Positions 1-64,000 of a DNA stretch of 64,000 bases are shown piece after piece; position 1 is the first letter of the stretch, and every line of letters starts with the position of its first letter. A model generated the notes under the pieces. The model searched no databases, was not told the origin of the DNA, and was given only the letters and a program-made list of their open reading frames with translations. The translations under genes and the position numbers were made by a program. Source of the stretch: Actinomycetospora sp. NBRC 106378 (lineage in GTDB: Bacteria; Actinomycetota; Actinomycetes; Mycobacteriales; Pseudonocardiaceae); assembly GCF_030269685.1 (NCBI RefSeq), contig NZ_BSTT01000002.1:248001-312000 (forward strand), read 5' to 3'.

Positions 1-1
1 G

Positions 2-256
2 CGGATGTACTGCTCCCACTACATCTCGGCGGTCGCGAGCCTCGCCTCCCCTGGCGTCGACGAACTGCGCTGGCCCGCGCCGCTGCGCCCCGACGAGTCC
101 GTGCGGCTGCGGACGACGGTGCTCGAGTCGCGGCTCTCGCGCTCGAAGCCCGACCGCGGGATCGTGCGGACCGGGATCGCGGTCCTCACCGACGACGACC
201 GCGCGGTGCTGACCGGGATCGCGATGAACATGGTGGCGGTCCGCCCCGGGTCGTGA
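2..256 (+). CDS. MaoC-like hotdog-fold dehydratase, C-terminal fragment
   Basis: Only the last 84 codons are in the window; the reading frame enters from the left edge. The visible part carries the end of a hotdog-fold hydratase: SPGVDELRW, then LRPDESVRLR and LESRLSRSKPDRGIVR, closing with a strand that ends in MNMVAVRPG. This matches the C-terminal half of MaoC-type (R)-enoyl-CoA hydratases/acyl dehydratases, where SRS-PDRG is a recurring signature. The catalytic Asp/His of the family lies upstream and cannot be checked. Its stop codon abuts the stop of the convergent IclR gene without a gap. The family call is fairly safe; the substrate is unknown. Confidence 0.7.
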   Translation, partial: RMYCSHYISAVASLASPGVDELRWPAPLRPDESVRLRTTVLESRLSRSKPDRGIVRTGIAVLTDDDRAVLTGIAMNMVAVRPGS

Positions 257-1060
257 TCACGCGGCGTCGTGGCCCCCGCGGAGGCGGCGCGAGATCGCGC
301 CGGCGATGGCGACGACCGCGGCGCGCACGGTCTCCGGATCGAGCTCGCCGGGGGGACCGACGACCGAGACGGCCGCAGCCGGGTCCGGCGTGCGACCGAA
401 GACCGGCGCCGCGACCGACGCGTAGCCGGGACCGGCCGAGCGGGCGATGGTCGCGACCCGGTCCGCGCGGACACGGGCGATGCGCCTCTCGAGTGCGGCC
501 CGGTCCACGAGCGCCCCCTCCGGCTCGATGCGGTGTTCGCGGGCGGTGAAGCCGTGCCGGAAGTCCTCGGGCGCGAACGCCAGGAGGGCGAGACCGACGC
601 CGGTCCCGGCCAGCGGGAGCCTGCTCCCGACCGGGTAGATCGGGCTCCGGTCGTCGACCGGGGACAGCAGTTCGATCAGGACCGCCTCGTCGCCGTCGCG
701 CACCCCGAGCAGGACGTGGTGCCCGGTCGCGCCGTGCAACTCCTCGAGGTAGGGCAGGGCGATCGACCGGAGGCCGTGACCCCGCGGGGCACGGGCGGCG
801 AACTCCAGCATCCGCAGGCCGATGGTGAAGGTGCCGTCGTCGGCGCGCTCGAGCAGGCCCAGGTCCGAGAGCCGCCGTGCGAGGCGCAGCGCGGTCGAGG
901 GCGAGAGGCCCGAGCGACGGGCCAGCTCGGCGAGCCGGAGTCCCCGTCCGGACGCGTCGAACGCGTCGAACAGCCGGACGGCACGGTCGAGCAGCGGTTC
1001 GCCGACCGGCGGCTTGCGTCCCCGGGACGACACGGAGCGCACTGTGCCACTGAATGGCAC
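257..1060 (-). CDS. IclR family transcriptional regulator
   Basis: 267 aa from the longest start (GTG 1060). The N-terminal winged helix-turn-helix spans roughly residues 20-80 (LLDRAVRLFDAFDASG, LAELARRSGLSPSTALRLARRL, DDGTFTIG). The C-terminal IclR effector domain follows, with the typical segments PYLEELHGATGHHVLLGVRDGDEAV and VGLALLAFAP. Length is normal for the family. It is divergent from the amidohydrolase at 1101, the usual layout of an IclR repressor and its target catabolic gene. A near-perfect dyad (1044-1060) overlaps the longest start, so translation may really begin at GTG 1042 or 1033; none of these starts has a clear Shine-Dalgarno. The ligand is unknown, probably an aromatic or acyl compound handled by the neighbour (inference). 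Confidence 0.88.
   Translation of the reverse strand: MPFSGTVRSVSSRGRKPPVGEPLLDRAVRLFDAFDASGRGLRLAELARRSGLSPSTALRLARRLSDLGLLERADDGTFTIGLRMLEFAARAPRGHGLRSIALPYLEELHGATGHHVLLGVRDGDEAVLIELLSPVDDRSPIYPVGSRLPLAGTGVGLALLAFAPEDFRHGFTAREHRIEPEGALVDRAALERRIARVRADRVATIARSAGPGYASVAAPVFGRTPDPAAAVSVVGPPGELDPETVRAAVVAIAGAISRRLRGGHDAA
1044..1060. promoter_or_regulatory. Candidate IclR operator (inverted repeat)
   Basis: GTGCCACTGAATGGCAC is a dyad with 6-bp arms GTGCCA/TGGCAC around a 5-bp spacer. It lies at the 5' end of the iclR-type gene and about 40 bp upstream of the divergent amidohydrolase start. Position and size suit autoregulation plus control of the neighbour. Seen directly; the binding protein is inferred from position. 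Confidence 0.55.
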
Positions 1061-1100
1061 GTTCCGGGGCGCGGGGACGGGAACCGTCGACGATCACCGC

Positions 1101-2120
1101 ATGACCGACAGCACGGCGACGTCCCCGGCGACCCGCGACGCGACGGACCGCATCGATCTCCATCACCACTACTTCCAGCAGTTCGGGGACGCCCCGGCGT
1201 CCGACGTCACGGCCGCCCTCGCCGCGGTGGCGCGCTCGACCGGCTGGCGGATGCCGGCCGAGAACGTCCCGTGGAGTCCGGAGAAGAGCATCGCGGCGAT
1301 GGACCGGCTCGGGGTACGGCGCGCGGTCCTGTCGGTGCCCCAGGGCGGCAACGAGGCCGACGCCGACCACCGCCGGGCGGTGCGCCTGCTCAACGACACC
1401 GCCCACGCCGCGGTCGCGCGCCACCCGGAGCGGTTCGCCTTCTTCGCCAGCGTCCCCGTCCCCCTCGACCCGCAGGCCGCGATCGACGAGATCGCGCGCG
1501 GCCTCGACGAGCTCGGCGCCGTCGGTGTCACGCTCACGACGTCCTACGGGGAGGGCGACGACGCGCACTACCTGGGCAGTGACGTGTTCGACCCGGTGTG
1601 GGAGGACCTCGACCGCCGCGGTGCCGTCGTCTTCGTGCACGGCGACCAGACCCCCAACCGCAACCGGTGGCCGAACCGCTTCCTGCCCCTGCCGGTCACC
1701 GAGGTGCCCAACGAGACCTACAAGGCCGCCGCCGACCTCGTCACGACCGGCAAGAAACGCGCCCTGACGAACACGAGGATCGTGCTGTCGCACTCGGGCG
1801 GGAGCACGCCGTTCCTCGCCGCCCGGGTCGCGGGGCTCAGCCGGTACCTGGGCACCGCGCTGTCGGAGACCGAGCTGATCGACGACTTCCGCTCGTTCTA
1901 CTACGAGACGGCGCTCTCCGGCTTCGAGACGAACCTGGCCGTGCTCGAGTCCTTCGTCCCGGCCGACCACATCCTGTTCGGCACCGACTTCCCGGCGGTC
2001 CCGGTCGAGACCGCGGCCTGGTACACCGCGAACGTCGCCGACTTCTACGCCACGCGCCCCGAGCGGCACCGCGCCGTGGTCCGCGACAACGCGGTGGCCC
2101 TCCTGCCGGCGCTCGCCTGA
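1101..2120 (+). CDS. Amidohydrolase (ACMSD/gamma-resorcylate decarboxylase-like)
   Basis: 339 aa. It starts at ATG 1101 (MTDSTATSP). The N-terminal metal motif is RIDLHHHYF (HxH after the first strand); later come the histidine-bearing strand RIVLSHSGGSTPF and the C-terminal metal-site strand ILFGTDFPAVP with its conserved Asp. Order and length fit the amidohydrolase_2 family, which includes 2-amino-3-carboxymuconate-6-semialdehyde decarboxylase and non-oxidative aromatic-acid decarboxylases. These are cytosolic Zn/Mn enzymes that decarboxylate or hydrolyse ring-derived substrates. It is divergent from an IclR regulator with a shared operator-like dyad, so it is probably induced by its substrate (inference). 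The exact reaction cannot be read from sequence. Confidence 0.85.
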   Translation: MTDSTATSPATRDATDRIDLHHHYFQQFGDAPASDVTAALAAVARSTGWRMPAENVPWSPEKSIAAMDRLGVRRAVLSVPQGGNEADADHRRAVRLLNDTAHAAVARHPERFAFFASVPVPLDPQAAIDEIARGLDELGAVGVTLTTSYGEGDDAHYLGSDVFDPVWEDLDRRGAVVFVHGDQTPNRNRWPNRFLPLPVTEVPNETYKAAADLVTTGKKRALTNTRIVLSHSGGSTPFLAARVAGLSRYLGTALSETELIDDFRSFYYETALSGFETNLAVLESFVPADHILFGTDFPAVPVETAAWYTANVADFYATRPERHRAVVRDNAVALLPALA

Positions 2121-2127
2121 CGGTCGT

Positions 2128-2595
2128 TCAGGCTCCGACCAGGTCCCCTCCGCCGTCGTCCACCCGGTCGGTCGGCAGGGCGTGCAGGAGGTGGCGCTCG
2201 GCCCCGAGGGCGGAGAGGACGAGCCGGGCGAGGGAGGGCTCGTCGTCGCGGAGCAGGGCGCGGAGGACCTCCAGGTCGGAGACCTTCCCGTGAGCGGCGC
2301 TCGGGTGGCCGGCGGTCCGGATCAGGGCCAGCACGCGGGGCGACACCGGGATCCGCTCCGTGGGGACCGCGCCGGTGCGGCACCCGGTCCCCGCGATGCC
2401 GGCGAGCGCCGCGACCACCGACGCCTCGTCCGCGCCGGCCGTGCGCAGGATCGTGGCCGCGTCGGTGTCGCCGTGGCGCAGGAGGGCCTGGAGGACGTGC
2501 TGGGTGCCGACGCTGCGGTCACCGCCGGCCGCGGCGATCTCGCGAGCCGTGGCGATGCCCGGCCAGAAAGGGACCCGGAGCCCGTGCGCAGTCAC
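2128..2595 (-). CDS. Clp N-terminal (ClpR) domain protein
   Basis: 155 aa, GTG start. Two Clp-N-type repeats are visible: ATAREIAAAGGDRSVGTQHVLQALL...ILRTAG (about residues 15-50) and VSPRVLALIRTAG...EVLRALLRDDEPSLARLVLSALG (about 85-145). This is the peptide/adaptor-binding fold found at the N terminus of ClpA/ClpC, here standing alone without AAA domains. Stand-alone Clp-N proteins are common in actinomycetes and are thought to modulate Clp protease or bind small molecules; the precise role is unknown. It is convergent with the amidohydrolase (7-bp gap). The first aligned residues suggest nothing is missing at the N terminus. Confidence 0.75.
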   Translation of the reverse strand: MTAHGLRVPFWPGIATAREIAAAGGDRSVGTQHVLQALLRHGDTDAATILRTAGADEASVVAALAGIAGTGCRTGAVPTERIPVSPRVLALIRTAGHPSAAHGKVSDLEVLRALLRDDEPSLARLVLSALGAERHLLHALPTDRVDDGGGDLVGA

Positions 2596-2697
2596 GTCCC
2601 CTCATCGCACGCAACGGGTCTTGCGTGACCCGCCGTCGGGAATCGATCCGGTCACAGCACGCGATGCGACCGACCGGGCACGGACCGAGATCCTCCC

Positions 2698-3348
2698 TCA
2701 GCGTTGCCCGTAGCCCCGGAACCGCTCGACGGCCTCGGCGACCTGCTCGGTCGACAGCAGCCGCGGGGTCCCGACGGCGGCCGCGCGCAGCCACACGTCG
2801 CAGAGCCACTCGAGGTGCACCGCTCCGTCGTACGCGGCGCGCAGCGACGACCCGAGCACGACCGTGCCGTGGTGGCGGAGCACCGCGGCGGAGCGGTCGG
2901 TGAGCGCGGCCGAGGTGTTCGCGGCGAGCTCCTCGGAGCCGTAGGGCGCGTACTCGGCCACCGCCACGGCGCCGCCGAAGATCGCGGTCTGGTAGTGCAC
3001 CAGCGGCACGTCGTCGCGGAGCAGGGACAGCGCGACGGCGGCCGCGGAATGCGTGTGCACCACCGCCGACGCGCCGTGGCGGGCGTAGCAGAGCAGGTGC
3101 AGCGGGAGCTCGCTCGTCGGCCGCAGGGTCCCGACGACGGGCGTCCCGGCCAGGTCGACGACCACGACGTCCTCGGCGGTCATCGTGTCGTAGGCGACGC
3201 CGGAGGCGGTGACGGCGACGAGGTCGCCGACCCGCACGCTGACGTTTCCCGCGGTGCCCGCCACGAGGCGGTCCGCGACGAGGCGCCGGGCGTGGTCGGC
3301 GACCGCCGTCCGGGCTGCGAGCAGGGCGTCGTCCTCGATACCGGTCAC
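2698..3348 (-). CDS. Class II aldolase/adducin family protein
   Basis: 216 aa from GTG 3348. The frame is open to 3462, but the extra 38 residues are Arg/Pro-rich and not conserved-looking, so the shorter start is chosen. Family landmarks: RLVAGTAGNVSVRVGD (phosphate-binding GNxS), VAVTASGVAYDTM, PTSELPLHLLCY (catalytic Glu), VVHTHSAAA (two Zn ligands, HxH) and the third Zn histidine in VLRHHGTVVLG. Length equals that of L-fuculose-1-phosphate aldolase (about 215 aa). The family covers fuculose- and rhamnulose-phosphate aldolases, ribulose-5-phosphate 4-epimerase and methylthioribulose-phosphate dehydratase. The active-site set is complete, but substrate is undetermined. It stands alone with no sugar kinase or isomerase nearby. 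Confidence 0.83.
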   Translation of the reverse strand: MTGIEDDALLAARTAVADHARRLVADRLVAGTAGNVSVRVGDLVAVTASGVAYDTMTAEDVVVVDLAGTPVVGTLRPTSELPLHLLCYARHGASAVVHTHSAAAVALSLLRDDVPLVHYQTAIFGGAVAVAEYAPYGSEELAANTSAALTDRSAAVLRHHGTVVLGSSLRAAYDGAVHLEWLCDVWLRAAAVGTPRLLSTEQVAEAVERFRGYGQR

Positions 3349-3503
3349 GGCCAGGTCGTACCAGGGCCGTGGGAGCGTGCCCGGCCGCCACGTCGTCCGA
3401 TCGTGTCGTCCCGGGCCGTGACGGCGACCGCCCGGCGCGTGGATCGACCGCTCCACGCGCATGCAGAGAGTGACATGGTTGTACTTTAAGTAACGTCCGA
3501 CCC

Positions 3504-3764
3504 GTGAACGATCAGCACCGAAGGAGTGAGCAGGCGCGGGTCGCCGCCCGCTCGGTGCTCGCCAACGTGGAGTCGCTGGACGACCTCGGCGCGGACCACC
3601 GCGCGCAGGTCGTCGCCCTCGCCGAGCAGCTCAGCCGGGGGCACCTGGACCGGGCCGGCACCCTGTGGGCCGCCGCGCAGCTCCGCGGTCTGCTCGGGCC
3701 CGCGCGGGCGCTCGCGGCGCGGACCGTCGTGTCCTGGCTCGACGACCTCTGCCTCGCGGCCTGA
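3504..3764 (+). CDS. Hypothetical helical protein, 86 aa
   Basis: GTG start at 3504. The predicted protein (MNDQHRRSEQARVAARS to WLDDLCLAA) looks like three or four amphipathic helices, rich in Ala/Leu/Arg, with no signal peptide, cysteines or recognisable domain. No Shine-Dalgarno precedes the GTG; a TACTTTAAGTAAC stretch 15-20 bp upstream could be a -10 region of a leaderless transcript (weak inference). It sits 19 bp before a small membrane protein on the same strand and may be co-transcribed with it. Coding character is good; function unknown. Confidence 0.55.
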   Translation: MNDQHRRSEQARVAARSVLANVESLDDLGADHRAQVVALAEQLSRGHLDRAGTLWAAAQLRGLLGPARALAARTVVSWLDDLCLAA

Positions 3765-3783
3765 CGTCGCTAGGGTGGCGGCC

Positions 3784-4014
3784 ATGGTGGAACGTCTCGC
3801 GGCACGTGTCGGGACGACCCCGATGCGCCTGCTCCTCGGCGGTTGGGGCGTCGCCGCCGTGCTCCTGCTCGGCGGCCTGGCGCTGGTGCTCACCGGCGCG
3901 TCGACGGCCCTCGGCTTCGTGCTCTTCATCCTCGGGGTGATCCTCACGATGGGCGTCTCCGTGAACCTGCTCCGCCTCCGGGCCGGGGACCACGTCCGCA
4001 AGCCCTCGAAGTAG
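3784..4014 (+). CDS. Small two-helix membrane protein, 76 aa
   Basis: Starts at ATG 3784. After a short amphipathic N terminus it has two hydrophobic segments, about residues 17-40 (LLLGGWGVAAVLLLGGLALV) and 43-63 (ALGFVLFILGVILTMGVSV), then a positive tail (LRLRAGDHVRKPSK) that should stay in the cytosol. No family recognised. It follows the 86-aa hypothetical with a 19-bp gap. Confidence 0.55.
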   Translation: MVERLAARVGTTPMRLLLGGWGVAAVLLLGGLALVLTGASTALGFVLFILGVILTMGVSVNLLRLRAGDHVRKPSK

Positions 4015-4197
4015 CACTCCACCGGGTGAACTCATGTGGTGATCGAGGGTTGAGGCTGGACGAACGCGTGGTCCGTGCCTCACTCTTTCCTCACCGACGG
4101 ACGGTTGGTGTCGGTGTTCGGGGAACGCCGACTGCCCGGGTCGGCGGCGGTCGCTGGGGAGCGGACCGCCGCCGGCCCCGGCACTCCTCGCCGCAGG

Positions 4198-5391
4198 TCA
4201 GGACGCTGCGGTGACCCGGTAGAGGCGCTGAGCCCCCCGGATGCCCTTGAACCGTCGGGGTGCGGCCACCCGCCACCGGAACTCCCCGCCCTGGCCCGAC
4301 TCGCCGGTCCGGGCGACCACGGCGTCGTGCACCGCCGCCGTCACCACCACCTGGCCGGGCCGCGCCGTCGTCGTCACCCGCGACGCCAGGTTGACCGGCG
4401 GGCCGTACCAGTCGCCGGCGTGCGGCACACCGATCCCGTTCGCGACCCCCACCCGCACGTCCGGGCGGCCGTCGTCGGAGTCCGACCAGCGCCGCGCCAG
4501 TTCGACGGCGGCCCGGACCAGCGCCGTGGTGTCGGAGGACACCAGCATCACGGCGTCGCCGATCGTCTTCGCGAGCCGGACCGGCCGGGTGGCGATGTCG
4601 GTGGCGCAGGCCGAGAGCTGCTCGGCCACCTCGGAGAGCTCGGCGGCCGAGACGTTCTCGCCGAGGTCGGTGAAGCCGACGAGGTCGGCGAAGCACACCG
4701 ACACCTCCTGGGCCCCCTGCAGCCGCCCCGCCGTCGACTCCTCGATCGCGAGGGCGTGCGAGCGGATGCGATCGGCCAGCGCCACCGAGACGAGGTGGGT
4801 CAGGTGCAGCATGTCCTGCTCGGCGATGCGGCGCGCCTCGATCGCGTAGCGCAGCGCCATCTCCGGCTCGGGCTCGCCCGCCGCCAGCAGCGCCTCGCCG
4901 AGCAGCCCGCCCAGCGCGTCGGCCATGTTCAGCACCCCGCGGCCGATCGCGCGGACGACCGGCATCATCTCGTCGTCGCTGAAGCCCAGCGCCCGGTAGC
5001 GCTCGATGCGCTCGGCGATCTCGGCGTCCTCGTCGGTGTACATCTCCTCGTCGGGGTCGCTCGACACCGGCCGGCCCAGCGCGCGGAACCACTTGGACAC
5101 GACCTCCGGGTCCTGCCCCGTGTGCGCGCAGATCCCCGACATCGACCAGCCGTCGTCGGGAGCGAGCGTGCGCTCGATGAGGAGCAGGCCGAGCCGGCCG
5201 CGCTCGATGGCCTCGCGCATCGTCTCGATCCCGACGCCGTCGCCGGCGAGGGCCGAGAGGACCTCGACCCGGATCCGGCGCTCGTTCCCGGTGAGGCCCT
5301 CGAGCAGGCCGGCACGGTCGTAGTCCGTCTCCGCCATCGCCGAGCGCAGGCGTTGCGGGATCGGCAGCGACGTCAGGTGGCGCGGTGGCAC
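4198..5391 (-). CDS. Rv1264-type class III adenylate cyclase
   Basis: 397 aa, the same length as Mycobacterium tuberculosis Rv1264, which it follows from end to end. The N-terminal half (to about residue 205) is the helical autoinhibitory, pH-sensing domain of that family; the C-terminal half is the catalytic domain. Visible catalytic residues: first metal Asp in VCFADLVGFTDLG, substrate Lys and second metal Asp in AKTIGDAVMLV, and transition-state Asn/Arg in PPVNLASRVTTTARPGQVVV. All are intact, so an active, soluble ATP cyclase is expected. Rv1264 is inhibited by its own N-terminal domain and activated at acid pH; the same is inferred here. ATG 5337 is an alternative start. Monocistronic. 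Confidence 0.88.
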   Translation of the reverse strand: MPPRHLTSLPIPQRLRSAMAETDYDRAGLLEGLTGNERRIRVEVLSALAGDGVGIETMREAIERGRLGLLLIERTLAPDDGWSMSGICAHTGQDPEVVSKWFRALGRPVSSDPDEEMYTDEDAEIAERIERYRALGFSDDEMMPVVRAIGRGVLNMADALGGLLGEALLAAGEPEPEMALRYAIEARRIAEQDMLHLTHLVSVALADRIRSHALAIEESTAGRLQGAQEVSVCFADLVGFTDLGENVSAAELSEVAEQLSACATDIATRPVRLAKTIGDAVMLVSSDTTALVRAAVELARRWSDSDDGRPDVRVGVANGIGVPHAGDWYGPPVNLASRVTTTARPGQVVVTAAVHDAVVARTGESGQGGEFRWRVAAPRRFKGIRGAQRLYRVTAAS

Positions 5392-5444
5392 GACCTCATC
5401 ATGGCGAATCCCGGGGCGCGTGGCGCGGCTAGAGTGATCGCTCG

Positions 5445-6353
5445 ATGGCCCCCAGCCTGCTCGCCACCAGCGACCTCCACGTCAATCGCTCCGAGAACGA
5501 GACCGTCGTCCGGGATCTGCACCCCACCGACCCGGGGGACTGGTTGATCGTCGCGGGCGACGTCGCCGACAAGGTCGCCGACGTCCGGTGGGCGCTCGCC
5601 CTGCTGGCCGACCGCTTCGAGCAGGTGATCTGGGTGCCGGGCAACCACGACCTGTGGACGCCGCCCGGCGACGAGGTCCAGCTCGTCGGGCCCGCCCGCT
5701 ACGAGCACCTGGTGGAGGTCTGCCGCTCGCTCGGGGTGCTCACCCCCGAGGACGAGTGGCCGGTGTTCGCCGGACACCTCGTCTGCCCCATGTTCCTGCT
5801 CTACGACTACTCCTGGCGCGTGCGCCCGGACATGGCGGCCCTGTCGACCGCGGACGCGCTCGACGTCGCCCGCGAGGCCGGGGTCGTCTGCACCGACGAG
5901 TTCCTCATGGCCTCGCGTCCGCACGCCGGCCCGGCGGCGTGGTGCGCCGCGCGCCTCGCCGAGACCCGCCGCCGACTTGCCGCGCGCCCGGCCGGGATGC
6001 CGACGGTGCTGGTCAACCACTGGCCGCTCACCGAGCTGCCGCTGCGCGTCCTGCGGTATCCGGAGTTCTCGCTGTGGTGCGGCACCACCGAGACCGCGCG
6101 CTGGCACGTCGAGTACGACGCCTCGGTCGTGGTCTACGGCCACCTCCACGTCCCCCGCACCACCTGGGAGGACGGGGTCCGCTTCGAGGAGGTCTCGGTC
6201 GGCTACCCGCGCGAGTGGCAGCGCCACGACATGCTGCGCGGGCCGCTGCGCCGGATCCTCCCGGCCCCGGAGCCGGCGCCGGACCCCGAGGTGCCCGACC
6301 CGTTCACCGCCTGGGCCCTCGGGCACGGCGCGCGGTGGGAGTCGGTGCGGTGA
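5445..6353 (+). CDS. Metallophosphoesterase, PptH-like
   Basis: 302 aa calcineurin-type phosphoesterase. The five metal blocks are in order: LLATSDLHVN (D-x-H), IVAGDVADKV (GD), VWVPGNHDLW (GNHD), VLVNHWPL (H) and VVYGHLHVPRT (GHxH). It overlaps the phosphopantetheinyl transferase gene by 4 bp (GTGA), so the two are translationally coupled. The same order is known in mycobacteria, where Rv2795c (PptH) is a phosphopantetheinyl hydrolase that removes the 4'-phosphopantetheine PptT attaches to carrier proteins. The PptH assignment therefore rests on context plus family; the fold itself is certain. Confidence 0.82.
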   Translation: MAPSLLATSDLHVNRSENETVVRDLHPTDPGDWLIVAGDVADKVADVRWALALLADRFEQVIWVPGNHDLWTPPGDEVQLVGPARYEHLVEVCRSLGVLTPEDEWPVFAGHLVCPMFLLYDYSWRVRPDMAALSTADALDVAREAGVVCTDEFLMASRPHAGPAAWCAARLAETRRRLAARPAGMPTVLVNHWPLTELPLRVLRYPEFSLWCGTTETARWHVEYDASVVVYGHLHVPRTTWEDGVRFEEVSVGYPREWQRHDMLRGPLRRILPAPEPAPDPEVPDPFTAWALGHGARWESVR

Positions 6354-7015
6354 ACCCGCTCGCCGACGTGCTCCCCGCCGCGGCGGTCACCGCGGTCCGG
6401 TTCGACGACGACGGAGCCGGCCCGCTGCACCCGGACGAGGAACCCGCCGTCGCGAAGGCCGTCCCCACGCGGCGGGCCGAGTTCACCACCGCGCGGCGCT
6501 GCGCCCGGGACGCGTTGACCGCGCTCGGCGCGCCGGTCGCGGCGGTGCCGGTGGGGGAGAAGCGCTCGCCGGTGTGGCCGCCCGGGGTGGTCGGGTCGAT
6601 CACGCACACCCGGGGCTTCCGCGGTGCCGCCGTCGCGTGGTCGACGGAGCTGCGCTCGGTGGGGGTCGACGCCGAGCAGCACGGTCCGCTGCCCGACGGC
6701 GTGCTCGAGGCGGTGTCCGCCGCGGGGGAGCGGGCGGTCCTCGCGGACCTGGCGGCCCGGCACCCGGGCGTGCACTGGGACCGGATCCTCTTCTCGGCCA
6801 AGGAGTCGGTCTACAAGACCTGGTTCCCGCTCACCGGCCGCTGGCTCGGCTTCGAGGAGGCGTTCCTGACGCCGGGTCCCGACGGCACCTTCCGCGCGCA
6901 GCTGCTCGTGCCGGGCCCGGTGGTCGACGGCGTGACGGTGTCGGAGTTCCACGGCCGGTGGGCGGTGCGCGGCGAGCACGTCGTGACGGCGATCGGGCTG
7001 GGGCCCCAGGTCTGA
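6350..7015 (+). CDS. pptT: 4'-phosphopantetheinyl transferase (PptT/Sfp type)
   Basis: 221 aa, GTG start overlapping the stop of the phosphoesterase. It transfers the phosphopantetheine arm of CoA to a Ser of acyl/peptidyl carrier proteins of fatty-acid, polyketide and non-ribosomal synthesis. Sfp-type motifs: GSITHTRGFRGAAVA, SVGVDAEQHG (Mg-binding Asp and Glu) and LFSAKESVYKTWFPL (W/F-(S/C)-x-K-E-x-x-y-K). EntD/PptT proteins share the TRRAEFTTARRCARDAL segment seen here near residue 40. The orphan MbtH at 31,540 implies that a non-ribosomal peptide synthetase needing this enzyme exists elsewhere in the genome (inference). Confidence 0.9.
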   Translation: MNPLADVLPAAAVTAVRFDDDGAGPLHPDEEPAVAKAVPTRRAEFTTARRCARDALTALGAPVAAVPVGEKRSPVWPPGVVGSITHTRGFRGAAVAWSTELRSVGVDAEQHGPLPDGVLEAVSAAGERAVLADLAARHPGVHWDRILFSAKESVYKTWFPLTGRWLGFEEAFLTPGPDGTFRAQLLVPGPVVDGVTVSEFHGRWAVRGEHVVTAIGLGPQV

Positions 7016-7032
7016 GGCCGGCCCGCCGTGGC

Positions 7033-7092
7033 CGCGAGCCTCACGTGAGGCAGGGTCCGGGGCGGCCGGGCCTGCCTGGTGTCGCCCTCGCG
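7033..7092. repeat. Palindromic dispersed element, copy A (terminator-like)
   Basis: An imperfect hairpin with outer arms CGCGAG/CTCGCG and inner arms AGGCAGG/CCTGCCT, lying between two convergent genes. Related copies lie at 44,563-44,622 and 44,648-44,703, also between convergent genes. It could serve as a bidirectional terminator. Confidence 0.55.
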
Positions 7093-7103
7093 AGGGGACA
7101 CCG

Positions 7104-9956
7104 TCAGCCCGCGCGGAACTCCTCGGAGGGGGTGTCGGCCGGGCCGTCGTCGTTCTCGGCGTCGGCGTGGTCGTCGTTCCCGTCCGGCACGGCCTGCGGC
7201 GGCGGGTAGGACGGGTTCAGCGTCACCGTCCGGGTCGCCCCGATGCCGCGGTAGCGGGCCGGGGTGCACGTGAGCACCACGACCTGGTGCGAGGACCCCG
7301 CGGCGGCCGCCCCGAACACCGCCGCCAGCCGCTCCAGACGGCCCGGGTCGGAGTGTCCGAGCGCGTCGTCGATGAGGACCGGCACACCGTCCTCGGCGTC
7401 GACGAGCGCGGCCACGGCGAGGCGGGCGCAGAGGCCGAGCTGCTCCTTCGCGCCAGTCGACAGCGCGTCGAAGGGGACCGTGACGCCGTTCAGCGTGCGC
7501 GAGACGATCCGCAGCGCCGGATCCACTTCGAGGGCGAGCGACGGTCCGAAGACGATCCGCGCCAGCCGCTCCACCTCGCGGCGGAACGGTGCGACGTAGG
7601 CCCGCCGGACCTCGTCGCGACGCCGGGCCAGGGTCTCGTGCAGCCGCACCGCCGCGGCCGCCCGCCGGGACACCGATGCGTGCTCGCGCTCGGCCGCGGC
7701 CAGCTCGGTGCGAGCCGCGGCGAGGCGGTCGTGGCGGCCCTCGCCGCCCGCGACCTGCAACCGACCGGTGACCTCGGCCCGGCGGCGCTCCACGTCGGCC
7801 GTCCGCCGGGTCAGCGCCTCCACCGCGCGCTTCGCCGTCGCGTACAGGGCCTCGACGGTCGTCGGGTCGTCGGCCTCCAGCGCGGCGGCGCGCTGCTCGT
7901 GGTCGGCCTCGAAGCGCCGGGCGCGCGCCAGCGCCTCCGTGGCGGCCGCGGTCAGCGCCTCGTCGGCGTGCTCGGCCCGGGCGGCCCGGAGTTCCGCGAC
8001 GCGTCGATCCGCCTCGCTGCGCGCGACCGCCTGCGCCGTCCGGGCCGCCACGACCTCCGCGCCGGCCGTGGTCACCGACGCGTCGAGTCGGCGCCACGCG
8101 TCCTCCGCGGTGCGGGCCAGCCGGTGGGCCTCGTCCGCCAGGTCCAGGCTGCGCACCGCCTCGAGGCGGAGCGGTTCGAGGTCCTCGGGCTCAGGGTCGG
8201 CCGAGGGATCGTCGAGCAGGCCGGCCTCCTCGAACAGCCCCGGCTCGTCGGGTACCGCGCGCCGGGCGCCCCGCCGCCGCGTCGTCGGCTCCGGGGCCGC
8301 CTCGGCGGGCATCCGCTCGGCGAGGGCCGTGACCGCGGTCCGGACGTCGTCGAAGGACCGTCCGGCCAGCTCCCGCTCCACCACCGCGGCGAGTTCCCGC
8401 GACCGCGCCGCGGCCTCGCCGGCCGTCCGCAGCGCTGCCCGGGCCGCGGCCACGTCGGGGACCTCCAGCGCGGCGCACGCCGCGTCGCGGGCCGCCCGTG
8501 CGTCGGCGACCCGGCGCCGGGCGCCCTCGCCGTCGAGGCCGGGTCGGACCGTGAGCCGCACCGCCCCCGGCACGTCGATGGTCACCGCGTCGGCCACCGG
8601 CAGCGTCGTGGTCTCCCCGTCCGCGATCTCCCGGTCGGCGCCGTCGACCGTGAGCGGGGTGTGGTCGGCGAGTCCGGTGACCTCCACCGTCGCGGCTCCG
8701 GCGGCGAGCTCGGCCTCGGCCTGCACCACGGCCCGGTCCAGCGTCTCCAGCCGGTCGACCGCCGCCGCGTCCGCGCAGGGTCCGGCCACGGCCCGGGCGG
8801 CCTCGCGCCGCGCCTCCTCGGCGGTCCCGGCCCGTCGGAGACGGCCGCGCAGGTCGGCGAGCTCGGTGCGGTCGCGCGCCGCGGCGAGCGCGTCGGCCGC
8901 CGTACGGGCTGCCGCGGTGGCGGCGTCCGACGCGGCCTGGGCCCGGTCGGCCTCGGCCCGCCGCTCCGCGAGGTCCTCGCGCCTGGCCCGGTCGCCCGCT
9001 TCGAGGCCGGCCAGGATGCGCCCGGCGTCCTCCGCAGCGCCCTCGGCAGCCGCGGTCACGGCCACGAGCGACGTCCGCGCGTCCTGTCGCTCCGTGGCCC
9101 GGGCGGCCCGCTCCCGCGCCGCCTCGGCCCGCTCCGCGCTGGTGGCCACCTCCTGCTGCCGCGCCTGCAGCGCCGACCAGCGGTCCTCCAGCTCGTGCAC
9201 CCGGGCGTTCTGCGTGCGCCGTTCCTCGGCCAACGACGCGGCCTCGCGGTCGAGGTCGGCGCGCAGGTCGACGTCGCGCTCCACCTCGGACACCGCCGCC
9301 GCGGCGGCCTCCGCCTCGGCGCGCGCGACCCGCTCCCGCTCGGCGGCCTCCCGCAGCGGTCCGACCGGACGCCCGTGCCCGCCGTGGTAGCGCCGGACCT
9401 CGGCGAGCGCCCGCTCCACCAGCCCCTCGGCCGCCGCGTCGGCCGCGGGCCCGACCGCCTCGGCGCCGCCACCGCCCGCGGCCCGGTCGAGCGCGCGGGT
9501 CAGCGCGTCGTGCCCGCCGAGGTCCGCCTGCCCGAGCGGGGTGTGCTGCTCCACCCGCAGCGCGAGCCACAGGTCCCGGTCCATCGTCTCGTCGAGGATC
9601 GCCAGCAGCCGGTCGTGCGCCTCGCGACCGGTCAGCTGCTCGGTGGCGGGGCCGGTGACGGTCAGCTCGGTGAGCCGGCGCCGGAGCCACCGCTTCCGGT
9701 AGACGACGCGGTACGGCCCGGTGACGAACTCGGCCTCCACCTCGGGCCCGGCGTCGCGGCCGGACGGGGCGGCGGCCCGCACGGGGGCGGCCCGGGAGTC
9801 GTCGCGGAAGTCGATCAGCAGGTCGAGGGCCACGACGGTGGAGGTCTTGCCGACCTCGTTCTCGCCCTCGAGCACCGTCACGCCGGACTCCGCGAGGTGG
9901 ACCTCGCGGTCGTGCACCCCGCGGAAGTCGCGCAGCCGGATGCGGAGCAGCCTCAT
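7104..9956 (-). CDS. SbcC/Rad50-like AAA ATPase
   Basis: 950 aa SMC-like ATPase. The N-terminal ATP-binding half has LRDFRGVHDREVHL, then the Walker A LEGENEVGKTS at about residue 30. A long Ala/Arg/Glu-rich region (about 180-800) has coiled-coil character. The C-terminal half has LSTGAKEQLGLCARLAV (signature-like) and the Walker B VPVLIDDALGHSD. No CxxC zinc hook is visible in the coiled coil, unlike Rad50/SbcC, so it resembles the YhaN-type subgroup. It overlaps the upstream SbcD-like nuclease gene by 4 bp; the two should form a nuclease-ATPase complex that processes DNA ends. A direct repair role is inferred from the family. Confidence 0.8.
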   Translation of the reverse strand: MRLLRIRLRDFRGVHDREVHLAESGVTVLEGENEVGKTSTVVALDLLIDFRDDSRAAPVRAAAPSGRDAGPEVEAEFVTGPYRVVYRKRWLRRRLTELTVTGPATEQLTGREAHDRLLAILDETMDRDLWLALRVEQHTPLGQADLGGHDALTRALDRAAGGGGAEAVGPAADAAAEGLVERALAEVRRYHGGHGRPVGPLREAAERERVARAEAEAAAAAVSEVERDVDLRADLDREAASLAEERRTQNARVHELEDRWSALQARQQEVATSAERAEAARERAARATERQDARTSLVAVTAAAEGAAEDAGRILAGLEAGDRARREDLAERRAEADRAQAASDAATAAARTAADALAAARDRTELADLRGRLRRAGTAEEARREAARAVAGPCADAAAVDRLETLDRAVVQAEAELAAGAATVEVTGLADHTPLTVDGADREIADGETTTLPVADAVTIDVPGAVRLTVRPGLDGEGARRRVADARAARDAACAALEVPDVAAARAALRTAGEAAARSRELAAVVERELAGRSFDDVRTAVTALAERMPAEAAPEPTTRRRGARRAVPDEPGLFEEAGLLDDPSADPEPEDLEPLRLEAVRSLDLADEAHRLARTAEDAWRRLDASVTTAGAEVVAARTAQAVARSEADRRVAELRAARAEHADEALTAAATEALARARRFEADHEQRAAALEADDPTTVEALYATAKRAVEALTRRTADVERRRAEVTGRLQVAGGEGRHDRLAAARTELAAAEREHASVSRRAAAAVRLHETLARRRDEVRRAYVAPFRREVERLARIVFGPSLALEVDPALRIVSRTLNGVTVPFDALSTGAKEQLGLCARLAVAALVDAEDGVPVLIDDALGHSDPGRLERLAAVFGAAAAGSSHQVVVLTCTPARYRGIGATRTVTLNPSYPPPQAVPDGNDDHADAENDDGPADTPSEEFRAG

Positions 9957-11098
9957 CGCGCCACCGCCAGGCGGTGCAGCAGCGCGAGCGCGTCGAGCGC
10001 CGCGGGGTCGGCGGCGTCACGGGCCGCGTCGGCGAGCTCGCGCGCCGCCTCGGCCGCGAAGCCGGTGAGCCCGAGCGCCTCGACGTCCGCGTCGTCGGGT
10101 CGGGTGGCGACGGCCGTCGTGTCGACCTCCAGGGCCGCGAACACCGGGGCGTGCGCCTCGGTGACCTCGTCGAGCCGCGCGCGCTGCCGCAGCGTCACCG
10201 TGCCCTCGACCGCCAGCCGCAGTGCGGTCCGCTCCGGCGCGTCGAGTGCGTCAAGGCGGGCGTCGAGCGCCGCCAGGTCGTCGTCGGTGTCGACCACCGC
10301 GTGCTCGCGGGCGAACGTCCACCGCCCCACCCGGACCGGACGCACGGACGCCGCCCCGTCGGCCCCGACGTCGACCACCAGGACGTTGCCGGGGTCGGTC
10401 TCCTCGTGCGAGGTGACCTCCGGGGCGCCGGAGTACGCGATCCGCGGCTCGCCGTGCAGCTGCCACGTGGAGTGCCGGTCGCCCAGCGCGACGTAGTGCA
10501 CCCGCCCGTCGGCGAGGGCGGCGCGGCACTCGGCGGTGCGGATCACCGCGGGGTTCTGCTCGTCGGGGCTCAGCACGTCGACCGCGCCGTGCCCGGCCAG
10601 CACCCGCACCACGCCCTCGGGAGCCGGCTCCAGGGCCCGCAGCCGGTCGCCCACGAGGTCGGAGAGCGGGCGCTTGGTGGCCCACGGCGCCGCCACCACC
10701 TCGATGCCGGGCGCCACCTCGTGCACCCCCGGCGTGTCCAGCACCGTCACGTGCGGTGGGCAGCGGCGCGTGAAGTCGGCGCGGCGCATGACGAGCGAGG
10801 CGTCGGCCGGATCGTGGTTGCCGGGCAGCAGCAGCACCGGGACCGTGAACGAGCGGAGCGCCTCGCACGCGCGGCCCACCACGTCGGGCCCCACGAGGTT
10901 CGACTCGAACACGTCCCCGCACACCACGACGAAGGCCGCACCCTCGTCGGCCGCGACCCGGCCGAGGGCGGCCACCGCGTCGAGGCGGGCCTGCGCGAAC
11001 CGCGCCTGCGCCTCACCGACCGCCTGCCCGACCCGACCCGCGCCGAGGAACCGCCGGGTCATCCCCAGCTGCCAGTCGGCGGTGTGGACGAAGCGCAT
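9953..11098 (-). CDS. SbcD/Mre11-like DNA repair exonuclease
   Basis: 381 aa from ATG 11098, chosen because GGGAGGTGAGC sits just upstream; the frame is open further, without coding character. Metallophosphoesterase blocks: VHTADWQLG (DxH, here with W), VVVCGDVFES, LLPGNHDPAD, VLAGHG and VALGDRHS. It overlaps the SbcC-like ATPase gene by 4 bp (ATGA), a standard sbcDC-type operon. The C-terminal third is an Mre11-type capping region by position. Expected to cleave DNA hairpins and ends together with the ATPase (family knowledge). Confidence 0.82.
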   Translation of the reverse strand: MRFVHTADWQLGMTRRFLGAGRVGQAVGEAQARFAQARLDAVAALGRVAADEGAAFVVVCGDVFESNLVGPDVVGRACEALRSFTVPVLLLPGNHDPADASLVMRRADFTRRCPPHVTVLDTPGVHEVAPGIEVVAAPWATKRPLSDLVGDRLRALEPAPEGVVRVLAGHGAVDVLSPDEQNPAVIRTAECRAALADGRVHYVALGDRHSTWQLHGEPRIAYSGAPEVTSHEETDPGNVLVVDVGADGAASVRPVRVGRWTFAREHAVVDTDDDLAALDARLDALDAPERTALRLAVEGTVTLRQRARLDEVTEAHAPVFAALEVDTTAVATRPDDADVEALGLTGFAAEAARELADAARDAADPAALDALALLHRLAVAR

Positions 11099-11208
11099 GC
11101 TCACCTCCCCGCACGAGCACCGTAGGCCGCGCGGCCGGAGGCCCTTCCACCGACACCCCGCGTCGACCATGATCAGGAGAGCACAGGGGTCCGACAGTCA
11201 CAGCGGGA

Positions 11209-11451
11209 TCAGGTCAGCGCGTCGAGATCCAGCGTCACGCCGAGCTGCAGCGCCGCCGTCCCGCGGTGCACCGCCACCTGCCGGTACCCGCCCTCCACGA
11301 GGGAGAACTCGGTCAGCTCCACCGGCGGCCCCGGGTCGACCACCAGGTAGGTCGGGATTCCGGCGTCGGCGTACTCGTGGAACTTGACGATCCGGTCGAG
11401 CCGGCGGCTGCCGGGGGAGAGGACCTCGACCGCGAGCTCCGCTTCGCTTCG
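11209..11451 (-). pseudogene. Uma2/DUF820 nuclease remnant
   Basis: Only the C-terminal 76 or so residues of a Uma2-type protein remain: ELAVEVLSPGSRRLDRIVKF, HEYADAGIPTYLVVDP and a final LDLDALT. These are the conserved PD-(D/E)XK-like VEVLSP core and the tail of a family usually about 190 aa long. The N-terminal half is gone: upstream of about 11,451 the frame gives unrelated residues (NRSRLGCVGG), and no start codon with a ribosome site is present. It probably decayed in place next to the hydratase gene. Confidence 0.65.
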
Positions 11452-11529
11452 TCTCCCGCCGACGCAGCCCAGCCTAGAACGGTTCCACTCCGGTGGCGGT
11501 GACCCACAGAGCCGACCAGGCTCGCCGTC

Positions 11530-12327
11530 GTGACCTCCCCGATCCGCGTCGAGACCGGCACCGACCCCGCCCTCGCGGTGGTGACGATCGACCACCCGCC
11601 GCTCAACCTCTACGACGGCACGATGCACACGGCGCTCGCCGAGGCCGTCGCGCAGCTCGAGGCCGAGCGCCCGCGCGCCGCCCTGTTCCGCGCCGAGGGC
11701 AAGGTCGTCAGCGGCGGCGTCGACGTCCGCGACTCGTTCCTGCCGCTGGCGACGGACGGCGACGTCGAGCGCGGCACGCGCTACTTCGCCGAGCTCGTCG
11801 AGCTGGGCGAGCGCGTGCACCGCCTCCCGTTCCCGACCGTCTTCGCCGCCCACGGCCTCACCCTCACCTGGGCGTTCGAGCTCGCCCTGGCCTGCGACCT
11901 CATCGTCGCCGCCGAGTCCGCGAGCTTCGGCCTCATCGAGGCCACGGTCGGCCTCACCCCGGCGATGGGCGGCACGCAGCGGCTCGCGCAGCGCTGCGGC
12001 CAGGGCCGCGCGACGTACTTCGTCACGACGGCGGGCCGCTTCGGCGCCGCGGAGATGGAGCGCTGGGGCGGGGTCGACCGGGTCGTTCCCGACGACGAGC
12101 TCGACGGCTCCGCGCGCACGCTCGCGGCGGAACTCGCCGCCGGCCCGACGGTGGCCCACGCCGCGACCAAGGAGATCCTCGCGGCGTTGGCCGACGGCGG
12201 GCTCGACGCGGCCAACGCCCGCACCGCGGGCATCGCCGGGAAGCTCTTCGCCACCGCCGACCTGCGCGGCGCGATGGACTCCTTCGTCGAGCGCGGCCAC
12301 GGGAAGGCGACGTTCCGGGGCGAGTGA
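11530..12327 (+). CDS. Enoyl-CoA hydratase/isomerase family protein
   Basis: 265 aa, GTG start. Crotonase-fold landmarks: the first oxyanion-hole segment (AEGKVVSGGVDVRDSF, about 56-70), the second (AAHGLTLTWAFELALACDLIVAAE, about 108-131) and SFGLIEATVGLTPAMGGTQRLAQRCG with the region that bears a catalytic Glu. Oxyanion-hole glycine content is lower than in classical hydratases (GLTLTWAFELA), so isomerase, hydrolase or another crotonase activity is equally possible. No fatty-acid oxidation genes adjoin. Between its stop and the convergent phosphatase stop lies one copy of the ACCCGNCGTCGGGA motif. Confidence 0.83.
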   Translation: MTSPIRVETGTDPALAVVTIDHPPLNLYDGTMHTALAEAVAQLEAERPRAALFRAEGKVVSGGVDVRDSFLPLATDGDVERGTRYFAELVELGERVHRLPFPTVFAAHGLTLTWAFELALACDLIVAAESASFGLIEATVGLTPAMGGTQRLAQRCGQGRATYFVTTAGRFGAAEMERWGGVDRVVPDDELDGSARTLAAELAAGPTVAHAATKEILAALADGGLDAANARTAGIAGKLFATADLRGAMDSFVERGHGKATFRGE

Positions 12328-12350
12328 GCCCGACCCGGCGTCGGGAACCC

Positions 12351-13985
12351 CTAGGTCAGCGGCAGCACGCTGATCGCCTCGAGGTCGCCCTCGCGGGTGG
12401 AGCGCTCGAACCGCACCCGGGCGGTCCGTCCGGTCAGTTCGAGGGTCGCGATCGCGTTGCCGAAGTACGGCCCGCCGATCGCGTCCCACTCGGCCGGCTC
12501 GGGCGGCACGCCCCAGCGACGCCCGAGCCGGCGGGCGATCCGGGTCGCCCGCCGGGTCCAGCCCGCCGCGAACACGTACTCCATGAACCACGGCACCGCG
12601 TTGCGCACCGGGGAGCAGGTGAGCTGGTAGACGTGCGAGCGGACGGGGGTCGGGAACGTCGCCCGCGCGGCGTAGCAGTGGTGGACGTCGCCGGAGAGCA
12701 CGCAGACGGTGGCCGGGGCGGCCGACGACGCCGCGGCGCGTTCCACGAGCCGGGCGAGGCGGTCGAACGACGCGCGGAACGCCGGCCAGTGCTCCAGGTC
12801 CACGGCCTGCCGGAGCCACTCGGCCGCGCGGCTGCCGGCCGTCGCGGAACGCTCGTTCATCGACTGCACCTGGCTGATCGCGGGCGGCATCAGCCACGGG
12901 ATCGACGACCCGATCAGCACGTGGTCGAGGTCCGGCGCGGCCGTCTCCGTCTCCAGCCAGGCGAAGGTCTCGTCGTTGATCATGAGGCGCTCGTCGTCGT
13001 TGAGCACCCGCCCGCAGCGTGAGTCGACCATGAGCAGCCGCGTCGTGCCGAGGTCCCAGCGGTAGCTCCAGCGGATGCCCTCCGGGCGCCCGACGGCGGC
13101 GTCGGCGCGCGCCGCGAACTCCTCGAGCACCGGGTAGGCGTCGCCCTCGCAGGCCAGCACCTTGCGGTAGAGGTCGTCGGACTCCAGCGTCTCCGGGTCC
13201 AGGTTGCCCAGGTGCTGGTAGACCCAGTAGGACGCCAGGCCGGCCCGGACGCGCGTCGGCCACCAGTCCAGCTGCGCCATCTCCTCGCGCCAGGCCTGGG
13301 AGGTGTTCCAGTCGTCGCGGATGTCGTGGTCGTCGAAGATCATCGCGACCGGCGCGGTGGACAGCAGCCAGCGCACCTCGGGATCGCGCCAGGTCTCGGC
13401 GTAGAGGTGGGCGTACTCGGGGTAGTCGGCGATCTCGGTGCCGGCCCCCTCCTCGTCGCCCCGGCGAGCACGGATCCACTCCTGCGTGCGCGGCGTCGTC
13501 TCGTCGGCGTAGACCTGGTCGCCGAGCAGGCAGATGGCGTCGGGGAGCTCGGCGGCGGCCGTCTCGTCGTCGGTGACCCCCTCCAGGCGGCGGACGAGGC
13601 GCGCGGCGTAGGCGTCGAGCCCGTCGACGCCGAGGGTGGCCTCGAGCTCCGGGTCGCCGGTCGGGGGGTAGCGGCAGGAGCCGAACACGACGCGCTGCGT
13701 GCGCTCGGTGCGGTCGGACCGGGTCCGGATGCGGGAGGGTGGCAACCCGTCGGCCGGCCACACCTTCACCCCGTCGAGGTGGACCTCGTAGGCGTGCACG
13801 CTGCCCGGCTCGAGGTCGCGGACCACCACGAGCGCGTAGTGCTCGCCGCACACGGTGAACGTCGGCGCGGCGTGCCCGAGGACCTCCACGGTGCCGGGGT
13901 GGTCCACCTCGACCCACACCGTCGCCGTCGTCGTCCCGACGTGGCGCAGGAGGGGGCCGAGGACGAGCGCGGTGCTGTCGGTCAC
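12351..13985 (-). CDS. PhoD-like alkaline phosphatase D family phosphodiesterase
   Basis: 544 aa from GTG 13985. It opens with an N-terminal beta domain (VLGPLLRHVGTTTATVWVEVD), then the catalytic PhoD-like metallophosphatase: VVFGSCRYPP, ICLLGDQVYADE, MIFDDHDIRDDWN, LLMVDSR, VLIGSSIPWLMP and VCVLSGDVHHCYAA carry the metal-binding Asp/His set. No signal peptide or Tat motif is visible, so it is probably cytosolic, unlike secreted PhoD. The subgroup with WNTSQAWREEM is typical of actinobacteria. Substrate unknown (phosphodiesters). Confidence 0.82.
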   Translation of the reverse strand: MTDSTALVLGPLLRHVGTTTATVWVEVDHPGTVEVLGHAAPTFTVCGEHYALVVVRDLEPGSVHAYEVHLDGVKVWPADGLPPSRIRTRSDRTERTQRVVFGSCRYPPTGDPELEATLGVDGLDAYAARLVRRLEGVTDDETAAAELPDAICLLGDQVYADETTPRTQEWIRARRGDEEGAGTEIADYPEYAHLYAETWRDPEVRWLLSTAPVAMIFDDHDIRDDWNTSQAWREEMAQLDWWPTRVRAGLASYWVYQHLGNLDPETLESDDLYRKVLACEGDAYPVLEEFAARADAAVGRPEGIRWSYRWDLGTTRLLMVDSRCGRVLNDDERLMINDETFAWLETETAAPDLDHVLIGSSIPWLMPPAISQVQSMNERSATAGSRAAEWLRQAVDLEHWPAFRASFDRLARLVERAAASSAAPATVCVLSGDVHHCYAARATFPTPVRSHVYQLTCSPVRNAVPWFMEYVFAAGWTRRATRIARRLGRRWGVPPEPAEWDAIGGPYFGNAIATLELTGRTARVRFERSTREGDLEAISVLPLT

Positions 13986-13999
13986 CCCGACAGCGTGCC

Positions 14000-14626
14000 T
14001 CACGACGGCCCGGTGAGCCGCTGCAAGCGCCGTTGGACCTCGTCGAGCCGCGCCTGCAGCAGCGTGACCTCCGCGGTCAGCAGGGGGATCTCGGCGTCCG
14101 GGGGAAGCCCGTCGTCCGGAACGGGTAACGGGGCCAGCGGGGCCAGGACGGACCGCTCGGCTCCCTCGTCGACGGTTACCGGGACGCCCGCGAGCCGGGT
14201 GAGCTGCGTCAGCGAGAGCACCGCCCGGCGCCCGGCGCACTCGCGACACACGGCCTCGAGCCGACGCCAGCCGACGATGCCGCCGCCGACGTCGTCGAGC
14301 GCCGCGGCGGTCCGGCCGCAGCGGCAGCGGCCCAGGTGGACCGAACGCACGGTCTGGCGCTGGTAGCGCAGCCCGAGCTCGTAGGACACGTACCGGCCCG
14401 ACGCCAGCACCTCGAGGAGCACGCTGCGCTCGTACTGCTCGTCGCAGGCCAGGGCGCGGGCCTGGTCGGCGTCGTGGAAGCAGTAGAACCCGCAGTCGCA
14501 CCACGTCGACGGGCACCGGTGGCGTGGTGACTGCACGCAGACCGCCTCCGCCACCGTGCCGTAGACCTGGCTGCGACCGAGGGCGACGCCGTTGAAGCCG
14601 ACCGCGGCGCCGTCCGCGGAGAGCAT
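14000..14626 (-). CDS. Cys-rich putative zinc-binding protein
   Basis: 208 aa if translation starts at ATG 14626, the first start codon inside the convincing region; conserved-looking sequence (PGWKIAYP) already precedes that ATG. The protein has a Cys cluster VCVQSPRHRCPSTWCDCGFYCFHD, then CRCG and CREC, likely structural Zn sites, and a C-terminal coiled-coil-like helix (LLTAEVTLLQARLDEVQRRLQRL). Family not recognised. The 49-aa ORF just upstream has an excellent ribosome site in another frame, so the true N terminus may have been separated by a frameshift (see finding). It ends 15 bp from the phosphatase start on the same strand. Confidence 0.6.
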   Translation of the reverse strand: MLSADGAAVGFNGVALGRSQVYGTVAEAVCVQSPRHRCPSTWCDCGFYCFHDADQARALACDEQYERSVLLEVLASGRYVSYELGLRYQRQTVRSVHLGRCRCGRTAAALDDVGGGIVGWRRLEAVCRECAGRRAVLSLTQLTRLAGVPVTVDEGAERSVLAPLAPLPVPDDGLPPDAEIPLLTAEVTLLQARLDEVQRRLQRLTGPS

Positions 14627-14723
14627 CGGGTAGGCGATCTTCCAGCCGGGCAGGGCGGGCCGGGTGCCGGTGTCGGCCCCGCCGTCCGGCTCGGCGTGGC
14701 CGCGCCGGGAGCGCGGGCGCAGG

Positions 14724-14873
14724 TCAGCTCCCGCTGCTGACGGGGTCCGGGGTCCGGGTCTCGGCGGGTGCCTCGTTCGTCCCCGCCGCCGGCTCCGGGG
14801 TCTCGACCTCGGCGGGTACGGGCGCGGGCGGGTCCTCGGCGATGCCGGCGGAGAGTCGACGTCCCAGGCGCAT
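14724..14873 (-). CDS. 49-aa ORF with strong ribosome site, possible detached N terminus
   Basis: ATG 14873 is preceded by GGAGGCAATC, one of the best Shine-Dalgarno sites in the window. It reads MRLGRRLSAGIAEDPPAPVP and then a Pro/Ala/Glu-rich stretch to TGA at 14,724-14,726. No domain is visible. It ends about 100 bp before the first ATG of the Cys-rich protein, whose frame is already coding-like there. Either a short leader gene or the original start of the Cys-rich protein. Confidence 0.45.
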   Translation of the reverse strand: MRLGRRLSAGIAEDPPAPVPAEVETPEPAAGTNEAPAETRTPDPVSSGS

Positions 14874-15042
14874 GATTGCCTCCACGAGGTCGGGTCACCC
14901 GATGGTCGGCGCCGCGGTGGGAGATGTCCAGCGATGACCCGTGATCGCAACGAACACGCGGTCATCCGTTCCACGCGGTCGGACCCGGTGTGGTCGCCCG
15001 ATAGGGTGCTGCGCGCGGCCGCGCGGTGCGGCGGGCCGCACG

Positions 15043-15120
15043 GGGGCAGTAGCTCAGCTGGTCAGAGCAGCGGACTCATAATCCGTCAGGTCGTCGGTTC
15101 GAGCCCGACCTGCCCCACCA
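15043..15120 (+). tRNA. tRNA with CAT anticodon (Met or Ile2)
   Basis: A complete cloverleaf: acceptor GGGGCAG/CTGCCCC, D arm GCTC...GAGC, anticodon stem GCGGA/TCCGT around loop CTCATAA (anticodon CAT), T arm GTCGG-TTCGAGC-CCGAC, discriminator A and encoded CCA. CAT can mean elongator Met or lysidine-modified Ile2; the loop does not decide. It lacks initiator-type features. Its 3' 39 bp are the attachment core of the integrated element to the right. A TAGGGT hexamer at 15,002-15,007 may be its -10 box. Confidence 0.92.
15081..15119 (+). repeat. attL core (tRNA 3' end), 39 bp
   Basis: Runs from the 3' anticodon stem (ATCCGTCAGG...) through the T arm to the first two bases of CCA. Identical over 39 bp to 20,242-20,280; flanking bases differ on both sides, which fixes the limits. 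Confidence 0.85.
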
Positions 15121-15183
15121 TCCGTGCTGGTCACGGGCTTGCAGCCTCGTCGCGAGCAACATCAACACCCACAGAACCCCCAC

Positions 15184-15660
15184 TTAATGCTCCGTCTTCT
15201 CGTCGGCGCCTGATCCGAGCGCGGCGTCGAAGGCGTCGGCCGCCTCTCGTCCGGCGGCCCGCTTGTCCATGTAGACGTCCTGGGTGATCGAGGGCCGGGC
15301 GTGCCCGATGTGCCCGGCGATCGCGCGGGCGGAGAGCCCGGCCTGATCGAGGATCGTGGCGGCGGTCTTGCGGAAGACGTGGCTGGTGACCCACTCGTAG
15401 CCGGCCGCGTCGAGGGCCTCCCGGAGCCGGGCGCCGGTGTTCTGCGGGTCGCGCCAGGACCCGCGCCCGAGGTCGTGACCGCGCGAGTTCGCGAAGACCA
15501 TCGAGGTCGGTACGACGTCCTCCGGGCGCCGCTCGCGCAACATCTCCACGACGAAGGCGGGCAGCGGCAGCAGGCGGCGCGCGGCGAACGTCTTGCCCTC
15601 GTGGCGTACGAGTCCCATCCCCTTCACGCGAACGACGTTGGCGACGATCGCGACCTCGCC
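15184..15660 (-). pseudogene. Tyrosine integrase, C-terminal catalytic fragment
   Basis: About 158 codons survive, from EVAIVANVVRVKGMGLVRHEGKTFAAR (the beta-strand region with catalytic Lys) through HVFRKTAATILDQAG (H-x-x-R box), AIAGHIGHARPSITQ (second His) to the nucleophile in DVYMDKRAAG. The core-binding domain and the first catalytic Arg box (usually in the first 200-250 residues) are absent: the homologous sequence stops near 15,660, exactly where the divergent HTH gene begins. A shortened ORF from GTG 15627 may be annotated as intact, but it cannot be an active recombinase alone. It lies next to attL, the expected place for this element's integrase. Confidence 0.82.
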
Positions 15661-15662
15661 GG

Positions 15663-16388
15663 ACGAACCAGCGGCTGCGGGGCTCCATTGTCTCGGCCGG
15701 TCTGCGGCCGGCGGACCTGGCCGAGCGCATCGGAGTCGACGCCAAGACCGTCGGACGCTGGATCACCAAGGGTCGCCTACCGCACCGCACCCACCGGGTC
15801 GCCGTCGCATCCGCGCTCGCGGTCGACGAGGGCTACATCTGGCCCGAGGTGGTCGAGCTGCCGGTCACGCAGTCCGCGAGCCAGGCCGAGCTGCTAGCCA
15901 TGCACCCGTCCCGAGGGTCGATCCCGCACGAGACCTGGGCCCAGCTTATGGACGGTGCCCGCGAGGCGATCGACATCCTCGTCCACGCCGGGTCATTCCT
16001 CTTCGAGCAGTACGATTTCCTACACGTCATCCGCCGCAAGGCCAGCCAGGGAGTGCGCGTCCGCATCCTCATCGGCGATGAGACCTCCGACGCCGTCGCA
16101 CTTCGCGCAGAGGAGGAAGGCACCACCGGTGGACTGCAGGGGCGCATCCAGCTCCACCGCCGCTACCTGCGCGACCTCGATGGTGTGCCCGGCGTCGAGG
16201 TCCGCGCACACGGCACGACTCTCTACAACTCGCTCTTCCGCTTTGACCAAGACTTGCTCGTCAACGGGCATGCCTGGGGCGCCCCTGCGGGCCAGTCGCC
16301 AGTGATGCACCTACGCCGCGTCCCGGGAGGTCGCACTTGGGACCACTACATGCGTTCTTTCGAAAAAGTTTGGGGATTCGGGGAATAA
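15663..16388 (+). CDS. HTH/PLD-like regulator of the element, start codon lost
   Basis: The frame reads TNQRLRGSIVSAGLRPADLA, then ERIGVDAKTVGRWITKGRLP, a clear helix-turn-helix. A C-terminal domain of phospholipase D-like type follows (DGAREAIDILVHAGSFLFEQ, VRVRILIGDETSDAV, VEVRAHGTTLYNSLFRFD, VMHLRRVPGG). Homologous regulators I recall begin with Met just before the (T)NQRL segment; here no ATG/GTG/TTG occurs in frame before GTG 15849, which would delete the HTH. The loss coincides with the integrase truncation point. It may be translated from a fused or non-canonical start, or be dead. Likely role: sensing/regulatory protein of the element, not an active lipase (no paired HKD motifs seen). 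Confidence 0.65.
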   Translation, partial: TNQRLRGSIVSAGLRPADLAERIGVDAKTVGRWITKGRLPHRTHRVAVASALAVDEGYIWPEVVELPVTQSASQAELLAMHPSRGSIPHETWAQLMDGAREAIDILVHAGSFLFEQYDFLHVIRRKASQGVRVRILIGDETSDAVALRAEEEGTTGGLQGRIQLHRRYLRDLDGVPGVEVRAHGTTLYNSLFRFDQDLLVNGHAWGAPAGQSPVMHLRRVPGGRTWDHYMRSFEKVWGFGE

Positions 16389-16419
16389 CTCACTTGACGG
16401 CGAGTGGGAGCATACGCGC

Positions 16420-17163
16420 GTGGATGAAGGTCATGACGTCGAGATGCACGCCGTCTTCGTTGGTGAAGTGCACCCGGTCTCGGGAGGCTGGGCCTTAGAC
16501 GACCCGATCGAGATTCCTTTCGGAGACTCTCATTGGACGATGATCCTGAGTTCGAGCAGGGTGCACGTGGTCGTACGCGGAGAGATGCCTTCTGATATGG
16601 AAACCTTTATCAACGAGGTAAGGGCCGTCTCTCAGGGATGTATCGATAGTCTGGGCATGCTGCTAGGTGCATCTCTAAGACTGGAACTTACTTCAATCAT
16701 AGTCAACGGAAATAGAATTTACCTGCCGTCGCCTTTCTGGTATGCGAAGGCGGTTAGTCGCGTTGAGGGTGACCGGCTCATTCCGGTCGTAGCCGCTGCG
16801 GTTTCGGAACCTCTGGCTCGGTTGGCGTTGGCAGACCTTCGCGTTGCTCAGACTTCGCCTGACGATTCAGGGTTTTTGGCGTATCGTGCCGTCGAGAGCG
16901 TGCGTCAGTACTTCTTCTGCCCCGCCGATGGTAAGCGGTCTGATGAGAAGTCATGGGAGCGATTGCGAACGTCCCTCGACTTCTCGAAGTCCGAACTTGT
17001 CCGGTTGTCTGAGTTGGCAAGAGTTCGTCGACACGGCGGCCTCCCGCGCCATACGGAAGCCGAACGGATCGAGTCCTTCGACATCGCTCTGAGAGTGGTG
17101 AAGTCGTTTCTAGAATTTCTACATAGAGTCGAAACGCCGGAAGCGTCCTCTGGGTCTGACTGA
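16420..17163 (+). CDS. Low-GC cargo gene 1, unknown (possible HEPN-like C terminus)
   Basis: 247 aa, GTG 16420 preceded by GGGAG. Not a family I recognise. N-terminal half: beta-rich (WALDDPIEIPFGDSHWTMIL, RVHVVVRGEMP). Middle: helix around residue 70 and the aromatic SPFWYAKAVSR. C-terminal half (about 140-240) is all helical: FLAYRAVESVRQYFF, a W-containing helix, ELARVRRHGGLPRHTEAER and a final helix FDIALRVVKSFLEFLHRV. The R-HG-T-AER arrangement recalls HEPN-type RNase domains, but the spacing is not canonical, so this is only a suggestion. Codon use (about 43-50% G+C, A/T third positions) differs sharply from the chromosome. 28 bp separate it from gene 2; both probably form one transcript. 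Confidence 0.6.
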   Translation: MDEGHDVEMHAVFVGEVHPVSGGWALDDPIEIPFGDSHWTMILSSSRVHVVVRGEMPSDMETFINEVRAVSQGCIDSLGMLLGASLRLELTSIIVNGNRIYLPSPFWYAKAVSRVEGDRLIPVVAAAVSEPLARLALADLRVAQTSPDDSGFLAYRAVESVRQYFFCPADGKRSDEKSWERLRTSLDFSKSELVRLSELARVRRHGGLPRHTEAERIESFDIALRVVKSFLEFLHRVETPEASSGSD

Positions 17164-17215
17164 GTCTGGGCGCCGAAAGCGGATACTCCGCGTGACAACG
17201 GGTGGGGGGTTGATG

Positions 17216-18316
17216 ATGGTAATTCGAAAGGGCCGAGAAGCGTCACCGAGTATCGAGGCACTCGGAGTGTTCGCTGAGTTTGACGTGTCATCTCGCAACA
17301 CCACGTTAGGAGATTTTCAGCGCCGCCAACAGGTGGTCGAGATGTTCAGCAAAGGACTCGATGAGTCACTCGCCCGCGACTCGCGGCTGCATGGTGTTCG
17401 AGTTCAGAATATGTTTTACGCGTTAGTGGTTGTGCTTGGTCAATTCAAACTTTTCAAGGTCGAGGACTCTGGCAATTTCTATTTTGACGACAGCGCTGGC
17501 GAGGTGGCCCTTCCTGACTTCCGCCTAGTTGACGCAGACGGAGAGCAGTTCGTAATCGAAGTCAAGAATGTGCCGCCGTCGAGCGCCCTCGAGACTACTG
17601 TCCGAAAGAAGATGCTCTTAAGGCAACGTCGTTACGCTCAGTTGACGTACGCCCGACTTTTGTATGCGCACTACTGGTCGGGCTTCAATTTGTGGACACT
17701 AATTGACAGCTCGATTCTAGATGGTAGTAAGGACGACTCTGAATCGAATCTTCGACTATCTTTGCCTGATGCAATGAAGGCTAATGAAATGAGCCGTCTC
17801 GGAGATGCGATGATTGCGACGCGCTCACCATTAACGATGCAGATACGAGCGGATCGCTCACGAGGTCGGAAGCATGGACGAGACACTATCGACGACCTCG
17901 AGAAACTTGAAGTCAGTTTCTCTATCTCTGACGTTCGCTACTTTAGTGAAGGCAATCTCATCGAGGACGAAGTTGAGCGCAACCTTGCACACTTTCTCGT
18001 ATTCTTTGGTCGCTGGGAGACACGCGACTCTATAGAATTCGACGACGACATGCCTGTGTCGATGAGCTTCGTCTCGCGGCCGGAGCCAGAGGAGGATACG
18101 CAGAGCTCTCAGGGTTTCACGAACATCGGGACTCTTAGTTCTATGTACTCGACGGCTTTCAATGTTAAAACGCTCGATCGAGACTCTCAAATAACTGGCC
18201 TTGCCGAGCAGCCAAAACCAGAGTTCCTTTCGGGTCTACTTCCTGGCGAGTATTGGGAGCGCGACTCCCGCGTACTTCCGATCTGGAAGTTCGTGCAGCG
18301 GGCGCCAGAGCCGTGA
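17216..18316 (+). CDS. Low-GC cargo gene 2, predicted PD-(D/E)XK nuclease
   Basis: 366 aa from ATG 17216, which has GGTGGGGGG at good spacing; GTG 17192 and ATG 17213 are alternatives. At about residues 100-125 (counting from 17216) it shows the core of a PD-(D/E)XK fold: VALPDFRLVDADGEQ (Asp), then FVIEVKNVPPS (E-x-K). Helices with RQRRYAQLTYARLLYAHYW and a strand FNLWTLID follow, as in restriction-like nucleases where a YW/NxW segment follows the core. The C-terminal 200 residues are acidic and unrecognised. Foreign base composition and a place inside a tRNA island suggest defence or element-maintenance cargo (inference). The partner is probably the gene just upstream. Confidence 0.65.
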   Translation: MVIRKGREASPSIEALGVFAEFDVSSRNTTLGDFQRRQQVVEMFSKGLDESLARDSRLHGVRVQNMFYALVVVLGQFKLFKVEDSGNFYFDDSAGEVALPDFRLVDADGEQFVIEVKNVPPSSALETTVRKKMLLRQRRYAQLTYARLLYAHYWSGFNLWTLIDSSILDGSKDDSESNLRLSLPDAMKANEMSRLGDAMIATRSPLTMQIRADRSRGRKHGRDTIDDLEKLEVSFSISDVRYFSEGNLIEDEVERNLAHFLVFFGRWETRDSIEFDDDMPVSMSFVSRPEPEEDTQSSQGFTNIGTLSSMYSTAFNVKTLDRDSQITGLAEQPKPEFLSGLLPGEYWERDSRVLPIWKFVQRAPEP

Positions 18317-18356
18317 GGACGAGTGCGGGAGCGGCACGCGTCCTAGGATGCTTGGC

Positions 18357-18830
18357 ATGGCTCGAGTTGATTACTACAACGATCCGACCGCTCCGCGAGC
18401 TAACAGTCTCGTGCCGTCGGTGACAGCTGCAGCGCGTGACGACCGTGGGCGCATACTCCTCGTCGAGAAAGTTGATAACGGGTTCTGGGCTCTACCGGGC
18501 GGCGCTATGGAGCTTGGAGAGTCGATCCGGGACGCAGCGATCCGAGAGGTGGAAGAGGAGACCGGTGTGCACGTTGGAATCATCGGACTCGTTGGTATCT
18601 ACACCGACCCAAGACACGTGATGGAGTACGACGATGGCGAAGTTCGCCAGGAGTTCTCGGTATGCTTCCGCGCTCGCCCACTAAGCGGCGAGCCGAGAAA
18701 GGACGGGACGGAGACGAAGGCGGCCCGGTGGGTCGATCCGGTCGAGCTATCAGGACTGTCCATCCACCCAAGCATGCGTCGACGGATCGACGCCGCGCTG
18801 GCGGGCGGAAGCGAGCCGGAGATCGTCTAA
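18357..18830 (+). CDS. Nudix hydrolase
   Basis: 157 aa from ATG 18357 (AGGA 9 bp upstream; ATG 18348 in frame has none). The Nudix box is complete: GGAMELGESIRDAAIREVEE followed by ETGV, matching GX5EX7REUXEEXGU with all metal-binding glutamates. Cytosolic hydrolase of nucleoside diphosphates linked to another moiety. Nudix genes are recurring members of the regulatory module of actinomycete integrative elements, which supports the element's classification. Base composition rises back toward chromosomal values here. It converges with the HD gene, overlapping by 4 bp. Confidence 0.85.
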   Translation: MARVDYYNDPTAPRANSLVPSVTAAARDDRGRILLVEKVDNGFWALPGGAMELGESIRDAAIREVEEETGVHVGIIGLVGIYTDPRHVMEYDDGEVRQEFSVCFRARPLSGEPRKDGTETKAARWVDPVELSGLSIHPSMRRRIDAALAGGSEPEIV

Positions 18831-19387
18831 GCGGGGGCGGCCAACCGGCTGGTAGTGCGCTCGGTCGCGGCCGCAATGTCGGGCCGGGCGCGCGTCATGG
18901 CACGGCCAACGATGGAGTCAGGCTCGAAGCGGGCGAGGATTTCGGCGAGGCGGTCGGCGTAGTCGAAGGATTGGCCCCGGGGGCCGGTGGTCATGTCGGC
19001 CGTCCAGAGCGCGTCGGGCACCGGACCTTCCTCGCGGGGCCATTCGGCCAGCTCGTCGGCGAGGTCCCGTTCCTCGGCCTCGAAGGTCGCGGCTGAGTGG
19101 TGAGCGACCAGCGCGCATAGACGAGGCGAGTGGCCCCGAGCGGCGAGGTAGCGGGCACCGTCGATCGGGTGGAACCCGGTCTGCACCAGTCCAGGCGCGT
19201 ATCCCAGGTCATGAAACCAGGCCGCAACGACGAGGAGGTCCCGGTCCTGCTCTGGCACCGCGGCGGACAGCTCGTCCGCACGGCGGGCGACCTGCTGAGT
19301 GTGCGTCCACCGCGCGCCGAGAGGGGCCAGCAGCTCCCGTGCGAGATCGGCAGCGGCAGCGGGTCCTGGACGTTCCTGCACGGTCAC
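18827..19387 (-). CDS. HD domain phosphohydrolase
   Basis: 186 aa, GTG start. HD-superfamily metal set in order: RWTHTQQVARRADEL (first His), VVAAWFHDLGYAP (HD), LVAHHSAATFEAEER (His pair) and the distal Asp in FDYADRLAEIL. Expected to be a small metal-dependent phosphohydrolase acting on nucleotides or signalling molecules. It overlaps the convergent Nudix gene and starts 43 bp after the replication-initiator remnant on the same strand, so Rep-HD may once have been an operon. Confidence 0.78.
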   Translation of the reverse strand: MTVQERPGPAAAADLARELLAPLGARWTHTQQVARRADELSAAVPEQDRDLLVVAAWFHDLGYAPGLVQTGFHPIDGARYLAARGHSPRLCALVAHHSAATFEAEERDLADELAEWPREEGPVPDALWTADMTTGPRGQSFDYADRLAEILARFEPDSIVGRAMTRARPDIAAATERTTSRLAAPA

Positions 19388-19429
19388 GACTGTAGGACTC
19401 TGCGCGACCGCAGCACCGCGCGCGCGTCG

Positions 19430-19855
19430 TCACGCCAGCCGTACGGCTGGAACTCGTGGCGTGGAACCGTCACCGGGCCGAGCGACAGTCCAGGCCAGAC
19501 CACGAGCGGAGAGCCACCTACGGGCACCGTCGAGGCCGTCGCGCTCGGCGGCGGCGAGGAGGTCGGTCTCCTGCCGGACGCCGATGATGTGCTTCCACGC
19601 CTCGCGAGGGATAGCGATTCCTTCGTCTGCCTCCTGGTCATCGGCGGCGATCTCCTCGTCGCTCGCCTCCTGGCCGAGGCCAGCGAGGGTGCCTAGGTCC
19701 CGGCGACCCGTAGACCAGGTGAGCTGCCGCCGTCCGTCGCTCGCTGCTTCCCACTCCCACCACCGGGCCATGTCGGTGGCTTCGTAGGTCTTCGCGACGT
19801 CGCCGAGGAGCTGCATCGGGGTCCGGCCTCCGTGGCGGTGGCCTTCCTTGCGGTG
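19430..19855 (-). pseudogene. Replication-initiator C-terminal remnant
   Basis: The frame reads GHRHGGRTPMQLLGDVAKTY, then ATDMARWWEWEAASDGRRQL, TWSTGRRDLGTLAGLGQEAS and DEEIAADDQ. The pattern xGGxTPxxLL...W-EYE-A--GRR-LTWS-GLR--L--...(T/S)DEEIAA is what I recall from the C-terminal region of plasmid/AICE replication initiators (RepSA and related) in actinomycetes. Upstream the match fades, so the catalytic N-terminal two-thirds are missing. An ORF of 128 aa from ATG 19816 remains. Function lost, or at best a fragment; assignment moderately sure. Confidence 0.5.
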
Positions 19856-20053
19856 CCCGCTCGTCACTTCGTGGCGTTGGCGTCCGCTGCTGTCCTCGCG
19901 ATCGTCGCAGCGGCCATCGTGCTGGACACGCTCGTAGGTAGCGACTTCGTCATGTGGGCCGGGCTGGCGCTGATCGTCGGCGCCTGGACGATAGTTTTGG
20001 TCATGCTGGCGCGACGCTACGGATGGCACAGCGGAGGACCAGGAAACGGCTGA
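19832..20053 (+). CDS. Small two-helix membrane protein, 73 aa
   Basis: GTG 19832. Two hydrophobic helices are visible (HFVALASAAVLAIVAAAIVL and MWAGLALIVGAWTIVLVML) with a positive RRYGWHSGG tail. No convincing ribosome site; it overlaps the 5' end of the Rep remnant on the other strand. It may be a genuine small membrane gene of the element or a chance hydrophobic frame. Confidence 0.35.
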   Translation: MAVAFLAVPARHFVALASAAVLAIVAAAIVLDTLVGSDFVMWAGLALIVGAWTIVLVMLARRYGWHSGGPGNG

Positions 20054-20241
20054 GGCGGCGTCTACCCCGGCGCTGCCTAGGGCTGGAGCTGATCCAAGAT
20101 CGTCTCCCCACCTTTCCCCCACGGAAGCGCGAGGAGTGGGCATGACCGGCCGGTAGGAGTGGTGAGGAATCGCCGGACGTTCCGGCAGCTCAGAAGCCAC
20201 ATCACGGACCACCGGCAGACCACCGGCCGCTACGACGCGAC

Positions 20242-20280
20242 ATCCGTCAGGTCGTCGGTTCGAGCCCGACCTGCCCCACC
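20242..20280 (+). repeat. attR core, 39 bp copy of tRNA 3' end
   Basis: Identical to 15,081-15,119. Only the 3' half of the tRNA is present (no acceptor 5' strand, D arm or anticodon), so it is an attachment-site copy and not a second tRNA gene. Confidence 0.85.
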
Positions 20281-20367
20281 CTTCCTGCCGGCCTGCGATC
20301 GTGGGTGGCGGCGGATCCGAGCGCGGCGCCGGAGCCGCGCCTGCGGCTGTTGGTGTGGTGATAGTTA

Positions 20368-20392
20368 GCTGTTCAACCGCTGGGGGAACAGC
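20368..20392. promoter_or_regulatory. Inverted repeat upstream of 20,477 gene
   Basis: GCTGTTC and GAACAGC form 7-bp arms separated by 11 bp, about 85 bp upstream of the GTG of the next gene; GGATAGGACA just downstream could hold a -10 box. Candidate operator. Confidence 0.35.
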
Positions 20393-20476
20393 GGATAGGA
20401 CACAGCTGAACCCCGGGCGCTGCCGAGACCGTGCAGCGTGCCGGTACGTGCAGTCACTTCGGGGAGTGGGTGCAGC

Positions 20477-20803
20477 GTGGGATTCGCCGACGTGCCGTAC
20501 CACCAGGGGCCGCGGGACCTCGAACGACGGAAGGCGTTGCAGAACCGGGCGGCGACGGTCATCGCCGCGTTGGAGGACTGGACGGCCGCCGGTGTCCGGG
20601 ACGAGGTCCTCGTCGCGATCCGGTACCACGCGGAGCATCTCTGCGACCTGTCCGAGGGCGCGCCGCTCTCCCCGCTGGCGTGCCGGGCCCACGCCTACGG
20701 GCTGGCGGCACTTCTGAGCTTTCTCGACGCGACCCAGGCAGGGCACCTCGCCACGGACCTCTTCGAGATCATCGCGGAGTGGACCGACGAGTCGGGTACG
20801 TGA
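20477..20803 (+). CDS. Hypothetical protein, 108 aa
   Basis: GTG 20477 preceded by GGGGAGTGGG. All-helical appearance (ERRKALQNRAATVIAALEDW, CRAHAYGLAALLSFLDATQ, HLATDLFEIIAEWT) with no signal or membrane segment and two isolated cysteines. No family recognised. It is the first chromosomal gene right of attR, so it may have been next to the tRNA before integration. Confidence 0.5.
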   Translation: MGFADVPYHQGPRDLERRKALQNRAATVIAALEDWTAAGVRDEVLVAIRYHAEHLCDLSEGAPLSPLACRAHAYGLAALLSFLDATQAGHLATDLFEIIAEWTDESGT

Positions 20804-21214
20804 CCGGAGCGGAGAGCGCGGCTCGAGGACCACGTCCTGCAGTCGATGCTCCGCGCCGAACATCCCGTCGCGAGGACCGGCCGGCGGCGCTGTCTGCTCA
20901 ACGCCGCCGGCCTCACCCAGCAGATACCCGATCGGTCGTGCGTCATTCCCTGGGGCACGGCCACGTCGCCGGGGCAGCGGGACGGACGCGCCACTCGTTC
21001 GGGTGGTCCTGGACCCGTCGCAGTCCGCGTCAGCGAGCCTCGTCTGCTGGTCCTCCCGGGTGACGCCGTCGCGTGTCGCGGCGTCCCGGTCACACACGAT
21101 CACGCCTGCGACCGGACCAGGACGATGATCGGGCGACATTCGCCGGGTCGACCCGGCGTCGGAGCGCCGGCTCGGCGGATCAAGTCCCCGGCCGCGCCGA
21201 CCGTCGAGAGGGAC
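20804..21214. other. Gap without a convincing gene (411 bp)
   Basis: Open frames here are Arg/Pro-rich and lack ribosome sites. I see a near-match to the ACCCGNCGTCGGGA motif (ACCCGGCGTCGGAG near 21,150) and nothing else definable. Confidence 0.4.
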
Positions 21215-21448
21215 ATGACCGTCTCCCTCGACCACCTCGCCGTCCCGAGCTCCCGCGAGCCGGCCTCCGGTCGCTTCCCGGCCGTGCGGTCCGACGTCCC
21301 CGGTGCGGTCGCCGCGCTCCGCCGCGCCGTCGCCGACGGCACGGTCCACCACCACGGGGCCACGCCCGTCGTCGCGACCGTGCGGGTGTGGGCCGCGGGC
21401 GGTGACCTCGACGCGCAGCGGCGGGCCTGCCCCACCTGCGCCGGCTGA
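21215..21448 (+). CDS. Hypothetical protein, 77 aa
   Basis: ATG 21215 has AGAGGGAC directly upstream. Reads MTVSLDHLAVPSSREPASGR, AALRRAVADGTVHHHG, then TVRVWAAGGDLDAQRRACPT and CAG at the end (C-x-x-C). It stands 24 bp before the ligase gene on the same strand and may be co-transcribed. Function unknown; coding status moderately supported. Confidence 0.45.
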   Translation: MTVSLDHLAVPSSREPASGRFPAVRSDVPGAVAALRRAVADGTVHHHGATPVVATVRVWAAGGDLDAQRRACPTCAG

Positions 21449-21472
21449 CGCGGGGGAGGAGGCTCCCGAGAC

Positions 21473-22900
21473 GTGATCCCCGAGCCCGACCTCCCTGAGT
21501 ACCCGACCCCGCTGGCCACCCGGCTGCGGGACCTCGCCGCGGAGGCGCCGGACGCGCCGGCGGTCTCCGACGGCGACGCCGCATTCACCCACGACCAGCT
21601 CGACCGGCACACCAACCGGCTCGCGCGCACCCTCGCCGACCGCGGGGTCACCCGTGGCGACCTGGTCGCGATCGCGCTGCCGAACACGGTGCACCACGTC
21701 GCGGCCAGCGTCGCGGCGTGGAAGCTCGGCGCGGTCCCGCTGCCGCTCTCGGCCCGCCTGCCCGACGCCGAGCGGGACGCGGTCCTCGCCGTCGCGCGAC
21801 CCGCCGTCGTGATCGACCGGGCGCCGGAACCGGAGAGCGCGGACGACTCCCCGGTCCCCCCGGTGATCGGCCCCTCCTGGAAGGCGCCCACCTCGGGCGG
21901 TTCGACGGGCACGCCGAAGGTCATCGTCGCCGGTCAGGCCGCGTGCACCGAACACGTCCTCGCCCGCGCCGACGGTCTGCGGATCGACCGCGACGGGACG
22001 TTCCTCGCCACGGCCCCGCTCCACCACAACGCGCCCTACATGTTCAGCCTCATGGCGCTCCTGCAGGGCCACCACGTCGTGCTCATGCAGCGCTTCGACG
22101 CGGCCCGCACGCTCGAGCTCGTCGCCGAGCACCGCGTCACCTGGCTCTACCTCGTGCCGACGATGATGTCGCGGATCCTGCGGACCGTTCCCGACGCCGG
22201 GTGGGGGCACCTGGACAGCCTGCGCACCGCCCTGCACGTGGGGGCGCCGTGCCCGCCCGAGGTCAAGCGCGGCTGGCTGGCCCGGCTGCCCCGCCCGGAG
22301 ATCCTCGTCGAGCTCTATGCGGGCACGGAGTCGCAGGCGAGCGCCATGATCGACGGCCGGGACTGGCTCGCCCACCCCGGCTCGGTCGGACGGGTCACCC
22401 GCGGGCACGTGCGCATCACCGACGACGACGGCCACGAGGTGCCGCCCGGCGTCGTCGGCGAGCTCTGGATGCGCCCCGAGGGCGCCCCGACCTACCGCTA
22501 CCTCGGCGCCGAGCCGCGGGCCCGCGACGGCTGGGAGTCCCTCGGCGACCTGGGATCGTTCGACGAGGAGGGCTACCTGTACCTCGCCGACCGGCGCGCG
22601 GACATGGTCGTCGTCGGCGGCGCGAACGTGTACCCCGCCGAGGTGGAGGCGGTCCTGCTCGCCCACGCGGCGGTGCACGACGCCGTGGTGGTGGGGGTTC
22701 CCGACGACGACCTCGGCCGGGTCGTGCACGCCGTGGTCCAGGCGGAGCCGGGCGTCCAGGAGGCCCTGCGCGAGCACGTGGCCGGACGGCTGAGCCGGCA
22801 CAAGCAACCCCGCGGCTACACCTTCGTCGACCACGCGCTGCGCGACGACGCCGGGAAGGTCAGGCGCGCTGCCGTCGCAGCCGCAGTTCCAGATCGGTAG
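21473..22900 (+). CDS. AMP-dependent acyl-CoA synthetase/ligase
   Basis: 475 aa, GTG start with a GGAGGAGG site. ANL-superfamily motifs in order: A3 PTSGGSTGTPKVIV, A5 LYAGTES, A7 SLGDLGSFDEEGYLYLADR, A8 VVVGGANVYPAEVEAVLLAH, A10 lysine in RDDAGKVRRAAV. Activates a carboxylic acid to its acyl-adenylate and then the CoA thioester. The set is complete. Overall pattern resembles bile-acid/short aromatic acid CoA ligases, but the substrate is not predictable. The 3' end overlaps the convergent GGDEF-EAL gene by 41 bp. Confidence 0.87.
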   Translation: MIPEPDLPEYPTPLATRLRDLAAEAPDAPAVSDGDAAFTHDQLDRHTNRLARTLADRGVTRGDLVAIALPNTVHHVAASVAAWKLGAVPLPLSARLPDAERDAVLAVARPAVVIDRAPEPESADDSPVPPVIGPSWKAPTSGGSTGTPKVIVAGQAACTEHVLARADGLRIDRDGTFLATAPLHHNAPYMFSLMALLQGHHVVLMQRFDAARTLELVAEHRVTWLYLVPTMMSRILRTVPDAGWGHLDSLRTALHVGAPCPPEVKRGWLARLPRPEILVELYAGTESQASAMIDGRDWLAHPGSVGRVTRGHVRITDDDGHEVPPGVVGELWMRPEGAPTYRYLGAEPRARDGWESLGDLGSFDEEGYLYLADRRADMVVVGGANVYPAEVEAVLLAHAAVHDAVVVGVPDDDLGRVVHAVVQAEPGVQEALREHVAGRLSRHKQPRGYTFVDHALRDDAGKVRRAAVAAAVPDR

Positions 22901-24386
22901 CCGACACCGGCGGGCTCCAGAAGTAGCCCTGCGCGTAGCGACAGCCGAGCTGCCGGAGGGCGTCGGCCTCACCCGCCGTCTGGACCCCCTCGGCGATGGG
23001 CACGAGGTCGAAGGCGTGGGCCATCACGAGGATCGCCGCCGTGATGCGCATCTGCTGCTCGTCGACGTCGAGGTCGCTGACCAGCGAGCGGTCGATCTTG
23101 ACCTCGTCGACGAAGGCCCGGCGCGCGTAGCCCAGGGACGAGCTGCCGGTGCCGAAGTCGTCGATCGCGACCCCCACCCCGGCCGCCCGCAGCTCCTCGA
23201 GCGCCTCGCGGGTGAGGGCGTCCTCGCCGAGCAGGCGGTGCTCGGTGATCTCGACGGTGACGTCGCGCGGCGCCAGCCCGTGCCGTCGGGTGCAGTCGAC
23301 GATGTCCTCGACGAACCGTGGAGCCCGCAGCTCGACCGGGGAGACGTTGACGTGGACGGTGAACGGGACGTCCCCGAGCACGCTCGAGCGCCACCGGGCG
23401 ACCTGGGCGGCCGCGGTCTCGAGCACCCACAGGTCGAGCGCCGTGATCAGCCCGGTGTCCTCGGCGACCGACAGGAACATGTCCGGCGTGAGGAACCCGC
23501 GCTCGGGGTGGCGCCAGCGGGCGAGGGCCTCGACGGCGACGACGCGGTCGGTCTCCAGGTCCATGATCGGCTGGTAGAGCACGACGAGCTCGCCGGTGAT
23601 CAGCGCGGTGCGCAGCTCGTCCGCGAGCCGGGTCCGGGCCTGCGCCTCGCGACGCATCGCCGGCGCGAACACGCTCACCCCGCCCCGGGACCGGGCCTTC
23701 GCGCGGTACATCGCGGTGTCGGCGTCCCGCAGGAAGTCGTCGGTCGAGCCGCCCTGCCGGGTGCCCAGCCGGACCCCGACGCTGGCGCTCACCCAGCACG
23801 TCCGCCCCTGCACGACGACGGGTGCCGCGAGGACCGCGCGGATGCGCTCGGCGATGTCGAGGGCCTGCGCGGCGCCGGCGTCGTGGACGAGGATCGCGAA
23901 CTCGTCGCCGCCGAGCCGCGCGACGGTGTCGGTCTCGCGCACGACGCCGCGCAGTCGCTCGGCCACGGCGACGAGCAGCGCGTCGCCGACCGCGTGGCCG
24001 AAGCTGTCGTTCACGGCCTTGAAGCCGTCCAGGTCGAGCACGAGCACTGCGGGCACGACCCCGGAGGCCTCGGCGTCGCGCAGCCGCTGGGCGAGCAGGG
24101 TGCGGTTGGCCAGCCCGGTCAGCGGGTCGGAGAGGGCGAGCAGCTCCAGCGCGGCGTGCGCGTCGGCGAGCTCGCGGGTGCGTTCGCTGACCCGGCCCTC
24201 GAGGTCGTGGGTCAGCCCCTGGAGCTCCTCGGCGAGCATGTTGAGGCCGACGACGATGGCGTCGATCTCGTCGGACTCGTGCGAGGGGTGCAGGCGCGCG
24301 TCGAGCCGGCCCGCGGCGAGTTCCACCACGAACCCCGCCAGCTCGTCGAGCCGACGGGCACGATCCTCACCCGTGTGCGCGGTCAT
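22860..24386 (-). CDS. Bifunctional GGDEF-EAL cyclic-di-GMP protein
   Basis: 508 aa, cytosolic (no membrane segment). N terminus about 1-80: HAMP-like/coiled-coil helices (LNMLAEELQGLTHDLEGRVS). GGDEF domain about 85-245 with intact active site LGGDEFAIL and the SDPLTGLANR start motif. EAL domain about 260-508 with intact VEALARWRHPERGF, NVSPVEL, VEITEH, IDDFGTGSSSLGY, VKIDRSLV and IAEGVQT. Both synthase and phosphodiesterase sites look functional. It could influence the exopolysaccharide locus in this window, since cyclic-di-GMP commonly controls such loci (inference only). Confidence 0.9.
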   Translation of the reverse strand: MTAHTGEDRARRLDELAGFVVELAAGRLDARLHPSHESDEIDAIVVGLNMLAEELQGLTHDLEGRVSERTRELADAHAALELLALSDPLTGLANRTLLAQRLRDAEASGVVPAVLVLDLDGFKAVNDSFGHAVGDALLVAVAERLRGVVRETDTVARLGGDEFAILVHDAGAAQALDIAERIRAVLAAPVVVQGRTCWVSASVGVRLGTRQGGSTDDFLRDADTAMYRAKARSRGGVSVFAPAMRREAQARTRLADELRTALITGELVVLYQPIMDLETDRVVAVEALARWRHPERGFLTPDMFLSVAEDTGLITALDLWVLETAAAQVARWRSSVLGDVPFTVHVNVSPVELRAPRFVEDIVDCTRRHGLAPRDVTVEITEHRLLGEDALTREALEELRAAGVGVAIDDFGTGSSSLGYARRAFVDEVKIDRSLVSDLDVDEQQMRITAAILVMAHAFDLVPIAEGVQTAGEADALRQLGCRYAQGYFWSPPVSATDLELRLRRQRA

Positions 24387-24466
24387 CGCGGCGCCGTCTG
24401 CTCGACACGCAATCGAGCTTACGGCAGCGCTACGACGAACGGAGCAACAGCGATAACTCTTTCGGT

Positions 24467-24754
24467 CTACTCGCGATTGCGCCGCGCTTCGGCGCCGGTC
24501 TCCTCCGCGTACCCGGGGTCGTCGCCGGCGACCCGCCCGACGAACTCGTCGGTGTCCCCGGTCCCGGTCGTCGACATCTCGTCGCCGTGGGTCTCGTCGT
24601 CGGGGTGTTCGCCGCCGGTGGCCCGGCTGCTCGCCACCCGCGGGTCCTGCGGCACGTCCTGTTCCGACGGCTCGCCGGCCGCGGGCGGCCCGAGTGCGCC
24701 GTCCTCGCCCTTGATCGCATCGGCGGCTTTCGAGAGCGCGTCCTTGAGTCCCAT
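24467..24754 (-). CDS. Small acidic hydrophilic protein, 95 aa
   Basis: ATG 24754. Begins MGLKDALSKAADAIKGEDGA and continues as an acidic, Gly/Pro/Thr-rich, probably disordered chain (EDPRVASSRATGGEHPDDET-like composition) with no cysteines or hydrophobic core. GGAGG lies 12-13 bp upstream. Its start is preceded by the 46-bp palindrome that ends the exporter gene. Function unknown. Confidence 0.55.
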   Translation of the reverse strand: MGLKDALSKAADAIKGEDGALGPPAAGEPSEQDVPQDPRVASSRATGGEHPDDETHGDEMSTTGTGDTDEFVGRVAGDDPGYAEETGAEARRNRE

Positions 24755-24772
24755 GCTCCGGGGTGCCTCCGG

Positions 24773-24818
24773 CAGGTGAGCACTAATCCGTGTCAGGACA
24801 CGGAAAAGTGCTCACCTG
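24773..24818. terminator. 46-bp nested palindrome between exporter and small gene
   Basis: Outer arms CAGGTGAGCACT/AGTGCTCACCTG (12 bp, perfect) enclose inner arms TCCGTGTC/GACACGGA (8 bp, perfect), with 2-nt mismatched bulges between and a 2-nt apex. Lies just after the exporter stop on the minus strand, so it should terminate that transcript. Its perfection also allows an operator or a small mobile relic. Confidence 0.55.
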
Positions 24819-24826
24819 CGGAGCAC

Positions 24827-26479
24827 CTAGTGGGCCATCGCCGGTCCGTCGGAGGGCGTCGGCTTCCCGTGTCGCAGCATCAGGGCGAGCGGGACGCCGA
24901 GCGCCGTCAGGATCGCGGTGACGTAGAGCAGGTCGTTCATGGCCGTGACGAACGAGAGGCTCTGCAGCCGGGAGTACATCTGGTACTCCATCATCATCCC
25001 GCTGGACCCGTCCGGCATCGAGGCCGTCCCGGTGCGGTCGGCGGACGCCTGGGCCTGCTGGATCGTCATCATCGCGGTCATGGCGGCCAGGCCGATCGCC
25101 GACGAGGCCCGCTGGACCAGCGTGTTCACGGCACTGCCGTTCTCCGAAAGGAACGACGGCAGGGAACCGAGCCCGCCCGTCATGATCGGCATCATCGCGA
25201 GGCCGATGCCCGCGGCGCGGGCGGCGAGCAACATCTCGAGGTGGCCGTGGGAGACGTCGATCGTCATCCCGGCGAGCTCCCACGTCGTCCAGGAGACGAT
25301 CGCGAGGCCGAGCGCCGCGGGGATCCGCGCCCCGATCTTGTCGTAGATGAACCCGGCCGCGGGCATCACGAACGCCATCACGAGCGCCTGGGGCAGCAGG
25401 AGCAGACCGGTCTCGAACGCCCCCAGTCCCTGGTACTGCTGCAGGAACACCGGGATGTAGAAGAGCACGCCGAACAGGCCCATCGAGATGATCGCGATGA
25501 GCAGCAGCGAATTCGTGAACGGCCAGTGGGCGAACACCCGCAGGTCCAGCAGCGGCTCGTCGACCTCGAGCTCGATCACCACGAACAGCGCCAGCGCGAG
25601 GACGCCGACCGTCAGCAGGATCAGGGTCGGGTAGGACGTCCAGCCCCAGGTCGGCCCCTCGTGCAGAGCCAGCAGCATCGAGAAGAGCCCGACGGCGACG
25701 GCGAGGAACCCGGGGACGTCGAGCTTCTTGCCCGCCGTGCGGGAGAACGTGGGCAGGAAGAAGATCGCCGCGAGGACCCCGACCACGCCGATCGGCACGT
25801 TGATGAAGAAGATCAGCCGCCAGTTGACGTACTCGACGAGGTAGCCGCCGAGGGTCGGGCCGATCGCCGGCGCGAAGATGATGCCGAGGCCGTAGATGCC
25901 CATGGCCGCGCCGAGCTTGTCCTTCGGCACGATCTTGTACAGCGCCGCCAGGGCCACCACCGGGATCACGCCACCCGGGATGGCCTGCAGGATGCGGAAG
26001 GCGACGATCGAGTTGATGTCCCACGCGAACCCGCAGAGCGTCGAGAAGATCGCGAAGAACACCATCGCGATCGTGTAGACCCGCCCGAGTCCGTAGCGGA
26101 TGCCCAACCAGGCGCTCGCCGGGACCACCACGCCCTCGCAGAGCGAGTACGCCGTCGACACCCACTGCATCTGGTCGGTGGTGGCGCCGAAGTCGTTCTG
26201 CATCGTCGTGATCGCGACGTTGACGATGCTGATGTCGAGGACCGACATGAACATGCCGGCGACCAGCACGAGCAGCGGGACGATCCAGGTGTTCCCGCCG
26301 GGCTTCCCCGCCGCCCGCCCCGTTCCCGACGACGGGTCGGGTCGGCTCGGGGTCGTCGGCTCCGGAGCTGACGCCGGACGGGCGGGGGGTGCTGCGGGCG
26401 CTGCGGTCGCCGTCGCGGCGGGCCGCGGCGCGTCCTCGACGAGCCCGGTCCGGGCGTCGAGGTCGGTGTCGGTCGACAT
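24827..26479 (-). CDS. DHA2 family (EmrB/QacA) multidrug MFS transporter
   Basis: 550 aa. After an N-terminal Pro/Ala/Thr-rich cytosolic tail (about 60 aa) there are about 14 hydrophobic helices. First-half motifs: VLDISIVNVAITTMQNDFG (motif D1), QWVSTAYSLCEGVVVPASAW, then motif C-like region ALYKIVPKDKLGAAMGIYGLG with APAIGPTLGGYLVEYVNWR and the INVPIG segment diagnostic of DHA2 drug exporters. AGGAGGCGGC precedes ATG 26479. Proton-driven efflux of drugs or an endogenous metabolite. One ACCCGNCGTCGGGA copy lies inside its 5' region. Confidence 0.88.
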   Translation of the reverse strand: MSTDTDLDARTGLVEDAPRPAATATAAPAAPPARPASAPEPTTPSRPDPSSGTGRAAGKPGGNTWIVPLLVLVAGMFMSVLDISIVNVAITTMQNDFGATTDQMQWVSTAYSLCEGVVVPASAWLGIRYGLGRVYTIAMVFFAIFSTLCGFAWDINSIVAFRILQAIPGGVIPVVALAALYKIVPKDKLGAAMGIYGLGIIFAPAIGPTLGGYLVEYVNWRLIFFINVPIGVVGVLAAIFFLPTFSRTAGKKLDVPGFLAVAVGLFSMLLALHEGPTWGWTSYPTLILLTVGVLALALFVVIELEVDEPLLDLRVFAHWPFTNSLLLIAIISMGLFGVLFYIPVFLQQYQGLGAFETGLLLLPQALVMAFVMPAAGFIYDKIGARIPAALGLAIVSWTTWELAGMTIDVSHGHLEMLLAARAAGIGLAMMPIMTGGLGSLPSFLSENGSAVNTLVQRASSAIGLAAMTAMMTIQQAQASADRTGTASMPDGSSGMMMEYQMYSRLQSLSFVTAMNDLLYVTAILTALGVPLALMLRHGKPTPSDGPAMAH

Positions 26480-26582
26480 GCCGCCTCCTGCGTCAGCGAT
26501 CTCGTTCGGGGGCCACCCTTCGTGGTACCCGCTCCATCGCGAATGTGGCAGTGAGTGTCAGCAACTATCGACGAGAGCTACA

Positions 26583-27416
26583 TCACCGGATGCGGCCGAA
26601 CGAGTAGTCCCCGAACAGGTTGCCCAGCTTCACGGTCTGCCCGGTCTCGGGGGCGGTCCACATCTTGCCGCCGCCCGCGTAGATCGCGACGTGGTAGATG
26701 TCGCCGGGCGAGCCCATGAACACCAGGTCGCCGGGCTGGGCCTGGCTCTGGGAGATGTGCTGCGCGGCGTCGTACTGCTGCTGCGCGGTCCGCGGCAGGC
26801 TGATGCCCATCTTCCCGAACACGTACTTCGTCAGCCCGGAGCAGTCGAAGCCGCTCGGGGTGGTGCCGCCCCACTCGTAGGGGACGCCCTTGAACGCGGC
26901 GGCCTGCGACACGATGCGCTGGCCCAGCGAGCCCAGGCTCGCGGGCGCGGCCGCGGCGCTCTTCTTCGCCGCGGCGGCCTGCTTCTTCGCGGCCGCCTGC
27001 TGCTCGGCCTGCTGCTCGGCCTTGGCGGCGGCGGCCTTCTGGGCCGGGGACACCGTCTTCACGGCGGGCGCGGCGGCCGCGGGGGCGGCGGCCAGCGACA
27101 CCGGTGTCACGGTGGCCTCGCGCGGGGCGGGCACGGCGGCGGCGTCGGAGGAGGAGACGGAGAGCAGGTTGGTACCGGTGCTCGCCACGTCGGCGTCGCC
27201 CAGCGACGGGAAGGTGCCCGTGGAGCCGGCGACGGCGGCCGCGCTCGCCGTGACGAGGGCGGCGGCGATGCCGGCGCGGGTGAGCGAACCCGTGGTGAGG
27301 GGACCGGACGCGGTGCGGGGCCCGCCGTGTCGGCGGCGCGCGGGGGCCGGGTCGAGCCCGATGGCGCCGAAGGGGGCGGTGAACGGGGCACCGGCGACGG
27401 CGGCGTGTCGTGCCAT
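26583..27416 (-). CDS. NlpC/P60 peptidoglycan endopeptidase (exported)
   Basis: 277 aa from ATG 27416, with AGGAG 8 bp upstream; the longer frame to 27521 lacks coding character. A membrane/export segment about residues 45-65 (LTRAGIAAALVTASAAAVAG) follows a long n-region. Next come a Thr/Ala region and an Ala/Lys/Gln coiled coil (KAAAAKAEQQAEQQAAAKKQ). The C-terminal NlpC/P60 domain has WGGTTPSGFDCSGLTKYVFG (catalytic Cys) and GDIYHVAIYAGGG (catalytic His). Cleaves D-Glu-mDAP or similar peptide links during wall remodelling, as Rip proteins do. No c-di-AMP riboswitch was recognisable upstream. Confidence 0.87.
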   Translation of the reverse strand: MARHAAVAGAPFTAPFGAIGLDPAPARRRHGGPRTASGPLTTGSLTRAGIAAALVTASAAAVAGSTGTFPSLGDADVASTGTNLLSVSSSDAAAVPAPREATVTPVSLAAAPAAAAPAVKTVSPAQKAAAAKAEQQAEQQAAAKKQAAAAKKSAAAAPASLGSLGQRIVSQAAAFKGVPYEWGGTTPSGFDCSGLTKYVFGKMGISLPRTAQQQYDAAQHISQSQAQPGDLVFMGSPGDIYHVAIYAGGGKMWTAPETGQTVKLGNLFGDYSFGRIR

Positions 27417-27911
27417 GGGGAGATCTCCTGGCCGGAGACGGTGGCTCGGGGTTCCACCGCTCCCGTCCTGCGGCCGCTCGGGAGGACTCCGGATCGCTGG
27501 GGATCGGTCCGGGGTCCGCACGCGGTCGTCCCTCGTCCTCCACCCGGGGAGCGGGCCACCGGGACGGGACGGTGACCCGGGCGGAGAGCGCGGTGGCCCG
27601 TCGGGTGACGAGCCGCCGTGACCGTACCGAGACCTTTCCGTGATCTACAGACCCCGTGCCTTCCGGCGCAGCGGACCGCTCGACGTCCGGTGGTCGCGCG
27701 AGGCGACCGTCCGGCGCGGAGGTGTCGACACCCGTCGTCGGGACGGGACGGCGATACCGCCGGGTGGAGCAGGAGGTCGGCGAACGGCGGCACCGCTTCC
27801 GGGGTCCGACGTCCCGCTCGGGACTTTCGTCCGGTTCCGTCGTCCGCGCCCGCTGGTCGGGCGGTGGCGCCGAGCGGTGAGGTGTACAGTTCGAGATGAA
27901 CAGGTTGGACT
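27417..27911. other. Divergent intergenic region, NlpC/P60 and MarR operons
   Basis: 495 bp without a convincing gene. It contains one ACCCGTCGTCGGGA motif (27,730-27,743) and the dyad next to the MarR gene. Overlapping open frames in this GC-rich stretch have no ribosome sites. Confidence 0.5.
27889..27901. promoter_or_regulatory. Candidate MarR operator
   Basis: GTTCGAGATGAAC: arms GTTC/GAAC around 5 bp, 35-47 bp upstream of GTG 27936 and beside ACAG/ACTGT flanks. Position suits autorepression of the marR-exporter operon. Confidence 0.4.
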
Positions 27912-27935
27912 GTGTTTCTCCGATCGGGGGCGGGT

Positions 27936-28361
27936 GTGGACGGATCGGCGGTGGACACGGCCCGGGCCGTGCGGGTGACGCTCGGCCGGCTGCGTCGGCG
28001 GCTGCGCGAGAACTACGACCGGGCGGAGCTGACGGCGTCGCAGCTCGGCGTGCTCACGCGGCTGGACCGCGAGGGCCCGGCCACCGTGAGCGACCTGGCC
28101 GCGGCCGAGGGGGTGCGGCCGCAGTCGATGGCGATGGCGGTCGGGGCCGTGATCGAGCGGGGCTTCGTACGCCGCGATCCCGATCCCGACGACGGGCGTC
28201 GTCAGGTGGCGTCGTTGACCCCGGCCGGGCGCGAGCTGTTGGCCACCTCGCGGGCGGCGGGCCAGGGATGGTTGGCGGGCGTGCTCGCCGAGCGGCTGAC
28301 CGGAGAGGAGCGGGCGCGGGTCGTCGAGGCGATGGAGCTGCTCGAGAAGGTGATCGGATGA
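27936..28361 (+). CDS. MarR family transcriptional regulator
   Basis: 141 aa from GTG 27936, the start next to a GGGGGCGGG stretch; GTG 27912 would add eight residues and move closer to the dyad. Winged helix: LTASQLGVLTRLDREGPATV, SDLAAAEGVRPQSMAMAVGA, IERGFVRRDPDPDDGRRQVA (wing), then LTPAGRELL and a C-terminal dimer helix. Overlaps the exporter gene by 4 bp (ATGA), so it probably represses its own operon and is relieved by a substrate of the pump. Confidence 0.88.
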   Translation: MDGSAVDTARAVRVTLGRLRRRLRENYDRAELTASQLGVLTRLDREGPATVSDLAAAEGVRPQSMAMAVGAVIERGFVRRDPDPDDGRRQVASLTPAGRELLATSRAAGQGWLAGVLAERLTGEERARVVEAMELLEKVIG

Positions 28362-29725
28362 CCGCGACCCGGACCGACACGTTCGACCGTCGCCTGCTCG
28401 CGCCGATGGTGCTCGGGTCGATCCTCAACCCGGTCAACTCCACGCTGATCGCGGTGGCGCTCGTGCCGATCGGGATCGCGCTGGGGGCGTCGGCCTCGCA
28501 GACGGCGTGGCTGGTGTCCGGGCTGTACCTGGCGACGGCCGTCGGGCAGCCCGTGACCGGGCGGCTCGTCGACCTCTACGGTCCCCGACCGCTCTACCTC
28601 GTGGGGACCGCGCTCGTCGGGCTCGGCGGCCTGCTCGGGCTGCTCGCGCCCGACATCGGGACGCTCGTTGCGGCTCGCGTCGTGATCGGGCTCGGCACCT
28701 GCGCGGGCTATCCGGCGGCGATGGCCCTCGTGCGTCGCGAGGCGGAGCGGACGGGGCAGGACAGCCCGGAGACGGTGCTCACCGTGCTCTCGGTGGCGAC
28801 GCAGACGATCGCGGTGGTCGGGCCGACGCTGGGCGGCCTGCTGATCGGGCTCGGCGGGTGGCGGTCCACGTTCGCGGTCAACCTGCCGCTCGCCGTGCTC
28901 GCCCTGGCGGTGGGTTGGTGGCGGCTGCCGCGCGGCGCGGGGGAGCGGTCCACGCAGGAGCGGGTGGTCTCGCTGGTCGACCCGGCGGGCATCGCCCTGT
29001 TCACCGTCACGCTGGTGTCGCTGCTGCTCGTGCTGGAACGCCCGGCGCTGTGGCCGCTCGCGGGTGTCACGGTCGTCGCCGCCGGGGCGCTCGGGTGGTG
29101 GGAACGGCGTGCCGCCCACCCGTTCCTCGACGTCCGGGTGCTCGCGGGCAACGGCCCGCTGCTGCTGACCTTCCTGCGTGCCCTGCTCGGCGCCACCGTC
29201 TCCTACGCGATCCTCTACGGGTACACGCAGTGGCTCGAGCAGGGCCGCGGGCTGTCGGCCTCCGGCGCCGGTCTCGCGCTGCTGCCGATCTTCCTGGGCG
29301 GCATCGGGGTCGCGGCGCTCACCGGTCGGCGCCGGGAGATCCGCGGGAAGCTGCTGGTGGGGTCGGCGGCGCAGATCCTCGTCGCGGTCCTGCTGCTGTT
29401 CCTCGGCTCGACGAGCCCGATCTGGCTCATCGTCGTCGTCGCCCTCGTCGCGGGGGTGCCGCAGGGCCTGAACAACCTCGCGATCCAGAACGCCGTCTAC
29501 CGCCAGGCCGACCCGGAGCGCACCGCCTCCTCCGCCGGCCTCATGCGGACCTTCTTCTACCTCGGTGCCATTGCAGCCGGCACCACCGGCGGGTTCGCCT
29601 TCTCCGCCGACGGGGCCACGACGGCCGGGCTCCACGTCCTCGCGGTCGTGATGCTCGTGGCGTCCGGCCTCTTCCTGCTCGTCACGATCCTCGACCGCTC
29701 CCTCGCCCGGCTGGAGGCCGCATGA
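28358..29725 (+). CDS. MFS transporter (DHA2-like)
   Basis: 455 aa with 12-14 hydrophobic segments. Landmarks: LGSILNPVNSTLIAVALVPI, AWLVSGLYLATAVGQPVTGRLVDLYGPRPLYLVGTAL (motif A with GRLVDLYGPR), VVGPTLGGLLIGLGGWRSTF (motif C-type GPxLGG). Second gene of a marR-mfs-hydrolase-GNAT run with stop/start overlaps (28,358-28,361; 29,722-29,725; 30,300-30,303), hence one operon. Exports an unknown small molecule, probably the compound sensed by the MarR protein. Confidence 0.87.
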   Translation: MTATRTDTFDRRLLAPMVLGSILNPVNSTLIAVALVPIGIALGASASQTAWLVSGLYLATAVGQPVTGRLVDLYGPRPLYLVGTALVGLGGLLGLLAPDIGTLVAARVVIGLGTCAGYPAAMALVRREAERTGQDSPETVLTVLSVATQTIAVVGPTLGGLLIGLGGWRSTFAVNLPLAVLALAVGWWRLPRGAGERSTQERVVSLVDPAGIALFTVTLVSLLLVLERPALWPLAGVTVVAAGALGWWERRAAHPFLDVRVLAGNGPLLLTFLRALLGATVSYAILYGYTQWLEQGRGLSASGAGLALLPIFLGGIGVAALTGRRREIRGKLLVGSAAQILVAVLLLFLGSTSPIWLIVVVALVAGVPQGLNNLAIQNAVYRQADPERTASSAGLMRTFFYLGAIAAGTTGGFAFSADGATTAGLHVLAVVMLVASGLFLLVTILDRSLARLEAA

Positions 29726-30303
29726 CCCTGACCACCGTCGACCCCGTCGCCGCGCTCGTGGTGATCGACCTGCAGGAGGGCCTGCGGGCGGCACCGACCG
29801 TGCCGTCCCCGCCCGACGACATCGTGGCGCGGACCGCCGCGCTCGCCCGCGCGTTCCGCGACCGCGGCTCGCCCGTGCTGCTCGTGCGGGTGACCGTCGA
29901 CGGCGCCGGCTTCAGCCCCGGCCGCACCGACGCGGGACACCGCGGCACCGGGACCCGGCCCGAGGGCTGGGACGAGGTCGTCGCCGAGCTCGCCGACCTC
30001 GGCGACGCCGTGATCACGAAGCGGAACCCGGGCGCCTTCGTCGGTACCGACCTCGACGTCCAGCTCCGCCGGCGCGGCGTGACCCAGGTCGTGCTCACCG
30101 GCATCTCCACCTCGATGGGCGTGGAGAGCACCGCCCGCGCCGCGTTCGACCTGGGCTACCACGTCGTGCTCGTCACCGACGCCGTGGGCGACCTGGACGA
30201 GGCGTCGCACCGGCACGTGGTCGAGCGCGTGTTCCCGCGGATCGGCGAGACCACGACGACCGACGAGGCGCTCGCGATGCTGGGTCTACCGTCGGGCCGA
30301 TGA
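29722..30303 (+). CDS. Isochorismatase-like hydrolase lacking the catalytic Cys
   Basis: 193 aa. Rossmann-like cysteine-hydrolase fold: LVVIDLQEGLRAAP (catalytic Asp), VITKRNPGAF (catalytic Lys), and LTGISTSMGVESTARAAFDL, where the usual nucleophilic Cys (T-x-x-C-V) is replaced by Gly. Loss of Cys occurs in true isochorismatase/PhzD-type vinyl-ether hydrolases and in uncharacterised groups with the same TS-x-GVESTA signature. An amidase activity is therefore unlikely. Embedded in the MarR-controlled operon, it could act on the exported compound (inference). Confidence 0.82.
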   Translation: MTLTTVDPVAALVVIDLQEGLRAAPTVPSPPDDIVARTAALARAFRDRGSPVLLVRVTVDGAGFSPGRTDAGHRGTGTRPEGWDEVVAELADLGDAVITKRNPGAFVGTDLDVQLRRRGVTQVVLTGISTSMGVESTARAAFDLGYHVVLVTDAVGDLDEASHRHVVERVFPRIGETTTTDEALAMLGLPSGR

Positions 30304-30752
30304 GCGAGACCAGCACCGTCGCGATCGAGATCGTCGAGCGCATCGACGACGACCTGCTCGACGCGATCCGGCACCTCCTGCCCCAGCTCTCGCGGTCGGC
30401 GACCTTCGACGAGCAGACGATCGCGTGGGTGGTGCAGCACGAGGCGTGCACGCTGTTCACCGCCGCCGTCGACGACGTGGTGGTGGGCGCGCTGACGCTG
30501 GTCATGTACCCGCTGCCGACCGGTCTGCGGGCCCACGTCGACGACGTGGTGGTCGACGACGTGGCACGCGGCCGCGGCGTCGGCGAGGCGCTGGTCCGCG
30601 CGGCGCTCGACCGCGCGGTGGAGGTCGGCGCCCGCACCGTCGACCTGACCTCGCGGCCCTCGCGGGAGGCGGCGATCCGGCTCTACGAGCGGTGCGGCTT
30701 CGTCCGCCGTGACTCCACCCTCTTCCGGTGGACACCGCCCGAGGCGGGGTAA
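30300..30752 (+). CDS. GNAT family N-acetyltransferase
   Basis: 150 aa. Acetyl-CoA-binding motif A: HVDDVVVDDVARGRGVGEAL (R-G-R-G-V-G), preceded by the beta-4 strand and followed by motif B REAAIRLYERCGF. Acceptor unknown; could inactivate or modify a small molecule handled by the same operon. Overlaps the preceding gene by 4 bp. Confidence 0.85.
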   Translation: MSETSTVAIEIVERIDDDLLDAIRHLLPQLSRSATFDEQTIAWVVQHEACTLFTAAVDDVVVGALTLVMYPLPTGLRAHVDDVVVDDVARGRGVGEALVRAALDRAVEVGARTVDLTSRPSREAAIRLYERCGFVRRDSTLFRWTPPEAG

Positions 30753-30761
30753 CCCGACGTC

Positions 30762-31379
30762 GTGACCGATCTCCCCGCGGCGGACGCGAAGAACTGGGGC
30801 GGGCGACTGCCCCGCAACGAGTCGCTCGACCTCGACGACGACCAGCAGGCCGCCGCCGAGCGGATCCACCAGCGCCAACAGCGCTGGGCCGAGAAGTCCG
30901 GCTTCGCCGCGACCGACGACCAGGGCGGCCTCATCGGACCGTTCAACTCCTTCGTGCTGCGGCCGGGCCAAAGCGCTGGGTTCAACCAGTGGGTCGCGAA
31001 CGACCAGCGGAACTCCTCGCTCCCGGCGCCGATCCGGGAGGTCGTGATCCTCACCGTCGGCGTCGCGTGGGACGCCGCGTACGAGATCTACGCGCACGTG
31101 GCCGTCGCCCGGTCGGTCGGGCTCTCCGAGACCGTGATCGAGGGCCTGCGCACCGGGTCGACCGAGGGCTTCACCGGCGAGGAGCTCGCCGCCCACCGGT
31201 TCACCGCCGAGCTCGTCCGCGAGCACCGGGTGGCCGACGCGACCTACGCCGCGGCCGAGGCCGCGTTCGGCCGCGACGGCGTCCTCGACATGGTGCACCT
31301 CGCGGGCATGTACCTGGCCACCTCGGCCCTGCTCAACGCCTTCGAGGTGCCGGCCCCGGAGATCCCGCCGGCGCCGTGA
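30762..31379 (+). CDS. Carboxymuconolactone decarboxylase-like protein
   Basis: 205 aa, GTG start. The helical core [42 protein letters not shown] matches the CMD/AhpD-like fold (REx2IL...E...H...A...GLS...I). The AhpD CxxC pair is absent, so it is a CMD-type lyase/isomerase relative, not a peroxidase partner. Follows the GNAT gene by 9 bp and may be the last full gene of the operon. Confidence 0.78.
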
Positions 31380-31498
31380 GCGACCTGTACGCGCCGCCGC
31401 GCCCGCTGCCGTCCATGGCCGACACGCACCCGGAGGCCTTCCGTCGGCTGACCGGCGAGCCCGACTTCCTGCTGCTCGGCGCCCGGCGTCTGGGTTAG
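31376..31498 (+). CDS. 40-aa ORF coupled to the CMD-like gene
   Basis: GTG 31376 overlaps the stop of the preceding gene (GTGA). Reads [40 protein letters not shown], then TAG. No domain known. The stop codon lies inside the dyad proposed as an iron box for mbtH. Coupled overlap is the only argument for translation. Confidence 0.4.
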
Positions 31499-31510
31499 GG
31501 TGCCCTTACC
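31493..31510. promoter_or_regulatory. Candidate DtxR/IdeR-type iron box upstream of mbtH
   Basis: GGTTAGGGTGCCCTTACC is an 18-bp dyad in which 7 of 9 base pairs are complementary. Against the 19-bp IdeR consensus it keeps TTAGG and the A-CC of the right half at the correct spacing (11 identities by my count). It lies 30 bp before the mbtH start, at a promoter-overlapping position expected for iron repression. Confidence 0.5.
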
Positions 31511-31539
31511 ATTCGCGGTGCTCCAGGAGGTCGACCCGC

Positions 31540-31773
31540 ATGACCAATCCGTTCGACGACGAGAACGGCCGCTTCCGGGTGCTGGTGAACGCCGAGGACC
31601 AGCACAGCCTGTGGCCGGTGTTCGCCGAGGTGCCGAGCGGCTGGACGGTCGTGTTCGGTGACGGGCCGGACGGGGCGGCCCGCTCCGAGTGCGTCGACTA
31701 CGTCGAGGAGCACTGGACCGACCTGCGCCCCCGGAGCCTGCGCGAGCGCCTGGCGGCCGACGCGGCGGGCTGA
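31540..31773 (+). CDS. mbtH: MbtH family protein (orphan)
   Basis: 77 aa. Full MbtH signature: [38 protein letters not shown] and the C-terminal [20 protein letters not shown] with the invariant Ser/Leu/Trp set (S-LWP, GW, W-D-RP). MbtH proteins bind and stabilise NRPS adenylation domains, often in siderophore assembly. AGGAGG precedes the ATG. No NRPS gene lies in the window, so it acts on a synthetase encoded elsewhere. The iron-box-like dyad upstream supports a siderophore role (inference). Confidence 0.92.
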
Positions 31774-31782
31774 GCGGAGCCG

Positions 31783-31796
31783 ACCCGTCGTCGGGA
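31783..31796 (+). repeat. Dispersed 14-bp motif ACCCGNCGTCGGGA (representative copy)
   Basis: One of 13 exact copies found by reading both strands. Plus strand, first base: 2628, 12333, 27730, 31783, 36171, 39638, 43840, 48720, 51781, 63717. Minus strand, occupying 22189-22202, 26324-26337, 33361-33374. Ten copies continue with a further A. Found in coding and non-coding DNA alike. Confidence 0.7.
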
Positions 31797-31847
31797 AGGC
31801 CCTTCGGAGGCTTCCGGCGGCGGGGCGCCACCGGCAGACTCGCACCG

Positions 31848-33098
31848 GTGGGGACGACCATCGTGGGCGCGCGCGTGTTCGACGGGGAACGGTCGCTCGG
31901 GCCGGCCACGGTGGTGGTCGACGACGCGGGGACGATCGGGTCCGTCGAACCGGGGGAGCGGGCGCCGGTCGACGGCGAGGTGGACGCCCGGGGCGCCACG
32001 CTGCTGCCGGGGTTGATCGACGCGCACGTCCACCTGCGCGGCGCGGGGAACCTCGGCCAGGACCTGCGGCACGGGGTGACGACCGTGCTCGACATGTTCT
32101 CCGCCCCGCCGCAGTTCACCGCCATGCTGCGGCGGCGGGCCGGGTCGCGGGACGACGAGGCCGACCTGCGGAGCTCCGGTCTGATGGCCGGTGCGGTCGA
32201 CGGCTGGCCCGCCGTGATGCTGCCGCCCGACCCGACCGGCTGGCGCATGCCCGGGCTCGCGGGGCCGGACGACGCCGAGCGCTTCGTGGCCGACCGGGAA
32301 CGCGAGGGTTCGGACTACCTCAAGGTCTTCGTGGAGAACGCCGCCGACGTCTCGCGGCCCACGCTGTCGCCGGAGACGGTGGCGGCGGTGTGCGGGGCCG
32401 CGCGTCGGCGGGGACTGCTGACCGTCGCGCACGCCCCGACGCGCTGGGCCTTCGCCACCGCCCGCGCCGCCGGGGTCGACGTGCTCACCCACCTGCCGCT
32501 CGACGGGCCGGTCGAGGCGGCGGCCGACCTCGCGGTGGTGCCGACGCTGACGATGATGGCGGCGCTGAGTTCGCAGGATTCGCTCCGTGACCTGCTCGCC
32601 GACCCCCGCCTCACGGCGCGGCTGCCGGGCGAGGTGGTCGCCGGACTCGAGGCGGGGGACCGGGGCGGCCTGCCGACCTCGTCCGCCGCCGGTGCCTCCT
32701 ACACGCACGCCGAGGACAACCTCGCCCGGCTGCTCGAGGCGGGCGCGACGATCGTGGCCGGCACCGACGCGAACGACGTCCCGGGGCGTCCGGCCGCCGT
32801 GCTGCACGGCGCGTCGATGCACCTCGAGCTCGAACTGCTGGTGCGCGCGGGGATGACGTCCGCGGACGCGCTGGCCGCGGCGACCTCCCGGGCCGCGGAC
32901 GTCTTCGGGCTCGCCGACCGCGGGCGCATCACCGCGGGACGACGGGCCGACCTGCTCCTCGTCGGCGGCGACCCACTGGCGGACATCACGGCGACCCGCG
33001 AGCTGCGCACGGTGTGGCGCGGCGGGACCGCGCACGACCTGTCGTCACCACGCCCCGCGCCCGGCCGGGACGTGGTGGGTCCCGCGCGACGTCGTTAG
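31848..33098 (+). CDS. Metal-dependent amidohydrolase (imidazolonepropionase-like)
   Basis: 416 aa from GTG 31848. Composite beta domain at both ends (TTIVGARVFDGE...LLPGLIDAHVHL; RITAGRRADLLLVGGDPLADI). TIM-barrel metal residues: DAHVHL (HxH), YLKVFVEN (Lys, carbamylation candidate), TVAHAPT (His), VDVLTHLPL (His) and IVAGTDAND (Asp). This is the amidohydrolase_1 layout of imidazolonepropionase/prolidase-type enzymes. Substrate unknown. The 3' end overlaps the convergent small exported protein gene by 4 bp. Confidence 0.83.
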   Translation: MGTTIVGARVFDGERSLGPATVVVDDAGTIGSVEPGERAPVDGEVDARGATLLPGLIDAHVHLRGAGNLGQDLRHGVTTVLDMFSAPPQFTAMLRRRAGSRDDEADLRSSGLMAGAVDGWPAVMLPPDPTGWRMPGLAGPDDAERFVADREREGSDYLKVFVENAADVSRPTLSPETVAAVCGAARRRGLLTVAHAPTRWAFATARAAGVDVLTHLPLDGPVEAAADLAVVPTLTMMAALSSQDSLRDLLADPRLTARLPGEVVAGLEAGDRGGLPTSSAAGASYTHAEDNLARLLEAGATIVAGTDANDVPGRPAAVLHGASMHLELELLVRAGMTSADALAAATSRAADVFGLADRGRITAGRRADLLLVGGDPLADITATRELRTVWRGGTAHDLSSPRPAPGRDVVGPARRR

Positions 33099-33457
33099 GA
33101 CGACTCCGCGTCGCCGAACACCAGCGTCGCCTCGCCGTCACGGACGGCGGTGACGCGGTAGGTGACGTCGTTCAGGGTGTTCGACCCGCCGGGTCCCGAC
33201 GTGATCCGGGAACCGTCGGCGGTCGTCGTGACGGTGTCCGGTCCGACGTCGGTGACGGTCACGGAGCCGGCGTCACCGAGGTCGACGACGGTGCCCGGCG
33301 TGGCGGTGACGGTGCACTGCGCGTCGGGACACTCGACGGTGCGCGTGCCGCTCGGCTCGTTCCCGACGGCGGGTGCGGACTCGGCCGCGCAGGCCGTGCC
33401 GCCCAGGCCGACCAGACCCGTCGTCAGGAACAGGGCGAGACGTGGCAGGACCCCCAT
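33095..33457 (-). CDS. Exported hypothetical protein, 120 aa
   Basis: Starts at ATG 33457 (MGVLPRLALFL); the frame beyond it crosses the strong terminator hairpin of the next gene and is not used. Signal peptide about residues 1-22 ending LVGLGGTACAAES, a weak lipobox (no Leu at -3). The mature part is small and beta-rich, Thr/Val/Asp-rich, with one close Cys pair (VECPDAQCTV). No family recognised. Contains one ACCCGNCGTCGGGA copy on its own strand. Confidence 0.6.
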   Translation of the reverse strand: MGVLPRLALFLTTGLVGLGGTACAAESAPAVGNEPSGTRTVECPDAQCTVTATPGTVVDLGDAGSVTVTDVGPDTVTTTADGSRITSGPGGSNTLNDVTYRVTAVRDGEATLVFGDAESS

Positions 33458-33480
33458 GGCGGCGGAGTCTCGCAGCCGGG

Positions 33481-33516
33481 GTGGCACCGGGCGGGAACCG
33501 ACCCGCCCGGTGCCAC
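33481..33516 (-). terminator. Perfect 15-bp hairpin terminator
   Basis: GTGGCACCGGGCGGG and CCCGCCCGGTGCCAC form a perfect 15-bp stem around a 6-nt loop, 19 bp beyond the stop of the SatP-like gene on its coding strand. No U-tract follows, as usual in high-GC actinomycetes. Confidence 0.7.
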
Positions 33517-33534
33517 CAGTGGGTGACCGGTCGA

Positions 33535-34167
33535 TCAACGAGGCCCGGTCGGCAGGACCTGACGGCCCCAGGTGGCGTTCGTGACCACCGCGAACGAGGC
33601 GTACCAGGCCGCCAGCGCGGTGAGGATGCCGAGGTAGCCGCCGATGGTCGCGATGCCGTCGGTGCCGGTGAGGTCCCCGATCGCGAGCAGCAGGAACGTC
33701 AGGAACAGCAGCACGAAGACGGCGATGAGGGCGCCGGTGGTGCGCAGCGAGGCGATGGCCATGTAGCCGGTGAAGATCGCCCAGCCGAGGAGGAAGAGCC
33801 CGGCGCCGGTCGTGGCCTGGCCCGTCGGCAGGCCCGGCTCGACGAACTTGACGAAGGCTGCGAAGGCGAGCCAGAACGCGCCGTAGGAGACGAACGCGGT
33901 GGCGCCGAACGTGTTGGCCTTGCGGAACTCGAAGAGCCCGGCGATCAGCTGCGCGAGCCCGCCGTAGAACAGGGCCAGCGGCAGGACGGTCGACTCCAGC
34001 GCCTCCGGGGCCAGTCCGGCGTTGAACAGACTGAGCAGGAACGTGGTCAGCGCGAACGCCGCGAGCCCGAGCGGGCCCGGGTCGGCGAAGCTCCGGGTCG
34101 GATCGGCGGCGTGCTCGTCCATCGTGGACGCATGCACTGCACCGCGGCTCTCACTGGTCGTGGACAT
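33535..34167 (-). CDS. GPR1/FUN34/YaaH (SatP) family transporter
   Basis: 210 aa from ATG 34167, which has GGGGAGGACCACC; upstream ATGs lack a site. Six hydrophobic helices. Family hallmark near the N terminus ADPGPLGLAAFALTTFLLSL (the NPAPLGL-type motif) and FYGGLAQLIAGLFEFRKANT (helix 2-3), then FVSYGAFWLAFA. Acetate/succinate uptake or release channel in the cytoplasmic membrane. Terminated by the hairpin at 33,481-33,516. Confidence 0.88.
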   Translation of the reverse strand: MSTTSESRGAVHASTMDEHAADPTRSFADPGPLGLAAFALTTFLLSLFNAGLAPEALESTVLPLALFYGGLAQLIAGLFEFRKANTFGATAFVSYGAFWLAFAAFVKFVEPGLPTGQATTGAGLFLLGWAIFTGYMAIASLRTTGALIAVFVLLFLTFLLLAIGDLTGTDGIATIGGYLGILTALAAWYASFAVVTNATWGRQVLPTGPR

Positions 34168-34225
34168 GGTGGTCCTCCCCGTCGACATGATCGAACGGCC
34201 CCCGAGTTCCACCAGGAGTGCTGTT

Positions 34226-34960
34226 TCAATCACATTTCGCGAGGTTACTTGGCTGAACCGTGCGAGCTCGGACGAACAGGACAGTACGATGCGCGGCCAC
34301 TCCTGCGAGCGTCGCCGTGACGGCCGCGGCCGGCAACGGGTCGACGCCCGTCCGGACGGCGAGCACCGTCGTCAGCAGGGCCATCGCGGCGGCCGCGACG
34401 AACGGGCTCACGACGCCGGGTCGGGCCGTCCAGCACGCCCACGCCGCGATCCCGGCGGTGACGACGGCGACCACCGCGGGCGTCGCGACGTCCGCGCCGG
34501 CGCGGGGGAGACCGGCGAGGAGCGTCAGCCCGTGGGCGGCGAGCAGGACCGCGGCCGCGACGACCGCCGCGCGCTCGAGGTCGGGGGTGACGACGACGGG
34601 TCGGTGCGCGACGAGCACCGCGGCCGCGGCGCTCGCGCCGACCGGGACCACGACGAGCAGCGCCGCCGGGGCGGGGAGGCCGGGACCGACGGCGCCCGTC
34701 AGCGTGGCGGCCACGGCGACGGCGGCGCCCAGCACCGTGAGCGCCGGGCCCTCCGGGCGGCCGGTGACCAGCGCCGCCGCCGCGAGGGTCAGCACGCCGG
34801 GCACCACGAGGGCGGCCACCCCGACGACGAGCGCGGCGGCACCCGTCGTCGGTACCGCGAGCAGGAGCAACGCGCCCGTCCCCAGCACGAGCAGTGCGGG
34901 TACGAGCGAGCAGGCGGCGAGCAGGGCGCAGGCCGCGCCGAGGGGCCGGGTGAGCGACAA
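34226..34960 (-). CDS. Integral membrane protein, about 8 helices
   Basis: 244 aa from TTG 34960, chosen because CGGAGGTCCCC directly precedes it and no ATG/GTG fits. Almost entirely hydrophobic Ala/Val/Leu helices (ACALLAACSLVPALLVLGTG, LVVGVAALVVPGVLTLAAAA, AVTATLAGVAAHRTVLFVRA) with short loops. No family, charged motif or signal recognised. Ends 58 bp before the SatP-like start on the same strand. Confidence 0.6.
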   Translation of the reverse strand: MSLTRPLGAACALLAACSLVPALLVLGTGALLLLAVPTTGAAALVVGVAALVVPGVLTLAAAALVTGRPEGPALTVLGAAVAVAATLTGAVGPGLPAPAALLVVVPVGASAAAAVLVAHRPVVVTPDLERAAVVAAAVLLAAHGLTLLAGLPRAGADVATPAVVAVVTAGIAAWACWTARPGVVSPFVAAAAMALLTTVLAVRTGVDPLPAAAVTATLAGVAAHRTVLFVRARTVQPSNLAKCD

Positions 34961-35049
34961 GGGGACCTCCGCGATGGTGCGACCATCCGGAGCATCGGCG
35001 GTACGGCTGAACGAGTGACACCACCGCCGAGGGTTCGCTCGATCGGGTG

Positions 35050-35559
35050 TCAGGCGCGGCGGGCGATCCCCGCGACGAAGGCGGCCTGGCCGGCGTGCTG
35101 GATGTCGTCGTCCACGACGCTGATGATGCGCACGCCGCGGGTCACGGGCGGGTCCCAGGCGTCGTCGATGACCTCGTCGAGGTCGTCGTCGGAGAGGGAG
35201 CGCAGGTAGTCGACGGTGCGGTCGTGCACGGCGTCGTGGTAGTCGACGAGCATGGCCGGGTCGGTCACGTGGACGGCCGCGACCTGCTCGGAGGTGTGGC
35301 CGTAGCCGATCGACGCCGGGTCGAGGTCGAACCCGAAGGCGTCGGCCCAGCCCTGCGAGGTGTAGACCTGCTGGTGCCCGGCGAGGTCGGCGATGTGGTC
35401 GTCCTGCACGCGGGTGAGGTGCCAGACGAGCCAGCCGACCGGGTTCGCGTCGCCGTCGAGACGCAGGTTGAGGGCACGTTCGTCGAGGCCCTCCACCGCG
35501 CGGTGCACGTCGGAGCGGACCCGGCCGAAGGCGTCCACGAGGACGTCGGAGCTGTTCAC
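35050..35559 (-). CDS. DinB-like / mycothiol-dependent enzyme family protein
   Basis: 169 aa, GTG start. DinB/DUF664 four-helix fold: helix 1 with FGRVRSDVHRAVEGL, then NPVGWLVWHLTRVQDDHIAD (metal-binding His after W-H), and the closing helix VDDDIQHAGQAAFVAGIAR with the second His cluster. Actinobacterial members are often mycothiol- or bacillithiol-type transferases and isomerases. Substrate unknown; cytosolic. Confidence 0.82.
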   Translation of the reverse strand: MNSSDVLVDAFGRVRSDVHRAVEGLDERALNLRLDGDANPVGWLVWHLTRVQDDHIADLAGHQQVYTSQGWADAFGFDLDPASIGYGHTSEQVAAVHVTDPAMLVDYHDAVHDRTVDYLRSLSDDDLDEVIDDAWDPPVTRGVRIISVVDDDIQHAGQAAFVAGIARRA

Positions 35560-35691
35560 GCCCCCGGTGTACCCCCGCTGTCCAGCCGGATCCACACATC
35601 GAGTGGACCCCTCCCCGGCCCCGCGCGTCCCGGTAACGACGCTCCGGCCCAGCCCCGAGTCCTGCCCGTGCGGCGACGAGAGGGGTTGGCC

Positions 35692-36363
35692 ATGGGGACG
35701 CGGCGACGGGCGGCGGGCGTGCTGGCGGGGTTGGTGCTCGGCGGGGCGACGGTCGGGATCGGGGTGGCCCACGCCGACGACATCGTCTGGGGCTGCCCCT
35801 CCGGCTACACGCTCAGCGGGACGAGCTGCCGCGCGGCGGACGGGGCGACCATCGCGGCGCTCGGCCTCCTCCCGGGCGACGTCGACCCGGACACAGGGGA
35901 GGTCCTGCTGCCGATCGTCACGAATCCGGACCCGACCACCGACCCGACCACCGACCCGACCACCACCGCGACGACGACGCCCCCTGCCACCACGACGACG
36001 GCGCCGCCGGTCGCCAGCACGACGACGGCGCCGCCGGTCACGAGCACGACGACGGCGCCGCCGGTCACGAGCACGACGACGGCGCCGCCGGTCACCAGCA
36101 CCACGGCGCCGCCGGCTCCGGCGTCCACGGGCGTGCCGCCCGTGCTGCCCTGTCCGCGGCCGGTGGCGGCACCCGCCGTCGGGAACGACGTCGTCCGGAC
36201 AGCGGCAGCGGTGGAAGCGGCCAAGGTCCGCCTGGCGACGGACGTGCGTCGCGGTGCCGCGCCGGAGGTGGTCCGGGCCGATGCCCAGGCCCTCGCGTCG
36301 GCGATCCGCGGTCACGCCGCCGCCCTCACCGTGCAGCGGCTGCAGGGCATCTGTCCGCGCTGA
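35692..36363 (+). CDS. Secreted protein with Thr/Pro repeat linker
   Basis: 223 aa. Sec signal peptide (MGTRRRAAGVLAGLVLGGAT...GVAHA, cut about residue 28). A short domain with WGCPSGYTLSGTSC follows (one likely disulphide), then a TD(P)TT region and the linker of repeated TTTAPPV-S units (about residues 100-140) that should be extended and may be glycosylated. The C-terminal helical segment (VRTAAAVEAAKVRLATDVRR) ends with a Cys. Surface or secreted; function unknown. Confidence 0.72.
   Translation: MGTRRRAAGVLAGLVLGGATVGIGVAHADDIVWGCPSGYTLSGTSCRAADGATIAALGLLPGDVDPDTGEVLLPIVTNPDPTTDPTTDPTTTATTTPPATTTTAPPVASTTTAPPVTSTTTAPPVTSTTTAPPVTSTTAPPAPASTGVPPVLPCPRPVAAPAVGNDVVRTAAAVEAAKVRLATDVRRGAAPEVVRADAQALASAIRGHAAALTVQRLQGICPR
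35992..36099 (+). repeat. 27-bp tandem repeat (4 copies) coding Thr/Pro linker
   Basis: Unit ACGACGACGGCGCCGCCGGT plus seven bases, four full copies and a partial fifth. In frame (9 residues), so copy-number change alters only linker length. Confidence 0.8.
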
Positions 36364-36455
36364 CGGACCCCGGCCGGCCGGCGCAGCACCTGTGGCCAGG
36401 GGTGACGACCGGATAACGAAGGGTCACCGGATGAGGCGTCACCTGACGACCCGGG

Positions 36456-36480
36456 CTGGCCCGTAGCCCGTTCGGGCCAG
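36456..36480. repeat. Inverted repeat before the membrane protein gene
   Basis: CTGGCCCG and CGGGCCAG form 8-bp arms around 9 bp, 41-65 bp upstream of ATG 36521 and 93 bp after the secreted-protein stop. Terminator of the latter or operator of the former. Confidence 0.4.
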
Positions 36481-36520
36481 TGAGATGGCCTCTCGTGGGG
36501 ACGTCGAGGAGACCGGGTCG

Positions 36521-37633
36521 ATGAGCACGCTGTCGGAGTCGCCGACCGCAGCCCTCGGCCCTGCGGAGCCCGCCCGTCGGGTGCCGTGGTGGGTCGAGGC
36601 GCTCGGCCTGCTGCTCGCGCCCGGGGTCGTGGCACTGGTGCTGCGGTTCGGGCAGGTGCCGCCGGCGTCCGGTGACGTCGGACTGCGCTACGTCCTCGCG
36701 CTGGTCGCGACGGTGCCCGCCTACCTCTGGCTGCGCCGACGTTCGCTCGCGGCCGGGGCGCTCGCCGTCGCGGTGGTCCTGAGCTCGCCCGTCGTCCATA
36801 CGGCCTGGGACTCAGACCGATCCGACCGGATGGCCCTCGCCTTCCTGCTCGCGGGGCTCCCGCTGCTCGGGTTCTGGACGACGGGGGTGCGCCGCCTGCT
36901 GATGCGCGGCCTCGCCGGGGTGTTCCTCGGGCTGGCCGCGCACGCCGAGCCGACCGCGGCGCCGCTCGTGGTCGGGGCGCTCGTCGCGCTGGCGGCGAGC
37001 GCGTACTCGCGGCACACCGGGATACGTCGTGCCCGGGTCCGACGGGTGTCGGTCGAGCTCGTCGCCGTGATCGGCGGACTGGTGCTCACGACGCTGCTGC
37101 TCGACGGACGGCCCGACACCCTCGCCCCGGCCTTCGATCAGGTGCGGTACCCGAAGGACGGCCGCCCGTGGTCGCCGTCGGCCACCTCCCTCCTGGTGCC
37201 ACCCGCCGTCGTGCTCGCGTGGGCGTGGCTCTGCCGTCGGCGCCGGTGGCTGCTGGGGGAGTGGCCGCGACGCGGCGACGCCGTCGTGGTGCTCGGCAGC
37301 GGGCTGGGTTACCTCGCGTTCCTCGCGGTCCGGGCCGCCGACGGGTCCACGTCGATGGACGCCTTCGCCCTCTCGCTGCTCTGGGCCGGGACCTGCCTGA
37401 CGACGGCGCTGCTCCTGTCGACGTTGTCGTCCTCCTGGTGGCCGGTCGCTGCGGTGCTCGGCCTCGGTGCGCTGCAGGTCAGGATCGGCGCACTGCGCTT
37501 CGAGCTGCTGCCGGGCGGGCTGGCGCTCGCGCTCGTGGTGGTCGTCGCGGCCGCCGTGATGGGCAGCCCACGCCGACGGTCGATGCCGATGCTGGTCGTG
37601 ACGATCGGGCTGGCCCTGCTCACGACAGGCTGA
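36521..37633 (+). CDS. Polytopic membrane protein, about 10 helices
   Basis: 370 aa from ATG 36521 (GGAGACCGGGTCG upstream). Hydrophobic helices alternate with short Arg-rich loops (YLWLRRRSLAAGALAVAVVL, MRGLAGVFLGLAAHAEPTAA, LGLGALQVRIGALRFELLPG). The layout, with a DSDRSDR loop after helix 3, is compatible with GT-C or glucan-modifying membrane enzymes, but no catalytic motif is evident. Unknown function. Confidence 0.6.
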   Translation: MSTLSESPTAALGPAEPARRVPWWVEALGLLLAPGVVALVLRFGQVPPASGDVGLRYVLALVATVPAYLWLRRRSLAAGALAVAVVLSSPVVHTAWDSDRSDRMALAFLLAGLPLLGFWTTGVRRLLMRGLAGVFLGLAAHAEPTAAPLVVGALVALAASAYSRHTGIRRARVRRVSVELVAVIGGLVLTTLLLDGRPDTLAPAFDQVRYPKDGRPWSPSATSLLVPPAVVLAWAWLCRRRRWLLGEWPRRGDAVVVLGSGLGYLAFLAVRAADGSTSMDAFALSLLWAGTCLTTALLLSTLSSSWWPVAAVLGLGALQVRIGALRFELLPGGLALALVVVVAAAVMGSPRRRSMPMLVVTIGLALLTTG

Positions 37634-37666
37634 CCGAGCGGCGTCGTCTCGGGCGGCGGACGCGGT

Positions 37667-39571
37667 CTACGCGAGCGTCCAGGGACGGTTGTGGCGGAGT
37701 GTTCGGGTGGGGTCGAGCCAGTGCGGTGGTCGGAACCAGGGCATGTGGTCGACCATGATCACTTCCCAGCCGCTGTGGTGGACCAGGTCGTGGTGATACC
37801 GGCACAGGCACACGAGGTTGTCGGGTTCGGTGTCGCCGTCGTGGGCCCAGTGCTGGATGTGGTGGATCTGGGCGGTGCGGGCGCGGCGGCGGCAGCCGGG
37901 GAACGCGCAGTGCCGATCCCGGACGGTGACGGCGCGGCCGGTGGCGGTGGGGATCGATCGGGTCTTGCGGCCGACGTCGAGGACCTCGCCTTTCGAGCCG
38001 AGCACGATGGGGATGATGTCGGCGTCGCAGGCCAGGCGCCGGGCGGTGTCGGGGCGGATGAAGGTGGAGTCGCCGAGCAGCGCGAGCGCGGTGCTGGTGT
38101 CGGTGAGTTGTTGGCGCAGCGTCTTGTAGTCCAGGGTGACGGTGAGGGTGACCCGTTCCCGCCCGGGCAGGGCCATGCTCGCCGGGTCCGGCGGAGACCA
38201 CGGCGTGTGTGGGGGTGGTCCGGGCGGCGGAGCGGCTGCCCCGGGGTCTGGTGGTGGCTCCCCGGTGTCGCTGCCGGTGTCGCTGCCGGTGTCGCCGGCC
38301 TCGCGGTGGCTGTCGGTCCGGTCGTCGGACTCGTCGGGTGGGCCGGGGCCGAACCGCGGCGGCTCCTCGGTGGCTGAGGCCGTGTCCTCGGCGTCGGCCA
38401 GGTCGGCCGTCGGGCCTTCTTCGTCGTGGTCGGCGGGTCCTTCGGGGGTGCCGTTGCCGGGGAGGTCCGCGTCGGTGGCCCAGGGCGCGGCGGTGTCGTC
38501 CTCGTTGTCGAGGTCCGGGAGCGGCATGGAGGCGGTAGGGCTACCTGGGGCCTGCTCGTCCTCGGTGTGGTCCAGCCCAGCCCGGTGGGAGGCGGCGAGC
38601 AGGTCGAGCAGCCCGCAGGCCTGCCGAGCGGGCTTGGTGTCCCGCGCCTCATCATCCGGGCACTGGCCACGCTCACCGTCCGGGCCGGTCGGGGCCTCAC
38701 CGGTGTCCGGGTCCGCGACGGCGGCGGAGGCGGGCGGCGGGGTGGCGGCGCGGATCGCGTCGTCGAACAGCGCCACCCCGGCGGGGTCGCGCAGCACCAA
38801 CTTCGCGTGCAGGTGCCCGTCGCGGCGTTTCGTGTAGTGCAGCTCGTTGCCGGCGGGGTGGTCGTCCTTCGGGGCGGCGCCATCGGGGTCGAGCCGGTCG
38901 GCGATCACCTTCGCCGCGGCGTACAGCCGCTTCGGGGAATGCGTCCCCGCCAACCCGGCGAGCTGCTCCTCGGCCACCGCCAGCGTCGACTCATCCAGGA
39001 CCGGCACACGACGCAACCGGTCCATGACCTTCGCGATGACCTCGACGTGATCAGCATCGACCGTCCCCTCGTCCACCGCGGCTGCGGTCGCAGGCAGCGA
39101 CGCGGGCGTCGTCGAGCCGGTCGGGGTGACGGTGTCGTGCAACGCCTCGGCGTGTCGGTCGAGTTTGGTCACGGTCGTGCGGTCGAGGCGGACGTGGTCC
39201 TCGAGCAGCGGCGACAACTTCCGATAGCCCGACTCGGCCAGCACGTCGCCGGCGCGGACGGCGGTGAACGCCCGGTACACCCGTGCCCCTGCCAGTCGCT
39301 GCGCCCGCACGGCGTCGGCCAGCTCGGCGAGCTCGGCCCGCGACCGCGCCGACAAGCCCTCCTCAGGCGGTGCCGCGTCAGACACTCCCGGGACGGCCCA
39401 GCCCGGTTCATCGTCCATCGGGCCGTCGGCCGCCGCGTCGAGCTCGGCCCACCACGCCACGGTCTCGTCGTCAGGAAGCTCGAACGCAGGCTCGTCAGGA
39501 TCCTCGTCCCACGACGGCGGCGCGGGCAGCGGCAACCCCGTGTCGGGGTCCCACCCTGCCTCGATCGCCAT
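37667..39571 (-). CDS. HNH endonuclease with DUF222 (13E12-type), SOS-regulated
   Basis: 634 aa from ATG 39571; longer starts are excluded because the SOS box lies at 39,582-39,597. The N-terminal DUF222 region (about 75-270) has SRAELAELADAVRAQRLAGA and GYRKLSPLLEDHVRLDRTTV. A long acidic Pro/Asp/Glu linker covers about 310-455. The C-terminal HNH domain (about 555-610) is RHCAFPGCRRRARTAQIHHI, then HWAHDGDTEPDNLVCLCRYH and HDLVHH, with two Cys pairs and catalytic His. These proteins belong to the mycobacterial 13E12/REP13E12 family, several of which are known to be LexA-controlled. Presumed DNA nicking or recombination role after DNA damage. Confidence 0.88.
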   Translation of the reverse strand: MAIEAGWDPDTGLPLPAPPSWDEDPDEPAFELPDDETVAWWAELDAAADGPMDDEPGWAVPGVSDAAPPEEGLSARSRAELAELADAVRAQRLAGARVYRAFTAVRAGDVLAESGYRKLSPLLEDHVRLDRTTVTKLDRHAEALHDTVTPTGSTTPASLPATAAAVDEGTVDADHVEVIAKVMDRLRRVPVLDESTLAVAEEQLAGLAGTHSPKRLYAAAKVIADRLDPDGAAPKDDHPAGNELHYTKRRDGHLHAKLVLRDPAGVALFDDAIRAATPPPASAAVADPDTGEAPTGPDGERGQCPDDEARDTKPARQACGLLDLLAASHRAGLDHTEDEQAPGSPTASMPLPDLDNEDDTAAPWATDADLPGNGTPEGPADHDEEGPTADLADAEDTASATEEPPRFGPGPPDESDDRTDSHREAGDTGSDTGSDTGEPPPDPGAAAPPPGPPPHTPWSPPDPASMALPGRERVTLTVTLDYKTLRQQLTDTSTALALLGDSTFIRPDTARRLACDADIIPIVLGSKGEVLDVGRKTRSIPTATGRAVTVRDRHCAFPGCRRRARTAQIHHIQHWAHDGDTEPDNLVCLCRYHHDLVHHSGWEVIMVDHMPWFRPPHWLDPTRTLRHNRPWTLA

Positions 39572-39581
39572 GACTCCATGT

Positions 39582-39597
39582 TCGAACATGTGTTCGA
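39582..39597. promoter_or_regulatory. LexA SOS box
   Basis: TCGAACATGTGTTCGA is an exact match to the mycobacterial SOS box TCGAAC-N4-GTTCGA, 10 bp upstream of the HNH gene start on the minus strand. No other full match was noticed in the window. Confidence 0.88.
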
Positions 39598-39658
39598 CAA
39601 GATCAAGCGGCAGATGGAGCAACTTCGAGCCGACCGGACCCGCCGTCGGGAACGGGGG

Positions 39659-40246
39659 CTACGCCACCCCGAGCCGACGGCGCGTGGCCCGCCGGACGAA
39701 GCCCGTCGCCCCGACGACCGCGAGGCCGAGCTCGACACCGCCGAGCACCAGCACGCCCGATCCCGGGCCGCTGATGTTCTCGGAGAGCCGGGGGTGCAGC
39801 GCGCCCGCGCCCTGCGCGCCGGCGACGAGGGCGAGCGCGAGCGTCACCTGCATCCCGAGTGCAGCAGGGAAGGCCAGCCACGGCGTGAGGCGTTCGCGGC
39901 CGAGGACCAGGTCGACGACGGGGAGCAGCGTGAGGATCCCGAAAGCGATCAGCAGGAGGACGGCGGGTCCCTCGGCCACCGCGAGCGGGGTGATCGCGTC
40001 GCCACGGACGTCCCGGGCGATCGGCAGGAACATCCCGACGAGGCCGAGGAGGCACAGTCCGAAAGCGGCCCAGGGTCGGCTGGTCGGACCGCAGGTCACC
40101 AGCCACCAGCGGGCGCGCAGCCGGAGCCCGCGGGTGCCGGCGACGACGAACCGGTCGTGCGGGACGCGTTCGAGCGGCACGTGGGGCCGGCGATGGACGT
40201 CGTCGTCACTGGCGGACTCGTCGCGGGCGAACTCACCGGCCGGCAT
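39659..40246 (-). CDS. Membrane protein, about 4 helices
   Basis: 195 aa from ATG 40246 (GGGAGGTCCC upstream). The first 50 residues are hydrophilic and cytosolic (MPAGEFARDESASDDDVHRR). About four hydrophobic helices follow (AAFGLCLLGLVGMFLPIARD, AVLLLIAFGILTLLPVVDLV, FPAALGMQVTLALALVAGAQ, GSGVLVLGGVELGLAVVGAT) and a basic tail RRATRRRLGVA. No family recognised. Last gene before the HNH promoter, transcribed the same way. Confidence 0.6.
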   Translation of the reverse strand: MPAGEFARDESASDDDVHRRPHVPLERVPHDRFVVAGTRGLRLRARWWLVTCGPTSRPWAAFGLCLLGLVGMFLPIARDVRGDAITPLAVAEGPAVLLLIAFGILTLLPVVDLVLGRERLTPWLAFPAALGMQVTLALALVAGAQGAGALHPRLSENISGPGSGVLVLGGVELGLAVVGATGFVRRATRRRLGVA

Positions 40247-40324
40247 GGGACCTCCCGACGTGCACATTCTGGTCGGGCAGCGGCTACCCCGCGTTCTCGA
40301 AGATCACGCGGAACACACGCGTGC

Positions 40325-41083
40325 TCACACACCGAGACGGTCGAGGGCGGCCTGGAGGCGCCGGGCGTAGAGGGCGTGTCCGGCGTCGGTGGGGTGCACC
40401 CCGTCGGCGGCGATGAGGGGTCCGCCGTCGTACGCACCCGTGAACCAGTTCTCGGCCATCGGGTCCACGAAGGTCGCCCCCGCGTCGCGCGCGGCACTCG
40501 CGAGCGCGTCGCGGACGGCGAACGCCTTCGTCGACGTCCCCGCGTTCCAGAACGGTCCGACGACGACGATCCGGGTCCCGGGCAGCCGGGCGGTCAGTTC
40601 GCGGTAGAGCCGGTCGGCGGCGTTCCGGACGTGCTCGGGCGGCAGGCCGATGTCGTTACGCGACCCCTCGACGACGACGAGGCGCGGTCGGGCCGCGACG
40701 GCCCGTTCGAGCTGCGCGGCCTGGAACGGAGCGGCCGAGCCGGCGTTCACGTACCCGGTGCCTCCGATGGCCGTGTTCGTCACGAGCCAGTGCTCGGCCG
40801 TTTCGACGAGTGCGGTCCAGTTGGTGACACCCCGACCGCCGTACGGCGTGCCGGCGCTGATGCTGTCGCCGATCACCGCCACGGGGATGGAGTCCGTTGC
40901 TCCGACCACCTCCGTCGGCGGGGCGGGGAAGGGTGCGACGGCGGGTGCGGGCGCATCGCGGCTCACCGCGACTCCCATGACCGCGGCCACCACGGCGACG
41001 GCTGCGGCCACGAGCCACGTCAGGAGGCCCGAGCGCAGGTCAGGGCGAGGCAGGGTTCGACGGGAACGGGAACGACGAGGCAC
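40325..41083 (-). CDS. SGNH/GDSL hydrolase, membrane-anchored or secreted
   Basis: 252 aa, GTG start with GGAGGGAGACCC upstream. N-terminal transmembrane or signal segment about 20-42 (LLTWLVAAAVAVVAAVMGVA) after an Arg-rich n-region. SGNH blocks: VAVIGDSISAGTPYGGRG (block I nucleophile Ser), AIGGTGYVNAG (block II Gly), VVEGSRNDIGL (block III N) and DGVHPTDAGH (block V Asp/His). A complete esterase/lipase/acetyl-hydrolase site facing outside. It borders the exopolysaccharide locus but is divergent from it, so removal of acyl groups from that polymer is only a guess. Confidence 0.87.
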   Translation of the reverse strand: MPRRSRSRRTLPRPDLRSGLLTWLVAAAVAVVAAVMGVAVSRDAPAPAVAPFPAPPTEVVGATDSIPVAVIGDSISAGTPYGGRGVTNWTALVETAEHWLVTNTAIGGTGYVNAGSAAPFQAAQLERAVAARPRLVVVEGSRNDIGLPPEHVRNAADRLYRELTARLPGTRIVVVGPFWNAGTSTKAFAVRDALASAARDAGATFVDPMAENWFTGAYDGGPLIAADGVHPTDAGHALYARRLQAALDRLGV

Positions 41084-41327
41084 GGCGGGTCTCCCTCCGA
41101 ATTGATCCGGGCACGGACGACCCGGTCGAGGAGGGGAATCGAGGCGTTCGCAACGGCCGTTACGCCACTCGGACTAGCGTGATGTCTTCGAGATGATCCG
41201 GTTCGGCCGCCTCGCACCGAGGGCCGGTGATCGCCCGGGCTCCGGAGGCGTTAGCCCAGGGAAGTGTGATCTGGTCCGGATGGCCTAGCCGTCGGACTTC
41301 CGGCCACTCTCCGCTACCTTCTCAGAC

Positions 41328-42281
41328 ATGAACGAGCTGGATCGTTCCGCGCGCGTGCTGGTGGCCGGTTCCGGGGGGCTGGTCGGTTCGGCGGTGGTGC
41401 GGGCGCTGGGGGCGGCGGGTTTCTCGGATGTGGTCGGGGCGCGGTCGGCGCAGGTGGATCTGCGGGATGCGGACGCCGCGCGGGAATTCGTGACGGCGGC
41501 GGCGCCGGCGGTGGTGGTGGACGCGGCCGCCCGGGTGGGCGGGATCGCGGCGAACAACGCGCGGCCGGTGGAGTTCCTGCACGACAACCTGCGGATCCAG
41601 GCGAATCTGTTGGACGCGGCGCATGTCGCCGGTGCTGACAGGTTCTTGTTCCTGGGGTCGTCGTGCATCTATCCGAAGTTCGCGGAGCAGCCGATCCGGG
41701 AGGATTCGCTGTTGACCGGGGCGTTGGAGCCGACCAACGACGCATATGCGATCGCGAAGATCGCGGGGATCATGGGTGTGCAGTCGTACCGTCGGGAGTA
41801 CGACCGGCGGTGGATCTCGGCGATGCCGACGAATCTGTACGGGCCGGGCGACAATTTCGATCTCGAGTCGAGTCATGTGCTGCCGGCGTTGATCCGGAAG
41901 TTCCACGAGGCCACCGTCGCCGGTGAGCCGACGGTGACGGTCTGGGGGACCGGGACGCCGCGGCGGGAGTTCCTGCACGTCGATGACCTCGCGGCTGCCT
42001 GTGTGCACCTGTTGGAGGCCTACGACGATCCGGCGCCGGTGAACGTCGGGACCGGTGAGGACGTGACGATCGCGGAGCTGGCGTCGTTGGTGGCGGCGAC
42101 CGTGGGGTTCACCGGGGAGATCGTGTACGACACCTCGCGGCCGGACGGGACGCCGCGCAAGGTGCTGGACGTCTCGAAGATCGCGGCGACGGGGTGGAAG
42201 CCCCGGATCGGGCTCGCCGAGGGCCTGGCCTCGACCTACCAGTGGTACCTGGACAACTACGTGCACGAGGGAGCTCGATGA
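41328..42281 (+). CDS. fcl: GDP-L-fucose synthase
   Basis: 317 aa short-chain dehydrogenase/epimerase. NADP-binding [20 protein letters not shown] (GxxGxxG), active-site loop [20 protein letters not shown] with the epimerase Cys, Y-x-x-x-K in [10 protein letters not shown], and [20 protein letters not shown] diagnostic of GDP-fucose synthases. Converts GDP-4-keto-6-deoxymannose to GDP-L-fucose by 3,5-epimerisation and reduction. Overlaps gmd by 4 bp. First gene of the exopolysaccharide operon (fcl-gmd-wzx). The 244-bp gap upstream holds its promoter, where I see no firm operator. Confidence 0.93.
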
Positions 42282-43261
42282 AGCGGGCGCTGATCACGGG
42301 GATCACCGGTCAGGACGGGTCGTACCTGACCGAGCTGCTGCTGGCCAAGGGCTACGAGGTCCACGGCATCATCCGCCGGTCCAGCACCTTCAACACCGGC
42401 CGGATCGAACACCTCTACCAGGACCCGCACGACCCGGACCAGCGACTGGTCCTGCACTACGGCGACCTCACCGACTCCTCGCGTCTGGTGACGCTGATCG
42501 AGAAGGTCCGGCCCGACGAGGTGTATCACCTCGCCGCGCAGTCGCACGTGCGTGTGTCGTTCGACGAACCGGAGTACACCGGCAACACCACCGGCGTCGG
42601 CACCGCCCGGCTGCTCGAGGCGATCCGGATGGTGGGGATCGAGACCCGCTACTACCAGGCGAGCTCCTCGGAGATGTTCGGGGCGACGCCGCCGCCGCAG
42701 TCCGAGGAGACCCCGTTCTACCCGCGCTCCCCTTATGGGGCGGCGAAGGTCTACGGCTATTGGATGGCGCGGAACTACCGTGAGGCGCACGGGATGTTCG
42801 CCGTGAACGGGATCCTGTTCAACCACGAGTCCCCGCGGCGCGGGGAGACGTTCGTGACCCGCAAGATCGCCCGCGCCGCCGCCCGCATCGCGCAGGGCAA
42901 GGAGCAGTTCGTCTACCTGGGGAACCTGGACGCGGTCCGGGACTGGGGCTACGCCCCCGAGTACGTGGAGGGCATGTGGCGGATGCTGCAGGCCGACTCC
43001 GGTGATGACTACGTGCTGGCGACCGGGACGGCGACGACGGTGCGCGAGTGGGTCGAGTACTGCTTCGGGGCGGTGAACCTGGACTGGGAGTCCCATGTCC
43101 GGTTCGACGAGACCTACCTGCGCCCGACCGAGGTCGACGCCCTGATCGGTGACGCCACGAAGGCGGAGAAGGAACTGGGCTGGAAGGCGCAGACCATGCC
43201 CGACCAGCTCGCCCGCATCATGGTCGAGGCCGAGCTGAAGGACCTCGACGTCGCCCGATGA
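42278..43261 (+). CDS. gmd: GDP-mannose 4,6-dehydratase
   Basis: 327 aa from ATG 42278 (GAGGGAG upstream, overlapping fcl). [20 protein letters not shown] (nucleotide-binding), [13 protein letters not shown], catalytic ASSSEMFG (S-S-E), [20 protein letters not shown] (YxxxK) and [20 protein letters not shown] are all standard. Makes GDP-4-keto-6-deoxy-D-mannose, the substrate of Fcl next door. The enzymes for GDP-mannose itself are not in the window. Stop overlaps the flippase start (ATGA). Confidence 0.95.
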
Positions 43262-44523
43262 AGGGCGGACTGGCGCTCTTCCTGGGGCGCGTCGGGGGCG
43301 TGGCGGGTGCGCTCGTCCTCGGGCAGGTCGTGCTCGGCCTGACCTTCGTGGTCGGCGCTCGCACGATGACGCCCGCGACGCTCGGGCTCATCGCGACGTG
43401 CGCCGCCATCGGTCAGGTCGCGGCGACCGTCGTCGACTTCGGACTGATCAACTACCTCGTCCGGGAGACCGCGTCGGGCCGGGTGACCAGCGCCCACGCC
43501 CGGGCCCTGACCGCGGCCAAACGGCCGTGGGCCCTGGCGGCGCTGCTCGTCGTCGGGGGCGCGTCGAGCGTCCTCTTCGCCCCGGACCCGGTCGCCGGGC
43601 TGCTGCTGACCTTCGTCGGCGCCGGGGTGTGGGAGGCCCAGAACGCGAACGGCCTGCTGCGGGCGCAGGAGCGGTTCGGGAAGGCCTCGACCGGCCAGAT
43701 CCTGGGGCGCGTCGGGGGGCTGGTCGCGGTCGTCGTCCTCGCGCTGGTCGGCGCCGGTGACGCGTCGCTCGCGACCGCGATCCCGCTGTCGTTCGTGCTC
43801 GAGGCCGTCCTGGACCGGGTGTTCCTCGGCCGCGCCGGCACCCGTCGTCGGGAAGGCCGCGGGGAGATCGTCGCCGCGCACCGGGAGTCCGTCGGCTTCG
43901 GACTGGCGACCCTCGCCGTCTCGGCCCAGCAGCTCGACACCCCCTTGGCGACGGCGGGTGGCGGCGCCTACGAGGGTGGCCTCTACGCCGCGGGCGGCCG
44001 GTTGATCGGTCCGCTGAACTTCCTCGCGAACTCGGTCGGGCTGGTGGCCGGGCCGTGGCTCGCTCGGGCGGGGACGGACCCCGCGGCGCTGCGGGTCGAG
44101 GAGCGGCGGGTCCTGCGGGTGAGCGTGGCGCTGTGCGTCGCGCCGCTGCTCCTCGCCGTCGTCGGGCCGCCGCTGATCCCGCTGCTGCTCGGCGCGGAGT
44201 ACGAGAGCTCCGGCACGGTGTTCGCCGTCCTGGCCGTCGGCGCGGTCATCGTGACCCTCAACCAACCGTTCGCCGTCATCCTGCAGAACCGGGGGCGGCC
44301 GCAGGTGGTCGCGGTGGGGATCGCGATCGGGCTCGGGGTCGGGCTCGTCGCGACCTTCGTCCTGGCGTCGCTGGGCGGCGCGGTGTGGGCGGCCGTGGGG
44401 TACGTGATCAGCCAGCTCGTGATCTTCGTGTTCCTCGGGCTCGGCGCGCGGCGGGTCCGCCGTGACGGGGTCATGGCAACGCCGACCGCCGGGGCGGCGA
44501 GCGAGGGGCCCGAGCCGAGCTGA
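43258..44523 (+). CDS. Wzx-type polysaccharide flippase
   Basis: 421 aa, about 12-14 membrane helices of the MATE/MVF-type polysaccharide transporter class. N-terminal [20 protein letters not shown] and [20 protein letters not shown] resemble the first two helices of Wzx proteins; later comes [20 protein letters not shown], the conserved loop between helices. Should flip undecaprenyl-linked repeat units made with the fucose enzymes it is coupled to. Carries one in-frame ACCCGNCGTCGGGA copy (GTRRREGR). Stop is followed by two palindromic elements. Confidence 0.82.
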
Positions 44524-44562
44524 CCGTTCCCGTCGGCCGGGTCGAGTCGGGTCGGGTCGGGG

Positions 44563-44622
44563 CGCGAGGGTGACGTGGGGCAGGTCCGGACGGACTGGAA
44601 CGTGCCTGGCGTGCGTCTCGCG
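44563..44622. repeat. Palindromic dispersed element, copy B
   Basis: CGCGAG/CTCGCG outer arms, with GGCAGG and GTGCCTGG inside, 40 bp after the flippase stop. Same plan as copy A at 7,033. Confidence 0.5.
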
Positions 44623-44647
44623 ACGGCGGGTGCGGCGGGTCTCGGGG

Positions 44648-44703
44648 CGAGAGTCACGTCAGGCAGCCTCGGTCGGGCTGGAGCCTGCCTGACGTGCGTC
44701 TCG
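44648..44703. repeat. Palindromic dispersed element, copy C
   Basis: CACGTCAGGCAG (44,655-44,666) and CTGCCTGACGTG (44,685-44,696) are a perfect 12-bp stem with an 18-nt loop, framed by GCGAGA/GTCTCG. Together with copy B it sits between two convergent genes. Confidence 0.65.
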
Positions 44704-44717
44704 GTGGCGGTGGACCG

Positions 44718-46751
44718 CTACGCCGACGTCGGGGTCGGGCGCACGGCGCGGCGACGGCGCCGACCGTTGGTGCTGTGGCCGTTGGTGCTGTGGCCGTTGG
44801 TGGCGTGCCCGTTGGTGGTGTGCCCGTTCGTGATCGGCTCGGGCTCCGGGGTGGTCTCGGCCATGGGGGTCGGCTCCGACCACGAGGACGTCGCCCGCCG
44901 CCGGCCGCGCCGCTTGGGCCCCGAGCCGTTCGTGACGACGGGTGCCTCCGGCTCCGGCTCGGCCGCTCGCGCCGCGGGAACGGACACCGGCTCGGAGCCG
45001 GTGCGGGCCGCCGGGACGACGGGGGAGGACGACCCGCGGGCCGGGATGCGCCCGGTGACGACGGTGTCCGCGGGCTCCGGCTCGGCCGCGACGGGCTTCT
45101 CGACGACGGGCTTCTCGACGACGGGCTTCTCGACGACGGGCTCGGCCTTCGGCTCAGCTGCCTGCGGCTGCGGCTGCGAATCCGGCTCGGGCTCCGGCGC
45201 AATCGGCGCCACGGACCCGGCCCGGGCTGCGGGCTCCGGGGCGGCAGGCTCCGGGGCAGCAGCCTCGGGCTTCGCCGCAGCAGGCTCGGGCTTCGCCGCA
45301 GCAGGCTCGGGCTTCGCCGTGGGATCCGGAGCGACGACCGGCGACGGGGCCGCCGACCTCGACCGCCCGGCCGGGAGGGCCCGGCGGGTCTCGACCGGGG
45401 AGGCCGGAACGTCGACGGCGAAGGTGAACACCGCGCCGAGGGCCACGGCATCCACCGTCCGGAGTCCGGCGGCCGCGACGTCGAGGTCCTCGGGGCGCGC
45501 GGACCCGCGGCGGGCGACCACCACGACGCCGTCGGCCAGGCGGGCCAGGTCCAGCGCGGCGGGGCTGCCGCTCAACGGCGAGGCGTCGAGCAGGACCCAC
45601 GTGTACGTCGCCCGGAGCGCCGTCAGCACCTTCGCGCCGTCGGCCGACCCCCACACCTCGCCCGGCCGCTCCACGGCCGAGCCGGCGGTGAGGACGTCGA
45701 ACGAGCCCGGCGCGAACCGCTGCACGCCGACGACCCCGCCCGTGGCCTTCCGCGCCCGCAGCGTGTCCGACAGGCCCGGCTCCTCCGGCAGCCCGAGGAC
45801 GGTGGCGATCCCGGGGCGCTGCAGGTCGGCGTCCACCAGCACGACCGACTCACCGGCGAGGGCGAGCGCGACGGCGAGGTCGACCGCCACCGTCGTCGTG
45901 CCCTGCTCGGTCCGCACCCCGGTGAGCACGAGGCAGCGCCGGTCGCCGGCCCCCGCCACGACCGCGGTCCGCAGCCGCCGCACGGCCGCTGCCCGGTCGC
46001 GGGCCTGCGCGGCGGTCCGGCCCCGACGCCCGGCGGCCGGTTCCGCGAGCAGGGCGGGACGTTCCGGACGACGGCCGAGCGCGGGGACCGCGGCCAGCAG
46101 CGGGGCGTCGAGCCCTTCGGAGAGCATCTCGGCGGAGTCCACGGCCCGGCGCAGCGCCCGGCGACCGAGCGCGACGCCCGTCCCCAGCACCACCCCGGCG
46201 AGCAGACCGGCGGCCAGGAGCATCGTCGTGCCGGGGCCCGCCGGGTAGACCGGCAGCGTGGGCGGGTAGATCAGCTCGGTCGACACCACCGGCCGGTTCA
46301 CGGCCTGACCGGTCGACTCGATGCTGTTGACCAGGCGGGTGAACGCCGTGGTCACGGCGGTACCGACCAGCTGCGCGTCCTCCGGCGTCGGCCGCGTGAT
46401 GCCGACGTTGAGCACGACGGTCTCGGCCACGGCGTCCGCGCTCACCGAGTTCTGGATCTCGTCGGCGGTCGGGGTGCCCCCGAGCAGCGCCGAGGCGTCG
46501 GCCGCCACGCGCGGGCCGGTGATCAGCTCGGTGTAGGACTTCACGCGCTCGGTGGAGAGCTGCGCGCCCTGGTAGGACTCGGTGGAGCTCGACGCGGTCT
46601 GCTGGGCGGCCACGTAGAACACGGCGTTCGAGGTGTAGGTGCGCGGCAGCAGCAGCGCGACGGCCGCCGCGATCGCCACGCACACGACGACGATGCCGCC
46701 GATCAGCAGGCGGTCCTCACGCAACACGGTCCAGTACTCGCGGGCGTTCAC
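44718..46751 (-). CDS. Wzz/BY-kinase-like chain-length protein, degenerate P-loop
   Basis: 677 aa. N-terminal Wzz half (about 1-195): helix IGGIVVVCVAIAAAVALLLP, periplasmic part, second helix TTMLLAAGLLAGVVLGTGVA. ATPase half (about 265-450): the Walker A position reads LTGVRTEQGTTTVAV without the essential Lys, while Walker A' (VVLVDADLQRPG) and the Walker B-like LLDASPL are kept. A Pro/Glu/Ala low-complexity tail (about 470-677) with EKPVV and TNGHS repeats follows; I see no terminal Tyr cluster. Probably a co-polymerase setting chain length that no longer phosphorylates itself. Overlaps the polymerase gene by 4 bp. Confidence 0.8.
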   Translation of the reverse strand: MNAREYWTVLREDRLLIGGIVVVCVAIAAAVALLLPRTYTSNAVFYVAAQQTASSSTESYQGAQLSTERVKSYTELITGPRVAADASALLGGTPTADEIQNSVSADAVAETVVLNVGITRPTPEDAQLVGTAVTTAFTRLVNSIESTGQAVNRPVVSTELIYPPTLPVYPAGPGTTMLLAAGLLAGVVLGTGVALGRRALRRAVDSAEMLSEGLDAPLLAAVPALGRRPERPALLAEPAAGRRGRTAAQARDRAAAVRRLRTAVVAGAGDRRCLVLTGVRTEQGTTTVAVDLAVALALAGESVVLVDADLQRPGIATVLGLPEEPGLSDTLRARKATGGVVGVQRFAPGSFDVLTAGSAVERPGEVWGSADGAKVLTALRATYTWVLLDASPLSGSPAALDLARLADGVVVVARRGSARPEDLDVAAAGLRTVDAVALGAVFTFAVDVPASPVETRRALPAGRSRSAAPSPVVAPDPTAKPEPAAAKPEPAAAKPEAAAPEPAAPEPAARAGSVAPIAPEPEPDSQPQPQAAEPKAEPVVEKPVVEKPVVEKPVAAEPEPADTVVTGRIPARGSSSPVVPAARTGSEPVSVPAARAAEPEPEAPVVTNGSGPKRRGRRRATSSWSEPTPMAETTPEPEPITNGHTTNGHATNGHSTNGHSTNGRRRRRAVRPTPTSA
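44764..44823 (-). repeat. 15-bp tandem repeat (4 copies) coding TNGHS units
   Basis: Four copies of a CCGTTGGTGCTGTGG-type unit, in frame, giving five-residue NGH(S/A/T)T repeats at the protein's C terminus. Two further repeats occur in the same tail (EKPVV at about 45,095-45,140; AAAKPEP at about 45,260-45,320). Confidence 0.75.
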
Positions 46752-48079
46752 GATGCGGCTCCACTGGGTTCGCGGATCCCGAGCCGGCGCTGCAGCCGGC
46801 GGGGAAGGAGGTGTCCGGGCGCTCGGCGCTCGGCGTCGGTCAGGTCGTCACAGGCCAGCGCCAGCGCGACGAGGATGAACACCCACGTCGAGGCGGCGGC
46901 GGGCTGGGAGAGCAGGAGGGTCGCGAACACGACGAACGCGACGGGGGCGGCGCGCCCGCGGGTGCCGGGAGCGGGACGGACGAGCAGCAGGGGCACGAGC
47001 AGGGCCGCGGTGACGAGCAGGACGAACGGCAGGCCGTTGACGGCGATGTCGGAGATCAGGTTGATCCCGGCCTGCTTCTCGGTGCCCTGCCCGCCGAAGG
47101 GCTTGCTGGTGATCGCCCGGACCCCGGCGGCGGTCGCGTCGGAGCGCTCGTCCAGCGAGGTCTCGTTGGAGGTCTGCTTGGCCTGCAGGCCCAGCACCGG
47201 TGCGTAGAGCGCCACCCAGGCCGCCCCGCCGATCGCGCCGAGGCCCCCGATCTGGCGGACGAAGCCGCCGAGCCCTATCCCGCCGCGCGGCATGAGGAAC
47301 GCCTCGACGGCCAGGACGACGATGAACACGCCGAAGCCCGCCGTGGACAGCGTCCCGACCAGTCCGGCCAGGATCAGGCCCTTGACCAGCCACGACCGGT
47401 AGCCCACGGCCTCGGACAGGAACCAGCCGGCGGCGCAGTACATCGCCATCCAGCCGGACTCCCGCCCGATCCCGGTCAGCCGCGGCACGTCGGTGCCGAA
47501 GACCGCGGACGTCGAGTAGCTGATGGTGAACGGCAGGTACACCGGCTGCGGGCCGACGGTGCCGACCGGGATCATCCCGAGTTGGCCGGTGCCCACGCCC
47601 ACCACCGCCCACCACAGCGCCGTGACCAGCCACGACGCCCCGATCAGGCAGAGCACCACCACGAACCCGCGCGCGACGGCGAGCCGGGCGCGCGGGTCGG
47701 AGAGCACGAGGACGGCCCCGACCAGCGAGCCGACGGTCAGCACGAAGTCCTGGAACTGGCTGCGGATGCGCAGGAGGTCGTCCACCCACACCGAGTGCAG
47801 GACGAGCCACACGTAGGCGGCCACCACCAGCGCGAGGAGCGCCGAGACGGCCCGCGCCGGGCGGGTCGGGGCGTGCTCCCGGCGCAGCATCGCCGCCACG
47901 CCCGCGGCGAGCGCCAACCCGCAGCCCGGCAGCGCGGTGTACTCCCCGAAGGTCCCCGGGCGCAGGAACGGGAGCGAGGCGAGCAGCAGCCCGGCGGGTA
48001 CGGCGGCCGGGACGCGCGGGGTGGTGGCCGTGCCCCGCCGCCCGACGACGGTGGCCCGTGCACCCGAGGAGATGGTCAC
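46748..48079 (-). CDS. O-antigen ligase/polymerase-like membrane protein
   Basis: 443 aa, GTG start with GGGGAGGTGACG. About 12 hydrophobic helices with a large loop between late helices (about residues 315-360: NETSLDERSDATAAGVRAIT, SKPFGGQGTEKQAG), the plan of Wzy/WaaL-type proteins where this loop bears catalytic charged residues. LTGIGRESGWMAMYCAAGWF is typical of actinobacterial members. Expected to polymerise repeat units at the outer face. Operon with the chain-length protein. Confidence 0.75.
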   Translation of the reverse strand: MTISSGARATVVGRRGTATTPRVPAAVPAGLLLASLPFLRPGTFGEYTALPGCGLALAAGVAAMLRREHAPTRPARAVSALLALVVAAYVWLVLHSVWVDDLLRIRSQFQDFVLTVGSLVGAVLVLSDPRARLAVARGFVVVLCLIGASWLVTALWWAVVGVGTGQLGMIPVGTVGPQPVYLPFTISYSTSAVFGTDVPRLTGIGRESGWMAMYCAAGWFLSEAVGYRSWLVKGLILAGLVGTLSTAGFGVFIVVLAVEAFLMPRGGIGLGGFVRQIGGLGAIGGAAWVALYAPVLGLQAKQTSNETSLDERSDATAAGVRAITSKPFGGQGTEKQAGINLISDIAVNGLPFVLLVTAALLVPLLLVRPAPGTRGRAAPVAFVVFATLLLSQPAAASTWVFILVALALACDDLTDAERRAPGHLLPRRLQRRLGIREPSGAAS

Positions 48080-48174
48080 CCGTCGTCACCTCCCCGCGGC
48101 GTTCACGGACCGTCATCTTCCACCGAACAGCCTAACGAACGGGTGAAGGATCGCCTACTGCTGCGGGTGAATGG

Positions 48175-49260
48175 TCACAACACGTCGCCGAGCAGTCCTC
48201 GGATGAAGTCCTCGGTCCCCAGGCGGGCCTGGACGCGCCGAGCGGCGGCGACGCGGCGGGCGTGGGTGGACCGGAGCCGCCGCACCGCCTCCGCGACGCC
48301 GGGGGCCGCGTCCGGGCCGCCGACCTCCGCGACCTCCCCGATCCCCGTGCCGGTGACCATGCTCGACGCCCATCCGCGCGCCGGACCGAGCACCGGCACC
48401 CCGCGCGCGGCGGCCTCGGCGACGATGCCGCTCGGCGCGTCGTTGTCGTGCAGGACCGCCACCGCGTCGACCCCGGCCACGGCCGCGTCGAACTCCGCCT
48501 CGGGCAACAGGCGGTCGTCGACGTGCAGCCGGCCCTGCGCGCCGAGCGGGGACACGGCGAGGGCGGCGGTGACGTCGGCGTCGCACCGACCACCGACGAC
48601 CAGGTGCACGTCCGGCACCTGCTCGAGGGCGGCCAGGAGCAGCGGCACGTTCTTGCGCGCACTGATCACGCCGAACACCCCGAGCCGGAAGGGTGCGTCG
48701 GGGTCGCGGGCCGGCGGCGACCCGGCGTCGGGAACGAGCACGGGGTCGCGCACCGGTTCGATGCCGGGGAAGCCGCGACGACGGACCACCACGCCGAACG
48801 CGTCGGTGAGGAAGCGGACCCGCATCCCGGGCAGGCGTGCGAGCACCCACGCCAGCGGGGGCTTGACCGCCATCCCCGGCGTGGTCCGCTCCGACCCGCC
48901 GGGCAGCACGGTGCGCATCAGCAGCAGCGACACCGCGGGCGGGGCGCCCACGCGGGCGAGTGCCGCGAGGAGCGGCGCGACGTTCTTGTCCCCGTCGGGC
49001 ACGACGAGGTGTGCCCCGGCCTGCGCCGCGGCCGCGACGGCGGCCCGCACGGCCGCGAACCGGCCGGTCGGCACCTCGAGCACCTCGGCCGCCACGTCGG
49101 CGAGGTGTTCGGCGAACTCCGGCGAGGACCGCACGGCGGGCGGCACGAGCAGCAGCGGCGCCGGTCCGGAGGCACCCGCGGCGACGAGCAGGAGCCGGAC
49201 GTAGCGGAGGCGGTGGCCGAGCGGGTCGAGCTCGAGCACGGCCACGCGTCGTCGAGACAC
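48175..49260 (-). CDS. Glycosyltransferase (GT4-like)
   Basis: 361 aa from GTG 49260. N-terminal half: VAVLELDPLGHRLRYVRLLL, HLVVPDGDKNVAPLLAALAR. C-terminal GT-B domain: RLGVFGVISARKNVPLLLAA, VHLVVGGRC, AVLHDNDAPSGIVAEAAARG with the donor-binding acidic/Gly segment, GVPVLGPARGW. Adds a sugar to the lipid-linked repeat; donor unknown. Second in the minus-strand run, 95 bp before the polymerase start. One ACCCGNCGTCGGGA copy lies inside. Confidence 0.78.
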   Translation of the reverse strand: MSRRRVAVLELDPLGHRLRYVRLLLVAAGASGPAPLLLVPPAVRSSPEFAEHLADVAAEVLEVPTGRFAAVRAAVAAAAQAGAHLVVPDGDKNVAPLLAALARVGAPPAVSLLLMRTVLPGGSERTTPGMAVKPPLAWVLARLPGMRVRFLTDAFGVVVRRRGFPGIEPVRDPVLVPDAGSPPARDPDAPFRLGVFGVISARKNVPLLLAALEQVPDVHLVVGGRCDADVTAALAVSPLGAQGRLHVDDRLLPEAEFDAAVAGVDAVAVLHDNDAPSGIVAEAAARGVPVLGPARGWASSMVTGTGIGEVAEVGGPDAAPGVAEAVRRLRSTHARRVAAARRVQARLGTEDFIRGLLGDVL

Positions 49261-49389
49261 CGATGACGCTCCGTCCGTTCGGCGCGCTGTCACAGCCACG
49301 TGAGCCACATCCTGCTGTCTGCGTCCCTCGGTTGAACCATACTCACCCGTGTGGCGCACACCGTAGGTCACGACGACGGGGACTCGGGC

Positions 49390-50502
49390 ATGAAGATCGC
49401 GTGGCTCACGGACGCGCAGGCGCCCTACCGCGAACCGCTGTTCTGCGAGCTCGCGGACCGCTGTGAGTTCCGCGTCCACTTCCTGTTCGCCGAGGAACCC
49501 GAGCGCCACTTCCGCTTCCGGCCGCACCCCGGGTACCGCTCGGGGGTGCTCGCGTCGGTGCCGATCCCGCTGCCGCGCCCGGTCGCGCAGCGGCTCGACT
49601 CGTACCAGGCCGCGCTGCGGCCCGGCGTGACGCGGCGGGTGCTCGACGCCGCCGACGTCGTGGTGATCCCGACGTGGGCGCAGGTGGCGAGCGCCTGGAC
49701 GATGCTGCGGGCGCACCGCCGCGGCGTGCCCTACGTGATCTTCTCGGAGTCGACCCTGGACTCCCGGCAGTTCGACCGCGGCCCGGTCGCGTGGCTGCGC
49801 CGGCGGCTGTTCACCCGCGCGGGCGCCGTCGTGGTCCCGGGCCCCTCCGCCCGCGACGCCGCGCTGCACACCGGCGTGGCGCGCGACCGCATCGTCGAGT
49901 CGGTCAACTCGATCGACCTCGAGGCGTTCGGCTCCCGGCCGCGGGACCTGCGTCGTCAGGCGGGGGAGACGACCGGGCCCGACGCCACGGCGCACCGCTT
50001 CGCCGTGGTCGGCCAGCTCATCCCGCGCAAGAACGTCCACACCCTGCTGGACGCCTTCTCCCGGCTCGACGGCGCGCCCACGCTCGACGTCGCCGGAGAC
50101 GGCGTCGAGCGCGCGGCCCTGGAGGACCAGGCGCGGGCGCTCGGGGTGCTCGACCGGGTGCGCTTCCTCGGGTTCCTCGACGAGCCCGGCGTGGTCGAGG
50201 TGCTCGCCCGGGCGCAGACGCTCGTGCTGCCCTCCACCGAGGAGGTCTACGGCTTCACCGCGCTCGAGGCCCAGGTCGCCGGGCTGCAGGTGGTCGTGTC
50301 GGCCCGCGCGGGCATCGCGGAGAACCTCGCGGGCGTCGCGGGTGCCTGGGTGGTGGAGCCCGACGCCGAGCACCTGCTCGGTGGCCTGGAGGAGGCCCGA
50401 CGGGCGTGGACCGGGTGGACCGAGGAGGTCCCGGCGGACGCGGCCTCGCCGAAGCGCAGCGCGGACGACGTGCTCGCCGCCGCGCAACGCGCCCTGCGCT
50501 GA
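49390..50502 (+). CDS. Glycosyltransferase family 4 protein
   Basis: 370 aa from ATG 49390 (MKIAWLTDAQAPYREPLFCE); GTG 49351 is an alternative. GT-B fold: VVVIPTWAQVASAWTMLRAH, KNVHTLLDAFSRLDGAPTLD preceded by VVGQLIPR, the donor-site motif LVLPSTEEVYGFTALEAQVA (E-x7-E). Divergent from the previous glycosyltransferase, with which it shares a 129-bp promoter region. Sugar specificity not predictable. Confidence 0.83.
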   Translation: MKIAWLTDAQAPYREPLFCELADRCEFRVHFLFAEEPERHFRFRPHPGYRSGVLASVPIPLPRPVAQRLDSYQAALRPGVTRRVLDAADVVVIPTWAQVASAWTMLRAHRRGVPYVIFSESTLDSRQFDRGPVAWLRRRLFTRAGAVVVPGPSARDAALHTGVARDRIVESVNSIDLEAFGSRPRDLRRQAGETTGPDATAHRFAVVGQLIPRKNVHTLLDAFSRLDGAPTLDVAGDGVERAALEDQARALGVLDRVRFLGFLDEPGVVEVLARAQTLVLPSTEEVYGFTALEAQVAGLQVVVSARAGIAENLAGVAGAWVVEPDAEHLLGGLEEARRAWTGWTEEVPADAASPKRSADDVLAAAQRALR

Positions 50503-50528
50503 CCTCCCGGCCGCCCTCGTCCCCGATC

Positions 50529-51815
50529 TCACACGGTCGAGTTCGACCCCACCGCGACCCGGGTCACGTCGTCGAGGAGCAGGGCGTCGTCCAGGGACGG
50601 CCCGGACACGCGGTTGCCGGTGATCGACCCGCCGTCGACGCCGTGGAAGGCGACCGCCTGCACGTCGTCCGAGCAGCGGAACACGTTGCCGGTGACGGTC
50701 ACGGCCGTCGGCGGCACCACGGGACGACCGCCGGCGGTGCTCCCACGTCCGCCCGCGAGGGCGTTGACCACGGCGATGTCGGAGGTGTTCGGGGTCGCGT
50801 CGAAGTCGTTCCCGCGCACCACCACCCGCGTGCAGCCCTGGATGATCTGCACGAAGGCGAACTCGGAGAGCCCGCAGGCGGTCATCCGGTTGCCGGTGAC
50901 GACGACGTCGGAGGACCAGTCCTCGACGTGCACGGCCTCCATCCGGTAGTTCGTCATCGTGCACCGGCTGACCGTGACGTCGGCGCAGTAGGCGACGCCG
51001 ACCGCGAAGCCGGGGGAGTCGTTGTCGCGGAACGTGCAGTCCTGCACCCGCACCCCGCGGAACGAGCCGCCCGGGCTGTTGAACTCCAGGTCGGTGTTGG
51101 CGTCGAACGCGAATGTGCAGCCCGTGACGTCGACGCCCGTGGTCACCGCGGACGAGTCGTTGGCCTGGTAGAGCCCGTAGGTGAGGCGGTGGAACAGCGA
51201 GTCGCGCAGCACCAGGGCGGTCGAGGTGTCCCCGTCGACGCCGAGCTGCACGCCGTGGCAGAACGACTCCCACACGTCCACCGCCCCGGAGAACACCAGC
51301 CGGGACAGCGTCAGCCGGTCGAACCGACCCACGCGGAGCAGCACCGTCTCGACGTCGCCCGCGCGGGCCAGCTCGAGGCCGTCGAGCGCGCAGTCGGCGC
51401 CCGCCACGTCGATCGCCGCGGTCGCCCGCGGGGTCATGCGCAGCACCGACCGGCCGGGCTCCCCGGCGAACAGCACCCCGGCGGGCAGCGTCAGGGGCTG
51501 CGGGAGGACCAGGTGGTAGGTCCCGGCGGGGACGAACACGGTGTCGCCGGCGGCCGCGCCCGCGAGGGCCCGCGCGAACGCGGCCGCGTCGTCGGTGACG
51601 CCGTCCCCGGTCGCCCCCGCGGCACGCACGTCGTGCACGGTCCCGCGCTGCAGCGGGGGACCGGACGGGCGGGGCAGGTCGGCGTCGGCCGCGGGTGGGC
51701 CGGCCGGCCGGGAGCCGACGAGCGAGGCGCAGGCGGCGGTACCGACGACGGCCGCGCCCGCCGCCGCCGTCGTCGCCAGCACCCGTCGTCGGGACAGCGC
51801 CGCGGGAGGACTCAC
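50529..51815 (-). CDS. Exported right-handed beta-helix protein
   Basis: 428 aa, GTG 51815 overlapping the upstream sugar transferase stop. Tat-type signal with SRRRVLATTAAAGAAVVGTA, then pectate-lyase-like parallel beta-helix: VHDVRAAGATGDGVTDDAAA FARAL start motif in two parts, TVFVPAGTYHL, and many repeats such as TGVDVTGCTF, RGVRVQDCTFRDN, DVVVTGNRM, RVVVRGNDF, AVTVTGNVF. Family members cleave or bind polysaccharides (lyases, epimerases). In this locus it probably trims or modifies the exported polymer (inference). Confidence 0.8.
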   Translation of the reverse strand: MSPPAALSRRRVLATTAAAGAAVVGTAACASLVGSRPAGPPAADADLPRPSGPPLQRGTVHDVRAAGATGDGVTDDAAAFARALAGAAAGDTVFVPAGTYHLVLPQPLTLPAGVLFAGEPGRSVLRMTPRATAAIDVAGADCALDGLELARAGDVETVLLRVGRFDRLTLSRLVFSGAVDVWESFCHGVQLGVDGDTSTALVLRDSLFHRLTYGLYQANDSSAVTTGVDVTGCTFAFDANTDLEFNSPGGSFRGVRVQDCTFRDNDSPGFAVGVAYCADVTVSRCTMTNYRMEAVHVEDWSSDVVVTGNRMTACGLSEFAFVQIIQGCTRVVVRGNDFDATPNTSDIAVVNALAGGRGSTAGGRPVVPPTAVTVTGNVFRCSDDVQAVAFHGVDGGSITGNRVSGPSLDDALLLDDVTRVAVGSNSTV

Positions 51816-53305
51816 CGCCCCTTGGCGAACAGCACCTCGGAGACGGTCCGCAGCAGCACCTTCGCGTCGAGCCACAGTGACCAGTTCTCGATGTAGTAGT
51901 TGTCGAAGCGCGCCCGGTCGGAGATCGGGGTGTCGCCGCGCAGACCCGAGACCTGCGCGAGACCCGTCAGCCCGGCGGGCACCCGGTGGCGCTGACCGTA
52001 GCGCGGGTGCTCGGCGGAGAACCGTTCCACGAAGTGCGGACGCTCCGGGCGCGGCCCGACGATCGTCATCTCGCCCCGCAGGATGTTGACCAGTTGGGGG
52101 AGCTCGTCGAGCGAGGTCGCCCGCAGGACGCGCCCGACGGGACCGACGCGGTCGTCGTGGGCGATCGACCACTGGGTGTCGCCCTCGGCGGAGGTCGCGG
52201 GCCGCATCGACCGGAACTTGAGGCACTCGAAGCGCCGCCCGTCCCGCCCGACGCGTACCTGCCGGAACAGGATCCCCGGCCCGCCCTCGAGCCGGACCGC
52301 GAGGGCGCAGGCCAGGAGCACGGGGGAGAGGACGAGCAGGGCGAGGCTCGACGCGATGACGTCGGTGGCGCGCTTGAGCGCCCGTGCCGGCCCGTCGAGG
52401 GCGGGGGTGCGGATGCGCATCACGGGCAGCGACCCGATGTGGTCGCTGTTCCCGGTGGCGGTGGCGAACGCGTGCAGCCGGGGGACCACGAGCAGGTCGC
52501 ACCGGTGGGTGGCGGGGGTCCGCACGCGCTCGAGCAGGTCCTCCTCGCGGAAGACGCCGTCCCCGACCAGCAGCACGTCGACGCCGTGCGCGGCGACCAG
52601 GGCGTCGAGGTCGTCCAGGGTGCCCAGCCACGGGACCTGCGCCGAGGCCGGGCCCGGTGCGGTGTCGACGTACCCGGCGACGGCGAGGCCGTAGCGGGCG
52701 TAGCGGTCGAGCAGCGTGGCGACCTCACCGGTCAGCTCGCCGCCCCCCACCAGCAGCGTGCGGTGGGCGACGATCCGCCGCCGTCGGGCCGTGAGCACCA
52801 CGGCGGTCGACACCGCACGCCCGGCCACGACCAGCCCCACCGACGCGAGGGAGCTGAGGACGAACTCCGTGACCCCGACGTTGTCGTGCCGGACGGCGAA
52901 GACGGCGGCGACGAGTGCGATGGCGACCAGCAGCCGGCCGAGCAGGCCGGGCAGCTCGTCCAGCACCGACAGGTGCAGCCGCGCCCGGTAGCGCCCGCCG
53001 CCGCACACGAGGGCGACGGTGATCACCGAGAGGGCCGCGAAGGCCTTCCAGTAGTGGGCGTTCCAGGCCATCGGCAGCGCGGTCAGCACCGCGTCGAGGG
53101 GCAGGACGAGCATCCAGGCCTGCACCGATCCGGACCGGTGGACGCCGAGCAGGGGGCGGACCCGGGGCGCTTCGAGCGGGCGCTCCGGCCCGGCGGCCCG
53201 CGGGCCGGGCAGGTCACGCAGCACGACGTCCCGCGAGGTGCTGCTCACGTTGCTCCGTCCGGGTGTGGACCGGAGCAACCTGACGGGCCCCCGGACACCG
53301 GCCAT
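51812..53305 (-). CDS. Polyprenyl-phosphate sugar-1-phosphate transferase (WcaJ/WbaP type)
   Basis: 497 aa from ATG 53305 (GGGAGGCACGG upstream). N-terminal membrane region with about four helices (DAVLTALPMAWN, LSVITVALVCGG, LLVAIALVAAVF, LASVGLVVAGRA), a central CoA-binding-like domain (HRTLLVGGGELTGEVATLLD). The C-terminal catalytic domain has ALKRATDVIASSLALLVLSP, KFRSMRPATS, LDELPQLVNILRGEMTIVGPRPERP and the final GLTGLAQVSGLRG...YYIENWSLWLDAK. Starts the repeat unit by placing a sugar-1-phosphate on undecaprenyl phosphate. The 19-bp palindrome lies in its divergent promoter. Confidence 0.92.
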   Translation of the reverse strand: MAGVRGPVRLLRSTPGRSNVSSTSRDVVLRDLPGPRAAGPERPLEAPRVRPLLGVHRSGSVQAWMLVLPLDAVLTALPMAWNAHYWKAFAALSVITVALVCGGGRYRARLHLSVLDELPGLLGRLLVAIALVAAVFAVRHDNVGVTEFVLSSLASVGLVVAGRAVSTAVVLTARRRRIVAHRTLLVGGGELTGEVATLLDRYARYGLAVAGYVDTAPGPASAQVPWLGTLDDLDALVAAHGVDVLLVGDGVFREEDLLERVRTPATHRCDLLVVPRLHAFATATGNSDHIGSLPVMRIRTPALDGPARALKRATDVIASSLALLVLSPVLLACALAVRLEGGPGILFRQVRVGRDGRRFECLKFRSMRPATSAEGDTQWSIAHDDRVGPVGRVLRATSLDELPQLVNILRGEMTIVGPRPERPHFVERFSAEHPRYGQRHRVPAGLTGLAQVSGLRGDTPISDRARFDNYYIENWSLWLDAKVLLRTVSEVLFAKGR

Positions 53306-53382
53306 GCGCACCGTGCCTCCCCTGCACTGATCACTCACGGCAACTGGCAGCCCCGATCGTGCTCGATTCAATCGACACAGAC

Positions 53383-53401
53383 CCTGGGAACAGTTCCCAG
53401 G
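53383..53401. promoter_or_regulatory. Palindromic operator-like site, copy 1
   Basis: CCTGGGAACAGTTCCCAGG: arms CCTGGGA/TCCCAGG around ACAGT, extended by CAGAC/GTCTG with a one-base bulge (53,378-53,405). It lies 78 bp upstream of the sugar transferase start and 171 bp upstream of the LuxR gene. Same arms at 59,109. Confidence 0.65.
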
Positions 53402-53571
53402 TCTGCGCCGTCCAGCTCACTCGACTGAGAGGACACTCCTGCGCTGTTCGTCCGTTAGAGTGATGCACGGCTACGCGGTGCGGTCGCTGGATCTTCCTTT
53501 CCCGGTCTGATCCAATCGGAGCATCGTTCGATCGGGTGGACGGCAGTACACACAGTGCTGGGAGGGTCCGG

Positions 53572-56541
53572 GTGTCGACGACGGCGGGCGGGTACGCGGC
53601 GTCACCACCCCGGACCGCGGACCGCGCCCCGGTCGGACGAGGGGCGGAGATCGCCCGGCTGCACGAGGTCCTCGACCGGGTGCGCCGCGGGCGCGGGGCG
53701 CGGATCCTGCTGACCGGGGAGTCCGGGGTCGGGACGACGACGCTCGCGGACGCGTTCTGCGACCAGGTCGCCTCGGGGCCCGACGGGGCGGTGGTGGTCC
53801 GGGTCGTCGCCCCCGAGCCCGTCGGCGCCCCCGTCGCCCACGCCACCGCCGAGCTCCTCGCGCGGGCCCTCGACGACGTGGCCGCGCCCGAGCGGCCCAC
53901 CTCCGCGCGCTCCGCGCTGGCCCTGCACGACACCCTCGCCGTCGTCCGCGTCGCCCTGGGACCCCGGCGCCCGCTGGTCCTCGCCCTGCACGACCTGCAC
54001 CTCGTCGACCCCGCCTCGGCGACCGTCCTGGCCGACCTGCTCCGCCGGCTCCACGGGGGCGGCCTGCTGGTCCTCGCCTCCGCGACCGACCCGTCGCGGC
54101 TCGCGGTGCGGGGTCGCGCCTGGTGGCCGCGGTTGTTCGCCGACGGCGGACCCGGGACCGGACCGGACGGCACCGCGCTCGCGGGCGTGCCCACCGAGGT
54201 GCGCACCGTCGTCGTCGGGGGGCTGGACACGGCCTCGGTCGCCGCCTTCGTCGCGACCCGCCGTCCCGCGGCGCCCACGCCCGGCCCGGCCGTCGCCGCC
54301 CAGCTCGCGGCGGCCACCGGCGGGCACCCGGTCCACCTCGCGCTGCTGCTGCGCACGCTGCCCGACGACGTGCTCTCCGGCGCCGACCGGTTCACCGGCC
54401 GGCGGAGCCTCGCCGCCCACGTCGGCGACGCGGTCGCGGCGCTGGCCCCCGCCACCCGCGGCCTGGTGACCGCGCTCGCCGTGCTCGGCGGGCCGGCCCC
54501 GGTGGCACTGCTCGAGCAGGTGGCGGCGGTCGCCCCGGGCAGCACCCCGCCGGCCGCGGCGGCCGAGGCGGCGGTCGCGGGCCTCGTCACCGTGGACGCG
54601 CGGGGGCCGCGGGTGGAGCTGCGCTTCACCCACCGGCTCGTGCGCGACGCCGTGTACCGGGGGCTGTCCCCGGAGACGGCCGCCGCCCTGCACTGCACCG
54701 CGGCCGCCGCCACCGGCGGGCGGACCGGGTTCGCGCACGCGGTGGCCAGCGCCGCGGGCTCGCCGGCCCCCGAGATCGCCGACGCCCTGGTGACGGCGGC
54801 GCGCGCTGAGAGCGACCACGACGAGGCCGCCACCCTCCTGCTCTGGGCCTCCGAGCTCGCCCCCTCGGGGGTGGAACGCGAGGGGCTCCTGCTCGACGCG
54901 GCCGTCCACCTCACCCTCGCCGGCAGCATCGCCCGGCTCCGGGGGATCGAGTCGGCGCTGCGCGACGCCCGGGCCTGCGGCGCGCGCGACCTCGTGCTCG
55001 GCACCCTCGCCTTCGAGAGCGGCGACCCCGACGCGCACCTCCCGCTCGCGGCCGCGGTCGCCGACGGGGAGGCGGCCGCGGAGGTGCGCGCCCTCGCGGC
55101 CCTGAAGCTCGGGGCGCACCACGTGCTGCACGGCCGGGGCGCCCGCGCGCTCGAGGTGGCGGCACAGGTCGACGACCTGACCGACGATCCCGGCCTGCGG
55201 GAGGGCGCCCGCACCCTCGAGGTCGTCGGCAGCGCCCTGCGCTGGGGCCCGGACACCGCGCTGGACGTGCTCGGCGACCGCCTCGACGGCGTCTACGGCC
55301 CCGACCTGCTCGTGATCTGCGGACGGCTGCACCTCGCGGCCGGCGACCCGGTGGCCGCGTACACCCGGCTGCACCAGGGCCTGGACCGCATCCGGGCCGG
55401 CTCCGGCACCACCATGGGCCGGCTCGTCCACCTCTTCCTCGCCGAGGCCGCGTTCCGCACGGGCCGGTGGGACGAAGCGGAGGCCGAGGCGCGGGTCGGC
55501 GCCACCGCGGCCCGGGAGGCGGGCAGCGCGTGGATCGCCCCGGTCTCGCGGGGCATGTGGTCGATGGTCCGGGCGGCCCGGGGTGGGCTCGGGGACGCCG
55601 AGGCCGACCTGGACGCGCTCCGCCGCGACCTCCACCGGACGCCGAACGCCCTCGGGGCCTTCACCCGCGATCTCTGCGAGGCCTTCGTCGCCCAGGTCCG
55701 TGGGGACGCCGACCGGGCCTACCGGGTGCTGAGCGACCTCGCCGACGGTCCCGTGCCCGCCCTGGAGGCAGCACCCCTGGCCCTGTGGCGGGTCCTGCTC
55801 GCCGAGGCCGCGATCGACGCGGACCGGCTCGCGACGGCGGGCGCGGTGCTGCAGGGCTTCCCCGCGGCCGGGACCCCGCTGTGGTTCCAGCTCTCCCGGC
55901 ACCGGCTGCTCGGGCGACTCGCCGAGCGCAGCGGCAACGTCGCGGCCGCGCGCTCGAGCTTCCGGGACGGTCTCGAGCTCGCCGCGGCCCGCGAGGCGGA
56001 GGCCGCCGAGTGCCCGATCGAGGTCGCGGCCCTGCACGCGGCGGCCGGGCGGCTCGCCCGGCGGCAGGGCTGGGCGAACGCGGCCGAGGACCTCGTCGCC
56101 GCCCGGCGCGCCTTCGCCGCGCTCGGGGGGTCCCCCTGGGTCACGCGGGTCGACGCCGAGATCGACCTCGGCGTCCCGGGCGTGACCTCGTCGGCGCCTC
56201 CTGCCCCGACCGTGCCCGAGCCCACCCCGTCGGGCCCGCAGACACCGACCGGGCCGATCGGGCCGATCGGGACCGGCGTGGCGACCCGGACCCCGCCGGA
56301 CACGCTGCCGGCCGCGTCGGCGACGGCACCGACCGCGGAGGCGCTGGACGCCGCGTCCGCGGCGTCGCTCACGCCCCGCGAGCGCGAGGTCGTCCGGCTC
56401 GTGGCGCAGGGACTGACGAGCCGCGAGGTGGCGGCCGCCCTGTACGTCACGCCGAAGGCGATCAGCTACCACCTGGGCAACGTCTTCGCGAAGCTCGGCG
56501 TGACCTCCCGGCGGCAACTGTGGGGACGCACCTTCGACTAA
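53572..56541 (+). CDS. Large LuxR family (LAL-type) transcriptional regulator
   Basis: 989 aa from GTG 53572, preceded by GGGAGGG; GTG 53536 is in frame but lacks a site. N-terminal AAA module: LLTGESGVGTTTLADAF at the Walker A position (the Lys is Thr), VLALHDLHLVDPAS at Walker B. The middle 550 residues are TPR-like helices. After a Pro/Thr linker comes the C-terminal HTH LTPREREVVRLVAQGLTSRE and VAAALYVTPKAISYHLGNVF (complete LuxR HTH). Because of its position inside the locus and the palindrome in its promoter, it is a candidate regulator of the polysaccharide genes (inference). Confidence 0.87.
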   Translation: MSTTAGGYAASPPRTADRAPVGRGAEIARLHEVLDRVRRGRGARILLTGESGVGTTTLADAFCDQVASGPDGAVVVRVVAPEPVGAPVAHATAELLARALDDVAAPERPTSARSALALHDTLAVVRVALGPRRPLVLALHDLHLVDPASATVLADLLRRLHGGGLLVLASATDPSRLAVRGRAWWPRLFADGGPGTGPDGTALAGVPTEVRTVVVGGLDTASVAAFVATRRPAAPTPGPAVAAQLAAATGGHPVHLALLLRTLPDDVLSGADRFTGRRSLAAHVGDAVAALAPATRGLVTALAVLGGPAPVALLEQVAAVAPGSTPPAAAAEAAVAGLVTVDARGPRVELRFTHRLVRDAVYRGLSPETAAALHCTAAAATGGRTGFAHAVASAAGSPAPEIADALVTAARAESDHDEAATLLLWASELAPSGVEREGLLLDAAVHLTLAGSIARLRGIESALRDARACGARDLVLGTLAFESGDPDAHLPLAAAVADGEAAAEVRALAALKLGAHHVLHGRGARALEVAAQVDDLTDDPGLREGARTLEVVGSALRWGPDTALDVLGDRLDGVYGPDLLVICGRLHLAAGDPVAAYTRLHQGLDRIRAGSGTTMGRLVHLFLAEAAFRTGRWDEAEAEARVGATAAREAGSAWIAPVSRGMWSMVRAARGGLGDAEADLDALRRDLHRTPNALGAFTRDLCEAFVAQVRGDADRAYRVLSDLADGPVPALEAAPLALWRVLLAEAAIDADRLATAGAVLQGFPAAGTPLWFQLSRHRLLGRLAERSGNVAAARSSFRDGLELAAAREAEAAECPIEVAALHAAAGRLARRQGWANAAEDLVAARRAFAALGGSPWVTRVDAEIDLGVPGVTSSAPPAPTVPEPTPSGPQTPTGPIGPIGTGVATRTPPDTLPAASATAPTAEALDAASAASLTPREREVVRLVAQGLTSREVAAALYVTPKAISYHLGNVFAKLGVTSRRQLWGRTFD

Positions 56542-56581
56542 GGCCGTATGGGTGTCGCCCGACCGGGGTAAGGAGATCGTC

Positions 56582-58096
56582 ATGGCAGAGCGTTCCCGAC
56601 GGCGGCTGTGGTGGCTCGTGGGCGGCGCGGCGGCGCTGGTGGTCGCCGTCGGAGCGGTCGGGGTCGTCGGCGTGCGGGAGGCCACGGCCGACCCCGGCAC
56701 CGGCATGCTGCGCCTCGCGCACCTGTCCCCGAACACCCCCGCGGTGGACATGTACGCGACCGGACCGGATCTCCCGCTGACCAAGGTCGCGGCCGGCGTC
56801 GCCTACCGCGCCGTGAGCCCGTACCTCACCGAGCCCGCGGGCACCTACCGCATCCAGGGGCGCCCGGCCGGCGCCCCCGAGAGCGCACCGCCGCTGTTCG
56901 ACGTGGCCGTCGACGTCCCGGCGGGGTCGGCGCAGACCGCGACGTTCGTCGACATCGGTCCGAACGGCGCCACCCAGGCCCAGGTGCTCGACGACGAGAC
57001 CGCCCCGGCGGCCACCGGGACCGGCGCCCTCCGGATCGTGCAGGCCGCCGCCGAGGTCGGCCCCGTCGACGTCACGGGCACCGACCCGACCGGGGACAGC
57101 CCGCCGGTGCCGCTGGCGCGCACCCTGTTCTACGGCTCCGCCACCCCCTACGCGACGGTCCCGGCGAAGCCGTGGGAGCTGCGGGTCACCAGCCGTAGCG
57201 GGAAGTCCTCGTCGGTCGAGGTCCCCGTGACCAGCACCTCCGTGGCCACCCTCGTCGTCACGCGCGGTGCCGACGGCGGGCTCGCCACCCAGCTCGTCGC
57301 CGACGCCGCCTCGGCCGCACCCACCCCCGCCCCGGCGCCGGGCGCCCCCGCCCCCACGCCCAGCACGGCGCCGCGGACCGCCGAGTCGTCGGTGCCGCCG
57401 GTCGCCCCCGGGACGCAGGCCCCGCCCCAGCCCTCCACCGCGGAGACCACCACGTCGGCGCCGCCGGCCCCGAAGGCCCCCACCCCGCCCGCGGGCGGGA
57501 TCGGCGCCGGCCTCGGCGGCCTGAGCCACGCGGGGCTGGCCAGCGGCGGGATCTGGGACACGATCTCCGGCTGGTTCTCCGACGACCCCACCGACGGCGT
57601 GCCGGACGCGGTGAAGATGCCGCTGGCCATCGCGACCGCCCCGCCGCCCGGCGGGCCGCACCCGACGTCGTTGTCGATCCCGGCCATCAACCTCGACGTG
57701 GACGACCCGGTCGACCTGCGTGTCGACTACCGCGGCGCGCTGCAGGTCCCCACCGACTTCTCGAAGGTCGGCTGGTTCAGCTCCTCGGCCGTGCCCGGCG
57801 ACCCGGGCTCGTCGGTGATGGTCGGGCACGTCGACACCCGCCGCGGGCCCGCCGTGTTCGGTGCGCTGGACGACCTCAAGCCCGGCGACCTCATCGAGGT
57901 GGGGCGCTCCGACGGCGGCACCGCGCGCTTCGGGGTCGACTCGGTGGAGACGTTCGCGAAGGACGGGCTGCCGACCGAGCGCGTGTACGGGCCGACCACC
58001 ACGCCCACCCTGCGGCTGATGACCTGCGGCGGGCCCTTCGACGACGCGACGCTGAACTACCGCGACAACATCGTCGTCTTCGCGACCCCGCGCTGA
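56582..58096 (+). CDS. Class F sortase with N-terminal DUF4397 domain
   Basis: 504 aa from ATG 56582 (AAGGAGATCGTC upstream). Membrane anchor about 9-32 (LWWLVGGAAALVVAVGAVGV). DUF4397-like beta domain (about 40-220): MLRLAHLSPNTPAVDMYATG, YLTEPAGTYRIQ. A Pro/Ala/Thr linker covers about 225-330. Class F sortase domain: SIPAINLDVDD, VMVGHVDTRRGPAVFGALDDL (catalytic His), LRLMTCGGPFD (catalytic Cys) and YRDNIVVFA (catalytic Arg). Transpeptidase at the outer face; its substrate is not evident in the window. Follows the LuxR gene by 40 bp. Confidence 0.87.
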   Translation: MAERSRRRLWWLVGGAAALVVAVGAVGVVGVREATADPGTGMLRLAHLSPNTPAVDMYATGPDLPLTKVAAGVAYRAVSPYLTEPAGTYRIQGRPAGAPESAPPLFDVAVDVPAGSAQTATFVDIGPNGATQAQVLDDETAPAATGTGALRIVQAAAEVGPVDVTGTDPTGDSPPVPLARTLFYGSATPYATVPAKPWELRVTSRSGKSSSVEVPVTSTSVATLVVTRGADGGLATQLVADAASAAPTPAPAPGAPAPTPSTAPRTAESSVPPVAPGTQAPPQPSTAETTTSAPPAPKAPTPPAGGIGAGLGGLSHAGLASGGIWDTISGWFSDDPTDGVPDAVKMPLAIATAPPPGGPHPTSLSIPAINLDVDDPVDLRVDYRGALQVPTDFSKVGWFSSSAVPGDPGSSVMVGHVDTRRGPAVFGALDDLKPGDLIEVGRSDGGTARFGVDSVETFAKDGLPTERVYGPTTTPTLRLMTCGGPFDDATLNYRDNIVVFATPR

Positions 58097-59013
58097 CCCG
58101 GCTGCCGACCCAGCGCCACCGAGGCGACCCGGTGGCGCCGGGACGCGGGGTCGGTCGACGCGGCGGCGATGAGCCGGGACCGCAGCCAGGTCACCGGTTC
58201 GCGCACCAGACCCGCCGCGACGTCACGGCGGCGCACCACCCCGCGGTGCTCGCGCCGCAGGGCCCGCAGGAAGGCGTGCTGCGTGGCCGTGTTGGCCCGA
58301 CGGTGCGAGGAGGTCAGCGAACCGGTGGCCAGGCGGAACCCCGACAGGCTCTCGGGCATCCCGTAGAAGCCGCCCTGCGTGACCAGACGCGCGGCGAGCC
58401 CGACGTCGAGCACGTAGGTCTCGGCGGGGAACCCGCCGCAGGCGTCGTAGGCGTCGCGGCGGAAGAGCATGTTCCCCGGGGCGCCGATCGGGTTGCCGCG
58501 GTGGCGCACGATCCGGCGCAGCACGGTGGTGGCGTCGCGCGGGCCGATGAGGTCCGGCGAGCCGAGCGCCCGGCCCGTCACGATGACCCGGTCGTCGTCG
58601 TCGACGAGGTCGTGCCGGCAGGACACCAGGGCGAGCGCCGGGTCGGCGTCCATGAGGGCGACCTGCTCGGCGAGCAGCGTCGGGGCGAGCAGGTCGTCGG
58701 CCATGAGGACCTTGACCAGCGGGGCCCGGGCCAGCCGGACGGCGCGGTCGAAGTTCTCCGGCGCGGGCACGGTCGCGATGTTGCGCTCCAGGCGCACCCG
58801 GGGGTCGCGGAAGGAACGGACGACGTCGGCCGAGGCGTCGGTGCAGGCGTTGTCCAGCACGACGAGCTCGAAGTCGGCGAACGTCTGGTCCAGCACGCTC
58901 GCGACGGTGCGGCCGATGTAGCGCTCCTTCTGGTAGAGCGGCACCACGACCGACACGCGGGGTGTGTCACCCACCGTCATCCGCAGCGGCGCATTCGTTC
59001 GTTCGGGGGACAC
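58057..59013 (-). CDS. Glycosyltransferase family 2 protein
   Basis: 318 aa from GTG 59013 (GGAGGATGACGAC upstream). GT-A fold: RVSVVVPLYQKERYIGRTVA, SVLDQTFADFELVVLDNACT, DDLLAPTLLAEQVALMDADP with the metal-binding DD, and GAPGNMLFRRDAYDACGGF. Transfers a sugar to the lipid-linked intermediate. Its last 40 bp overlap the convergent sortase gene. Shares a 183-bp divergent promoter, with the second palindrome copy, with the next glycosyltransferase. Confidence 0.87.
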   Translation of the reverse strand: MSPERTNAPLRMTVGDTPRVSVVVPLYQKERYIGRTVASVLDQTFADFELVVLDNACTDASADVVRSFRDPRVRLERNIATVPAPENFDRAVRLARAPLVKVLMADDLLAPTLLAEQVALMDADPALALVSCRHDLVDDDDRVIVTGRALGSPDLIGPRDATTVLRRIVRHRGNPIGAPGNMLFRRDAYDACGGFPAETYVLDVGLAARLVTQGGFYGMPESLSGFRLATGSLTSSHRRANTATQHAFLRALRREHRGVVRRRDVAAGLVREPVTWLRSRLIAAASTDPASRRHRVASVALGRQPGQRGVAKTTMLSR

Positions 59014-59108
59014 GTCGTCATCCTCCGTGTCGCGAGTTGCGGGCGTCAACGGGCGAATCGGACACAGCTGCGCCGTTCGGCGGCCTCGTGTGGTCCACCC
59101 GGCTAAAA

Positions 59109-59127
59109 CCTGGGATCTGTTCCCAGG
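59109..59127. promoter_or_regulatory. Palindromic operator-like site, copy 2
   Basis: CCTGGGATCTGTTCCCAGG: identical 7-bp arms to the site at 53,383, spacer TCTGT. Located between two divergent glycosyltransferase genes, 96 bp before one start and 70 bp after the end of the other's start codon. Confidence 0.65.
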
Positions 59128-59196
59128 GCGGCCGCGGACCGTCCTGTCGACCATCGGGACACGGAGGAGTCCGCCGCGAGAACAGGAGCCGATCCG

Positions 59197-60477
59197 ATGG
59201 TGCTGGCCCCGGGCCGACCCGCAGGCGGTGGCGCGGCGGACGGGTGGAATCCGTCCCGCGGGACGCTCGACGTCCGCGTGATCGGGATGCACTACGCCCC
59301 GGAGCACACGGGCAACGCGCCCTACACCACCGGCATGGTGGCGGCGCTGCACGCGGCCGGACACCGGGTGCAGGTCGTCACGGGCTATCCCCACTACCCG
59401 GCGTGGGAGGTCACCGCGGGCTACACGGGACTGTGGCGCCGCGAGGTCCTCGACGGCGTGCCGGTCACCCGCGTGCGCCACCCGGTCCCCGCCGTGCCCG
59501 ACGCGCGCCGGCGCATCGTCATGGACGCCGCCTTCACCGCCCACGCGGCCAGCGTCGGCGGGCGCCGCCCCGACGTCGTGATCGCCGTCAGCCCCGTCCT
59601 GCTCACCGTGCTCGCCGGCCTGCGCTGGCGCCGGCCGGGCCGGACCGCGCTCGGCGTCGTCACCCAGGACCTCTACTCCCGGGCCCTCACCGAGACCCGG
59701 ATGACCTCCTCGCGGGTGGCCTCGCTCGGCGCCCGGCTCGAGGGGGCGCTCCTCGGGCGGGCCGACGGCGTCGCGGTGGTCCACCCGTCGTTCACGCCGA
59801 CCCTCACCGGCCTCGGCGTCGACCCGGCACGGCTCACCACGATCCCGAACTGGTCGCACATCGCCCCGCCGACGCGCGACCGCGCGACCGTCCGTCGCGA
59901 GCTGGGCTGGCGCGAGGACGAGGTCATCGCGCTGCACGCCGGGAACATGGGCGTCAAGCAGGGCCTGGAGAACGTCGTCGAGGCCGCCCGCCGGGCCGAC
60001 CTGGCCGGCTCCAAGGTCCGCTTCGTCCTGCTCGGTGACGGCAACCAGCGCGCGCGGCTGGCCGAGCTCGGCGCGGACGTCGAGCGGCTCACGATCCTCG
60101 ACCCGCTGCCCGGCGACCGGTTCCCCGACGCCCTCGCCGCGGCCGACGTGCTCGTGGTCAACGAGGCCGAGACGGTCGCCGAGATGAGTGCGCCGTCGAA
60201 GCTGACGTCCTACTTCGCGGCCGGCCGGCCCGTGGTCGCCGCCTCGTGGGCCCGCTCGGCGGCGTCCGCGGAGCTCGCCCGCGCCGACGCGGGCCTGCGG
60301 CTGGACCCGGGCGACCCGGAGGCGCTGCACGCCGCCGTCCTCGCGACGGCGGGTGACGACGCGGCCGGCGCGCGCGGGCGGGCCTACGCCGCCGACGCGC
60401 TCGGCGCGGGCCGGGCGCACGCGGCGTACGTGGCGTGGGTCGAGGGGCTCGCGGCGTCACGTGGTGCAGCGCGGTAG
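59197..60477 (+). CDS. Glycosyltransferase family 4 protein (WbuB/WcaI-like)
   Basis: 426 aa, AGGAG 8 bp before the ATG. N-terminal RVIGMHYAPEHTGNAPYTTG, MVAALHAAGHRVQVVTGYPH and YPAWEVTAGYTGLWRREVLD are the landmark of WbuB/WcaI-type enzymes (PEhtGnapY, G-PhYP.W). C-terminal domain: VIALHAGNMGVKQGLENVVE, FVLLGDGNQRARLAEL, VNEAETVAEMSAPSKLTSYF (donor-binding E-PSKL). Donor unknown. Overlaps the convergent HTH gene by 21 bp. Confidence 0.87.
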   Translation: MVLAPGRPAGGGAADGWNPSRGTLDVRVIGMHYAPEHTGNAPYTTGMVAALHAAGHRVQVVTGYPHYPAWEVTAGYTGLWRREVLDGVPVTRVRHPVPAVPDARRRIVMDAAFTAHAASVGGRRPDVVIAVSPVLLTVLAGLRWRRPGRTALGVVTQDLYSRALTETRMTSSRVASLGARLEGALLGRADGVAVVHPSFTPTLTGLGVDPARLTTIPNWSHIAPPTRDRATVRRELGWREDEVIALHAGNMGVKQGLENVVEAARRADLAGSKVRFVLLGDGNQRARLAELGADVERLTILDPLPGDRFPDALAAADVLVVNEAETVAEMSAPSKLTSYFAAGRPVVAASWARSAASAELARADAGLRLDPGDPEALHAAVLATAGDDAAGARGRAYAADALGAGRAHAAYVAWVEGLAASRGAAR

Positions 60478-61329
60478 CCCCCGCCCGCCCCGGTCGCCCC
60501 GCACGACGTAGACCTCCGAGAGGTAGCCGGTGCGGCCGTCGGGGAAGGACGCGCGGTACCAGAGGTCGGACTGGGCGCGGTCGGGGTTGCGTCCCTGGTC
60601 GGGGTCGGCGAGGTCGACGTTCCACATCATCTGGCCGGTCGTCCAGCAGTTCGCCACGATCGCCGCGCCCGACCACATCTCGGTGCCCGGCACCTTGCAC
60701 GACCGGCTCGGCGAGGCGCAGTAGGCCAGCGCCTCCGTCGAGAGGTAGGCCGGCGTGCGGTCCTCGACGAGCCGGTCGGCGCCCAGGGCGACCTTGTTCT
60801 GCACCTCGATCGCCTCCACGGTCTGCGGGACGACGGGCGGTCCGGGCTCGGTCACGCGGCCGAGGAGGAACCCGAGGGCGAGGCCCACGACGGCGACCGT
60901 GGCGGCGACGAGCAGGAGGCGCTTCCGGACGGCGGGTCGGGTGGGCTCGGGCGTCAGCGGTGGCACACGGCTGACGTCCGACGTCAGGAGGTCGCCACGC
61001 TCGTCGGGCGGCGCGACCGCGGCGGGCGCCGGCTCGGGCGGCTCCTCCTCGGGCGGGGGAGTGCCGGGCATCGTGCGCAGGGCGTCCCAGCGGGCCCGCC
61101 AGGGGTCGGGGTCGGCGTCACAGGCGCGGACGTAGTCCTCGACGGTCTCCCAGCGCGGCAGGTGCCGCCCGGCCGAGGCGTCGGCGAGGGCGGTCTTGGA
61201 ACGGCCGGTGCGCCGGGCCATCGTCGTGAACTTCGGACTCCCGGCCCGTTCGCGCAGCGCGCGCAGGTCGCGGGCGAACTCGACGAGCGGACCGCCGGCG
61301 GGGTCGAGCTCGCGCTGCGGTCGGGGCAC
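60457..61329 (-). CDS. HTH-containing single-pass membrane protein
   Basis: 290 aa, GTG start. Cytosolic N-terminal helix-turn-helix (about 15-75): EFARDLRALRERAGSPKFTT, MARRTGRSKTALADASAGRH, PRWETVEDYVRAC, as in XRE-type proteins of actinomycetes. A Pro/Glu linker leads to a transmembrane helix about 135-157 (RLLLVAATVAVVGLALGFLL). The extracytoplasmic domain has three or four cysteines (YCASPSRSCKVPG, NCWTTGQ) and SH3-like SFPDGRTGYLSEVYVV. Likely a membrane-bound sensor or regulator; target unknown. Confidence 0.75.
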   Translation of the reverse strand: MPRPQRELDPAGGPLVEFARDLRALRERAGSPKFTTMARRTGRSKTALADASAGRHLPRWETVEDYVRACDADPDPWRARWDALRTMPGTPPPEEEPPEPAPAAVAPPDERGDLLTSDVSRVPPLTPEPTRPAVRKRLLLVAATVAVVGLALGFLLGRVTEPGPPVVPQTVEAIEVQNKVALGADRLVEDRTPAYLSTEALAYCASPSRSCKVPGTEMWSGAAIVANCWTTGQMMWNVDLADPDQGRNPDRAQSDLWYRASFPDGRTGYLSEVYVVRGDRGGRGLPRCTT

Positions 61330-61640
61330 GTCGTCGCTCCGGTGTCGGCGGTGGTCGTCCCAGGTTCAATCGTCGGGGGACCGGCCTGCCGTTACCCGAT
61401 CGGGTGACCACTCCCGCCCCGGCCGAACGCTCCGGGGTGCCCCTCGAGACCCCGGACAGGCAGTCCCGACACGAGCGCGGGAGTGGTCACCGCGGCAGCT
61501 TCGCGGGCCGGATGATCTCGCCGGAAGGGAAGCGGACAACCCCGGATTCCGCCGGACAACCCCCGGACGACGGCGGACAACTCGCCGCCCGACCGGGAGT
61601 GACCTGCACGGACACCTCCCGGCCCCTAGCATCCGGCCCC
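61330..61640. other. Intergenic region with direct-repeat array
   Basis: 311 bp without a convincing gene; holds the divergent promoters of the HTH membrane protein and the PPOX gene, and the CGGACAAC repeats at 61,533-61,581. Confidence 0.5.
61533..61581 (+). repeat. Three direct repeats CGGACAAC at helical spacing
   Basis: Copies at 61,533, 61,553 and 61,574 (starts 20 and 21 bp apart, two helical turns), 60-108 bp upstream of the PPOX gene start. Flanking CCGG is shared by the first two. Looks like a cooperative regulator-binding array. Confidence 0.5.
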
Positions 61641-62063
61641 ATGCCGACACCCCCGCTGCCCACCGAGGTCCAGGACCTGCTCGCCCGGCCGAACCCGAGC
61701 GTGATCACCTCGCTGCGTCCCGACGGATCTCCGGTCTCGGTGGCCACCTGGTACCTGTGGGACGACGGCCGCGTCCTCGTGAACATGGACAAGGCCCGAA
61801 CCCGGGTGCGCTACCTCGAGAACGACCCGCGCACGACGATCACCGTGCTCGCCGAGGACGACTGGTACACCCACGTCTCGATGCAGGGCCGCGTCGTCGA
61901 GTGGGCCGACGACGAGGGGCTCACCCGGATCGACGAGCTCTCCCGGCACTACACCGGCAAGCCCTACCCGGTGCGCGACCGCGAGCGGGTCACGGCGTGG
62001 ATCGAGGTCGACCGCTGGCACGGGTGGGGCTCCGCCAAGGCCAGTGACAATCCGGAGAACTGA
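61641..62063 (+). CDS. PPOX-class (F420/FMN) split-barrel oxidoreductase
   Basis: 140 aa from ATG 61641. Split beta-barrel: PNPSVITSLRPDGSPVSVAT, WYLWDDGRVLVNMDKARTRV, RYLENDPRTTITVLAEDD, HVSMQGRVVEWADDEGL, and RVTAWIEVDRWHGWG at the end. The L-x-N-D-PR and V-x-M segments are typical of actinobacterial F420-dependent PPOX proteins; FMN is the alternative. Reduces or oxidises an unknown small molecule. It stands alone behind the CGGACAAC array. Confidence 0.83.
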   Translation: MPTPPLPTEVQDLLARPNPSVITSLRPDGSPVSVATWYLWDDGRVLVNMDKARTRVRYLENDPRTTITVLAEDDWYTHVSMQGRVVEWADDEGLTRIDELSRHYTGKPYPVRDRERVTAWIEVDRWHGWGSAKASDNPEN

Positions 62064-62150
62064 CCGCCGGCCGGCGTCACCGGGAGTATCCCGCCCGCCC
62101 GGATGTGTTCTACTCGCCTGACCGTGCCGGATGTATCGACGGCGCGCGAG

Positions 62151-62165
62151 GTGACGGACGGTCAC
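62151..62165. promoter_or_regulatory. Inverted repeat GTGAC-N5-GTCAC before the SARP-like gene
   Basis: GTGACGGACGGTCAC, 14 bp upstream of GTG 62179. Short arms; possible autoregulatory site. Confidence 0.3.
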
Positions 62166-62178
62166 GTCTGGGGGAGCG

Positions 62179-64000
62179 GTGGCGGCGATCCGTCTGCTCG
62201 GTGAGGTGGCGGTGGCGGGCACGCCCCCGCAACGGAGTTCCGTCCTGCGATCGTTGCTGGCCCAGCTCGCCCTGGAGCCGGGGCGGTCGGTCGCGACAAC
62301 GACGCTCATCGACGAGCTCTACGGGTCCGCGCTGCCGAAGAACCCGGCGGCGGCCCTGCACATCCAGATCACGCGGCTGCGCAAGTGGGTCGCCCCGGTG
62401 ACGGTGAGCAGCACCGGCGGGGGCTACGCACTCGAGGTCTCCCGGGCGGACGTGGACCTCACCCGTTTCCTCGACGCCGCCCTCGACGACACCACCACCG
62501 CCCTCGGCGCCTACGGCGGCGAACCGTTCCCGGGCTGCCGGATGGGGTCCCGCCTCGACGCCGAGCGGCGGCGGGTGCTGCGCCGCCACCACGAGGTGGT
62601 GGAGGTGCACGCCCGGGCGTTGCTCGCGGCGGGCGCGGCGCGGGAGGTCGTCGCGCTCACCGCGGACGTGCTCGAGGTCGCCCCCGACCACGAGGGCATC
62701 GTCGCCGTCGCCGGGCTCGCGCTGCACGCCGACGGCCGCACGTCCGAGGCGTTGCGCCTCTTCGCCGCCACCCGTCGTCGGCTCCGCACCGAGCACGGCG
62801 TCGACCCCGGGGACGTCCTGCGCGCGGCCGAGCGCTCGGTCCTCGACAGCGGAGCGCAGCAGCGTCGCGACGTGGTCGGCCGCGCCGCGCCGCTCGCCAC
62901 CATCCGGGAGGCGCTCGACGACACCCGGGCCGGCCGCATCGTCATCGTGGCGGGGGAGGCGGGCATCGGGAAGTCCACGCTGCTCCGGGCGGCCGTCGAG
63001 GAGGCCGGGCGCCGCGGGGCGACGGTCGGGGGCGGGCTCTGGGAGCACGACCAGGCGCCGTTCGCGGCCTGGGTGCAGGCGCTGCACGAGGTCGGCGTCG
63101 CCCCGCCGTCGCTGCGCGACCCGGCGCCCGGCCGGACGCTGCGCCGCCGGCTGTCCGCCGCGGGCGCCGACGAACTCGTCCTCGTCGTCCTCGACGACGC
63201 GCACCGGGCCGACCCCGCGTCGCTCCACGTCCTGCGCGGGCTCGGGGCCGTGGGTCTGCCGGCCGGCGTGGTGGTGCTCGTGGCGGCCCGGGAGCCGGAC
63301 GCGATCGCCCACCCCGCCTGGAGCGACACCGCGGCCGACCTGACCCTGCTCGACGGCGTCCTCCGGCTCCCGCTGACCGAGCTCGACGAGGCCGGCGCGC
63401 GGTCGATGGTCGAGGACACGATGGGCGGCGGGGGCGACCGGCTCGTCGCCACGCTCTGGGCGCGGACGGCGGGCCATCCGCTGCACCTCTCCGCCCTGCT
63501 CGCCGAACTGCGCGACCTCCCCGACGACGAGGCCCGCGAGGCCGCGACCCACCGCGTCCCGGCCCGGCTGCGCCCACTGCTCGCCCACCAGCTCGACGGC
63601 CTGCCCGACGCGTGCCGGACCGCCCTCGAGGCCATGGCGGTGCTGGGGCCGACGCCCCTGGCCGACCTCGCCGACGCCGTGGGCGCCGACGAGCGCGTCC
63701 TGGCGCGCGAGCTCCGACCCGCCGTCGGGATGACCCTCGTGGTGCCGACCGCGGACGGGTTCGTCTTCCGCCACGACCTCACCGCGGCGGCGGTGCTCGA
63801 CACCGTGCCCGCCGTCGTGCGGGCGCAGCTGCACCGCGCGCGCCTCGCCGGGCTGGGCACGGCCGCCGAGCCGTTCACCGTGCTGCGTCACACCGTCGGG
63901 GCGGCGGCGCTGCTGCCCGCGGCGGTCGTCGCCGACGCGCACCTGCCCGCGGCACACGCCGCCTACCAGGACGGGGCGCTCTCCGCGGCCCTGCTGCTGC
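62179..64000 (+). CDS. SARP/BTAD-type regulator with AAA ATPase domain (truncated by window edge)
   Basis: At least 607 codons; runs off the right end. GTG 62179 with GGGGGAG upstream. N-terminal OmpR-type winged helix (IRLLGEVAVAG, LRSLLAQLALEPGRSVATTT, LIDELYGSALPKNPAAALHI, QITRLRKWV), bacterial transcriptional activation domain (about 100-215: LEVSRADVDLTRFLDAAL, ERRRVLRRHHEVVEVHARAL, LFAATRRRLRTEHGVDPGDVL). An AAA module has intact Walker A (VAGEAGIGKSTLL) and Walker B (VVLDDAHRADPAS). AfsR-like architecture; controls an unknown target, often secondary metabolism. One ACCCGNCGTCGGGA copy lies inside. Confidence 0.83.
   Translation, partial: MAAIRLLGEVAVAGTPPQRSSVLRSLLAQLALEPGRSVATTTLIDELYGSALPKNPAAALHIQITRLRKWVAPVTVSSTGGGYALEVSRADVDLTRFLDAALDDTTTALGAYGGEPFPGCRMGSRLDAERRRVLRRHHEVVEVHARALLAAGAAREVVALTADVLEVAPDHEGIVAVAGLALHADGRTSEALRLFAATRRRLRTEHGVDPGDVLRAAERSVLDSGAQQRRDVVGRAAPLATIREALDDTRAGRIVIVAGEAGIGKSTLLRAAVEEAGRRGATVGGGLWEHDQAPFAAWVQALHEVGVAPPSLRDPAPGRTLRRRLSAAGADELVLVVLDDAHRADPASLHVLRGLGAVGLPAGVVVLVAAREPDAIAHPAWSDTAADLTLLDGVLRLPLTELDEAGARSMVEDTMGGGGDRLVATLWARTAGHPLHLSALLAELRDLPDDEAREAATHRVPARLRPLLAHQLDGLPDACRTALEAMAVLGPTPLADLADAVGADERVLARELRPAVGMTLVVPTADGFVFRHDLTAAAVLDTVPAVVRAQLHRARLAGLGTAAEPFTVLRHTVGAAALLPAAVVADAHLPAAHAAYQDGALSAALLL

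Follow-up and report, generated by a model that had tools for sequence, protein, structure and literature searches.

The 64,000-nucleotide stretch of DNA analysed here (the window) carries a CAT-anticodon tRNA gene whose 3′ end recurs some 5 kb downstream, which raises the question of what the intervening DNA is and how much of it is still whole. The original prediction took it for an actinomycete integrative and conjugative element (AICE) without transfer genes. We conclude with high confidence that this 5.2-kb stretch is a decayed AICE, resembling a cis-mobilizable element (CIME; defined in PMC5704250), which integrated at the CAT tRNA gene and was then internally deleted.

Exact 39-bp repeats mark both ends of the element

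The tRNA gene (15043..15120, plus strand) was identified by ARAGORN, and by the Rfam tRNA model at 15043-15117; we call it tRNA-Met, with tRNA-Ile2 as the alternative. It is the target of the insertion, and is restored at attL, the 39-bp core of which (15081..15119, plus strand) lies in the 3′ half of the gene. As predicted, the core is repeated exactly at attR (20242..20280, plus strand), 5161 bp away from start to start, and the flanks of the two copies differ; the sequences diverge past the core, and identity drops to 92% when the repeat is stretched to 50 nt. By our own estimate, made without a tool, the chance of an exact 39-mer in 10 kb at the local G+C is ∼1e-13. Insertion into a tRNA 3′ end, between direct repeats, is as found in AICEs.

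The left flank matches that of an empty site in a congeneric genome (G014) up to 15119. An element in another congener, G002, matches the window at both ends: the left-end match runs from the tRNA into the integrase gene, to 15662, and the right arm (19874..20280) aligns at 92% identity with the opposite, right-hand end of that element, the match ending exactly at the end of the 39-bp core. This agreement upholds the repeats as both ends of the element. As judged from these alignments, both att sites appear to be kept, as in a CIME, with exact cores and with arms that match G002. Had the tRNA end simply been duplicated locally, with no element involved, the repeat itself would be accounted for and nothing beyond it. 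This view is contradicted by the homologous G002 element, which stops exactly at the core, while the integrase gene adjoining the tRNA and the existence of one-copy sites without an element also speak against it; we give this explanation practically no credence.

The same tRNA gene is occupied in congeneric genomes

The comparison set comprised 18 genomes of the genus, with G000 as the window genome. The tRNA 3′ end is present in two copies in seven of the 18 and in one copy in 11. A full-length Int lies at the CAT tRNA site in four genomes (G001, G002, G009 and G011) and a C-terminal Int fragment in two, G000 (amino acids 226-388) and G010 (amino acids 240-390); in the seventh two-copy genome, G015, both Int matches lie away from the site.

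The Pfam scan of full-length relatives covered G002 and G001. The 13.8-kb G002 element, at the same tRNA, encodes Xis (HTH_17, E=2.2e-13), a translocase with a weak FtsK match (E=0.007, under the curated cut-off) and a plasmid_TraB match (E=0.0014), and a Rep whose Rep_1 match is just below the cut-off (31.8 vs 33.2 bits). The G001 element encodes RepSA (E=2e-151) and FtsK/SpoIIIE (E=1e-12), and carries an xre–nud–mdp cluster; that of G002 has the same int, rep and right arm as the window, but a different regulator and cargo. The same element was not found intact among the compared genomes, and its ancestral gene order was therefore reconstructed from G002 and G001. Because relatives have full-length elements at the same tRNA, and the ends coincide with those of G002, we uphold the reading of the stretch as an AICE deprived of its transfer genes.

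In two genomes, G014 and G006, the repeat is present once and the element is absent. The expected empty site with a single 39-bp copy exists, but its junction in G014 is not at the right-hand repeat, since ∼590 bp of DNA on the chromosomal side of attR (20281..20873, with an ORF at 20438/20477-20803) is absent there. Nor does the gene at 20,477 lie directly beside the tRNA in G014 or G006, as had been anticipated. A 31-nt match to the integrase 3′ end is present at 20307-20337, and is weak in such G+C-rich DNA (E=0.014). As a hint that an older element once occupied 20281-20873, on the right of attR, this match is too weak, and we do not claim a second element there.

The genes for integration, replication and regulation are truncated

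The predicted integrase fragment between the repeats (15184..15662, minus strand) is the C-terminal part of a tyrosine integrase, residues ∼226-388 of 390, with a PF00589 match (E=3.3e-10) at 15184-15627 on the minus strand. It keeps H..R, H and Y, and has lost the N-terminal domains and the first catalytic Arg (Arg I); the complete integrase of an AICE is not present. The left deletion junction is at ∼15660-15665. tblastn with the Xis and TraB-like proteins of G002 and the RepSA and Tra proteins of G001 found none of them in 15001-20400. The sole trace in that interval was a short stretch of Xis that aligned with the xre HTH. The G002 TraB-like protein has a single match in the host genome, on contig C26, and none in 15001-20400; the window element lacks the FtsK/TraB-type translocase of an AICE. 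Integration and transfer genes are both lost, as they are in CIMEs.

The junction also removed the native ATG of xre (15663..16388, plus strand), the regulator of the xre–nud–mdp cluster, leaving no in-frame ATG, GTG or TTG before 15849. Several regulators had been predicted between the repeats; family scans show this one, truncated. The expected Rep remnant was recovered (19430..19874, minus strand; open frame 19430-19867), and corresponds to residues 226-371 of the 395-aa G002 Rep ORF, short of the complete replication initiator of an AICE, with 75% protein identity, and with 78% DNA identity to G002 rep over 19512-19874. It is of the G002 type, and RepSA did not match it. A small membrane-protein-like ORF (19832-20053) spans the right deletion junction (19874). 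With integrase, Rep and xre each disrupted, self-excision is not expected, and the element probably cannot excise alone.

The truncations of int, xre and rep could in principle be artefacts of tandem elements collapsed during assembly. The host assembly is a draft of 52 contigs, so a misjoin is possible, and tandem arrays do occur among AICEs (PMC9513070). However, both junctions are internal to a contig of 862 kb, and the same kind of deletion is present in an independent assembly: the G010 element equals that of G011 minus ∼7.77 kb, a clean deletion with a 5-bp overlap at the junction, and the right parts of the two are 98.6% identical over 2,910 bp. G010 is a second, independent deletion derivative, and we regard assembly collapse as very improbable.

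Two low-G+C genes separate xre from nud

The other two genes of the cluster are open. The predicted Nudix gene is indeed inside the element: nud (18357..18830, plus strand) matches PF00293 (E=7e-22) and PADLOC PDC-S07 (E=5.7e-12), and its Nudix box is intact. mdp (18827..19387, minus strand) encodes an HD-domain phosphohydrolase (PF01966, E=1.8e-9) that keeps its H..HD residues. The gene types and their order, xre, nud, mdp, are thus present, with p247 and p374 inserted between the first two; the xre–nud gap is 1968 bp in the window, as against 11-50 bp in 29/29 fetched relatives, which makes p247–p374 extra genes within an otherwise tight pair. They form the low-G+C part, are not regulators, and have no assigned function. 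The predicted drop in G+C is real, but not the figure of ∼43%: 200-bp windows go down to 46.5% (17600-17799) and 400-bp windows to 48.7%. Around the two genes we found no convincing target-site duplications or terminal repeats. Scans for promoters (3 weak consensus sites vs 0.6 expected, sd 0.8) and terminators (1 site vs 2.8 expected) carry no conclusion.

p247 (16420..17163, plus strand) encodes an orphan protein. Searches of plasmids and of 298 genomes of the order found it in its own genome only (1/298), exact-peptide patterns found no relative in viral contigs, and there was no match in Pfam, NCBIfam, PHROGs, PADLOC or PDB sequences. An HEPN-like C-terminus was considered and dropped, with nothing to support it.

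p374 (17213..18316, plus strand; the ORF opens at 17192, and homologues suggest a start at 17213 or 17216) is a member of an unnamed PD-(D/E)XK-like family. D109, E123 and K125 (E123-V-K125; 17192-based numbering) are invariant in 14 sequences, and we take this conserved D109...E123-x-K125 to be the PD-(D/E)XK motif. Sub-threshold Hjc matches occur in 3/14 sequences (best E=0.019), and p374 weakly matches phrog_190 (E=0.048); it reached no curated family, and no PDB entry by sequence. The family is present in 4/298 genomes of the order, its own included, and is scattered over Actinomycetota, Pseudomonadota and one Verrucomicrobia MAG, with 42 plasmid records, 34 of them predicted conjugative and many being near-copies from Providencia, Escherichia and Proteus. 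We compared 20 p374 loci, four of which extended just 1.5 kb to either side, and no family except p374 recurs in more than eight; all remaining recurrent clusters but one are overlapping p374 frames or derive from three near-identical Nocardia copies. One neighbour family is common to three of the 20. None of these loci contains a match to p247 at E up to 1, and p247 is therefore no conserved partner of p374.

Origin and possible fate of the element

In the most probable history, an AICE related to those that occupy this tRNA in four congeners entered by Int-mediated recombination between its attP and the 39-bp tRNA 3′ end. Internal deletions, whose order and number we infer, then took out the N-terminal part of the integrase, xis, the traB region, and both the promoter and the start codon of xre on one side, and the N-terminal half of rep with the genes out to ∼400 bp from attR on the other. 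What remains is the att cores and arms, the integrase tail, the nud–mdp pair, and p247 and p374 between xre and nud. The ends of the element, the parts it lacks and the additional DNA that separates xre from nud are established by the comparisons above.

Alternatively, the element could be a satellite or CIME that has been streamlined and is mobilised in trans by helper AICEs, with att sites and arms under selection and the cargo paying its way. The two cores are identical, and relative to G002 the right arm is better preserved (92%) than the rep fragment (78%); the parallel derivative G010 has retained almost the same part of the integrase (amino acids 240-390 vs 226-388), the site is occupied in 7/18 genus genomes, and a tRNA-Thr gene of the same host harbours another AICE-like element, whose TraB-like protein shares 73% identity with its G002 counterpart. 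Yet this version was found in one genome only, with p247 and p374 as rare in the order as noted above; the persisting pieces of xre, int and rep argue against streamlining, and the integrase by the tRNA-Thr element is distant (27% over residues 128-376, E=2.7e-5). We consider a satellite unlikely, and favour the decayed AICE.

In a Streptomyces population, AICEs have decayed to a partial integrase and cargo between direct repeats (PMC9513070). Our element is similar in both respects, in having a genuine AICE and an empty site in related strains, and in its possible future cis-mobilisation; it differs in its target, a glycosyltransferase gene there and a CAT tRNA here, and presumably in host genus. 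One actinobacterial CIME is TR1 of scab-causing Streptomyces (PMC8369830). Like CIMEs, the window element keeps att sites without integration and transfer genes; unlike a CIME with a tandem helper, none was seen at the site, and mobilisation is only putative here. A related AICE entering with matching Int/Xis could excise or capture the relic.

An mdp–nud–xre cluster has been published for four Frankia AICEs, Sco5349, pMEA100 and pSE211 (PMC3218068). The three gene types are the same; the window element differs in an xre without a start, two genes between xre and nud, broken int and rep, and the absence of a tra gene. With pSAM2 (RepSA, Pif Nudix immunity), the G001 element shares RepSA and the window a Nudix gene, whereas the window rep remnant is of the G002 type; nud can be called Pif-like only by analogy. 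Any present benefit may lie in Nud/Mdp, through conjugal immunity as with Pif of pSAM2, or in the nuclease-like p374 protein. More speculatively, p247–p374 might be a nuclease module of two genes, so far undescribed, that has taken over the AICE xre–nud operon and, with the Nudix (Pif-like) and HD genes, made the dead element a resident barrier to incoming mobile DNA. This would explain why p247, p374, nud and mdp are open despite the lost mobility genes; we think it doubtful.

The relic itself is ordinary, and such a fate is known, having already been described in Streptomyces. What one tRNA offers here is a series, from single-copy sites through four elements with a full-length integrase to three reduced derivatives (G000, G010 and G015), two of which have deletion junctions legible within a few bases. 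The fresh part of the element is the p247–p374 cargo only, and the p374 locus draws attention to an unnamed and scattered PD-(D/E)XK-like family.

Ends of the element and the target site

The tRNA gene with the CAT anticodon lies at 15043–15120 and, in keeping with the original prediction, a 39-bp stretch of its 3' end (15081–15119) is found again, exact, at 20242–20280, with unlike flanks on both sides of the two cores. The core extends from the anticodon loop, on its 3' side, as far as the CC of the terminal CCA. Flanking G+C is 72–78%; the fall to about 43% that had been claimed was never reached, the lowest 200-bp window (17600–17799) having 46.5%.

Alignment with the congeneric genome G002, which carries a longer element here, is unbroken from the left flank across the tRNA and part of the integrase, ending at 15662 (86%). 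A rep piece follows at 19512–19874 (78%), and 19874–20280 aligns at 92%, ending exactly at the end of the right-hand core, attR; the chromosomal flank picks up again at 20980. G014 and G006 have a single core, followed on the right, as in the window, by acyl-CoA-ligase and GGDEF genes. The post-tRNA DNA of G014 aligns with window 20874–20929, which corresponds to its tRNA-proximal hairpin, and then from 21085 onward. Because this alignment starts at 20874, the window has ∼590 bp of additional DNA (20281–20873) next to attR, on its chromosomal side. This DNA contains an open reading frame (20438/20477–20803) absent from the G014 site. The empty site that had been predicted, in which the gene at 20,477 adjoins the tRNA, was not seen. 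That gene had matches in four of the 41 genomes searched, its own counted, the other three being weak (E 5.8e-9 to 3.6e-6). G002 and G006 also diverge in the DNA immediately right of the site.

Occupancy of the site across the genus

We compared the site in the 6.3-Mb draft assembly of the strain itself (window, G000:C2:248001-312000) and in 17 congeners (n = 18), G003, G007 and G013 being 59–84% complete. The tRNA 3' end was present twice in 7/18 genomes, own counted, and once in 11/18. The distance from core start to core start was 5.2 kb in the window genome, 15.5 kb in G001, 13.8 kb in G002, 14.2 kb in G009, 3.4 kb in G010, 11.2 kb in G011 and 3.9 kb in G015. The right-hand core kept 39/39 bases in G011, 38/39 in G001, G002 and G010, 37/39 in G009 and 34/39 in G015; G004 has a poor core match (29/39) 1.4 kb past the tRNA. 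In G016 (L043, G016:C65:330000-349000, ∼3744–3881), the CAT tRNA gene and ∼60 bp upstream sit at their usual place but in the opposite orientation to the chromosomal DNA on either side.

G001, G002, G009 and G011 each encode a full-length family integrase at this site, and by gene content we call these full-length relatives actinomycete integrative and conjugative elements (AICEs). G002 carries, in order, int, an HTH_17 Xis, small genes, an FtsK/SpoIIIE-like gene (weak match, E = 0.007), an XRE regulator, a HAD hydrolase, two cargo genes and Rep (Rep_1, E = 1.3e-7, slightly below the curated cut-off). The cargo between regulator and rep (L044, 9037–11735) comprises a YaaC-like gene and a PIN and Mrr-type nuclease gene, possibly serving defence. 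G001 encodes RepSA (E = 2e-151) and an FtsK/SpoIIIE protein (E = 1e-12), and has xre, nud and mdp, the regulator, Nudix hydrolase and HD-domain phosphohydrolase genes of the window element. For G009 and G011 the comparison covered DNA and open frames.

Integrase residues 226–388 are left at the site in the window genome and 240–390 in G010; both integrase-family matches of G015 are located elsewhere, and its right arm is akin to that of G009 (75% over 281 bp). The G010 element is the G011 element minus one deletion, from within int to past rep, with 92.3% identity in the left part, 98.6% over 2,910 bp in the right part and five bases common at the junction. Since this deletion is separate from that in the window, at least two internal deletions with different end points have removed the integrase N-terminus at this site.

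Losses in the window element

The element had been claimed to be an AICE without transfer genes, and no TraB-like match was indeed found in 15001–20400. Xis and RepSA proteins likewise gave no match there, save an Xis query touching the HTH of xre. In the alignment, the integrase fragment keeps H..R, H and Y of the catalytic domain and has lost the first catalytic Arg. Rep is broken at 19874, leaving residues 226–371 of the 395-aa G002 frame (75%).

The TraB-like protein of G002 has a single match in the strain's own genome, on contig C26, within a second AICE-like element of ∼9.4 kb at tRNA-Thr (TGT) (L110, G000:C26:19000-38500); this protein is 73% identical to that of G002, and 75-bp repeats (99%) at 7180–7254 and 16554–16628 bound the element. 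A third AICE-like locus (L111, G000:C12:114000-132000) has a RepSA match, an Xis-like match at 47% identity and a weak TraB-like one at 28%.

The xre–integrase junction falls just past the expected ATG of xre: the frame reads TNQRLRGSIV, as against M(A/P/T)NERLRG or near it in relatives, and has no in-frame ATG, GTG or TTG before 15849. In the 215 bp round the xre start of 27 relatives, ACGTCC/GGACGT hexamers number 53, compared with 3.5 expected from single-base shuffles and ∼7.5 at whole-window density; 26 of the 27 have at least one upstream of xre. These hexamers probably mark an operator of the xre-nud-mdp cluster. The window element is without this intergenic region, its lone hexamer (15515) lying inside the integrase fragment. 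In the relatives (loci L080–L108) the motifs, GGGACGTC/ACGTCCC, are repeated and inverted ∼200 bp upstream of xre.

Retained and inserted genes

The mdp-nud-xre cluster, described for AICEs (PMC3218068), is still recognisable. Nud keeps its Nudix box and 33/35 strongly conserved columns; Mdp keeps 29/33, with HD residues intact (changes L58F, G108D, F116W and Y154F); Xre keeps 27/27, all outside the HTH part. Pif of pSAM2 is a Nudix immunity factor, according to the same paper. An order-level search matched xre in 94/298 genomes, with 30 loci listed, the strain's own and 29 others. Among these listed matches, the HD gene lies within 1.5 kb in 27/29 relatives, convergent in 26 (L086 is the exception), and the xre–nud gap is 11–50 bp in 29/29; in the window it is 1968 bp and contains p247 (16420–17163) and p374 (17213–18316).

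No relative of p247 was found in plasmids, in the 298 order genomes besides its own or, by exact-peptide patterns, in viral contigs, nor any match in Pfam, NCBIfam, PHROGs, PADLOC or PDB sequences. Relatives of p374 (26–40% identity) occur on 13 GTDB contigs and in plasmids; of the 42 plasmid records, 34 are predicted to be conjugative, but many are near-identical. The window protein had no match among Pfam, NCBIfam or PADLOC models. Across 14 sequences D109, E123, V124 and K125 do not vary, and weak Holliday-junction-resolvase matches are in line with a possible PD-(D/E)XK fold. Near one Providencia plasmid copy are Mrr-like nuclease and UvrD-type helicase genes, both with PADLOC matches, and two other genes scanned there had none; these neighbours hint at a defence setting for p374.

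We conclude that the window element, the roles of whose leftover genes we infer, is a decayed AICE, in its present form a cis-mobilizable element (CIME) as defined in PMC5704250. A like fate has already been reported for decayed AICEs of Streptomyces (PMC9513070).
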